Source: Actinomycetota bacterium (lineage in GTDB: Bacteria > Actinomycetota > Actinomycetes > S36-B12 > CAIYMF01). Taken from it: a DNA stretch of 44,785 nucleotides. The stretch is from the NCBI GenBank assembly GCA_947455705.1, contig CANGPO010000014.1, positions 1 to 44,785 of the forward strand. The letters are read 5' to 3'. Shown here piece by piece: positions 1 through 44,785 of this stretch; the first letter of the stretch is position 1; each line of letters opens with the position of its first letter. The position numbers and the translations under genes were made by a program. Under the pieces are notes generated by a model. It did no database searches and was not told the origin of the DNA. It was given only the letters and a program-made list of their open reading frames with translations.

Positions 1-338
1 AACGTCGCGGGTGCCTCCGCGTCGCCGCAGGCCGGCTTTGCCGGCGGATAACCGGTTCGGGCCCGCAGGCCCTCCCAGTTATCGCGGCTCTCGCTTCGGC
101 ACGCTGGCACTCGAGTTGACCCTCATTTGCGCACAAGTGGCTCCGCTTTGTTTTTGCCGCTCCAAGTTCGCGCCTCCTCGGCGCGAACGTCGCGGTTGCC
201 TCCGCGTCGCCACAGCGCCGGCTCCGCCGGCAGATCGCCGCTTCGGGCCCGTTGGGCCCTCTCGTCAATCGTGGCTCTCTGCTTCGGCAGGCTTCGACCG
301 CCCCACATCGGTCACCTCGAGGCCAGCCTTCGGCTGGC
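1..338. repeat. Diverged two-copy hairpin-rich repeat upstream of groES
   Basis: I see no believable gene in this stretch. Two related segments, about 1-105 and 186-292, share order and spacing at a period of about 186 bp: a shared AACGTCGCGG start (1, 186), a GCCGGC-N3-GCCGGC hairpin (31-45 and 217-231), a GGGCC hairpin (from 59 and from 245), and a GGCTCTC...CTTCGGCA stretch. Loop bases differ between copies while stems are kept. Between them lies a 9-bp stem, GTTCGCGCC/GGCGCGAAC (166-188). Another hairpin (322-338, GCCAGCC/GGCTGGC) runs into the first CIRCE site. TGGCACTCGAGTTGACC also occurs twice (105-121 and 335-351), so part of the promoter was duplicated. The segment starts at the window edge, so its full extent is unknown. 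Confidence 0.6.
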
Positions 339-359
339 ACTCGAGTTGACCGAGTGCCA
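335..359. promoter_or_regulatory. CIRCE operator 1 (HrcA site) of groESL
   Basis: TGGCACTC-N9-GAGTGCCA is a perfect 8-bp inverted repeat with the 9-nt spacer of the CIRCE element, which the HrcA repressor binds at chaperone promoters. The actinobacterial form usually has the G/C change seen here relative to the TTAGCACTC consensus. The spacer carries the -35 hexamer of the groES promoter, so a bound repressor would block RNA polymerase directly. hrcA itself is not in this window. Confidence 0.88.
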
Positions 360-374
360 ATTGGTTTCTAAGGT
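346..374 (+). promoter_or_regulatory. groES promoter (-35 TTGACC, -10 TAAGGT)
   Basis: TTGACC (346-351), a 17-bp spacer and TAAGGT (369-374) fit a housekeeping actinobacterial promoter. Transcription would start near 381, giving a leader of about 125 nt before the groES GTG. The -35 lies inside the spacer of the first CIRCE element and the predicted start lies at the second. Confidence 0.7.
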
Positions 375-382
375 AGGGGTGT

Positions 383-407
383 TGGCACTCTCCACCCGAG
401 AGTGCCA
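383..407. promoter_or_regulatory. CIRCE operator 2 (HrcA site) of groESL
   Basis: TGGCACTC-N9-GAGTGCCA again, with identical arms, 48 bp downstream of the first site and just after the predicted transcription start. Two CIRCE copies at a groESL promoter are known in other actinobacteria and give tight repression outside heat stress. Confidence 0.88.
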
Positions 408-507
408 CTGCCCGGTAAGCAAGTGGACGGCCCAGACGGCACCCGCGACGACGTTCTGGAACCACCGTTCACTATCCATGAATTCGACTCAAGGTGGAGG
501 ACAGACC

Positions 508-801
508 GTGTCGGTCACCATCAAGCCCCTCGAGGATCGCATCCTCGTTAAGACCCTCGAAGCCGAGCAGACCACTGCTTCAGGCCTCGTCATTCCGGAC
601 ACCGCCAAGGAGAAGCCCCAGGAGGGTGAAGTTCTTGCTGTAGGCCCGGGTCGCTTCGAAGACGGACAGCGCTTGCCGCTCGACGTCCAGGTCGGCGACA
701 AGGTCATCTACTCGAAGTACGGCGGCACCGAGGTTAAGTACGACGGCCAGGAGTACCTCATCCTGTCCGCGCGCGACATCCTCGCCGTCGTCGTCAAGTA
801 A
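508..801 (+). CDS. groES: Co-chaperonin GroES (Cpn10)
   Basis: The 97-residue product is the usual length for GroES, the heptameric lid of the GroEL folding chamber in the cytoplasm. It opens with the typical [10 protein letters not shown] strand and contains the mobile-loop region around residues 17-30 ([19 protein letters not shown]) and the [14 protein letters not shown] segment. I chose the GTG at 508 because GGTGGAGG lies 7 nt upstream and the family start matches; the open frame extends to 127 but that extension is not GroES-like and covers the promoter and operators. It is transcribed with groEL 156 bp downstream under dual CIRCE control. Confidence 0.97.
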
Positions 802-2589
<1,788 letters not shown>

Positions 2590-2603
2590 GTTCTACGTTC
2601 CAC

Positions 2604-2648
2604 AACGAAGCCCCCGCCGCGAATTCGCTGGCGGGGGCTTCGTTTGTT
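2604..2648 (+). terminator. Rho-independent terminator after groEL
   Basis: A 15-bp perfect stem, AACGAAGCCCCCGCC (2604-2618) with GGCGGGGGCTTCGTT (2630-2644), has an 11-nt loop and continues into TTGTTTG. It lies 14 nt after the groEL stop codon. It may also insulate the convergent whiB gene. Confidence 0.85.
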
Positions 2649-2710
2649 TGTGGACGTCACCGGTGCTTAATTCACCACGCCCTGAACGCTGTTAGGGGCA
2701 GCGTCCGGTC

Positions 2711-3016
2711 TTATGCGGTGCGGCTGACGCGCTCTCCCAAGCGACGACGCAGGTAGATTTCCTCGCGGTCATCTTCGGACAGGCCGCCCCACACCCCGTA
2801 GGGTTCGCGGACTGTCAGAGCGTGCTGGGCACATTCGTTGATCACGGGGCAACGGCCACAAATGGACTTCGCTGCCCGCTCGCGCGCTACTCGCGAGGGA
2901 CCGCGCTCACCTTCGGGGTGGAAGAAAACTTCACTGTCTTCGCCACGGCAGGCGCCGTCCATCTGCCAGTCCCAAATATCTGCGTTGGGGCCAGGGAGCC
3001 GGGATACATCAGCCAT
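2711..3016 (-). CDS. whiB3: WhiB-family iron-sulfur transcription regulator (WhiB3/WhiD-like)
   Basis: The 101-residue protein has the WhiB signature: four cysteines C23, C53, C56 and C62 (C-x29-C-x2-C-x5-C) that ligate a redox/NO-sensitive [4Fe-4S] cluster, followed by the GVWGG turn (74-78) and a basic C-terminal stretch (RRRLGERVSR) for promoter binding with the primary sigma factor. Its place between groEL and the bldM-guaB block matches whiB3 of Mycobacterium and whiD of Streptomyces, so orthology is likely but rests on remembered synteny and family features. The ATG at 3016 is preceded by a near-ideal AGGAGG. It faces groEL tail to tail. Confidence 0.92.
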   Translation of the reverse strand: MADVSRLPGPNADIWDWQMDGACRGEDSEVFFHPEGERGPSRVARERAAKSICGRCPVINECAQHALTVREPYGVWGGLSEDDREEIYLRRRLGERVSRTA

Positions 3017-3056
3017 GTCGTCCTCCTGAAAGAGCGTGGAACACCTTGATGTTTGA

Positions 3057-3085
3057 AACGTAGCATCGGGTCAAAAGTTGGTCAA
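3057..3085 (-). promoter_or_regulatory. whiB3 promoter (-35 TTGACC, -10 TACGTT)
   Basis: On the minus strand TTGACC (3085-3080), 17 bp and TACGTT (3062-3057) form a plausible promoter, with a start near 3049 and a leader of about 33 nt holding AGGAGG. A second TTGACC overlaps the spacer (3074-3069). The rest of 3017-3406 holds the palindrome and tandem repeat listed separately. Confidence 0.55.
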
Positions 3086-3134
3086 GTAACGCATCTGAAC
3101 AACTTATGAACAATTTTGCTCGCGATGGGTCGTT

Positions 3135-3410
3135 GTGCCGTCATCACGTCCAAAGCTGATGAGGAAACTACCTCTGACCTGCAATGTTAGTGTTCAGCCG
3201 CTCGTCAAGATCACTTGCGATAGGGGAGGTGACGCGAAAAATTTGCGCAAATTGAGAGTAACCACGTCGGGAGAGATCGCACCCCAGATCGCACCCCAGA
3301 TCGCATCCCAGATCGCACCCGGTTCTCGACGCTTTGCAGGCCCCAATCAGGGCCCTGGAGTTCTCAACATGCGGGGATGCGATCGAGGCAGCACACTGAG
3401 AGCGTTATGA
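3135..3410 (+). CDS. Doubtful small upstream ORF overlapping the MerR start
   Basis: An open frame of 91 codons starts at a GTG and stops at a TGA (3408-3410) that overlaps the ATG of the downstream regulator as ATGA. It crosses the 12-bp tandem repeat, which keeps frame and would encode a PQIA-type repeat. I recognise no family, no good ribosome-binding site precedes the GTG, and the composition is not protein-like. The overlap with the next start is the only reason to list it. It is more likely noncoding leader. Confidence 0.15.
   Translation: MPSSRPKLMRKLPLTCNVSVQPLVKITCDRGGDAKNLRKLRVTTSGEIAPQIAPQIASQIAPGSRRFAGPNQGPGVLNMRGCDRGSTLRAL
3240..3253. promoter_or_regulatory. 14-bp perfect palindrome upstream of the MerR-type gene
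   Basis: AATTTGCGCAAATT is a perfect palindrome about 155 bp before the regulator start. It is AT-rich at its ends in otherwise GC-rich DNA. It resembles a dimer-binding operator, possibly for the regulator itself or for a WhiB/BldM partner. No known consensus was matched. Confidence 0.4.
3274..3321 (+). repeat. 12-bp tandem repeat, four copies
   Basis: Four head-to-tail copies of AGATCGCACCCC: copies 1 and 2 are identical, copy 3 has C to T at position 9, and copy 4 has a terminal C to G. The array sits 85 bp before the MerR-type start, so one to one-and-a-half helical turns separate successive copies. It could be an array of binding sites or simple slippage. Confidence 0.8.
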
Positions 3411-4429
3411 GTGAATCTCACCGTTTTGCGCGCAGCGACCAGGCGGCCTCCATGGAGGCCGGACTTACCGTTGCTGCGGTGGCGCGACGGCTCGGAGTGG
3501 CTCCGGCAACTCTTCGGACCTGGGATCGTCGTTACGAGTTAGGTCCCTCCGAGCGAGTGGCGGGGAGCCATCGCCGCTATAACTGCGCAGACATTGCGCG
3601 CTTGGATGTCATGCGCAAGTTGCTGAACCAAGGCATTGCCCCGCAGGAGGCCGCTCGCATCGCCAAAGCCCAAGATGTGTCTGCACAGGCTGAACTGGTG
3701 TTGGCGGCACTCGTTGGCGGCTCTGACGGACCGGTCGACGAGACAGTGGTTGATCCCTCGCCATTTGGAAGCCCATTTGTGTCTGAGCCTGGGGGAGCGG
3801 AGATCTATTCGATCTCCAGCGGGATGCCGTCCGTGCGCGGTGTGGCGCGGGCTGCGATGTCACTTGATAATGCTGCCTGCACCGGACTGATCAAGGACGC
3901 TGTAGATCGCCGAGGCGTCATTTGGACGTGGGAGCACATGCTAATGCCGGTGCTCGTTGATGTTGGAAACCGTTGGGCCTCTTCGGGTCGAGGGATTGAC
4001 GTTGAGCACGTTCTTTCTGATTCGATCACCAGTGCGTTCAACGCGGTGTGTGCGCGAGTTACGTCCGCATTGAACGCACGCCCTGTGCTGCTCGCATGTT
4101 CAGATGAGGAGCAGCACTCGCTGCCGCTTCATGCGGTGGCCGCGGCACTTGCTGAGCGGCGGATAAGTTCACGCAGCCTTGGTGCACGGGTACCCAGTGA
4201 CGTCCTGGCTTCTGCGGTACGTCGTACTGGCCCGGCCGCGGTCTTGGTCTGGTCGTACTTGCCTGAGACGGGAAACCCCACGCAACTTGCCGAGTTGCCG
4301 TCGATTCGGCCGGTTCCGCTGGTACTTGCCGCTGGGCCAGGTTGGAATACGCCCATGCCCCACGACGTGGTTCGGGTCCACTCACTGGTTGAGGCGGTCA
4401 CCTCCATCTCTAACGCCGTGGACGCATAA
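3407..4429 (+). CDS. MerR-type regulator with cobalamin-binding-like C-terminal domain (LitR/CarH-like)
   Basis: The 340-residue protein begins with a MerR winged helix (about 20-87: LTVAAVARRLGVAPATLRTWDRRY...). After a linker (about 90-140), residues 143-225 look like the helical B12-cap domain and contain W190-x9-E200-H201, the Wx9EH signature of LitR/CarH photoreceptors. Residues 226-335 look like a Rossmann-type cobalamin domain. H237, in an E-x-H context (DEEQHSLP), sits where the lower axial histidine would be, though the following Gly of the canonical motif is Pro here. Known relatives use adenosylcobalamin to sense light and derepress carotenoid and stress genes. The ATG at 3407 was preferred over 3377 because the conserved region starts later and the extension looks noncoding; neither has a strong ribosome site. 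The ligand is inferred. Confidence 0.75.
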   Translation: MSESHRFARSDQAASMEAGLTVAAVARRLGVAPATLRTWDRRYELGPSERVAGSHRRYNCADIARLDVMRKLLNQGIAPQEAARIAKAQDVSAQAELVLAALVGGSDGPVDETVVDPSPFGSPFVSEPGGAEIYSISSGMPSVRGVARAAMSLDNAACTGLIKDAVDRRGVIWTWEHMLMPVLVDVGNRWASSGRGIDVEHVLSDSITSAFNAVCARVTSALNARPVLLACSDEEQHSLPLHAVAAALAERRISSRSLGARVPSDVLASAVRRTGPAAVLVWSYLPETGNPTQLAELPSIRPVPLVLAAGPGWNTPMPHDVVRVHSLVEAVTSISNAVDA

Positions 4430-4470
4430 CAATCCAGGCACGTCGCAGGCACGTTGATGTTTCAGTCACC

Positions 4471-4519
4471 CATGTGCATTCACATGATCCAGTCATCACC
4501 CCATACATGGGGTTAGAGT
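4471..4519 (+). promoter_or_regulatory. Two palindromes and a -10-like box upstream of the TPR gene
   Basis: CATGTG-CATT-CACATG (4471-4486) and CCCCAT-AC-ATGGGG (4499-4512) are two near-adjacent inverted repeats. TAGAGT (4514-4519) directly after the second could be a -10 box, with no convincing -35. The pair resembles operators flanking a promoter for the TPR gene at 4568. Confidence 0.4.
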
Positions 4520-4567
4520 CATTTCGCTGGGTACGCATCATCGCGGCCGCACTCATGACTCGGAGAG

Positions 4568-5491
4568 ATGTACGTGCAGGGTGAGTTAGAACAGTTACTT
4601 GCAACAGGTGAGCGGGCTGCCTTCCATGGCCGTCCTGCTGACGGAGTTGCTCCGCTCAGGCGTGCGATTGAGCTAGCGCACGCGTCGGGGGATCAGGCCA
4701 CGATCGCTGGGGCCACCTGGCTTCTAGGCGTGTGTTTGTCGGCCTCCGGTCACTACGGCTCGGCGATGAATACACTCGGCCCCCTTGCGGCCGACGCGGC
4801 AGGATCCGCGGGTGGCAATGTGTTCGGCTCGTTGGCGGCATCGACCCTGGCAAGTATTAATCGTCAACTCGGGCGCCATGGTGAGGCGCTGGACATCGAT
4901 GAGTATGCGTTAGTGCTCGCCGGCGAATCCCCGGAAGCGCAGTTTGATGCGCGATTGGGCCGAGCCGCAGACCTGGTCGGAACGGGTGATGCAACCGGTG
5001 GGCAGGCAGAGTTCGACAATCTCGAGGCGCTACTGAGCGGTCGAGCAGATTGGTGGCGCCAGCGCGTTCGTCGCGACTGGTTGGCAACCGAGCTCGCTCT
5101 GGTTCGAGATGACGGGGATGCGGCTGTGGCGGCGAGTGCTGCGGCAGTTGAGGCCGCTGAGGCCGTCGACGCACCTCGGCACGTGGCCAAGGGCCTGCTC
5201 TTCCACGGAGTTGCCCTCGTCCAGACAGATCAGCATGTTCGTGCGGCAGACGTTCTGCGCAGGTCGGCGACGCTGTCTGAACGCGTGGGAGCCCTTCCCT
5301 TGGTCTGGGCCGCCCGCGGAGTGTTGGGGGCCCTGATTCAGCATGAACACCCCGATGAGGCCGCATCGTCGTTTCGGTCGGCTCGGGAAACCATCCAATG
5401 GATAGCGCTCGATTTACCCGATTCGTACGCCGATGACCTGCTCAGAAGGTCAGATATCGTGGCCCTGTTCGAGGCAGCCGCAGAAAACTAG
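4568..5491 (+). CDS. TPR-repeat protein of unknown function
   Basis: The product of about 307 residues is Ala-rich and helical, with degenerate tetratricopeptide-like helix pairs (for example around 9-40, 43-72, 84-112 and 197-235). No signal peptide, membrane segment or catalytic motif is visible, so a cytoplasmic protein-binding scaffold is the most that can be said. GGAGAG (4562-4567) abuts the ATG at 4568 but is ideally spaced for the in-frame GTG at 4574, which may be the true start. It lies between the MerR-type regulator and the BldM-like gene, so a role with one of these regulators is possible but unproven. Confidence 0.7.
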   Translation: MYVQGELEQLLATGERAAFHGRPADGVAPLRRAIELAHASGDQATIAGATWLLGVCLSASGHYGSAMNTLGPLAADAAGSAGGNVFGSLAASTLASINRQLGRHGEALDIDEYALVLAGESPEAQFDARLGRAADLVGTGDATGGQAEFDNLEALLSGRADWWRQRVRRDWLATELALVRDDGDAAVAASAAAVEAAEAVDAPRHVAKGLLFHGVALVQTDQHVRAADVLRRSATLSERVGALPLVWAARGVLGALIQHEHPDEAASSFRSARETIQWIALDLPDSYADDLLRRSDIVALFEAAAEN

Positions 5492-5499
5492 ACCCTTCC

Positions 5500-5544
5500 C
5501 CTATTTAGGTCACCCATCTGGACTCAAGTTCACCCGTGTGGGTG
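5500..5544. promoter_or_regulatory. Inverted repeats in the bldM upstream region
   Basis: CCTATTTAGG (5500-5509) has palindromic CCTA/TAGG arms, and CACCC-GTGT-GGGTG (5531-5544) is a short inverted repeat. Both lie in the 121-bp gap before the bldM-like gene. The first decamer recurs at 21069-21078. These are candidate operators with no assigned regulator. Confidence 0.3.
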
Positions 5545-5612
5545 CCGAAGTCTTCAACAGATGCGGCTGCTGCGATCCGCGCAGCGCCCGATCGGGAGGA
5601 CGTGTACTCACT

Positions 5613-7803
<2,191 letters not shown>

Positions 7804-7885
7804 GCCCGCCTGTGATGGTGCTGTGCCATCGCGAGGTGCCTGACTGTTCCACCTGATTGCACTGCCCGACGAGAAGGACGGCCCT

Positions 7886-9007
7886 GTGAGCGAGATTGAA
7901 ATCGGTCGCGCAAAGCGCGCTCGGCCGGCGTATTCGCTGGACGATATTGCGATCGTCCCCAGCCGGCGCACTCGTGATCCCCAGTCAGTCTCGGTCGCTT
8001 GGCAGGTTGACGCCTACCGCTTCGAAACTCCCGTCCTCGCCGCACCCATGGATTCAGTGGTTTCACCCGCAACCGCGATTGAACTTGGTCGGCTCGGTGG
8101 GCTTGGAGTCCTCAACCTCGAAGGGTTGTGGACCCGCTATGACGATCCTGCGCCACTGCTGGCTGAGATTGCCCGATTAGCGCCCGATGCGGTTACCCCG
8201 CGGCTTCAAGAGATTTACAGCGCTCCGATTCGTGTGGATCTGATCGCCGCCCGCATCGCCGAAATCCGTTCGGGCGGAGTCACAGTCGCGGCCTCGTTGT
8301 CGCCAGCGAAGACGGCGCAATTCGCGAAGTCCGTCGTCGACGCGGGGGTTGATCTTTTTGTCATCCGTGGCACAACTGTAAGTGCCGAACACGTGGCACC
8401 CGACGGTGCATCGGATCCTCTCAACTTGAAACAATTCATCTACGAGCTTGATGTTCCCGTGATCGTGGGCGGCTGCGCGACGTATCAAGCAGCGCTTCAC
8501 TTGATGCGTACCGGAGCCGCCGGTGTGCTCGTTGGATTCGGTGGCGGTGCGGCACATACGTCGAGAGATGTCCTTGGCGTGCGGGTACCCATGGCGTCGG
8601 CTATTGCAGATGTTGCCGCAGCTCGTCGTGACTACATGGATGAGTCAGGTGGTCGATACGTGCACGTCATCGCCGATGGTGGCGTTGGGCGAAGTGGCGA
8701 TCTACCCAAGGCAATTGCTTGTGGCGCCGATGCAGTCATGCTTGGTTCACCGCTAGCCCGAGCGACGCAAGCTCCTGGTGGCGGTGCGCACTGGGGGATG
8801 GAGGCAACGCACCCCGAGCTTCCTCGTGGTGAACGGGTGCACCTCGGCACGGTTGGCACGCTTAGCGAGATTCTTCATGGTCCGTCACACACGGCCGATG
8901 GCACCATGAATCTGGTCGGGGCGCTGCGACGGGCGATGGCAACAACGGGATACTCGGATCTCAAGGAATTCCAGCGCGTTGAGATCGTGGTCGAGCCGTC
9001 CCGCTGA
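7886..9007 (+). CDS. guaB3: GuaB3 family IMP dehydrogenase-related protein
   Basis: The 373-residue TIM-barrel protein is a GuaB paralogue without CBS domains. It keeps the barrel phosphate and substrate motifs (AAPMDSVVSP, VIADGGVGRSGDLPKAIACGADAVMLGSPLA). In the loop that aligns without gaps to Gua[12 protein letters not shown] the sequence is GFGGGAAHTSR, so the catalytic Cys is replaced by His224, which I believe is usual for actinobacterial GuaB3. Cyanobacterial GuaB3 has been described as a GMP reductase; activity here cannot be read from sequence. The GTG start has GAGAAGGA 7 nt upstream. Its stop overlaps the next ATG by one base. Confidence 0.92.
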   Translation: MSEIEIGRAKRARPAYSLDDIAIVPSRRTRDPQSVSVAWQVDAYRFETPVLAAPMDSVVSPATAIELGRLGGLGVLNLEGLWTRYDDPAPLLAEIARLAPDAVTPRLQEIYSAPIRVDLIAARIAEIRSGGVTVAASLSPAKTAQFAKSVVDAGVDLFVIRGTTVSAEHVAPDGASDPLNLKQFIYELDVPVIVGGCATYQAALHLMRTGAAGVLVGFGGGAAHTSRDVLGVRVPMASAIADVAAARRDYMDESGGRYVHVIADGGVGRSGDLPKAIACGADAVMLGSPLARATQAPGGGAHWGMEATHPELPRGERVHLGTVGTLSEILHGPSHTADGTMNLVGALRRAMATTGYSDLKEFQRVEIVVEPSR

Positions 9008-9699
9008 TGGACACGACGTTGTGCTTCGGAGCCGGTCGATTACCTGACCGGTCATTGGTGCTGACATTCGACGACGGGCCCGGTGCCACGGTTGGCATGG
9101 GTCGAGGCCCTAAGACTGTTGAACTGGCGCGATATCTGGCCGACGAACAGATCGAGGCGACCTTCTTCATGTGCGGCAAGCATGTGAATGAGCATCGTGA
9201 GATCCCACAGCAGGTGTTGTCCCTTGGTCACCGGGTAGGCAATCACACGTGGTCGCATCGTCACTTACCTGAACTCGATGACGAATCGATCCGAGATGAG
9301 ATGCGCAGTACCCGGCAGGTACTCGGTGACTGTGGAGTCGACGGGCCGATCCCGTTTAGGCCGCCGTGGGGTGAATGGGATGCGCGGATTGATGCCGCGG
9401 TACGCGCCGACGAGGGGATTCTCCAGGAGCACACCGCCAACTACGGCTGGGACCTCGATGGGAATGATTGGCGATGCTGGTGGGATATGGGTAGCCCGCA
9501 GGAATGTGCGGAATCGTACCTGGCGGTGGCTTTGCAGCAGGGCCATGGCGTCGTGCTGATGCATGACAGTACGGCGGATCCGGGGACGCCTGGTGAGGAA
9601 ATGCGCGCCGGCAACCTAGCCGTTGAGGCAGTGAAGCTGCTTGTCCCCATGCTTCGAGCCGAAGGATTTACGTTTGTGCCGCTGTCGGCCATTGACTGA
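9007..9699 (+). CDS. Polysaccharide deacetylase (NodB-homology, CE4) without signal peptide
   Basis: The 230-residue NodB-fold protein carries the CE4 motifs: TFDDGP (D22 catalytic base, D23 metal), H80-TWS-H84 (metal ligands), RPPWG (118-122) and a late LMHD (H186). All metal and catalytic positions are present. Enzymes of this family remove acetyl groups from N-acetylglucosamine-type or related substrates. No signal peptide or membrane anchor is visible, so a cytoplasmic substrate or non-classical export must be considered. The ATG overlaps the guaB3 stop (TGATG), implying translational coupling to a purine gene. Confidence 0.85.
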   Translation: MDTTLCFGAGRLPDRSLVLTFDDGPGATVGMGRGPKTVELARYLADEQIEATFFMCGKHVNEHREIPQQVLSLGHRVGNHTWSHRHLPELDDESIRDEMRSTRQVLGDCGVDGPIPFRPPWGEWDARIDAAVRADEGILQEHTANYGWDLDGNDWRCWWDMGSPQECAESYLAVALQQGHGVVLMHDSTADPGTPGEEMRAGNLAVEAVKLLVPMLRAEGFTFVPLSAID

Positions 9700-9779
9700 C
9701 GTGAACGATCGTCGACGGTTGTCGAATTCAATCGGTCATATCGTTTTCCACAATGGACTTGCGGGTTTACGCTCACTTC

Positions 9780-11354
9780 ATGACAACCTCGCAGGCTGAC
9801 CTCGTCACACCTCTGCTTGCCGACTCACTCGTGCAGCGGCTCGTGGTCAATGCTGTGGTTGGCCCCTCGGCCGAGGTGCACGCCACTGTCGCGCCTTTCA
9901 CCGGTGGGGTCGCGGCCCGAGTCCCGTTGTCGACCGAACCCGATGTGGATCACGCCTTCGAGATGGCTCGCCGAGCTCAACGTGGCTGGGCCGCTCAGTC
10001 GGTTCGCGAGCGCGCGACGGTGTTGGAACGATTTCACGATCTCGTCCTTGCGCGACAAGACGAGGGTATGAATATCGCGCAGATCGAAACGGGGAAGGCA
10101 CGGCGCGATGCGTTCGAAGAGCTCGCCGACTGCGCCCTGAATGCGCGCTACTACGCGCAGGCTGGCCCAGGGCATATCGCTTCGGAGAATCGTCAAGGTG
10201 TCTTTCCGCTCTTGACCGATACTGTCGTTCATCACCACCCCAAGGGTGTTGTCGGCATCATCTCGCCGTGGAACTATCCGATCACGTTGGCTGTTACCGA
10301 TGCCCTACCGGCTTTGCTCGCTGGAAATGCCGTAGTGCTGCGTCCTGATGTACAAACGACCGTCACCGCACTGTGGGCTCTTGATCTGCTTCGCGCAGCT
10401 GGCTTGCCTGAGGGGGTCATGACGATCGTCATAGGTGACGGACCAGTGCTTGGCCCAATGCTCGTTGATCGAGCCGACTACATCAGCTTCACCGGGTCAA
10501 CGCGAGTGGGCCGGGAGGTTGCTGCGCGCTGCGGTCAGCGACTGATCGGTTGTTCGCTCGAACTCGGAGGTAAGAACGCGCTGATCGTGCGAGGTGACGC
10601 AGATATTGAGCGCTCGGTCGAGATTGCGCAGCGAGCCGCATTTGGTAACGCGGGTCAGTTATGTGTTGGTACTGAACGGATTCTTGTGAACGAGGCGATC
10701 GCCGGCGAATTCATCCCTGCCTTCATCGCGCGCACTGAAGCGATGACCTTGAAAGCAGGCGTGGCATGGGGTTCCGATATGGGCTCGTTGATCTCAGCCC
10801 GTCAGCTTGAGCGGGTAGCCGCACACGTCGAGGACGCGGTATCGAAGGGTGCAACGCTTCTCACAGGTGGACACGCGCGCACTGATGTTGGCCCGTACTT
10901 TTATGCGCCAACTCTGCTGACGAACGTCACCGAGTCGATGTCTATGTGCCGCGAAGAAACCTTCGGCCCGGTTGCCGCGATGTATACCTTCAGCACAGAT
11001 GACGAGGCCATCGCGCGAGCCAACGACAGTGAGTTCGGTCTGAATGCGGCCATCCTCACCAAGGACAACGATGTGGCCCGTTCCATGGCCGCTCGAATTC
11101 AGGCCGGTACGGTCAACATCAATGAGGCGTACGGAGCGGCGTGGGCGTCGATCTCATCACCCATGGGCGGCATGAAGGCGTCGGGTCTCGGGCGTCGTCA
11201 TGGCAGTGAAGGAATCCTGAAATACACCGAGCCGCAAACTGTTTCAGCCCAGCGCGGCCTTGGCTTCGGTGCTCCGTTTGGCCGGTCTGACGAACAGTGG
11301 GCCGGCATGATGACCTCGGCATTCAAGGCGTTGAAGAAACTCGGTGTGAAGTGA
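9780..11354 (+). CDS. Succinate-semialdehyde dehydrogenase (GabD2-like aldehyde dehydrogenase)
   Basis: The 524-residue protein is a complete aldehyde dehydrogenase with N165 (ISPWNYP), general base E261 (LELGGKN) and catalytic C295 (NAGQLCVG). Overall it resembles mycobacterial GabD2, which oxidises succinic semialdehyde to succinate with NAD(P)+ and so bypasses part of the TCA cycle or finishes GABA breakdown. The substrate is inferred from similarity. The ATG at 9780 was chosen over 9753; neither has a clear ribosome site, so the start is uncertain. Its stop overlaps the GTG of the GMC oxidoreductase by 4 nt. Confidence 0.88.
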   Translation: MTTSQADLVTPLLADSLVQRLVVNAVVGPSAEVHATVAPFTGGVAARVPLSTEPDVDHAFEMARRAQRGWAAQSVRERATVLERFHDLVLARQDEGMNIAQIETGKARRDAFEELADCALNARYYAQAGPGHIASENRQGVFPLLTDTVVHHHPKGVVGIISPWNYPITLAVTDALPALLAGNAVVLRPDVQTTVTALWALDLLRAAGLPEGVMTIVIGDGPVLGPMLVDRADYISFTGSTRVGREVAARCGQRLIGCSLELGGKNALIVRGDADIERSVEIAQRAAFGNAGQLCVGTERILVNEAIAGEFIPAFIARTEAMTLKAGVAWGSDMGSLISARQLERVAAHVEDAVSKGATLLTGGHARTDVGPYFYAPTLLTNVTESMSMCREETFGPVAAMYTFSTDDEAIARANDSEFGLNAAILTKDNDVARSMAARIQAGTVNINEAYGAAWASISSPMGGMKASGLGRRHGSEGILKYTEPQTVSAQRGLGFGAPFGRSDEQWAGMMTSAFKALKKLGVK

Positions 11355-13078
11355 GCCAGACTCATTACGACGTACTGGTCGTCGGCTCGGGCTTTGGCGG
11401 TAGTGTCACTGCGCTTCGTCTGACGGAGAAGGGCTATCGGGTGGGCGTTCTTGAAGCTGGCCGCCGCTTCGAGGATAAGGACTTCGCCGTGACGTCATGG
11501 CGGATCAAGGATTTTCTCTTTGCTCCGGCACTCGGTCTCTACGGAATCCAACGCATCCACGTGCTACCAGATGCTGTTGTTTTGTGTGGAGCCGGCGTTG
11601 GTGGCGGATCGCTCGTTTATGCGAACACGCTTTATGTGCCACCGAGCGAATTCTTCAATGACCCGCAGTGGGCCGATGTTACTGATTGGGAGAGTGAGCT
11701 TGCTCCCTATTACGACCAGGCGAGCCGCATGCTCGGGGTTGAGGATGTTCCACATCGCTCCCCACTCGATGACGCGTTCGCGGAGGTTGCCGATGAGATG
11801 GGTGTGGGTGACACCTTCAGGCTCACCCCGGTGGGAGTGTTCTTTGGTGCGCCGGCCGATGTGACGGTTCCTGATCCATACTTCGGCGGGGTTGGACCTG
11901 ACCGCACGGGGTGCCGCGAGTGTGGTGAGTGCATGACTGGCTGCCGACATAACGCCAAGAACACGTTGCCTAAGAATTACCTTGGGCTCGCGGAACGAGC
12001 CGGAGCTGTCGTTCATCCGATGACAACAGTTACCGCGATCCGCGAACGTTCCGGTGGTGGGTATGTGATCGAGACGACGCGCACCGGGCCACGTTCCAAG
12101 ACCGGTACGGCGTTTACAGCCGATCAGGTTGTAGTCGCGGCCGGGACATTCAATACGCAGAAGTTACTTCATCAGATGCGCGATGAGGGAGTGCTGCCAC
12201 GGCTTTCCTCGCGACTGGGCTACCACTCGCGAACCAACTCTGAGTCGATCGTTGGCGCGATCTCACGTCGCAACGACACCGACTTCACCCGTGGCGTGGC
12301 GATCACATCGTCGTTCTATCCCAATGAGCGCACGCATGTGGAATCTGTGCGCTACGGCAAAGGCAGCAACCTGATGGGATTGCTTGGCACCGTCCTTACA
12401 GATGGTAAGGACGGAGTGAGCCGCTGGAAGGTATGGCTCCACACCATGGCAGCGAACCCCAGTGACGCGGTCCGCTCGCTGAGTGTTCGACGCTGGTCGG
12501 AACGTGGAGCAGTCGCGCTGGTGATGCAATCTGTTGAGAACTCAGTGACGGTCAGTGGTGCGAAGTCAATGTTTGGACGCTTCAAGATCACGTCGAGACA
12601 GGGTGACGGCGCTCCGAATCCGACGTGGATTCCAGAAGGCAATGAGGCTGCGCGAATTTTGGCCGAAAAGATCGATGGTTTTCCGATGGGGCAACTCGGT
12701 GATCTGATTGATGCGCCGATGACTGCTCACTTTGTCGGGGGTTGCTGTATTGGAAGGGATTCCGAGCACGGGGTCATCGACGCCTACCAGCGCGTATTCG
12801 GCTATGAGGGCCTACACATCGTTGATGGCTCAGCGGTGTCAGCCAATCTCGGTGTGAACCCGTCACTCACCATTACTGCGCAAGCTGAGCGGGCAATGGC
12901 GTTCTGGCCGAACAAGGGCGAGGCAGATCGACGTCCGGCCGTGGGTTCTGAGTATGTTCCGCTCGCGCCGGTTGCCCCGCGCTCACCGGTAGTCCCTGCC
13001 CACGCACCAGCCGTTCTTCGGCTGCCGATCGTCGAGGTAAAACACAGCGGCGCCAGTGCCGATCAACTCGCCGACTAG
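11351..13078 (+). CDS. choD: FAD-dependent GMC-family oxidoreductase (ChoD-like)
   Basis: The 575-residue protein begins with an FAD-binding Rossmann motif (GSGFGG, 12-17) and ends with the GMC C-terminal pattern (GGCCIGRDSEHGVID...VNPSLTITAQAERAM). It resembles mycobacterial ChoD, annotated as a cholesterol oxidase, which also lies by guaB3. Whether it acts on sterols is not shown. Residues 188-198 form C-x2-C-x2-C-x3-C (CRECGECMTGC), a ferredoxin-like spacing that could hold an iron-sulfur cluster. The GTG overlaps the previous stop as GTGA, so it is coupled to the aldehyde dehydrogenase; together they could oxidise an alcohol to an acid. The Pro/Ala-rich last 50 residues look disordered. 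It converges on the ABC genes with a 15-bp gap. Confidence 0.85.
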   Translation: MSQTHYDVLVVGSGFGGSVTALRLTEKGYRVGVLEAGRRFEDKDFAVTSWRIKDFLFAPALGLYGIQRIHVLPDAVVLCGAGVGGGSLVYANTLYVPPSEFFNDPQWADVTDWESELAPYYDQASRMLGVEDVPHRSPLDDAFAEVADEMGVGDTFRLTPVGVFFGAPADVTVPDPYFGGVGPDRTGCRECGECMTGCRHNAKNTLPKNYLGLAERAGAVVHPMTTVTAIRERSGGGYVIETTRTGPRSKTGTAFTADQVVVAAGTFNTQKLLHQMRDEGVLPRLSSRLGYHSRTNSESIVGAISRRNDTDFTRGVAITSSFYPNERTHVESVRYGKGSNLMGLLGTVLTDGKDGVSRWKVWLHTMAANPSDAVRSLSVRRWSERGAVALVMQSVENSVTVSGAKSMFGRFKITSRQGDGAPNPTWIPEGNEAARILAEKIDGFPMGQLGDLIDAPMTAHFVGGCCIGRDSEHGVIDAYQRVFGYEGLHIVDGSAVSANLGVNPSLTITAQAERAMAFWPNKGEADRRPAVGSEYVPLAPVAPRSPVVPAHAPAVLRLPIVEVKHSGASADQLAD

Positions 13079-13093
13079 CCAGGACACCGCGGA

Positions 13094-14875
13094 CTAATCT
13101 GCGTCACGCCAACTGCGCCACAGCGCAGCGTATGCACCATCAGCGGCTACCAACTCATCGTGGCTGCCCAACTCGCTGATCAAACCATGCTCGACGACGG
13201 CAATTCGGTCGGCGTCGTACGCGGTGTGCAAGCGGTGAGCGATAGCGATGACGGTGCGTCCTTCGAGTACAGCATTCAGGGATCGCTCAAGGTGTCGGGC
13301 GGCACGGGGATCAAGAAGTGATGTGGCCTCATCAAGGACGAGGGTGTGTGGGTTAGCCAAGATCAGACGGGCAAGGGCGAGTTGCTGCGACTGGCCGGGG
13401 GATAGGGAAAACCCACCTGAGCCGACTTCGGTATCGAGCGCCTCGGGGAGAGTTTCGACCCAAGGCGAGGCATCCACCGAGTCAAGTGCAGACAGGATTT
13501 CCGCATCACTGGCATCTCGTTTGGCCAGCAACATGTTGTCGCGCATGGTGCCGACGAACACGTGGTGTTCCTGATTGACCAGTGCTACCTGGCTTCGCAC
13601 ATTTTCCGCTGGCATGCGCGCCAATTCGGCGCCGCCCAACTCAATCGAACCTGTGCGCGGCGCGTAGATACCAGCCATCAAGCGGCCAAGGGTTGATTTC
13701 CCGGCACCGGACGGTCCGACGAGGGCGAGGCGTTCACCTGGCGCAACGTCAAGATCGATTCCGTGCAGGACGTCCTTACCGGCTCGATAGCCAAATCGCA
13801 CATCGTCAACGACGAGGCGGTCGTCGAGTGGTTCGAGATCGGAGTCGGTCTCTGGGTCTTGAACCTCTTGCACCCCAACGAGCCGAGCAAGTGATGCTTG
13901 GCCTACTTGGATCTCGTCGTACCACATCAGCATTTCGTCGACCGGCTCAGTGAGCATCTGAGTCAGAAGTAGACCGGTGGTCAATTCGCCGAGCGAAATC
14001 GTTCCGTGAATAACCAAGATTCCGCCGAAGCATAAAACTCCGGCCAGTGGCAGAAGATATCCAGCCTCGATTGCGGGGAACCAGCTACATCGAAGCCACA
14101 GTGTGTAGCGCTCCCATTGCACCCATCGATGAATCCGTCGATCAGTCTCAGCGATGCGCGTTTGTTCGAGTTGGTATAGCTCGATGGTTCGTCCTGAATC
14201 AACTGTCTCAGCAACTGACGAGGTCACCGCGGCGTAAGTGGCTGATTCGGCGCGATAGGCCTGCGGGGCACGACGGAAGTACCACCGCGATGAGAACAAG
14301 ATTGGCGGCACAGCCAGCAGCCAAGTGAGGGCAAGGATCGGAGCTGACACGACCATGGCGACGGCTACAAACATCGCAGTGACAAGGGAAATGGTGATCT
14401 GTGGAACGGCATCTCGCACTGCGTGGTTGAGTTTGTCGATGTCGACCGTAGCGCGTGAGACGAGATCGCCGGTACCCGCTCGCTCAACGACCCCCGTCGG
14501 CAGTGAGACAGCTCGCTTGAGGAAATCCTCGCGAAGGTCGGCAAGTACTTCCTCGCCAAGAATGCTCGCTCGCAGTCTCGTGGCTCGCGTAAACACGGTC
14601 TGGATTACTAGCGCAACCACGAAGATGCCGGCGGCCATGTCAATGCCCATGCCGACACTTCCGGTTGCCAAACTTTCGACGAGTGCGCCGAGCACGAACG
14701 GGCCGACGAGCCCAGAGATCGAAGCGACGGAGTGAAACCCAACGACGGCGGTGAACATCCTGCGATGTCGTTTCAACAGTGAACGCACATACCGTCGAAT
14801 GGTTGCTTCCTGGGCGATCGGCAGCGCGGTACCCGTCAACGTTGATGCGGCTACTGCATCCTCTGGAGGCATCAT
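13094..14875 (-). CDS. ABC exporter half-transporter, subunit A (functional Walker A, altered signature)
   Basis: The 593-residue type-I exporter half has six membrane segments (about 40-310) and an ATPase domain (about 350-590). Visible motifs are Walker A GPSGAGKS (387-394), Q-loop Q435, signature LSPGQ (491-495, normally LSGGQ), Walker B LVLDEA (E516) and H-loop H547. It overlaps its upstream partner by 4 nt (ATGA), so the two almost certainly form a heterodimer. Its intact Walker A pairs with the partner's intact LSGGQ to make the one working ATP site. Substrate unknown; relatives export drugs, lipids or peptides, and actinobacterial siderophore importers of the same fold also exist. Confidence 0.9.
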   Translation of the reverse strand: MMPPEDAVAASTLTGTALPIAQEATIRRYVRSLLKRHRRMFTAVVGFHSVASISGLVGPFVLGALVESLATGSVGMGIDMAAGIFVVALVIQTVFTRATRLRASILGEEVLADLREDFLKRAVSLPTGVVERAGTGDLVSRATVDIDKLNHAVRDAVPQITISLVTAMFVAVAMVVSAPILALTWLLAVPPILFSSRWYFRRAPQAYRAESATYAAVTSSVAETVDSGRTIELYQLEQTRIAETDRRIHRWVQWERYTLWLRCSWFPAIEAGYLLPLAGVLCFGGILVIHGTISLGELTTGLLLTQMLTEPVDEMLMWYDEIQVGQASLARLVGVQEVQDPETDSDLEPLDDRLVVDDVRFGYRAGKDVLHGIDLDVAPGERLALVGPSGAGKSTLGRLMAGIYAPRTGSIELGGAELARMPAENVRSQVALVNQEHHVFVGTMRDNMLLAKRDASDAEILSALDSVDASPWVETLPEALDTEVGSGGFSLSPGQSQQLALARLILANPHTLVLDEATSLLDPRAARHLERSLNAVLEGRTVIAIAHRLHTAYDADRIAVVEHGLISELGSHDELVAADGAYAALWRSWRDAD

Positions 14876-16635
14876 GATGATGTCACCTCCTCGCGGGTGA
14901 CGACTGCCCGGTAATCGTTGTTGCCGTGCAGCAGTTCGCGATGGCGACCAGTCGCGGCAACCTTGCCATCGATCACCAACACCACGATGTCCGCGCGGTC
15001 GAGAACCAAGGGTGAAGAGGTCATCACTACGGTCGTCATGCCGGCGCGAAAATCGACGAGGTTGCCTGCAATCCGAGCCTCAGTGTGTGCGTCGACTGCA
15101 CTTGTGGGTTCATCGAGAACGAGGATCGGTGCGTCGGCCAGAAGTGAGCGGGCAAGTGCGAGTCGTTGACGTTGACCACCTGATAACGAACGGCCGCGCT
15201 CGGTGATCATCGCGTCCATCGGATCGCCACCACCGCTCGAGGTATCAACCAAGCTGTCGAGTACATCTTCGGCCGACGCGACCTCGATCGCTTCGGCGAT
15301 GGTGATGCGTCCGCTGCCTGGTACCTCCAGCAGCTGACGCAGGGTTCCTGAAAGAAGCGCAGGATCTTTGTCTTGGACCAAAATCACATCGCGTAATTCG
15401 TCGCGTGGGATCTGACCCAGAGCGATGTCGCCGAGCAGTACGTCAAGACCGGTAGCGTCGATACCGGCCAGCCGAAGTGAGATCTCGTCAGCAGTTGATT
15501 GCTCTGCGCAGACGACTGCGGTCAAGATCCCCGGTTCAATCGTCAGGCCAGAGATCGGATCCGAAAGGCGCGCCATGGTGACATCGGGAGCGTGTGCATC
15601 ACGTGGCGCCGATTGGTCGTCACGGACCAGGCTAAGCACCCGGATCACTCGCCCGGCAGATACATAAGCCTTGGTTCCAGCCTCGGCGGCCTCCATGAAG
15701 ATGCGTAGCGGCATGAGCAGAAATGCCGAGTATCCATAAAACGCAACGAGTTGGCCGACAGTGATCGTGCCGTTTTGGGCTAGGTGGGCTCCGACCCATA
15801 CGACGGTTACGACGAACAGACCCGGCAGTGCCACCTGCATCGCCTCAAGCAGGGAGCGCAGTTTTGCCACATCGACGGCCGCTGACCGGACCTCCTGTGA
15901 GGCTGCCTGGAAACGCTCGATGAACAGATCTTCACCGCCGATTCCGCGTAGAACCCGTAGCCCGGCAACTGTGTCCGTGGCTAGTTCGGCCGCTCGACCG
16001 AGGCGTTTGCGCTGCGCAGACTCGCGCTTTTCCAGGGGACGTAGCAGTGGGCCGACGACGAGCCCGAGCAGGGGAATGCCAATCAATGCAATGCAGCCCA
16101 GTAACGTCGACGCCTGCAGGAGGATCACCGCGACGAGTAGGAATGCGAAAATCGCTCCAACTAATCGCCCGAGAACTTCCAGCGACCAGCCGATCTTCTC
16201 TACATCGCCGGATGCGACGGCCACGACCTCACCGGTTGCGATATCGCGACGCAGTTGGCCACCAAGGTCGACGGCCTTGCGCGTGATGAGCTGTTGGATT
16301 CGACTTGATGCGACGACCCAGTTGGTGACAGCCATCCGGTGCCGCAGGATTCCAGCAATGCTTTGAAATATTCCGAGGGCGATGATCACCGCTGTTGAGA
16401 TCAGGATCGTGTGTTGGTCGCCGATCTTTGCAGCCTCGATCACTCGACCAATTACCCCTGGCATCAGTGCCAATGCGCCAAGCCACAGTGAACCCCAAAT
16501 ACTGCCCAGCACGATCGTTTGCCACTGCTTGGAAGCCAACCATCGCAGGAATGACGATGCGCTCGCGAACTCCGGCTGACCTGGATCGGTCAGGGGCAGA
16601 TCGCGAAGCATTATCGGCGACATTGACGATGACAT
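14872..16635 (-). CDS. ABC exporter half-transporter, subunit B (Walker A destroyed)
   Basis: The 587-residue partner has the same membrane domain (about 40-320) and an ATPase domain with LSGGQ (484-488) and Walker B LVLDEP (E509). Where the Walker A loop should be, residues 374-384 read [11 protein letters not shown], so the G-x4-GK-S/T nucleotide loop is gone, and the H-loop His is replaced (MTSSP, about 539-541). With the partner's altered LSPGQ this makes the second ATP site inactive on both faces. Degenerate sites are known in heterodimeric exporters, but loss of the Walker A lysine is more extreme than usual. The reading frame is intact, so this is not a pseudogene. Start uncertain: GGGAGG lies only 2 nt before the ATG at 16635, with another ATG 12 nt on. 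Confidence 0.9.
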
Positions 16636-16781
16636 GGCCTCCCGAGCCTATTGGGTGGGTGCCCGATTCGTCGCATCAGTTTTGGCTAGGCGGGCCGACG
16701 GGGTGCGGCTCAAACGCGGAGGCGTTGAGCCACTACGATTCCAGTATCCATCCCCTCACCAGAAGGGCCTGTGATTCTCAG

Positions 16782-18356
16782 GTGACTGCAACTGCCCACC
16801 GCCCGGTTCTCGTTGTGGATTTCGGCGCGCAGTACGCCCAACTCATTGCCCGTCGAGTCCGCGAGGCGCACGTCTTTAGCGAGATTGTGCCGTCGACGAT
16901 GACGGCCGCGCAGATGGCGTCGAAGAACCCGGCAGCGATTGTGCTTTCCGGTGGTCCGTCGTCTGTTTATGTCGAGGGCGCCCCGCAACTTGATCCGGCC
17001 GTGTTCGACATGGGGGTTCCGATCTTCGGGATTTGCTACGGATTTCAGGCGATGGCGCAGGCACTCGGTGGGGATGTCGCGCGCACGGGTCTGTCGGAGT
17101 TTGGCGGTACGACCTTGACGGTTACCGATCCGTCGTCTGCCCTATTTGCTGGGACGCCCGCCGAACAAACGGTGTGGATGTCGCATGGTGATTCGGTTCA
17201 CCGCGCACCTGATGGTTTCGCGGTCACTGCGATGAGCGATGGCGCGCCGGTTGCTGCATTTGAAGATGTTGCGCGTCGGTTTGCAGGAGTTCAGTTCCAT
17301 CCAGAGGTTCTGCACAGCCAACACGGCCAGGCCGTGCTTGAAACGTTCCTTCATCAGATTGCAGGCCTCGAACCGTCGTGGACGGCGTCAAATGTGATCG
17401 ACGAGCAAGTCGCATCGATCCGGGCGCAGGTCGGCGACAAACTCGTGATCTGTGGTCTGTCCGGTGGCGTTGATTCCGCCGTCGCCGCCGCTCTGGTGCA
17501 CCGTGCGGTTGGCGACAACTTGACGTGCGTCTTCGTCGATCACGGACTTTTGCGTAAGGGTGAGCGTGAGCAGGTTGAGAACGATTACGTTGCCGCCACG
17601 GGTATCCGACTCAAGGTCGTTGACGCATCTGAGCGATTCCTTGCTGAGCTTGATGGGGTCACCGATCCCGAGGAGAAGCGTAAGACGATTGGACGTTTGT
17701 TCATCCGCGTGTTTGAAGATGCGGCACGTGAAGTAGTTGAAGAGGCCGGCTCGGCGGGTCAGGAGGTTGAGTTCCTAGTTCAGGGGACTCTGTACCCCGA
17801 TGTTGTTGAGTCCGGTGGCGGTACGGGAACGGCGAATATCAAGAGCCATCACAATGTTGGTGGCTTGCCAGACGATTTGCAGTTCGCGTTGGTCGAGCCG
17901 CTGCGGACCCTTTTCAAGGATGAAGTGCGCGCGGTGGGGGCGGAGCTTGGACTTCCGCCAGAGATGGTGTGGCGTCATCCGTTCCCGGGCCCTGGTTTGG
18001 CGATTCGCATTGTTGGTGCGGTATCGCGAGATCGATTGGAGATTCTGCGCGAAGCCGATGCGATTGTGCGCGCCGAGGTTTCCGCCGCTGGTCTTGACCG
18101 TTCGATCTGGCAGTTCCCAGTGGTGCTGCTTGCTGACGTGAGATCTGTTGGTGTGCAAGGTGATGGTCGTACGTATGGGCATCCGATTGTGCTGCGGCCT
18201 GTCTCCAGTGAAGATGCGATGACCGCTGACTGGTCGCGACTTCCGTATGACCTCCTAGCCAAGATTTCGACGCGAATTACCAATGAGGTGCGGGAAGTTA
18301 ATCGGGTTGTGCTTGATGTGACGAGCAAGCCGCCGGGGACAATCGAATGGGAATGA
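16782..18356 (+). CDS. guaA: GMP synthase (glutamine-hydrolysing)
   Basis: GuaA aminates XMP to GMP using glutamine and ATP. The 524-residue protein has the class I glutaminase triad (C85 in GICYGFQ, H173 and E175 in FHPEV), the ATP-pyrophosphatase P-loop SGGVDS (227-232) and the dimerisation domain ending in KPPGTIEWE, the universal GuaA terminus. The GTG at 16782 gives the standard length; AGAAGGG lies 14 nt upstream, which is rather far, so the ribosome site is weak. It is divergent from the ABC pair across 146 bp. Its last four codons form the left arm of the 57-bp repeat described next. Confidence 0.97.
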
Positions 18357-18470
18357 GCCCGAGCCGTGAGGCGAGGGTCATGTCCCATTCGCGAAAATTC
18401 AGAATGGGAATGAGCCCGAGCCGTGAGGCGAGGGTCATGTCCCATTCGCGAAAATTCAGAATGGGAATGA
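18345..18470 (+). repeat. 57-bp tandem repeat derived from the guaA 3' end
   Basis: Two identical 57-bp units (18345-18401 and 18402-18458) and a 12-bp third start (18459-18470). Each unit opens with GAATGGGAATGA, which in copy 1 is the guaA E-W-E-stop, so the array arose by duplication of the gene end. Within each unit the first 46 nt fold into one long hairpin: GAATGGGA-ATGA pairs with TCAT-g-TCCCATTC, then CCC/GGG, GCC/GGC around a GTGA loop. No U-run follows, so it looks like a REP-type or RNA-stability element, not a classic terminator. The third partial copy ends 3 bp before the glucosidase ATG and supplies its only ribosome-site candidate (GGGA). Confidence 0.92.
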
Positions 18471-18473
18471 CGA

Positions 18474-19862
18474 ATGAAGTTTCCTGATGGTTTCGTGTGG
18501 GGCGCAGCAACGGCGGCATTCCAAATCGAGGGTGCCAGTGACGTTGATGGTCGGGGTCGATCGATCTGGGATGAGCTATGCGATCAACCGGGTGCGATCC
18601 TTGACGCGTCGGACGGAAGTGTCGCCTGTGACCACTACAACCGTTGGCCAGAGGATCTCGACATTGTTGCCGACCTCGGTCTGGGTGCTTACCGGTTTTC
18701 TATTGCCTGGCCACGCATCGTCCCGCTCGGCGATGGTGTGATCGAACAGCGTGGTTTGGATTTTTATAGCCGCCTTGTTGACGGCATGTTGGAGCGGGGG
18801 ATCACCCCCTATGCAACGTTGTATCACTGGGATTTACCGCAGGCCCTGCAAGATTCAGGTGGTTGGACAAGTCGCGATACTGCTCGTCGGTTTGCTGATT
18901 ATGCGTCGGTGGTTCATCAGCATTTGAGTGATCGGGTCACCTATTGGAGCACTCTGAATGAGCCGTGGTGCTCGGCCTTTCTTGGCTATGCATCGGGTGA
19001 ACATGCACCTGGCCGAACTGAGCCGGCAGAAGCGATTTCGGCCGTTCATCACCTGATGTTGGCGCATGGGTTAGGGATCCAGGCGATGCGAGCGAATTCG
19101 ACTGATTCGCAACTGGGCATTGTTGTGAACATGTACGACGTGCAACCTGCAAGTGAGTCACCAGCTGATCTGGATGCTGCGCGCCGTCTGGATGGTCAGC
19201 AGAACCGCTGGTATCTCGACGCGATTTTCCGAGGGACTTATCCGCAGGACATCGTTGAGGATTACCGAACGTTTACCGACTTCGACTTCGTCGTAGATGG
19301 GGACGCGGAATGTATTGCTGAGCCCATCGACTTCTTAGGCATTAACTACTACAGCTCGTTCATGACCCGTGGTTTGGATGCTCCGAAGAGTCCGTTAAGC
19401 GGCGAACGTCCGACTCCGTGGGTTGGTTGTGACGACGTTGAGTTTGTCGATAGAGGACTTGCCAAGACGCATATGGGTTGGGATGTCATTCCGGACGGAT
19501 TGACCGCGACCTTAGAACGGGTGGCTCGTGATTACCCCGTTCCGTCGATCTACGTCATGGAGAACGGGGCTGCGTACCCCGATGAGGTGACCGATGGTCG
19601 CGTGCACGATGTTGATCGCACCAACTACATCGAGGCACATCTCAAGGCGTGCTCCTTGGCAGTATCGGCTGGGGTTCCGTTGGACGGGTACTTCGTGTGG
19701 TCACTACTCGACAACTTTGAGTGGGCGTGGGGGTATGAGCGCCGATTTGGTGTGGTTCGGGTCGATTACGAAACTCAGGAGCGCATCGTCAAGGATTCGG
19801 CGCTGGCGTACTCGGCAATCGTGCGAGCCAACCGATGGTCGCCGGACGAGAGTTCGGCCTGA
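18474..19862 (+). CDS. Beta-glucosidase, glycoside hydrolase family 1
   Basis: The 462-residue GH1 enzyme begins FPDGFVWGAATAAFQIEG. It has the acid/base E163 in TLNEPW and the nucleophile E363 in YVMENGAA, both in proper context, and ends DNFEWAWGYERRFGVVRVDY. It hydrolyses beta-glucosides such as cellobiose, releasing glucose. There is no signal peptide, so it acts on imported di- or oligosaccharides. No transporter or LacI regulator sits beside it, unlike most bgl operons. The ATG at 18474 matches the family start; the ribosome site is weak (GGGA, 7 nt upstream, within the repeat). Confidence 0.95.
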   Translation: MKFPDGFVWGAATAAFQIEGASDVDGRGRSIWDELCDQPGAILDASDGSVACDHYNRWPEDLDIVADLGLGAYRFSIAWPRIVPLGDGVIEQRGLDFYSRLVDGMLERGITPYATLYHWDLPQALQDSGGWTSRDTARRFADYASVVHQHLSDRVTYWSTLNEPWCSAFLGYASGEHAPGRTEPAEAISAVHHLMLAHGLGIQAMRANSTDSQLGIVVNMYDVQPASESPADLDAARRLDGQQNRWYLDAIFRGTYPQDIVEDYRTFTDFDFVVDGDAECIAEPIDFLGINYYSSFMTRGLDAPKSPLSGERPTPWVGCDDVEFVDRGLAKTHMGWDVIPDGLTATLERVARDYPVPSIYVMENGAAYPDEVTDGRVHDVDRTNYIEAHLKACSLAVSAGVPLDGYFVWSLLDNFEWAWGYERRFGVVRVDYETQERIVKDSALAYSAIVRANRWSPDESSA

Positions 19863-19925
19863 CCTCGACCGAGTGATGGTTGGCACCTACCGAGTTCTTC
19901 GTGGTTGACGGCGTAGGCTGAAACC

Positions 19926-20309
19926 ATGAGTTTCGTCTATAACGTCCTGTTGTTCTTGCACTTCATCGGTATGGCCATGTTGATCGGTGGCTTCCTTGCG
20001 CAGATGCGCGCGGTGCCGCGTCAGGTCACCCAGTGGATGCGCGATGGTGCCTTCACTCAGCTGCTGACGGGTCTTGCCCTTGCTGGTTTGAGTGGAAGTG
20101 GAATCGGAACGGATGAAAACTTCTCACCGGCGGCAGTTGGTACCAAATTGCTGATCGCGTTGATTGTTGCCGTTGCCTGCGTCGTTGGGATGCGTCAACC
20201 GGCCGAGAAGCAGCAGACCTGGTGGGCGACGGCCGGTGGGCTAGCCATCCTCAACGTTGTTCTCGCCGTGTTCTGGCTGAGCACGACGGCCACGCCCGTC
20301 AGCGGCTGA
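19926..20309 (+). CDS. Small integral membrane protein, four TM segments
   Basis: The 127-residue protein has hydrophobic segments at about 5-25, 43-60, 70-88 and 98-118, separated by short loops. It resembles small conserved actinobacterial membrane proteins, but I recognise no family name and no catalytic residues. It follows the glucosidase by 63 bp with no strong ribosome site at the ATG. It converges with the PIG-L gene, with a 12-bp gap between stop codons. Confidence 0.75.
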   Translation: MSFVYNVLLFLHFIGMAMLIGGFLAQMRAVPRQVTQWMRDGAFTQLLTGLALAGLSGSGIGTDENFSPAAVGTKLLIALIVAVACVVGMRQPAEKQQTWWATAGGLAILNVVLAVFWLSTTATPVSG

Positions 20310-20321
20310 CGCAGATCTTGC

Positions 20322-21044
20322 CTACGCAGGCATGATGGATACGAAGAAGCCCTCCGCAAGTCGACCATCGGCAAGGCCGCCCTGTTCTGCCATGCGGGCT
20401 CCCCAGATGCGCAGCATTCCCGGTAGATCTTCCATATGCGAGGTCTGTGAGTCGTGGGCTCGAAGTGCTTCGATTTTCGTGTCGAACGTGTCGGTGATGT
20501 CGACGTAATGCTCCAGCGTGTGATGTCCCATGACCCACACCTCCGATACTGACCACGCGTCGAGGCCTTCGTCCTGCAGCAAGGATGGGTGGGCGAATGG
20601 GTTACGCGCATCTGGGTAGACGGACTGAATTGCGGCCTCACCTGCTGCCAGATGGTCGGGGTGTGAGGCTGGGATGCGCTGCCAGTTTCGTTCTGGGCTC
20701 TGGATGAGCATGCGTTGCGGTCGGACCTGACGGATCACCCGGCTGATATCGCGACGAAGTCCATGAGTGACGGTGAGCTCTCCGTCTTTGTAACCCAGGA
20801 AGCGCACATCGGTGACTCCGCAGGCTGCGGCTGCGGCTGTTTGCTCGGCGCGGCGGATCCCGGGAATCTCTGAGCGCGGCACAGCCGGGTCAAAGCCGCC
20901 GGCATCGCCATCGGTAATGATGCAGTAGGTGATCGAAACACCGTGGGCAGCCCAGCCGGCCAACGTGCCCGCTGCACCGAAGTCAACGTCATCGGGATGT
21001 GCGGTTACAACCAGAACTCGTTCGAGTTCAGAATCAGGTATCAC
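20322..21044 (-). CDS. PIG-L/LmbE family zinc deacetylase
   Basis: The 240-residue protein has the PIG-L signature AHPDD (H16, D18, D19) near the start and HPDH (H128, H131) later, giving the H/D/H zinc set of N-acetylglucosaminyl deacetylases. The family includes MshB and Mca (mycothiol synthesis and detoxification) and antibiotic or lipid deacetylases. The size and lack of mycothiol neighbours do not allow a choice. The GTG at 21044 has AGGAG 8 nt upstream; the frame is open to 21410 but that part is antisense to the next gene and repetitive. It is divergent from the secreted protein across 112 bp. Confidence 0.85.
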   Translation of the reverse strand: MIPDSELERVLVVTAHPDDVDFGAAGTLAGWAAHGVSITYCIITDGDAGGFDPAVPRSEIPGIRRAEQTAAAAACGVTDVRFLGYKDGELTVTHGLRRDISRVIRQVRPQRMLIQSPERNWQRIPASHPDHLAAGEAAIQSVYPDARNPFAHPSLLQDEGLDAWSVSEVWVMGHHTLEHYVDITDTFDTKIEALRAHDSQTSHMEDLPGMLRIWGARMAEQGGLADGRLAEGFFVSIMPA

Positions 21045-21067
21045 CGACGACACTCCTGTCCGATTTA

Positions 21068-21079
21068 CCCTATTTAGGG
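21068..21079. promoter_or_regulatory. Inverted repeat in a divergent promoter region
   Basis: CCCTATTTAGGG has CCCTA/TAGGG arms and sits between the PIG-L start and the secreted-protein start. The core CCTATTTAGG is also found upstream of bldM (5500-5509). AT-rich sequence with -10-like boxes (for example TAGAAT at 21092-21097) follows, but no complete promoter could be fixed. Confidence 0.3.
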
Positions 21080-21156
21080 CTTCTTGAGAGATAGAATAGG
21101 TATTTATGTTGTTCGTGGGGCGAAAGTGACGTAGTCCCCCTGCCGATGGAAAGACT

Positions 21157-23079
21157 ATGAGTCGGAGTAAGGATACGTCGCGGCGGCATGGCCTGCCCAA
21201 GAGAACCACCCTGGCTGCAATCGCAGGAATTGCTGCTTTGGCCATGCTTGGCAGCCCTGCCCTTGCCCCCGCCCGTGCAGCAGGAACCTCGACCCCGGCA
21301 GCGGCTGCGTCACCGACTCCGACCCCAACTCCGATCCCAACTCCGACACCGACACCTGCACCAACGCAGCTTCCTGCCCCGCCGGTCACACCGACGTTCA
21401 CGGCAGCCATTGATGGTCAGCCCCAGTACCAGGCCCAGTCCGTATGTTCGCCGACCCCCAAGGTCGGCACCAAGAAGCTTGCAGCACTACTTAAGGCGAC
21501 CTACGGCTCGTACGCTGCTGATATTTCGCGCGCCTGTTCCGATGGTGGACTCAGCGAGCACAAAGAGGGACGTGCCATCGACTGGATGGTGAGCTACAAG
21601 GTGACCGCACAGCGAGCCCGTGCGGAGTCATTCCTCAACTGGCTTGCCGCGACGGACAAGTTTGGCAATGTCAATGCGATGGCCAAGCGTCTCGGCATCA
21701 TGTACATCGGTTGGAACAACCGCTTCTGGAGCGGGTATTCACCTGAGAAGGGCTGGACGAATCTCAAGGGTTGTCTAACCGATCCCGCCAAGGCTGCGTC
21801 GTCGTACGACACCTACTGTCACCGCAATCACGTGCACATGTCGTTGACGTGGGAAGGGGCATCGGGCCTGACCTCGTTCTGGACTGGTCGCCCAGTCGCC
21901 GCCGAGTGCTCATCGCCGTGGACGTCGTCGCAACCGGCTTTGAAGTCCGCCGGAGATATCACGCCGATCTCTCCGATCCATGTTCTCGATACCCGAACTG
22001 GGCTTGGGGTCGGTACGCCATGTCGCCTCAGTCAGAAGCAGTGGTCGACAGATCAACGTGACGTCGTGGTTCGGGTTGCTGGCCGCGGAACCGTCCCGGC
22101 AACGGGAGTCGCGGCTGTTGCAATCCGGGTGACCGGATTCGCAGCCAGTGCACTCACGCCAACTATCACCGTGCACGGCAACATGACATCGACAGCTGTT
22201 CCCGTATTCACTGCACTGTCCACGGGCACATACTTCGGGAGCTCGGTCGTACCGGTCGCCAGTGACGGCACGATTCGACTGTCGATCAACCGTGGCTCGA
22301 CAGATCTTCGCGTCGACGTCGTTGGGTACGCGCGCTCGACAACCTTGGCGGCTTCTGTGACGTCAACCCCCGCCGGCACCGCTCATGTGCTTGCCAGTGT
22401 GACCCTCTTCGACGGTACCGGTGCTGCTCTCAACCCTGGTGAGTCCCGCACGATTCAGCTTGCCGGCCAGAATGGGGTGCCCACTACCGGTCTTACCGGG
22501 CTTGCGGTGACCTTGTCCGTGGAGCCGTCAGCTACGACCGGCAGCCTTCAACTGATCGCCGCCACTGGAAATCCAGTGGCTCAAGTCATCTCGCATCCAA
22601 CGGTGGCTAGAAGTGTCAACGTTCTTGTGCCCACGAGCGATGGACGAATCGTCTTGCGCAACGTGGGTGGAGCAACTCTGACTGCGCATATCACCGGCCA
22701 GGAATGGATCTCCACCGCGTCCAATGGTGGACGGGTTTCGATGCTCGCGGTGCCGGTTACCGCAGTGGACACTGCTGCCAACACCGGCTTGACCGGTGCC
22801 TGGACGACAACGGCGTCGCGGACCGTTTCGTTTGCCGGCCACTTCGGTGTGCCGACCGGAGCTCAGGCGGTGATGTTGTCGGTGAGTGCCCTAGGTGGCG
22901 CCACATCTGACACGCTCAAGCTCACCTCGGATGGCACAGTTGCAGGCGTATCGTTCCGCGCCCATCTGTGGGCACATGACACTGTTGTCGTCCCCCTGCG
23001 GGCCGATGGCGGCGTGGACCTGTCCACAACCAGTGTGGGAACCGCCGTCACTGTTCGGGTTCTGGGGTTCGTTTCCTAG
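21157..23079 (+). CDS. Secreted protein: M15-like peptidase domain plus three beta-type repeats
   Basis: Of 640 residues, 1-42 form a signal peptide (basic start, hydrophobic 17-36, ARA-AG cleavage near 41). Residues 45-80 are a Pro/Thr-rich linker. Residues 95-245 resemble the M15/ARB_07466-like domain of actinobacterial exoproteins, with SEH135KEGRAID142 (H-x6-D) and NH225VH227 as the likely zinc ligands of a peptidoglycan or D-Ala-type peptidase. Three repeats of about 110 residues follow (274-392, 414-515, 528-640), each with a G-x-VPxTG segment and ending near VVGYA, ITGQEW and VLGFVS; the first starts with the VLDTR motif of actinobacterial surface proteins. No LPXTG or TM anchor ends it, so it is probably released or held by the repeats. 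GGAAAG precedes the ATG at 21157. Confidence 0.82.
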   Translation: MSRSKDTSRRHGLPKRTTLAAIAGIAALAMLGSPALAPARAAGTSTPAAAASPTPTPTPIPTPTPTPAPTQLPAPPVTPTFTAAIDGQPQYQAQSVCSPTPKVGTKKLAALLKATYGSYAADISRACSDGGLSEHKEGRAIDWMVSYKVTAQRARAESFLNWLAATDKFGNVNAMAKRLGIMYIGWNNRFWSGYSPEKGWTNLKGCLTDPAKAASSYDTYCHRNHVHMSLTWEGASGLTSFWTGRPVAAECSSPWTSSQPALKSAGDITPISPIHVLDTRTGLGVGTPCRLSQKQWSTDQRDVVVRVAGRGTVPATGVAAVAIRVTGFAASALTPTITVHGNMTSTAVPVFTALSTGTYFGSSVVPVASDGTIRLSINRGSTDLRVDVVGYARSTTLAASVTSTPAGTAHVLASVTLFDGTGAALNPGESRTIQLAGQNGVPTTGLTGLAVTLSVEPSATTGSLQLIAATGNPVAQVISHPTVARSVNVLVPTSDGRIVLRNVGGATLTAHITGQEWISTASNGGRVSMLAVPVTAVDTAANTGLTGAWTTTASRTVSFAGHFGVPTGAQAVMLSVSALGGATSDTLKLTSDGTVAGVSFRAHLWAHDTVVVPLRADGGVDLSTTSVGTAVTVRVLGFVS

Positions 23080-23174
23080 TTCGATGATCAGTACGGCCCC
23101 CTAGATGGTCTGTGTTCGAGTGCTCGGCGCGGGTGCTCGAACGAGTGTCGGGGTGTGCACATAGACTCACCGTG

Positions 23175-25493
23175 ATGTCCACTCTCTTTGACGATCTCGG
23201 TCTCCCACACCCCGAGCAAACTCCCGCCCACGAGCACTCGTCGTCGTCGTTGGGTGGTGATCCCGCGGCGCTGGTTGGTGATTTGAACCCACAGCAGCGC
23301 GCTGCAGTCGAACACCGCGGAAGCCCGCTCTTGATCGTTGCCGGTGCCGGTTCGGGAAAGACTCGAGTGTTGACGCGCCGTATCGCACATCTGCTCGCCA
23401 CCCACGATGCACGCCCGGGCGACATTATGGCGATCACGTTCACAAACAAAGCCGCTGGTGAAATGCGCGAACGCGTTGTTGAACTGGTTGGTCCGCGTGC
23501 TCGAACGATGTGGGTTTCAACATTCCACTCGGCCTGCGTGCGGATCTTGCGTAAGGAGGCAACTCGCCTCGGTATGACGAATTCGTTTTCAATCTACGAT
23601 TCCACTGATTCGCAGCGGCTTATGACACTGGTGTGCCGTGATCTTGATCTAGATCCCAAACGGTATCCGCCGCGTGCGTTCAGCAATCAGGTGTCAAACC
23701 TGAAGAACGAGTTGATTGACGACGAGACGTTTGCCGGCCAAGCAACGAATCATCACGAGAAGACGTTGGCTGAGGCCTACCGCGACTATCAGCGACGTCT
23801 ACGCCGGGCGAATGCTTTCGACTTTGACGACCTGATTTCATCGACCGTCGCACTCTTCCAACTATTCCCTGATGTTGCTGAGCACTACCACCGTCGTTTC
23901 CGTCACGTACTGGTGGATGAGTATCAGGACACTAACCATGCGCAGTACGTCCTGGTGAATGAGTTGGTCGGTAAGGGTAGTGACGGGGTTCCGCCCGCAC
24001 AGCTCTGCGTCGTAGGTGATGCCGATCAGAGTATTTACGCATTCCGCGGTGCCACGATTCGCAACATCGAAGAGTTCGAACGTGACTATGCCAACGCCAC
24101 CACGATCCTTCTCGAACAGAACTATCGATCCACGCAAACCATTCTCACTGCTGCCAATGCGGTGATCACTCGCAATACGGCTCGACGTCCCAAGCGCCTA
24201 TGGACTGATGCGGGTGACGGCGAGCAGATCATCGGCTATGTCGCGGACAACGAGCACGATGAGGCATCGTTCATCGCACGTGAGATCGATCGCCTGTCTG
24301 ATGACGAGGGAATCGCTGCGCGCGATATCGCGGTGTTCTATCGAACTAATGCGCAATCACGATCGCTCGAAGAAGTGTTTATCCGCGTCGGCCTGCCGTA
24401 CAAAGTAGTTGGCGGTGTTCGCTTCTATGAGCGTAAGGAAATCCGGGACGCCCTGGGTTACCTGCGCGCACTGGCGAACCCCGATGACGATATTTCGATC
24501 CGTCGAATCCTGAACACTCCGCGTCGCGGTATTGGTGATCGCGCGGAGGCTGCGATCGAGATGTTGGCGCAACGAGAGCGCATTTCATTCGGCAGCGCTT
24601 TGCAGCGAGCCGAAGAAGCGCCGTTGATGGCGGCTCGGTCGTTGAGTTCGGTGCAGACCTTTGCTCAGATGATGTCCGACCTGCGAACTCTCGTCGAAGC
24701 CGGTGCAGGGCCAGCGACGATTCTTACTGCAGTACTTGAGCAAAGCGGATATCTCGCTGAGCTAATGGCCAGTAGTGATCCACAAGATGAAACTCGCGTT
24801 GAAAACTTGGCTGAACTTGAATCGGTTGCGCGTGAATTCGAGACCGATCAGCCCGAGGGTTCGTTGACCGATTTCCTCGAGCGGGTCTCATTGGTTGCCG
24901 ACTCTGATGAGATTCCTGACGGTGATGAGCACGGTGGCGTGGTCACCATGATGACCTTGCACACTGCCAAAGGGCTTGAGTTCCCGGTTGTGTTCCTTAC
25001 GGGACTCGAAGATGGAGTCTTCCCGCATATGCGTTCGCTCGGCGACACTCGTGAACTGGAAGAGGAACGCCGCTTGGCGTACGTCGGCATCACTCGCGCT
25101 CGTCAGCGGCTCTACGTATCGCGAGCTGTGGTCCGGTCGGCTTGGGGAGCGCCGTCGTATAACCCGCCTAGTCGTTTCCTCGACGAAATCCCAAGTGACC
25201 TGCTGCACTGGAATCGTGTTGATCCTGTTGGGTCGGGGCGCAGTGCTGGAGGTGACAGTTTTGGCTCAGCACCATCGTTGATGGCCGCAGCGTCCCGTCC
25301 GGGTGTTCGAAGTCCGGGTAATCGTGAGGTTGTTGCCCTTTCGCCGGGCGACCGCGTGACCCATGACAAGTTCGGGTTGGGCACTGTCGTGTCCACAAGT
25401 GGCATGGGGGAGAAGGCCGAAGCGACAATTGACTTCGGCGGGGACGGCCCCAAACGGCTCCTGCTTCGTTACGCACCAGTCGAGAAGCTCTAA
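23175..25493 (+). CDS. pcrA: ATP-dependent DNA helicase PcrA/UvrD
   Basis: The 772-residue SF1A helicase unwinds DNA 3' to 5' in excision repair and replication-conflict resolution. Motifs in order: NPQQRAAV (Q motif), GAGSGKT (57-63), TFTNKAA, VDEYQDTN, GDADQSIYAFRGA, QNYRST, TLHTAKGLEF and VGITRARQRLYV. It ends with the PcrA-type Tudor-like tail (PGDRVTHDKFGLGTVV...). The ATG at 23175 fits the family; TAGACT (23162-23167) ends 7 nt before it and there is no ribosome site, so a leaderless transcript is plausible. The frame is open to 23112. It heads the pcrA-icmB-sucCD stretch, as in other actinobacteria. Confidence 0.95.
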   Translation: MSTLFDDLGLPHPEQTPAHEHSSSSLGGDPAALVGDLNPQQRAAVEHRGSPLLIVAGAGSGKTRVLTRRIAHLLATHDARPGDIMAITFTNKAAGEMRERVVELVGPRARTMWVSTFHSACVRILRKEATRLGMTNSFSIYDSTDSQRLMTLVCRDLDLDPKRYPPRAFSNQVSNLKNELIDDETFAGQATNHHEKTLAEAYRDYQRRLRRANAFDFDDLISSTVALFQLFPDVAEHYHRRFRHVLVDEYQDTNHAQYVLVNELVGKGSDGVPPAQLCVVGDADQSIYAFRGATIRNIEEFERDYANATTILLEQNYRSTQTILTAANAVITRNTARRPKRLWTDAGDGEQIIGYVADNEHDEASFIAREIDRLSDDEGIAARDIAVFYRTNAQSRSLEEVFIRVGLPYKVVGGVRFYERKEIRDALGYLRALANPDDDISIRRILNTPRRGIGDRAEAAIEMLAQRERISFGSALQRAEEAPLMAARSLSSVQTFAQMMSDLRTLVEAGAGPATILTAVLEQSGYLAELMASSDPQDETRVENLAELESVAREFETDQPEGSLTDFLERVSLVADSDEIPDGDEHGGVVTMMTLHTAKGLEFPVVFLTGLEDGVFPHMRSLGDTRELEEERRLAYVGITRARQRLYVSRAVVRSAWGAPSYNPPSRFLDEIPSDLLHWNRVDPVGSGRSAGGDSFGSAPSLMAAASRPGVRSPGNREVVALSPGDRVTHDKFGLGTVVSTSGMGEKAEATIDFGGDGPKRLLLRYAPVEKL

Positions 25494-25670
25494 CTCGAGG
25501 CAATCCTTGAGGGTGATGTTCACCACGATGAGCTGGTTCTGGCCGGTTAGGGATACCGCCGGTCACTGTGGCCTTAGTACCCTGAGCAATGAGGCGACTA
25601 GTGAACGACGCTAGGCCGCTTCCACGAAACCGGAAGTGCCCGTCCGAACGATGTGTACAGGGAGATTGAT

Positions 25671-26105
25671 ATGGCTAGCGCTGATTCGGCGCCACGGGCG
25701 GCAGATGGTAGCCCGATCCGCGTGATCGTCGCCAAGCCGGGCCTTGATGGACATGATCGCGGTGCCAAGGTAGTAGCGCGGGCCCTGCGCGATGCGGGTA
25801 TCGAAGTCATATACACCGGCCTGCATCAAACCCCGGAAAACATTGTGCGCACTGCGATTCAGGAAGATGCAGACGTCATCGGCTTGTCTGTGCTCTCGGG
25901 TGCTCATCTGACACTATTCGCCGAAGTTCTCTCGCAACTTTATGCCCACGGTGCCTCGGACATCGTTGTATTTGGCGGAGGCATCATTCCCGAGGACGAC
26001 ATCGTCGAACTCGAGCAGATGGGGGTTGCGAAGATCTTCACCCCTGGTGCCACGACTGCCTCAATCGTTGATTGGGTAGTCAACCGCGTTGGAGCCGGCG
26101 TCTAA
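25671..26105 (+). CDS. icmB: Cobalamin-binding small subunit of an acyl-CoA mutase (IcmB-like)
   Basis: The 144-residue protein is a stand-alone B12-binding domain with the DxHxxG motif ([10 protein letters not shown]), the GLSVLSGAH segment and GGGIIPEDD. It matches the small subunit of isobutyryl-CoA mutase or the C-terminal domain of methylmalonyl-CoA mutase large chain. It would need a separate large acyl-CoA-binding subunit, absent from this window; in Streptomyces icmB is likewise encoded away from icmA, near pcrA and sucCD. The ATG at 25671 has CAGGGAG 6 nt upstream, preferred over the GTG at 25653. The 177-bp gap before it shows a short GGTGA/TCACC repeat (25512-25524) but no clear promoter. 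Confidence 0.88.
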
Positions 26106-26285
26106 AGGAGTCGCTGGACGGTCGGTCGTCCCGCAGGCTGGAAAGCTTGGTGTGATTCGCACCGCACTTGGCTCATACCTAATGACAAGGGGTGGGGTGC
26201 CTCTGTCACAGTAGGGATGCGCGGGACAGAGTCGTCGACGTGCCTGTTCCCTCCCGTTGGATTCCTATCAGTTGAGGAAGTGGCC

Positions 26286-27464
26286 GTGGATCTATACGAG
26301 TTCCAAGCCAAAGAACTGTTCGCGCGCCACGGTGTGCCGACGACAAGTGGCATCGTGGTGCGAACTCCCGCACACGCCAAGCAGGCTGCCGAGGAACTTG
26401 ACTGCGCAGTTGTGGTCAAGGCTCAGGTGAAGACAGGTGGCCGGGGTAAGGCTGGCGGGGTCAAGTTGGCGGCGAATCCACAGGAAGCACTTGAGCGAGC
26501 CACTGACATTCTCGGGCTGGATATCAAGGGCCACACCGTTCATCAGGTGTTGATCACTCCCGCATCGGATATCGACGAGGAGTACTACGTTTCCATCCTG
26601 CTCGACCGATCGAACCGCACGTTCCTGGCGATGGCCAGTAAAGAAGGCGGCGTTGAGATCGAGCAGTTGGCCGTCGAGCGTCCCGAGGCCCTTGCTCGGG
26701 TCAGTGTGGATGCACTTGTTGGCGTGGATCGGGCCAAGGCTGAAGAAATCGTGGACGCAGCTGGTTTCGACGCGTCGGTCCGCGATCAGGTGATCGTGGT
26801 CCTCGAACGTCTCTGGGATGTCTTCATCAAGGAAGACGCAACCCTGGTGGAAGTAAACCCGCTCGTTAAGACTCCAGAAGGTCAGGTTTTGGCGCTGGAT
26901 GGAAAGGTCTCTCTCGACGAGAACGCCTCATTCCGCCATCCAGAGTTCGATTCGCTCGTTGACTCTGTTGAGACGGACCCGCTGGAGGTTGCGGCAAAGG
27001 AGCGCGATCTCAACTACGTCAAGCTGTCAGGATCGGTTGGGATCATCGGTAACGGTGCCGGGCTCGTCATGAGCACACTCGATGTCGTGGCGTATGCCGG
27101 CGAGGAGTTTGGGGGTCAGCGCCCAGCAAACTTCCTCGACATTGGCGGTGGCGCGTCAGCACAGGTGATGGCCGATGGGCTTGAGATCATTCTGTCGGAT
27201 GCGGAAGTAAAGTCCGTGTTCGTCAACGTCTTTGGCGGAATCACCGCGTGCGATGCGGTGGCAAACGGAATCCTGCAAGCCCTCGAGCTTCTTGCGAGCA
27301 AGGGTGAGGCTGTTGCCAAGCCGCTGGTTGTTCGCCTCGACGGAAACAACGCAGACCTCGGTCGACGTATTTTGCGGGATGCAGCTAACCCGCTGGTGGA
27401 GATTGTCGACACCATGGATGAGGCCGCGCGTCGCGTCGCCGAACTTGCAGCTCAGGGAGCATGA
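26286..27464 (+). CDS. sucC: Succinyl-CoA ligase (ADP/GDP-forming), beta subunit
   Basis: The 392-residue subunit starts with the family [12 protein letters not shown] (GTG-coded) and has the ATP-grasp fold ([19 protein letters not shown]) and CoA-ligase domain ([28 protein letters not shown]). With SucD it converts succinyl-CoA to succinate with substrate-level phosphorylation in the TCA cycle. GAGGAAG lies 5 nt before the GTG at 26286. The 180-bp upstream gap presumably holds the promoter but I could not fix it. SucD follows after 2 nt. Confidence 0.96.
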
Positions 27465-27466
27465 CG

Positions 27467-28351
27467 ATGGCCATCTTCATTAACGAGAACTCCAAGATTT
27501 TGGTTCAGGGAATCACCGGGTCTGAAGGCGGCAAGCATGCACGGCGCATGCTTGCGTCAGGTACCAACATCGTCGCTGGTGTGACGCCGGGTAAGGGTGG
27601 CCAATCGGTTGACGCCGATGGCCACATCGTTCCGGTCTTTGGCAGCGTTGGTGATGCGGTGGCGCAGACGGGTGCGGATGTTTCCGTTGTCTTCGTCCCG
27701 CCGAAGTTCACTAAGGGTGCGGTGTACGAAGCAGTTGACGCTGCGGTGCCCCTGGTCATCGTGATCACCGAAGGTGTTCCAGTTCACGACACCGCAGACT
27801 TCTTCGCTTACGCGCAGCGCAGCGGTACGACGCGATTGGTTGGGCCGAACTGCCCCGGCATCATCAGCCCAGGTAAGTCGAATGCCGGAATCATCCCTGG
27901 AAACATCACCCAGGCTGGGCGCATTGGTTTGGTAAGTAAGTCGGGAACCCTGACGTACCAGATGATGTACGAGCTTCGCGATCTGGGTTTCTCGACGTGC
28001 GTTGGCATTGGTGGCGATCCGATCATTGGTACCACCCACATCGATTGCCTCGAAGCGTTTGAGGCCGATCCGGAAACCGATGCAATCGTGATGATCGGTG
28101 AAATCGGTGGCGATGCGGAAGAGCGTGCGGCAGCCTTCATCAAGGCGAATGTCACGAAGCCGGTCGTTGGTTACGTCGCTGGTTTCACCGCACCCGAGGG
28201 TAAGACCATGGGGCACGCTGGTGCGATCGTTTCGGGATCGTCGGGCACAGCTGCTGCCAAGCAGGAGGCGTTGGAAGCGGTCGGAGTGCGCGTCGGTAAG
28301 ACGCCAAGCGAAACTGCTCGGTTGATGCGAGAGATCATCAGCGGCAGCTGA
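27467..28351 (+). CDS. sucD: Succinyl-CoA ligase, alpha subunit
   Basis: The 294-residue subunit has the CoA-binding Rossmann domain (VQGITGSEG, 13-21; PNCPGIISP) and the phosphohistidine H250 in GHAGAIVSG. The ATG at 27467 (MAIF..., the family start) has AGGGAG with 7-nt spacing; the ATG at 27461, overlapping the sucC stop as ATGA, is too close to it. It ends 9 bp from the stop of the convergent DUF2252 gene, with no visible terminator between. Confidence 0.96.
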
Positions 28352-28360
28352 TCGAAGGCC

Positions 28361-29827
28361 TTACATATCCTTGATGGCGCTTATCTCACCGCGTGCGATT
28401 GCTTCGGTGAGAGTCGCGTAGTCGCGTGCGTTGACGTCTGCGTACGCCAACGCGTATTCGGTGATCGCATCCTCGAATTTCGTGCTGCCGCCGAGGTAGG
28501 AGGAGATGGCGATTCGGTCTCCGGAGCGTGCATGTGCGCGGGCCAACGTTTCACCGCAGATGCGTCCGTAGAGGCCCAAGCCATCGGGCAACATCCCAAC
28601 CGGATCCATGGAGCCCTTGCCGTCTCGTAACTGTCGGACATAGAAATCGTGACTCTTACCGTCGATCGCTCTTGCCGATTGCCAGCCAAGGAAGATATCG
28701 CTAGTTGCTTGCATGAACTGCTGACCGTGTACGACTCGTTGCCCCTGATGCTTGAAGCGGCTCTTCCCGGCGAATCGTTCAAGCACGGATGCCTGTGCCT
28801 CTTTGGCCTGTAGCACCAGGGGATCGCTGCCATCGATCCCCTCGAAGAGCAGGAGCCATGATCGAGTCCCTACGCTGCCGACACCGACAACTTTGCGCGC
28901 CATGTGAACAAGGCGGAATTGTTCAAGAAGATGGCGGCGATCCCATTGAAGGGTGCTTCGATAGCCACGGATCATCGTGCGGATGTAGTCGAATGTTTCT
29001 TCGACTTGATGGCTGTCGAGAAAATCTTCAATCGGTGTGATTAACGGCGGTTGACCAGCGATGCGCAACTTCCCGTCCACGACCTCGGCGAGTTTTGATA
29101 CCGCTTGAATACTGTCTCGACCACGTGACTTCTCGATGAGTGCTGCCGTTGAGTCGAGCCGTCTCCTATCGAGGGCGCGACGTACGGTTAGCAGGATCTC
29201 GGCCGCGTCGAGATGGGAATACCAGACGGCCATGTTCCCGTTGGCAGCCAGTGCGCGCATGGCGTCGCGGTATCCCCGGGCACTAGTACCGACCGCCATG
29301 CGGGTCTGCTTCTTGCTGAAGCCGTTCAACTGTGCGGCGATGGCCACACTGGTGGCCATGCGCTTGACGTCCCACTCGAACGGCCCGAGATGAGTTTCGT
29401 CAAAGTCGTTGATGTCGAAAACGAGGCGACGTTCGGGTGAGGCATAGACGCCGAAGTTGTTGATGTGGGCGTCACCACAGAGTTGAACATTGAGTCCGGT
29501 GTTCGCGTTGGCTGCAAGATCTGATGACATCACCAGGGCCCCACCGCGGTAGAAGGTGAATGCCGTGGCCGACATGCGGCCGTAGCGAATCGGAACGAGT
29601 TCCGGTACCCGCGATGCGTCTTGGCTGCGTAGAAGGTCTAGTGCTGCAGGGCGATCGTCTGTAGAGAGGTCGGCGAGATCGACGAGAGCGATCTTCTTGC
29701 GGGTCGCCTTGCCAATTGCCGCCCTCTCCAGCCGGGATGGATGTGGGACGGGCTTGGACTTCGTGGCCGATTCGGCAGGGGAGTCCGCATCCGATCGCGG
29801 ACTTTTGACCACCTTTGGTTCCGTCAT
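28361..29827 (-). CDS. DUF2252 family protein (kinase-like fold)
   Basis: The 488-residue protein belongs to the DUF2252 family, common in actinobacteria and of unknown function. The segment CGDAHINNFGVYASPERRLVFDINDFDET resembles the catalytic loop and metal-binding Asp of aminoglycoside-phosphotransferase-like kinases (GDxHxxN...DFD), and the GPFEWDVKRMATSV motif follows. The first 45 residues are charged and Pro/Ser-rich, probably disordered. I chose the ATG at 29827 (GGGA 6 nt upstream); 29839 is an alternative. It lies opposite to its neighbours between sucD and perM, which normally lie close together in relatives. Upstream to 29992 no clear promoter was found. Confidence 0.85.
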   Translation of the reverse strand: MTEPKVVKSPRSDADSPAESATKSKPVPHPSRLERAAIGKATRKKIALVDLADLSTDDRPAALDLLRSQDASRVPELVPIRYGRMSATAFTFYRGGALVMSSDLAANANTGLNVQLCGDAHINNFGVYASPERRLVFDINDFDETHLGPFEWDVKRMATSVAIAAQLNGFSKKQTRMAVGTSARGYRDAMRALAANGNMAVWYSHLDAAEILLTVRRALDRRRLDSTAALIEKSRGRDSIQAVSKLAEVVDGKLRIAGQPPLITPIEDFLDSHQVEETFDYIRTMIRGYRSTLQWDRRHLLEQFRLVHMARKVVGVGSVGTRSWLLLFEGIDGSDPLVLQAKEAQASVLERFAGKSRFKHQGQRVVHGQQFMQATSDIFLGWQSARAIDGKSHDFYVRQLRDGKGSMDPVGMLPDGLGLYGRICGETLARAHARSGDRIAISSYLGGSTKFEDAITEYALAYADVNARDYATLTEAIARGEISAIKDM

Positions 29828-29992
29828 CGCGAGTCCCATCCTGACGTCAGTGAGTGCTAATCATTCGACCTTAGTCCTGTGCGGTGGCAGTGTTCTACCT
29901 GCACGTACGTCGCACCATTCATGACTGCGGCGTCATGACTTGGCTCGTGTCGCTGTCGACGTGATGTGGTGAGTCGATGCGACCATCATTAC

Positions 29993-31222
29993 GTGACCTC
30001 CACCATCGAACGACCGCCGGCGGCCGGAGCAGCCGGTCGTGCCGATAGTGGGCAGCGTCAGAATCAACCGATCATGGCCGCGATCCCGGTAGCGGCGGTC
30101 AGCGCGGCAGCGTGGGCCGCGATGTGCGGTCTTGCCGGGATCGGCATCTTCGTCACCATCGGTTGGGTGCTAAGCCCGCGAGCCGGAGATGGTTTGGGGG
30201 TGCCGGTCGAGTCTGCTGGGTTGCTGTGGCTTATGAGTCATCATGCGGGTGTCACGACTGGTGGGGCCACAATCACTGTCTTACCGCTCGCGTTGGTTGT
30301 TATCCCGCTCAGCCTGCTCCGTATTGCCGGACGCTGGGCGGCACGGATTTCCGCAGTCGAAGGATGGGTAGACCAGGGATTACTCGTGGTGGCAGGCACC
30401 ACCGCGTATGCGTTGCTCGCATTCGGTGTGAGTCAGTTGTGTGATCTGGGTGGTGCGGCGCAGGTTTCACCCGCGATGGCGGTTGGCTGGTCTGCTGCGA
30501 CCGCTGCGGTGGGGTTGACGCTCGGGATTGGAAGCGCCCATGGTGGTTGGGCACGAGTGAGATCGGCTCTACCAGTTGAAGTTCTACCGGTTGCTCTTGC
30601 CGCGGCGTCAATCGCCTGTGCACTGTTGGCACTTTCTGCCGCTATCGCAGTCGTTGCGTTGATTGCGAACTGGTCCACCGTGATCTCACTTGGTCAAGCT
30701 ATGAGCACTGGGCCGACCGATGTCCTCGGTGTTCTGGTGCTGTCACTGGTCTACGTTCCGAATTTATTGGTGTGGGCCTTGGGCTACATCAGCGGTGCAG
30801 GTGTAGTGATCGGTGGTGGCGCGTGCGCCACCGTGTTTTCCGTTAGCGGGGGACTCCTTCCGTCTATCCCCGTACTGGCAGCGATTCCATCAGACCCCGG
30901 GCGGTTGGCCCCGCTATTGCTTTTTCTACCGGTTCTAGCCGGGGTTGCCGGTGGTGTGATCCTGCATCGTCGGATCCACCTTGAGCTTCGTGACGAGGTC
31001 CTAGCCCTAGCAGCTGGAAGTGCTGTTGTATCCGTTGGAGTTCTGGTTCTGGCTTGGCTCAGCGGTGGGAGCCTGGGCGCCGCTCGGCTGAGCTATCTCG
31101 GTCCGAAGCCGCTGCTGACTGCTCTTTGTGTCTTCGGATTAACTGCCGCTGGGTCTATCGCCTTCGCGCTCATCGTTCATCTCGTGCCCACGCTTCGGGC
31201 AGACGATACGGCCAATCTGTAA
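29993..31222 (+). CDS. PerM/DUF6350 integral membrane protein
   Basis: The 409-residue product has about 9-10 hydrophobic segments spread over residues 25-400 with a short Pro/Ala-rich cytoplasmic-like start. Its position between sucCD and purN, size and topology match the DUF6350 family, which includes mycobacterial PerM, linked to cell division and acid or magnesium stress. Assignment rests on context and topology more than on motifs. The GTG at 29993 (VTSTIERP) is preferred; an in-frame start at 29966 would add nine unlikely residues. No ribosome site is obvious. Confidence 0.78.
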   Translation: MTSTIERPPAAGAAGRADSGQRQNQPIMAAIPVAAVSAAAWAAMCGLAGIGIFVTIGWVLSPRAGDGLGVPVESAGLLWLMSHHAGVTTGGATITVLPLALVVIPLSLLRIAGRWAARISAVEGWVDQGLLVVAGTTAYALLAFGVSQLCDLGGAAQVSPAMAVGWSAATAAVGLTLGIGSAHGGWARVRSALPVEVLPVALAAASIACALLALSAAIAVVALIANWSTVISLGQAMSTGPTDVLGVLVLSLVYVPNLLVWALGYISGAGVVIGGGACATVFSVSGGLLPSIPVLAAIPSDPGRLAPLLLFLPVLAGVAGGVILHRRIHLELRDEVLALAAGSAVVSVGVLVLAWLSGGSLGAARLSYLGPKPLLTALCVFGLTAAGSIAFALIVHLVPTLRADDTANL

Positions 31223-31266
31223 ACGCCCTAGGATCGTCCTAACATCGTTGTGACGAAGGGGCATCA

Positions 31267-31893
31267 GTGGAACAGTCGCATGTCGACCAACGCACTCGAT
31301 TTGTTGTCCTAGCATCAGGTACGGGCACCCTTCTACAGTCACTGCTCGATGCAACTGCCGATCCCGGTTTCCCAGCGCAGATCGTTGCCGTTGGAGCCGA
31401 TGTCCCTGATGCGAAGGCGCTTGATCGTGCGCAGAAGTCTGGCGTACCGACCTTCGTGCGGATGGTGAGCGAATACCCGCTGCGAACAGATTGGGATTCT
31501 GCCCTGACCGATGCGATCGATGAATGGAATCCCGATTGGGTTTTTTGTGCCGGGTTCATGCGCATTCTCGGCCCGTCCACATTGGCCCGTTTCGCCGGCC
31601 GAATAATCAACACTCACCCTGCGTTGCTGCCGGCATTTCCCGGCGCACATGCGGTTCGCGATGCACTTGCCTATGGCGTTCGAGTTACTGGGTGCACCGT
31701 GCATCTTGTTGATGAAGGCGTCGACACCGGTCCGATCATCGCCCAAGCGCCGGTTCACGTTGACGCTTCCGACGATGAAGCCGGGCTGCACGAGCGAATC
31801 AAGATGGCTGAACGGTCTCTGGTAGTAGGAACTATGGCTGCGATCGCGTCGCGCGGTTGCGTTATCGATGGAAGAAGGGCGTACATCCCGTGA
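31267..31893 (+). CDS. purN: Phosphoribosylglycinamide formyltransferase
   Basis: PurN transfers a formyl group from 10-formyl-THF to GAR in purine synthesis. The 208-residue protein has the catalytic set N115, H117 ([16 protein letters not shown]) and D153 ([11 protein letters not shown]). The phosphate loop reads SGTGTLLQ instead of SGxGSNL, an actinobacterial variant as far as I recall. The GTG at 31267 has GAAGGGG 6 nt upstream. Its end overlaps purH by 4 nt (GTGA), a tight purNH operon. Confidence 0.96.
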
Positions 31894-33455
31894 CGACTCG
31901 TATGATCCGGCGTGCACTTGTGTCGGTGTATGACAAGACTGGCTTGGACGAACTAGCCGAGGGCCTGCAGGCTGCCGGGGTTGAGATCGTGTCAACGGGT
32001 TCGACGGCAGCGACCATCGCGCGTTTGGGCATTCCTGTGACGCAGGTGTCCGACCTGACCGACTTCCCCGAATGCCTTGATGGGCGCGTCAAAACTCTGC
32101 ATCCCAAAGTGCACGCGGGAATCTTGGCTGACCTTCGTCTTACCGATCACGAACAACAACTTGAGCAGATGGGGATCGCCCCCTTCGATCTCGTTGTCGT
32201 AAACCTGTATCCGTTCGCGTCGACGGTCGCCTCGGGCGCAACGATGGATGAATGTATTGAGCAGATCGACATTGGTGGACCATCGATGGTGCGCGGTGCT
32301 GCCAAGAACCATGCAAATGTCGCGGTCATTACCTCGCCGGCGAAGTACCCGGCGATTTTGGACGCGTTACGTGGTGGGGGCTTCAGTCTCGAACAGCGTC
32401 AGGCGCTTGCTGCCGATGCCTTCATTCACACGGCCAATTACGACGTGGCCGTCGCCTCATATTTGGGAAATGTCGTGGCGCCGAGTGACGGTGGCACTGG
32501 CTTCCCGGCGTGGTTGGGAGCTACCTGGGAACGCGCGGAGGTTCTTCGCTACGGCGAGAATCCACATCAGCGGGCCGCGCTCTACGTCACCAACAACACG
32601 CCGAATCCTGGACTGGCTCAGGCCGAGCAGATTCACGGCAAGCAAATGTCGTACAACAACTTTGTGGACGCTGATGCGGCCCGTCGTGCGGCCTACGATC
32701 ACACCGAGCCGGCGGTGGCCATCATCAAACATGCCAACCCATGTGGCATCGCGATTGGCACGAACATCGCCGAGGCGCATCGCAAAGCGAACGACACGGA
32801 TCCGGTATCAGCCTTCGGCGGTGTGATTGCAGCCAATCGCAGTGTCACGCTCGAAATGGCGCAGCAAGTAGCCGAGATCTTCACTGAGGTCGTGGTCGCT
32901 CCTGGCTTCGACGAGGACGCCGTCGAACTGCTTGCGCAGAAGGCAAACTTACGACTCCTTATTGCCGGTGACGTGCCACCTCACGGCGGGATCGAGATCC
33001 GACCGATCAGTGGCGGCATACTTCTCCAGTCCATTGACAAGATTGATGCAGCCGGTGACGGCCCATCGCAGTGGACTCTGGTGTGCGGCACCCCAGCCGA
33101 TCAGGCAACCATGCGCGATTTGGAGTTCGCATGGCGGGCGGTGCGGTCAGTTAAGTCGAACGCCATCCTGCTAGCCAAGGACGGTGCCGCGGTTGGAGTT
33201 GGGATGGGACAGGTGAATCGGGTTGATTCGGCACGGCTCGCCGTTACCCGCGCCGGCGATGGTCGAAGCCGGGATTGCGTTGCAGCATCCGATGCCTTCT
33301 TCCCGTTTCCAGATGGTCTAGGAGTACTGCTCGAGGCCGGTGTTAAGGCTGTTGTGCAGCCGGGCGGCTCGGTGCGTGATGAGGAAGTCATCGCTGCGGC
33401 GGTTTCAGCCGGCATCACGATGTACTTCACCGATACTCGTCACTTCTTCCACTAG
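31890..33455 (+). CDS. purH: Bifunctional AICAR formyltransferase/IMP cyclohydrolase
   Basis: The 521-residue PurH performs the last two steps to IMP. The N-terminal cyclohydrolase domain (about 1-200) shows [15 protein letters not shown] and [12 protein letters not shown]-type motifs ([18 protein letters not shown]). The C-terminal transformylase domain has [10 protein letters not shown] and the late [10 protein letters not shown]...[11 protein letters not shown]...[10 protein letters not shown] ending typical of the family. The GTG at 31890 overlaps the purN stop. A transporter follows after 9 nt. Confidence 0.97.
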
Positions 33456-33464
33456 GGGCACTAC

Positions 33465-34439
33465 ATGGCCGCGCCCCACACCGTTCACCCGCCAGCACAT
33501 CCGATCGCAATGTTGGCGGCCCTCGGTGTCGGTGGCGTGATCGCTATCCAGAGTCGAATAAATGGCGAATTCGGGCGTGTTCTCAATGACGGAATCTTTG
33601 CCGCGGTGCTCTCATTCATCGTGGGGCTTTCAATTTTGCTGGTGATCATGGCGTTTCGACCCTCGACTCGTGAACACCTGTTCCACGACTTACCGCGCGC
33701 ATTCGGCGATCGACGTTTGACATGGTGGCAATTCCTAGGCGGGCTCGGCGGTGCCAGTGTGGTTGCCAGTCAAACGCTCACCGTGCCGTTGCTCGGCGTT
33801 GCTCTGTTCACGGTTGCTTTGGTCGCCGGCATGACGGGTTCATCCCTACTCGTTGATCGGATCGGATTGGCCCCGGGGGGTCAGCGGGCAATCACGGTGC
33901 CGCGGGTCATTGGCGCTGTCGGCACCACGGTGGCGGTCGCCCTGGCCGTCTCGGGACGTTTCACTCAAGGCAACCTTGCGGTGTGGGCGCTCGTCGTCAC
34001 GGTTGTGGCTGGGCTCGCGTCGTCGTTCCAGCAGGCGGTGAATGCGCAGATCTCTGTTGCGACACGAGATCCGCTGGTTGCAACCTTTGTCAACTTTGTC
34101 GGCGGACTTATAGCGCTGCTTGTGGCATTGATGCTTGAGCATGTCGTGTGGCATCACGCATGGACGATGCCACCGGCGCCGTGGGAGCAACCCATTTTGT
34201 GGATGGGTGGTCCGGTCGGCCTGTTATTTATCGTGACAGCAGCGTATTTCGTTGCGCCGCTTGGAGTTTTGCTGTTCAGCCTGCTCAACATTGCCGGTCA
34301 ACTAGTTGGGGCACTGATCCTCGATCTTGTTGTCCCGACACCAGGAACTGTTGTGGATGTACGGCTGGTCGTCGGCATGTTGCTGACCTTGGTTGCTGTC
34401 GTTATCGCGTCGTATCGTCGCCCCGTCGCGAAACAGTGA
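33465..34439 (+). CDS. DMT-superfamily (YdcZ/DUF606-type) membrane transporter
   Basis: The 324-residue protein has about ten hydrophobic segments in two related halves (about 15-170 and 175-318), as in the YdcZ/DUF606 branch of the drug/metabolite transporters. Typical features are AIQSRINGEFG in the first half and SSFQQAVNAQIS in the second, which mirror each other. The substrate is unknown; its position between purH and folD hints at a purine or folate-related compound, but only by context. AGGGG precedes the ATG by 8 nt. Confidence 0.82.
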   Translation: MAAPHTVHPPAHPIAMLAALGVGGVIAIQSRINGEFGRVLNDGIFAAVLSFIVGLSILLVIMAFRPSTREHLFHDLPRAFGDRRLTWWQFLGGLGGASVVASQTLTVPLLGVALFTVALVAGMTGSSLLVDRIGLAPGGQRAITVPRVIGAVGTTVAVALAVSGRFTQGNLAVWALVVTVVAGLASSFQQAVNAQISVATRDPLVATFVNFVGGLIALLVALMLEHVVWHHAWTMPPAPWEQPILWMGGPVGLLFIVTAAYFVAPLGVLLFSLLNIAGQLVGALILDLVVPTPGTVVDVRLVVGMLLTLVAVVIASYRRPVAKQ

Positions 34440-34484
34440 CCCTGCTGCGCGTTTCCCTGCGTCGTCCGTGAGAGGATCCGGCTC

Positions 34485-35342
34485 GTGACTGCGATTATTC
34501 TTGACGGTAAAGCAACTGCTGCTGCGATCAAGGCCGAACTGGCCACCCGTGTGTCTGTGCTCAAGGAGCATGGCATCACCCCTGGACTTGGCACCGTTCT
34601 CGTCGGGGACGACCCCGGCAGCCATTCCTACGTTGCCGGTAAGCACCGCGACTGTGCCGAGGTGGGCATCGCGTCCGTCCGTGCTGACCTTCCTGCCGAT
34701 GCGTCTCAAGCGCAGGTAGATGAGGCCATCGCGACGTTGAACGCCGACCCCAACTGCACCGGGTACATCGTCCAGCTGCCGCTGCCTAAGGGGCTCGATG
34801 AAAGTCGTGCGCTGGAGATGATCGACCCCGATAAGGACGCCGATGGTCTGCACCCGATGAGCTTGGGCCGCTTGGTTCTCAACATTCCGGCCCCGCTTCC
34901 GTGTACGCCGCGAGGGATCGTCGAGTTGCTACGTCGCTACGACGTCAACATCAACGGTGCAGAGGTCGTTGTCGTTGGCCGCGGTGTCACCGTGGGTCGA
35001 CCACTCGGACTGCTCCTCACTCGCCGCTCGGAAAACGCCACTGTCACGTTGTGTCACACGGGTACTCGCGATCTTGCCGAACACACTCGTCGCGCCGACA
35101 TCGTCGTCGCGGCCGCTGGTGTCGCGCACCTGATTAAGCCCGACATGATCAAGCCAGGTGCAGCAGTTCTTGACGTTGGCATCACCCGCACTGATGCGGG
35201 TCTCGTCGGCGACATCGATCCTGCCTGCGCCGAGGTTGCCGGACACCTTGCTCCCATGCCTGGTGGAACTGGACCGATGACTCGCGCCATGCTCATCATG
35301 AATGTTGTTGAGTCTGCGGAGCGCGCTGCCGGACTGGCCTAG
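34485..35342 (+). CDS. folD: Methylenetetrahydrofolate dehydrogenase/cyclohydrolase
   Basis: FolD interconverts 5,10-methylene- and 10-formyl-THF with NADP+, supplying the formyl donor for purN and purH upstream. The 285-residue protein has Y49-x3-K53 (YVAGKHRDC, catalytic lysine), QLPLPKGL, the nucleotide site [17 protein letters not shown] and the family end [14 protein letters not shown]. The GTG at 34485 has AGAGGA 8 nt upstream. DUF3017 begins 4 nt after its stop. Confidence 0.97.
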
Positions 35343-35346
35343 GGTC

Positions 35347-35619
35347 ATGCCCGGCCTGATTCGTCGCGAATGGCCGATCATTACAGTGCTCGGCTTGGTG
35401 ACGTTTGGCTTGATCGTGGTGGTAGCCGGTCATTTTCGACGCGGCTGCGTTGTGGTGGCGTTCGCCATCTTTCTCGCGTTGTTTCTGCGCGTTTTGCTAC
35501 CTGCCGACGGTGCGGGAATGTTGGCAGTGCGCAGTAAGCGCATTGATATTGCCGTCTTGGCCGTCTTGGCTACGGCGACGACTGTTCTTTCACTCTGGGT
35601 CCCACCCCCGAATAACTAG
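35347..35619 (+). CDS. DUF3017 small membrane protein
   Basis: The 90-residue protein has three hydrophobic segments (about 10-30, 32-50 and 66-84) with basic residues between. Its length, topology and place right after folD and before mdh match the actinobacterial DUF3017 family, of unknown function. The ATG at 35347 lies 4 nt after the folD stop and its ribosome site overlaps that stop (TAGGG), so it is probably translated by coupling. Confidence 0.8.
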   Translation: MPGLIRREWPIITVLGLVTFGLIVVVAGHFRRGCVVVAFAIFLALFLRVLLPADGAGMLAVRSKRIDIAVLAVLATATTVLSLWVPPPNN

Positions 35620-36741
<1,122 letters not shown>

Positions 36742-36752
36742 GGGAGTGCACA

Positions 36753-37967
36753 ATGGCGAAGATCAAGGTTACGAATCCTGTCGTCGAACTTGATGGCGAC
36801 GAGATGACCCGCATCATCTGGCAGTACATCAAGGACACCCTGATCCTGCCGTACCTCGATGTGGACCTGAAGTACTACGACCTGTCGATCGAGAATCGCG
36901 ATGCCACCGATGACCAGGTCACGATTGATTCGGCCCATGCCATCAAGCAGTACGGCGTCGGCGTCAAGTGCGCGACCATCACTCCCGATGAGGCCCGCGT
37001 TGAAGAATTCGGTCTCAAGAAAATGTGGAAGTCGCCTAACGGCACAATCCGTAACATCCTCGGTGGCGTGATTTTCCGTGAACCCATTGTGATTTCGAAT
37101 GTTCCCAGGCTCGTTCCCGGCTGGACTAAGCCGATCATCATCGGTCGTCACGCATTCGGCGATCAGTACCGGGCCACTGATTTCGTGGTTCCCGGCCCGG
37201 GCAAGCTATCCGTTTCGTTCGTGCCCGATGACGGTAGCGAGCCCATCGAGATCGATGTTTATGACTATCCCGGTGGCGGCGTCGCCATGACGATGTACAA
37301 CCTTGATGAATCGATTCGCGATTTCGCCCGCGCATCGATGCGTTACGGACTTGATCGCGGACTGCCGGTTTACCTGTCGACGAAGAACACGATCTTGAAG
37401 GCTTACGACGGTCGGTTCAAGGACATCTTCGCGGAGATCTTCGAAGCAGAGTTCAAGGACGATTTCGCCGAAGCAGGTATCACCTACGAACACCGCCTCA
37501 TCGACGATATGGTTGCGGCCGCTCTCAAGTGGGAGGGTGGCTATGTCTGGGCGTGTAAGAACTACGACGGTGACGTGCAAAGTGACACTGTTGCCCAAGG
37601 CTTCGGCTCACTCGGGCTTATGACCTCGGTACTCATGACACCTGATGGCAAGACGGTTGAGGCTGAGGCTGCGCACGGCACTGTGACCCGTCACTATCGT
37701 CAGCACCAGCAGGGTAAGGCGACGTCGACGAATCCGATTGCGTCGATTTTCGCCTGGACACAAGGTCTGGCGGCCCGAGGTCGCATGGACGGTACGCCGG
37801 AGGTCACGGCATTCGCTCAAACCCTCGAGCGCGTGTGCATTGAGACGGTTGAGAGTGGCAAAATGACGAAGGATCTCGCCGCGTTGATTGGCCGGGACGC
37901 TCCGTGGCTGACGACGGAAGAATTCCTTGCTGCGATTGCCGACAACCTATCCGCGGCCATGGCGTAG
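36753..37967 (+). CDS. icd: Isocitrate dehydrogenase (NADP), homodimeric type
   Basis: The 404-residue enzyme belongs to the homodimeric IDH type shared with eukaryotes and mycobacterial Icd1: [15 protein letters not shown] at the start, [12 protein letters not shown] substrate loop, [20 protein letters not shown] metal-binding Asp cluster, and [13 protein letters not shown] followed by [11 protein letters not shown] for NADP binding. It oxidatively decarboxylates isocitrate to 2-oxoglutarate. GAGGGAG lies 6 nt before the ATG. xthA begins 5 nt after its stop. Confidence 0.97.
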
Positions 37968-37972
37968 CACCT

Positions 37973-38803
37973 GTGCTGACGATTGTTACCGCGAACGTCA
38001 ACGGTGTTCGCGCGGCACAACGGCGTGGCGGCGTCGCATGGCTTGCGGACGCAGGCCCAGATGTCATTTGTTTGCAGGAGGTTCGTTCTACCTTCGAGCA
38101 GCTTGAAGAATCGCTTGACGGTAGTGCGCTCGCGTCCTATCGGATTGCCTACGCCGAAAGCTCTGATAAGGGGCGGGCTGGCGTTGCTGTTCTTACGAAG
38201 GCAGATCACGTATCGGTTCGGTTAGGTCTTGGTGTCGAAGAGTTTGCGCAGGCGGGCAGATGGATCGAGGTGGATCTGGCGACTGACTCGGGTCCGCTGA
38301 CGGTGATATCGACCTATGTGCACACCGGCGAAGCCACTGACGAGCCGCGGCAAGCTCAGAAGTACCGGTTTCTTGATGCCATGCATGACCGTCTTGATGC
38401 ACTTGCCCGCCGCAGTGCGCGTAAGAAGGGTGAGGCAGTGGTGTGTGGTGATTTCAATGTTGCCCACACCGAGCAAGACATCAAGAATTGGAAGGGTAAT
38501 CGCGGTAAGGCTGGGTTCTTGGAACAAGAGCGCGAGTATCTCGATCGCTGGCGGGATGAGCTGCGCTGGGTCGATCTAGGACGTGTTCACGGTGGCCCCG
38601 GGCCAGGCCCGTATACATGGTGGTCATGGCGTGGTCGTGGGTTTGACACCGATGGTGGTTGGCGGATCGATTACGTGATGGCGACCCAGCGGTTAGCTGC
38701 CCTAGCCACCGGCGTCGTGGTTGGAAAAGCGCCAACATACGCAGAACGCTGGAGCGACCACGCCCCTGTTACTGCGAGTTTCGATCACCCGTCATTGGGT
38801 TGA
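37973..38803 (+). CDS. xthA: Exodeoxyribonuclease III / AP endonuclease
   Basis: The 276-residue protein has the metal-dependent phosphodiesterase fold with N8 and E36 (ICLQEVRST), D160 and N162 (GDFNVAHTEQDIKNWKGN), and D262-H263 (WSDHAPV). It nicks DNA at abasic sites in base-excision repair. The GTG at 37973 gives the family start (LTIVTANVNGVRAA) with no clear ribosome site, so it may rely on ribosomes finishing icd. Its 3' end overlaps the convergent glpD by 19 bp. Confidence 0.94.
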   Translation: MLTIVTANVNGVRAAQRRGGVAWLADAGPDVICLQEVRSTFEQLEESLDGSALASYRIAYAESSDKGRAGVAVLTKADHVSVRLGLGVEEFAQAGRWIEVDLATDSGPLTVISTYVHTGEATDEPRQAQKYRFLDAMHDRLDALARRSARKKGEAVVCGDFNVAHTEQDIKNWKGNRGKAGFLEQEREYLDRWRDELRWVDLGRVHGGPGPGPYTWWSWRGRGFDTDGGWRIDYVMATQRLAALATGVVVGKAPTYAERWSDHAPVTASFDHPSLG

Positions 38804-40494
38804 GGTAACCGAATATCTTGCACCCGCTCGCGGATCTGTGCCGCCGAGGCATCGTCGGGAGCCGATTGGGCTTCCAATTCTGCGGCCACCCTTCTCTGGT
38901 AACGAGAAACCTCCGCTGACCGGGTCTGGTCGTCCCAGCCAAGTACGTCACCGATAAGTCGCGACGCGTGTCGTGCGGCGACGAGTCCGCGGTCACCTGC
39001 TTCGAGGTAAAGCCGTGTTCGTCGCGTCAAGACATCATCGACGTGAAGTGCGCCTTCGTGAGTCGCGGCGTGCACGATCTCGACTGCCAAGGTGCCGGCA
39101 CCACCGGGCATCTCGGCTGCGAACTCAGGATTGATAACGACGGCGTCGAGTAATTCGGTCGTGAGGCGGCCGTAACGGTGCGACAGGCGGGTGAGATGTT
39201 CGTCGTCGATGTCCCTAGCCCCCGCATGGTCTCGGACCGCTGCGAAGATCTCAGCTGGTTCGGCTGCTCCCAGTAGCGGTACGTCGTTGGTCGTTGAGGC
39301 GGGAAGTTCACCCAGGTCTTCGGAAAGCGCGTTAACTGTGTCTTCTGCCATCACTCGGTAGGTCGTGTACTTTCCGCCGGTGATGGTGACGAAGCCCGGT
39401 AGTGGTCGGCGGACAGTGTGTTCGCGGGAGATCTCTGATTCGGAAAGACCTTCTGAGTCCACCAGCGGTCGAAGCCCTGCATAAACACCTATCACATCGT
39501 CCTGGGTCAGATGCGACGACAGTGATGCGTTTGCCATATCGAGCAGGTACGTCAAATCGGCGTGAGTTGCCACGGGGTGGCTCAGTCCTTCGTGCCAGAG
39601 TGTGTCGGTGGTGCCCAGAATCCACGATCGGCCCCACGGAAGGACGAATAGAACGGAGGTCGGGGTTCTGGTGATCAGGGCAAGTGAGCCGTTAATGCGA
39701 TCACGTGGGACAACGATGTGGACGCCCTTACTTGGACGCATCCTGATGGGGTTTTCAACCCCGGCCAATTCCTCGGTAGTTCCTGCCCAGACTCCGGTGG
39801 CGTTGACCACGGCGCGCGCTGGTACGTGGAATGTGGTGTCGGTCAATGAGTCCTTCACCAAGGCTCCGGTGATCCGGTCGGCATCCCGGGTGAATTCAAT
39901 GACGCGAGTGGAGGCGGTGACGGCTGCGCCGTGAGCTGCCGCGGTTCTGGCAAGCTCGAGTGTGTGACGGGCATCGTCCACCTGTGCGTCGTGATACCGG
40001 ATCGATCCGGCGAGTGTGTCAGGTTTCAGATCTGGAAATGCCTTGAGGGAAGCAGACTTTGACAGGTGGCTGTGTCGAGGAACGCTGGGTTGTAGGCCGC
40101 CGAGGGTGTCGTACAACGTCAGGCCGGCACCAACGTACGGTCGTTCCCATAGCCGGTGTGACAGCGGATAGAGGAATGGCAAAGGCTCAACAAGGTGCGG
40201 GGCGAGTCGGTCGAGTAAAAGTGATCGTTCCCGTAAGGCCTCACGGACAAGTGAGAAGTTGAACTGTTCCAGGTAACGCAAACCCCCGTGGACGAGTTTG
40301 CTGGAGCGACTCGACGTACCTGAAGCAAAATCACGCTGCTCGACGAGCCCCACATTGAGGCCTCGGAGTGCGGCATCGAGAGCAATCCCGTTACCGGTGA
40401 CGCCCCCGCCAACGATGAGAACGTCGACACCCGCGCGCAGTCGATCCACGGCGTTGCGTCGAAAATCCATATCAAGACGGCCGTTTCCGGTCAT
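38785..40494 (-). CDS. glpD: Glycerol-3-phosphate dehydrogenase (FAD, GlpD)
   Basis: The 569-residue flavoprotein oxidises glycerol-3-phosphate to dihydroxyacetone phosphate and passes electrons to quinone at the membrane. It has the FAD loop VGGGVTGNGIALD (28-40), the GTSSRSSKLVHGGLRYLEQ signature, LPWGRSWILGTTDT, TGGKYTTYRVMAED and a C-terminal helical DAO_C domain. The ATG at 40494 was chosen; 40470 (MDFRR) is also possible and neither has a strong ribosome site. It shares a 77-bp divergent region with the CNNM unit. Confidence 0.95.
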   Translation of the reverse strand: MTGNGRLDMDFRRNAVDRLRAGVDVLIVGGGVTGNGIALDAALRGLNVGLVEQRDFASGTSSRSSKLVHGGLRYLEQFNFSLVREALRERSLLLDRLAPHLVEPLPFLYPLSHRLWERPYVGAGLTLYDTLGGLQPSVPRHSHLSKSASLKAFPDLKPDTLAGSIRYHDAQVDDARHTLELARTAAAHGAAVTASTRVIEFTRDADRITGALVKDSLTDTTFHVPARAVVNATGVWAGTTEELAGVENPIRMRPSKGVHIVVPRDRINGSLALITRTPTSVLFVLPWGRSWILGTTDTLWHEGLSHPVATHADLTYLLDMANASLSSHLTQDDVIGVYAGLRPLVDSEGLSESEISREHTVRRPLPGFVTITGGKYTTYRVMAEDTVNALSEDLGELPASTTNDVPLLGAAEPAEIFAAVRDHAGARDIDDEHLTRLSHRYGRLTTELLDAVVINPEFAAEMPGGAGTLAVEIVHAATHEGALHVDDVLTRRTRLYLEAGDRGLVAARHASRLIGDVLGWDDQTRSAEVSRYQRRVAAELEAQSAPDDASAAQIRERVQDIRLPQPNDG

Positions 40495-40534
40495 GTAGCC
40501 ATCATGCCGTGACGCAAGGACTCTCGCCCGCAAA

Positions 40535-40565
40535 TTGCTTCTGTGGATGAAACAATCTCTAGTAT
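40535..40565 (+). promoter_or_regulatory. Promoter of the CNNM-trpS operon (-35 TTGCTT, -10 TAGTAT)
   Basis: TTGCTT (40535-40540), a long 19-bp spacer and TAGTAT (40560-40565). The predicted start, 7 nt after the -10, falls exactly on the A of an ATG at 40572, implying a leaderless transcript that begins with the mini-ORF. Confidence 0.45.
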
Positions 40566-40571
40566 CAGACT

Positions 40572-40600
40572 ATGGCTGTTGATCGTGCGGGTAATGCGGC

Positions 40601-40604
<4 letters not shown>
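40572..40604 (+). CDS. 10-codon leaderless mini-ORF coupled to the CNNM gene
   Basis: ATG to TGA encodes MAVDRAGNAA. The ATG sits where transcription is predicted to start, so it could be read without a ribosome site. The TGA (40602-40604) overlaps the ATG (40601-40603) of the downstream gene as ATGA. That gene has no good ribosome site of its own, so coupling through this short ORF would explain its translation. The peptide itself has no recognisable function. Confidence 0.45.
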
Positions 40605-42923
<2,319 letters not shown>

Positions 42924-42924
<1 letters not shown>

Positions 42925-43457
42925 TGGGTGGCTCAACCCAGTTGATAGGGGTTGCACTAGCAATACCTCATCCGTGGGGCCCAGAGATTGAAGGCTGGCG
43001 AGAGTCATTCGGTGATCCGCAGGCGACGTCGATCCCTGCGCACATCACCCTGCTTCCTCCGACTCGGGTCTCTGAGTCTGACCTACCACGTATTCGTGCC
43101 CACTTGGCGCAGGCTGCCGCCGATACTGATGTGTTTGACGTTCATCTTCGAGGAGCCGGAACGTTCAGGCCAGTGTCGCCAGTCGTGTTCGTTTCTGTAT
43201 CGCAGGGGATTTCCGGATGCGAGAAGCTCGAATCACGGATTCGGCGTGGTGTCCTGGAACGCGAACTCGACTACCCGTATCACCCACATGTCACGGTGGC
43301 ACATGATGTTCCCGAGGAAGTCCTCGATCGGGCATTCGAGAGTCTTTCTGGCTTTAATGCACGTTTCGCGGCCTCAGAATTCGCTCTGTACGTCCATGGG
43401 GATGATGGAGTGTGGCAGGTGTTTGAGCGCTTTCCGCTGCGAAGCGCCGACAACTAA
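42924..43457 (+). CDS. 2'-5' RNA ligase/phosphodiesterase-like (2H family) protein
   Basis: The 177-residue protein has the two H-x-T motifs of the 2H phosphoesterase superfamily: H40-I-T42 (AHITLLPPT) and H122-V-T124 (PHVTVAHD), 82 residues apart. The fold acts on 2'-5' bonds or 2',3'-cyclic phosphates in RNA. The GTG at 42924 overlaps the trpS stop (TAGTG), so it is translated with the tRNA synthetase; a role in tRNA repair or processing is possible but only inferred. Confidence 0.85.
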
Positions 43458-43467
43458 CTGAGCTTGC

Positions 43468-43484
43468 CTCGTGCTGCGCACGAG
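43468..43484. terminator. Short hairpin between convergent genes
   Basis: CTCGTG-CTGCG-CACGAG lies in the 27-bp gap between the stop codons of the RNA-ligase-like gene and the carboxypeptidase gene. CTAACT (43454-43459) and AGTTAG (43483-43488) could extend or compete with the stem. It may act as a weak bidirectional terminator; no U-run is present. Confidence 0.4.
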
Positions 43485-44711
43485 TTAGACGGTCGTCGTT
43501 GCGGGTTGTCTCGTCGTCGTGGCGTCCCCGGCGAGATGGCGCCCATGTGCTCGTGCGGCCTTACGTCGACGAATGGTGCGCCGGCGCATCCATACCGCAA
43601 TCGCACCTGCGAACACCGTCCCGAGCCCGACGAGTACAACGTACGACGCGACCGGTGATTGCTCTGATTGGTCAGCCTCTCCGGTCGTTGCCATCGCCGT
43701 ATCTGACCCGGACGTTGGGGACGTACCGGCCGATGAGGTCCCTTGTGGCTGGCCAACTGTGACCGTGGGGCTGACAAGGGTACCGACGGGATTGACCTTG
43801 GTGCGGTTGGCAAATCCCCAATCGAGTAATGCCTTCGCGGCGGTTTCCGTCGGTTGATGAATCTGAAAGAGTGTGACGATGAGGGTGTGGCCATTGCGAT
43901 CGGCTGCCGCCCAGAAGGTTCGATGCGCCAGTGAGGTGAAGCCGGTCTTACCGCCGGTTATCCCCGGATAGTCGTGGCGCAGTAATCGGTTCTCTGTGTA
44001 GATCTGGAATGTCTTTCGAGTCTTTCCGCTCTTGGGCATTAAGCCTGGGAACGCATAACTCTTGGTGTTCGTGACGGTGCGAAAATCGGGAATCTTCATA
44101 GCAGCGGCAGCTATGAGCGCCATGTCGTAAGCACTCGAAACCTGACCGTCTGCGTCCAACCCGCTCGGATTAACGACGTGCGTGTCCAAGGCGTGGAGTT
44201 GCTCCGCTACCGACTGCATCGCGGTGACGGTCTTAGTGACGCCGCCGTTTTGGTTTGCCAGCGCGGTAGCTGCGTCATTGCCACTGGGTAGTAGTAGACC
44301 GTGCCAGAGATCCCACACTGTGTAGGTGGCACCGCTCACGATGCCAACGTGTGAGCCCTCGACTCGCACGTCCTTGTCAGTGGCGGTGTGTACAGCATTG
44401 CGGTCTAGGACTGGCATCAATGTCACTGAGGTCAGGGTTTTGAGTGTGCTTGCCGGGCGAACATGCGCATGCGGGTTCTTGGCCGCTAGCACCTCTCCGG
44501 TGGTCGCGTCTGCAATCAGCCAGGTGTCCGCGTTTACCTTCGGTAAGGGCTGTGCTCCGGCCATGGGGCTCTGGATGATTCCCGTGCCTGCCAGCAGTGG
44601 GCCACCGATGGCGTCGGCAGCAGACGCGGGTGTCGTTGAGGCAATGGCGGGCACGAGAAACGCCGACATGGCAATGGTAGTAATCACTTTTGATGCGCTG
44701 GTGCCCCTCAC
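43485..44711 (-). CDS. D-alanyl-D-alanine carboxypeptidase (DacC/PBP5-type)
   Basis: The 408-residue protein has an N-terminal signal peptide (about 1-32, cleavage near ASA-AD) and the serine-peptidase motifs S88-T-L-K91 (SxxK), S143-G-N and K255-T-G, so the active site is complete. It trims the terminal D-Ala of peptidoglycan stem peptides outside the cell. A Ser/Thr/Gly linker (about 310-352) leads to a C-terminal membrane segment (354-375) and an Arg-rich cytoplasmic tail, so it is anchored like other actinobacterial DacC proteins. The GTG at 44711 has no good ribosome site and may be leaderless. Confidence 0.93.
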   Translation of the reverse strand: MRGTSASKVITTIAMSAFLVPAIASTTPASAADAIGGPLLAGTGIIQSPMAGAQPLPKVNADTWLIADATTGEVLAAKNPHAHVRPASTLKTLTSVTLMPVLDRNAVHTATDKDVRVEGSHVGIVSGATYTVWDLWHGLLLPSGNDAATALANQNGGVTKTVTAMQSVAEQLHALDTHVVNPSGLDADGQVSSAYDMALIAAAAMKIPDFRTVTNTKSYAFPGLMPKSGKTRKTFQIYTENRLLRHDYPGITGGKTGFTSLAHRTFWAAADRNGHTLIVTLFQIHQPTETAAKALLDWGFANRTKVNPVGTLVSPTVTVGQPQGTSSAGTSPTSGSDTAMATTGEADQSEQSPVASYVVLVGLGTVFAGAIAVWMRRRTIRRRKAARAHGRHLAGDATTTRQPATTTV

Positions 44712-44717
44712 TGCCTG

Positions 44718-44723
44718 AGATTA
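44718..44723 (-). promoter_or_regulatory. -10 box of a leaderless dacC-type promoter
   Basis: TAATCT on the minus strand ends 6 nt before the carboxypeptidase GTG, placing transcription start at the start codon. No convincing -35 lies 17 bp upstream. The remaining bases to the window end (44724-44785) show nothing I can name. Confidence 0.4.
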
Positions 44724-44785
44724 ACCCGATCGTGGATCATTCCCGTTGTATTGGGACACGGATAAAAACAAAGGTTGTTACCGGG

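Follow-up and report, generated by a model that had tools for sequence, protein, structure and literature searches.

A two-gene actinobacterial ABC exporter in which one half appears to have lost its phosphate loop

The DNA analysed here (the window, 44,785 nucleotides, contig C14 of a 2.98 Mb draft genome) carries two adjoining half-transporter genes on the minus strand, subunit B first and then subunit A, with the stop codon of B and the start codon of A sharing four bases (ATGA). Each chain has an exporter membrane domain followed by a C-terminal nucleotide-binding domain. The membrane domain (PF00664, cut-off 28) scores 105.7 bits (E 4e-30) in B and 99.4 bits in A, while PF00005 scores 38.9 bits in B (cut-off 25) with a match that spans only profile positions 95-137. 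A guaA gene (GMP synthase, 16773-18356) lies divergently beside B. The two genes and their motifs are as follows.

14872..16635, minus strand: subunit B, an ABC exporter half-transporter with a putative pseudo-nucleotide-binding domain (open frame, 587 aa)
15484..15510, minus strand: Walker A equivalent of B, CAEQSTADE, residues 376-384, aligned to GPSGAGKST of A (AlphaFold2: strand 371-376, loop 377-378, helix 379-390)
15361..15375, minus strand: Q-loop equivalent of B, QDKDP, residues 421-425, with Lys423 in the Gln column of the alignment
15172..15186, minus strand: signature LSGGQ of B, residues 484-488
15091..15123, minus strand: Walker B and D-loop of B, residues 505-515
15010..15021, minus strand: H-loop equivalent of B, TSSP, residues 539-542
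13094..14875, minus strand: subunit A, the catalytic half-transporter (open frame, 593 aa)
13691..13717, minus strand: Walker A of A, GPSGAGKST, residues 387-395
13571..13573, minus strand: Q-loop Gln435 of A
13391..13405, minus strand: degenerate signature LSPGQ of A, residues 491-495 (motif alignment and column entropies)
13310..13342, minus strand: Walker B and D-loop of A, LVLDEATSLLD, residues 512-522
13235..13237, minus strand: H-loop His547 of A

In the alignment of the two subunits the Walker A column reads ALVGPSGAGKST in A, and B has no Walker A there, within a frame that stays open over its 587 codons; the H-loop column reads MTSSP in B versus IAHRL in A, a Ser replacing the His. 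These losses, together with an A subunit that keeps its Walker A and H-loop His and carries LSPGQ, had been proposed in an earlier note on this DNA, and the alignment bears them out. The same note understated the extent of the damaged site: the Q-loop Gln of B is gone as well, and B lacks the stretch that bears the A-loop Tyr, whereas A has Tyr363. B retains LSGGQ and Walker B in the window, including Glu509, the catalytic glutamate. The window pair is altered at the A-loop, Walker A, Q-loop and H-loop of B and at the signature of its partner, while the Walker B Asp-Glu of B is kept. A keeps its A-loop Tyr, Walker A, Q-loop, Walker B and H-loop, and its signature alone is altered.

AlphaFold2 models of the monomers place the difference in the phosphate loop. 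B, modelled with 82 family rows (pLDDT 92.2), shows a strand at 371-376, a loop of two residues and a helix from residue 379; A, modelled with 53 rows (pLDDT 87.0), shows a strand at 382-386, a loop of six residues and a helix from Lys393. In aligned columns the helix of B begins three residues earlier than that of A. The A-loop hairpin is likewise reduced, from 354-364 and 367-377 in A (11+11 residues) to 357-359 and 364-366 in B (3+3). The folds closest to B (Foldseek, VIA-align) are chains of MsRv1273c/72c, TM287/288, BmrCD and TmrAB, with VIA-align Z of about 25-27, and its nucleotide-binding domain superposes on the ComA domain 3vx4_D with Z 26.8 (2.2 A over 221 residues). Judged by its predicted fold, B belongs to the type I (type IV) ABC exporter superfamily; in the model its overall fold is ordinary and its nucleotide pocket is remodelled.

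Relatives were sampled within Actinomycetota at genus, family, order, class and phylum level, in samples that overlap and count the window's genome each time. B is matched in 10 of the 11 genomes of the genus sample (E 1e-30) and in 14/17 of the family sample (1e-60). In the larger samples the matching genomes are 21/148 at order level (1e-40), at least 162/394 at class level (1e-60) and 17/296 at phylum level (1e-60), fractions that may be low because 3 to 9 candidates were scored per genome; at class level motifs were read only in matches fetched as loci. Genome G001, which belongs to the genus and is 93% complete, gave no match to A or B under the thresholds applied. Among relatives that carry a title, those nearest to B are a bin from an uncultured bacterium, at 93% identity, and MAGs labelled Candidatus Nanopelagicales, Actinomycetes or Actinomycetota. 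A genome-contig search, of which the best 80 of 507 confirmed places were used, and the fetched genome loci together yielded 223 B rows, the window included, and 219 A rows; some genes are counted twice, and five of the A rows (ISAGQ) belong to another, neighbouring exporter.

The asymmetry recurs throughout these rows. A Walker A is absent from its expected position in all 223 B rows, whereas the signature SGG is kept in 223/223. By comparison, 212 of the 219 A rows contain GxxxxGK[ST], the other seven being cut by the locus end (six) or apparently split by a frameshift (one), and LSGGQ is absent from every A row that reaches the signature, the nearest being a single LNGGQ. Three B rows contain a chance GxxxxGK[ST], in each case 43 residues beyond where LSGGQ begins, in the segment that separates Walker B from the H-loop, and a Lys occurs within the 12-letter Walker A segment in one B row, at its final letter. 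An intermediate with an intact Walker A was sought in the genus-to-phylum samples and in the best 80 of the 507 genome-contig places, and none was found among the 223 B rows; the lineage-wide check proposed in the earlier note thus revealed no close homologue with an intact loop. On the evidence of these sequences, the absence of a P-loop from B is fixed throughout a large family of actinobacterial exporters. Pairs are present in named Streptomyces and Kitasatospora strains, and a plasmid search returned 10 records with relatives, all below 60% identity and without an informative name. StrV/StrW or RamA/RamB (AmfA/AmfB) of Streptomyces are candidate members of the family.

The loss of several motifs could in principle mark B as a decaying pseudogene or as the product of a sequencing or assembly error, a reading to which we give next to no credence. 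The frame is open, the same substitutions occur in independent genomes, among them 9/9 of the other same-genus B sequences read, and B co-occurs with A. Comparison with the 93% relative (L010) gives dN 0.054 and dS 1.07, a dN/dS of about 0.05, and B is under purifying selection. Given this ratio and a loss shared by the 9/9 same-genus sequences and by 223/223 B rows, error and pseudogene decay were both rejected. The nucleotide-binding domain of B has evolved faster than that of A (mean pN 0.220 versus 0.090). The Walker A equivalent (residues 372-390) has a mean pN of 0.138 across 36 same-genus pairs, against 0.220 for the whole B domain; as this segment is less variable in the genus than the domain around it, it may do something beyond being lost.

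B and A also travel together. In 125 of 134 loci the gene immediately downstream of B is A, the remainder being seven without room and two in which none was found; among the 80 genome-contig search loci this holds for 79, and in the single miss (L062) the sequence ends 633 bases beyond B. A quick maximum-likelihood tree of 119 rows sets B (82 rows) and A (32 rows) apart, each by a branch with an SH-aLRT of 100; the tree included the motif columns, every second non-redundant A row and five paralogue outgroup rows, some of them long-branched. From these data the pair appears to have been inherited as a unit, and the asymmetry would be older than the sampled diversity. The neighbourhood is less constant. 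guaA stands beside the pair in 8/80 genome-contig search loci (the relatives L031-L037 and L049, each from a MAG or an uncultured bin), the Streptomyces pairs L054 and L064 are flanked by PNGaseA and YdjM genes, and a paralogue B/A pair of genome G201 (L251:7619-11184) adjoins peptide-synthetase, thioesterase and PLP-enzyme genes. The surroundings of this paralogue pair suggest export of natural products by some family members; since the neighbourhood varies among clades, no substrate is proposed from it.

Column entropies were computed on non-redundant sets of 82 B rows and 53 A rows, 40 of which reach the Walker B and H-loop columns. For B, 208 references were reduced to 203 distinct sequences and to 81 kept at less than 70% mutual identity, after exclusion of matches below 150 bits, of those spanning fewer than 450 query residues and of those with internal stops; for A, 10 of 62 non-redundant rows were removed manually, including some that a locus end truncates and one, L184, that comes from another exporter. 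In A, Tyr363, Gly387, Gly390, Gly392, Lys393, Thr395 and Gln435 are invariant (the Walker A residues and Gln435 in 53/53 rows), as are Asp515, Glu516 and His547 (the last three in 40/40 rows reaching their columns). In B, the invariant residues are Ser485, Gly486 and Gly487 of the signature and Asp515 of the D-loop (82/82). As the alignment assigns them, the invariant residues of A and B together build one site, in which the LSGGQ of B is presumed to act on the ATP bound to A. The drifted residues belong, on the same assignment, to the other composite site: in B, the Walker A equivalent, which averages the 70th percentile of variability, and the Q-loop and His columns; in A, the signature (55th percentile) and the D-loop (45th percentile), whose Asp is Gly in 11/40 rows. 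The claim that the losses are complementary, with one composite site intact and the other destroyed on both faces, is strongly supported by these patterns, as is the one-site engine that the earlier note derived from it, both at the level of sequence.

Some residues of B depart from this simple two-site split. The earlier note was right that B keeps LSGGQ and, in the window, Walker B, but family-wide the latter part does not hold: Asp508 is kept in 32/82 rows, and the other 50 have V, H, I or Q there. Parsimony on a tree that was also quick and included the motif columns counts four changes between Asp and the lost states and assigns them no direction. The Asp-Glu is kept in all 89 nearer-relative B rows, and the catalytic Glu column is E in 66 and D in 16 of the 82 rows, a constancy that is hard to explain with a wholly dead site. 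Ser541, beside the lost H-loop His, is invariant in 82/82 rows; like the Walker B Asp and the Glu/Asp column, it does not fit the split. In several of the most distant pairs (L190-L208) the D-loop of A lacks its Asp (ATAEAG) and the Walker B of B reads LVLHDP or similar, so the decay of the second site is further advanced in them.

The retained Asp-Glu of the 89 nearer relatives favours an alternative in which ATP remains at the second site and glues the structure together, as it does in MsRv1273c/72c and Pdr5, here through contacts outside the P-loop. Known degenerate exporters indeed show ATP at the degenerate site, or are proposed to have it there, in the passages of PMC12038006 and PMC8421411 that treat them. 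The window B, however, has neither the glycines, the Lys nor the Ser/Thr of a P-loop, nor the A-loop Tyr or the Q-loop Gln, and faces a degenerate signature in A; its predicted helix starts three residues early, at the position of the phosphates, with which it would clash as judged from a ligand-free model; and the Walker B Asp is itself gone in 50/82 non-redundant B rows. We regard a glue ATP in this family as unlikely.

The constraint on the loop within the genus, a Pro at column 379 in 63/81 rows, a Cys at column 376 in 34/82 and the invariant Ser541 would suit a different role for B, that of a sensor whose loop gates the active site, either by binding some other ligand or by a reaction of its Cys. 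Against this, the remaining 48 rows mostly have S, A or T at the Cys column (40/48), and the residual conservation could reflect a helix cap and strand packing; a sensor function appears quite improbable.

We think it probable, from the motif patterns and the models, that B and A constitute a heterodimeric exporter with a single ATP site, of which B is the pseudo-ATPase half. For this pair we infer heterodimer formation, the export direction and one ATP per cycle. A would supply the A-loop, Walker A, Q-loop, Walker B and H-loop, the LSGGQ and D-loop of B would clamp the ATP bound by A, and hydrolysis of that ATP would reopen the clamped site. In B the P-loop would be replaced by the extended N-terminus of the helix. 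The second composite site, formed by the Walker side of B and the LxPxQ signature of A, would then most likely be nucleotide-free and may act as a hinge or a permanently packed interface that relays the closure of the active site to the membrane domains.

In fold, in architecture and in having two half-transporters with asymmetric sites, the B/A pair resembles TM287/288, BmrCD, TmrAB and MsRv1273c/72c. TM287/288, BmrCD and TmrAB reportedly keep Walker A in their degenerate site. The B/A pair consists of adjoining half-transporter genes in different site states, with the degenerate signature in the catalytic A and the His loss in B. In MsRv1273c/72c ATP is bound at the degenerate site through the Walker A motif, which B lacks, and is proposed to act as glue, as the relevant part of PMC12038006 describes it. 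PMC7544095 names a missing catalytic Glu as the hallmark of a degenerate site, whereas the window B keeps this residue. OmrDE was considered as a system of the same kind and rejected, its motifs being described, in the corresponding section of PMC11109279, as kept apart from the catalytic Glu of OmrD.

The nearest precedent for B/A is Pdr5. Apart from its Lys, the Walker A loop of Pdr5 is said to be retained. Pdr5 and its fungal PDR relatives are single chains with the nucleotide-binding domain before the membrane domain, unlike B and A, in which the order is reversed and spread over two chains. They share with B/A one site altered on both faces and an intact signature in the degenerate half, going by the motif descriptions in PMC7756269 and PMC8421411. 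The same descriptions set Pdr5 apart from B: its Walker A is altered by a Lys-to-Cys change, its Walker B Glu is lost and its deviant site holds ATP in cryo-EM, the Pdr5 subfamily being termed the most extreme case in PMC8421411. In ABCG5/G8 the Walker A Lys of the degenerate site is likewise replaced and the signature changed, but by Lys to Arg only and in a different exporter type (type II in the naming of that review), according to the part of PMC7756269 that covers it. The statement of the earlier note that even degenerate sites usually retain the Walker A Lys is accordingly a fair rule, to which Pdr5 (Lys to Cys) and ABCG5/G8 (Lys to Arg) are exceptions on the same account (PMC7756269). 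The B/A family goes further than Pdr5 and MsRv1273c/72c in its loss of Walker A, and not at Walker B.

Loss of the loop was also assessed against 69 control exporter ORFs from related genomes, a non-random sample of 29 new loci and 40 hand-picked from a list, one ORF each; GxxxxGK[ST] is present in 67/69. One of the remaining two runs into the locus end and is truncated, and the other, L304 (genome G035, contig C102), with a K-to-R change, is another degenerate exporter half, its loop reading GPLRSGRST and its altered signature LSDIQ. The window's own genome has six further exporter-like ORFs that include a nucleotide-binding domain, and Walker A is retained in five of them. The sixth (L248:18-2492, minus strand, about 38517-40991 of contig C2 of genome G000) is an 825-aa ORF with weak exporter and ABC domains and, at its C-terminus, a cyclic-nucleotide-binding domain; its phosphate loop has the sequence GDRGSSPDAL, and its signature, Walker B and H-loop also look degenerate. 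As the controls are mostly intact and L304 and L248 are degenerate, phosphate-loop loss is uncommon, yet not confined to the B/A family.

A full-text literature search, screened by titles and the starts of abstracts, did not find the family described; subscription papers lie mostly outside its scope, so this is no proof of novelty. Going by its motifs, the pair would be an asymmetric heterodimer like the known ones, the new element being that one half has lost its phosphate loop. What the degenerate site does in asymmetric ABC transporters is presented as an open question where PMC12038006 and PMC8421411 discuss it. In the examples that these papers treat the degenerate site still binds ATP, whereas B is apparently stripped of its phosphate loop and keeps mainly the residues that serve its partner. 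The B/A design may thus serve as a natural experiment on the need of such pumps for a second bound ATP. Should the second site prove empty, models that require an ATP glue there would not be general, and the family would provide ready-made one-ATP transporters for measuring coupling stoichiometry.
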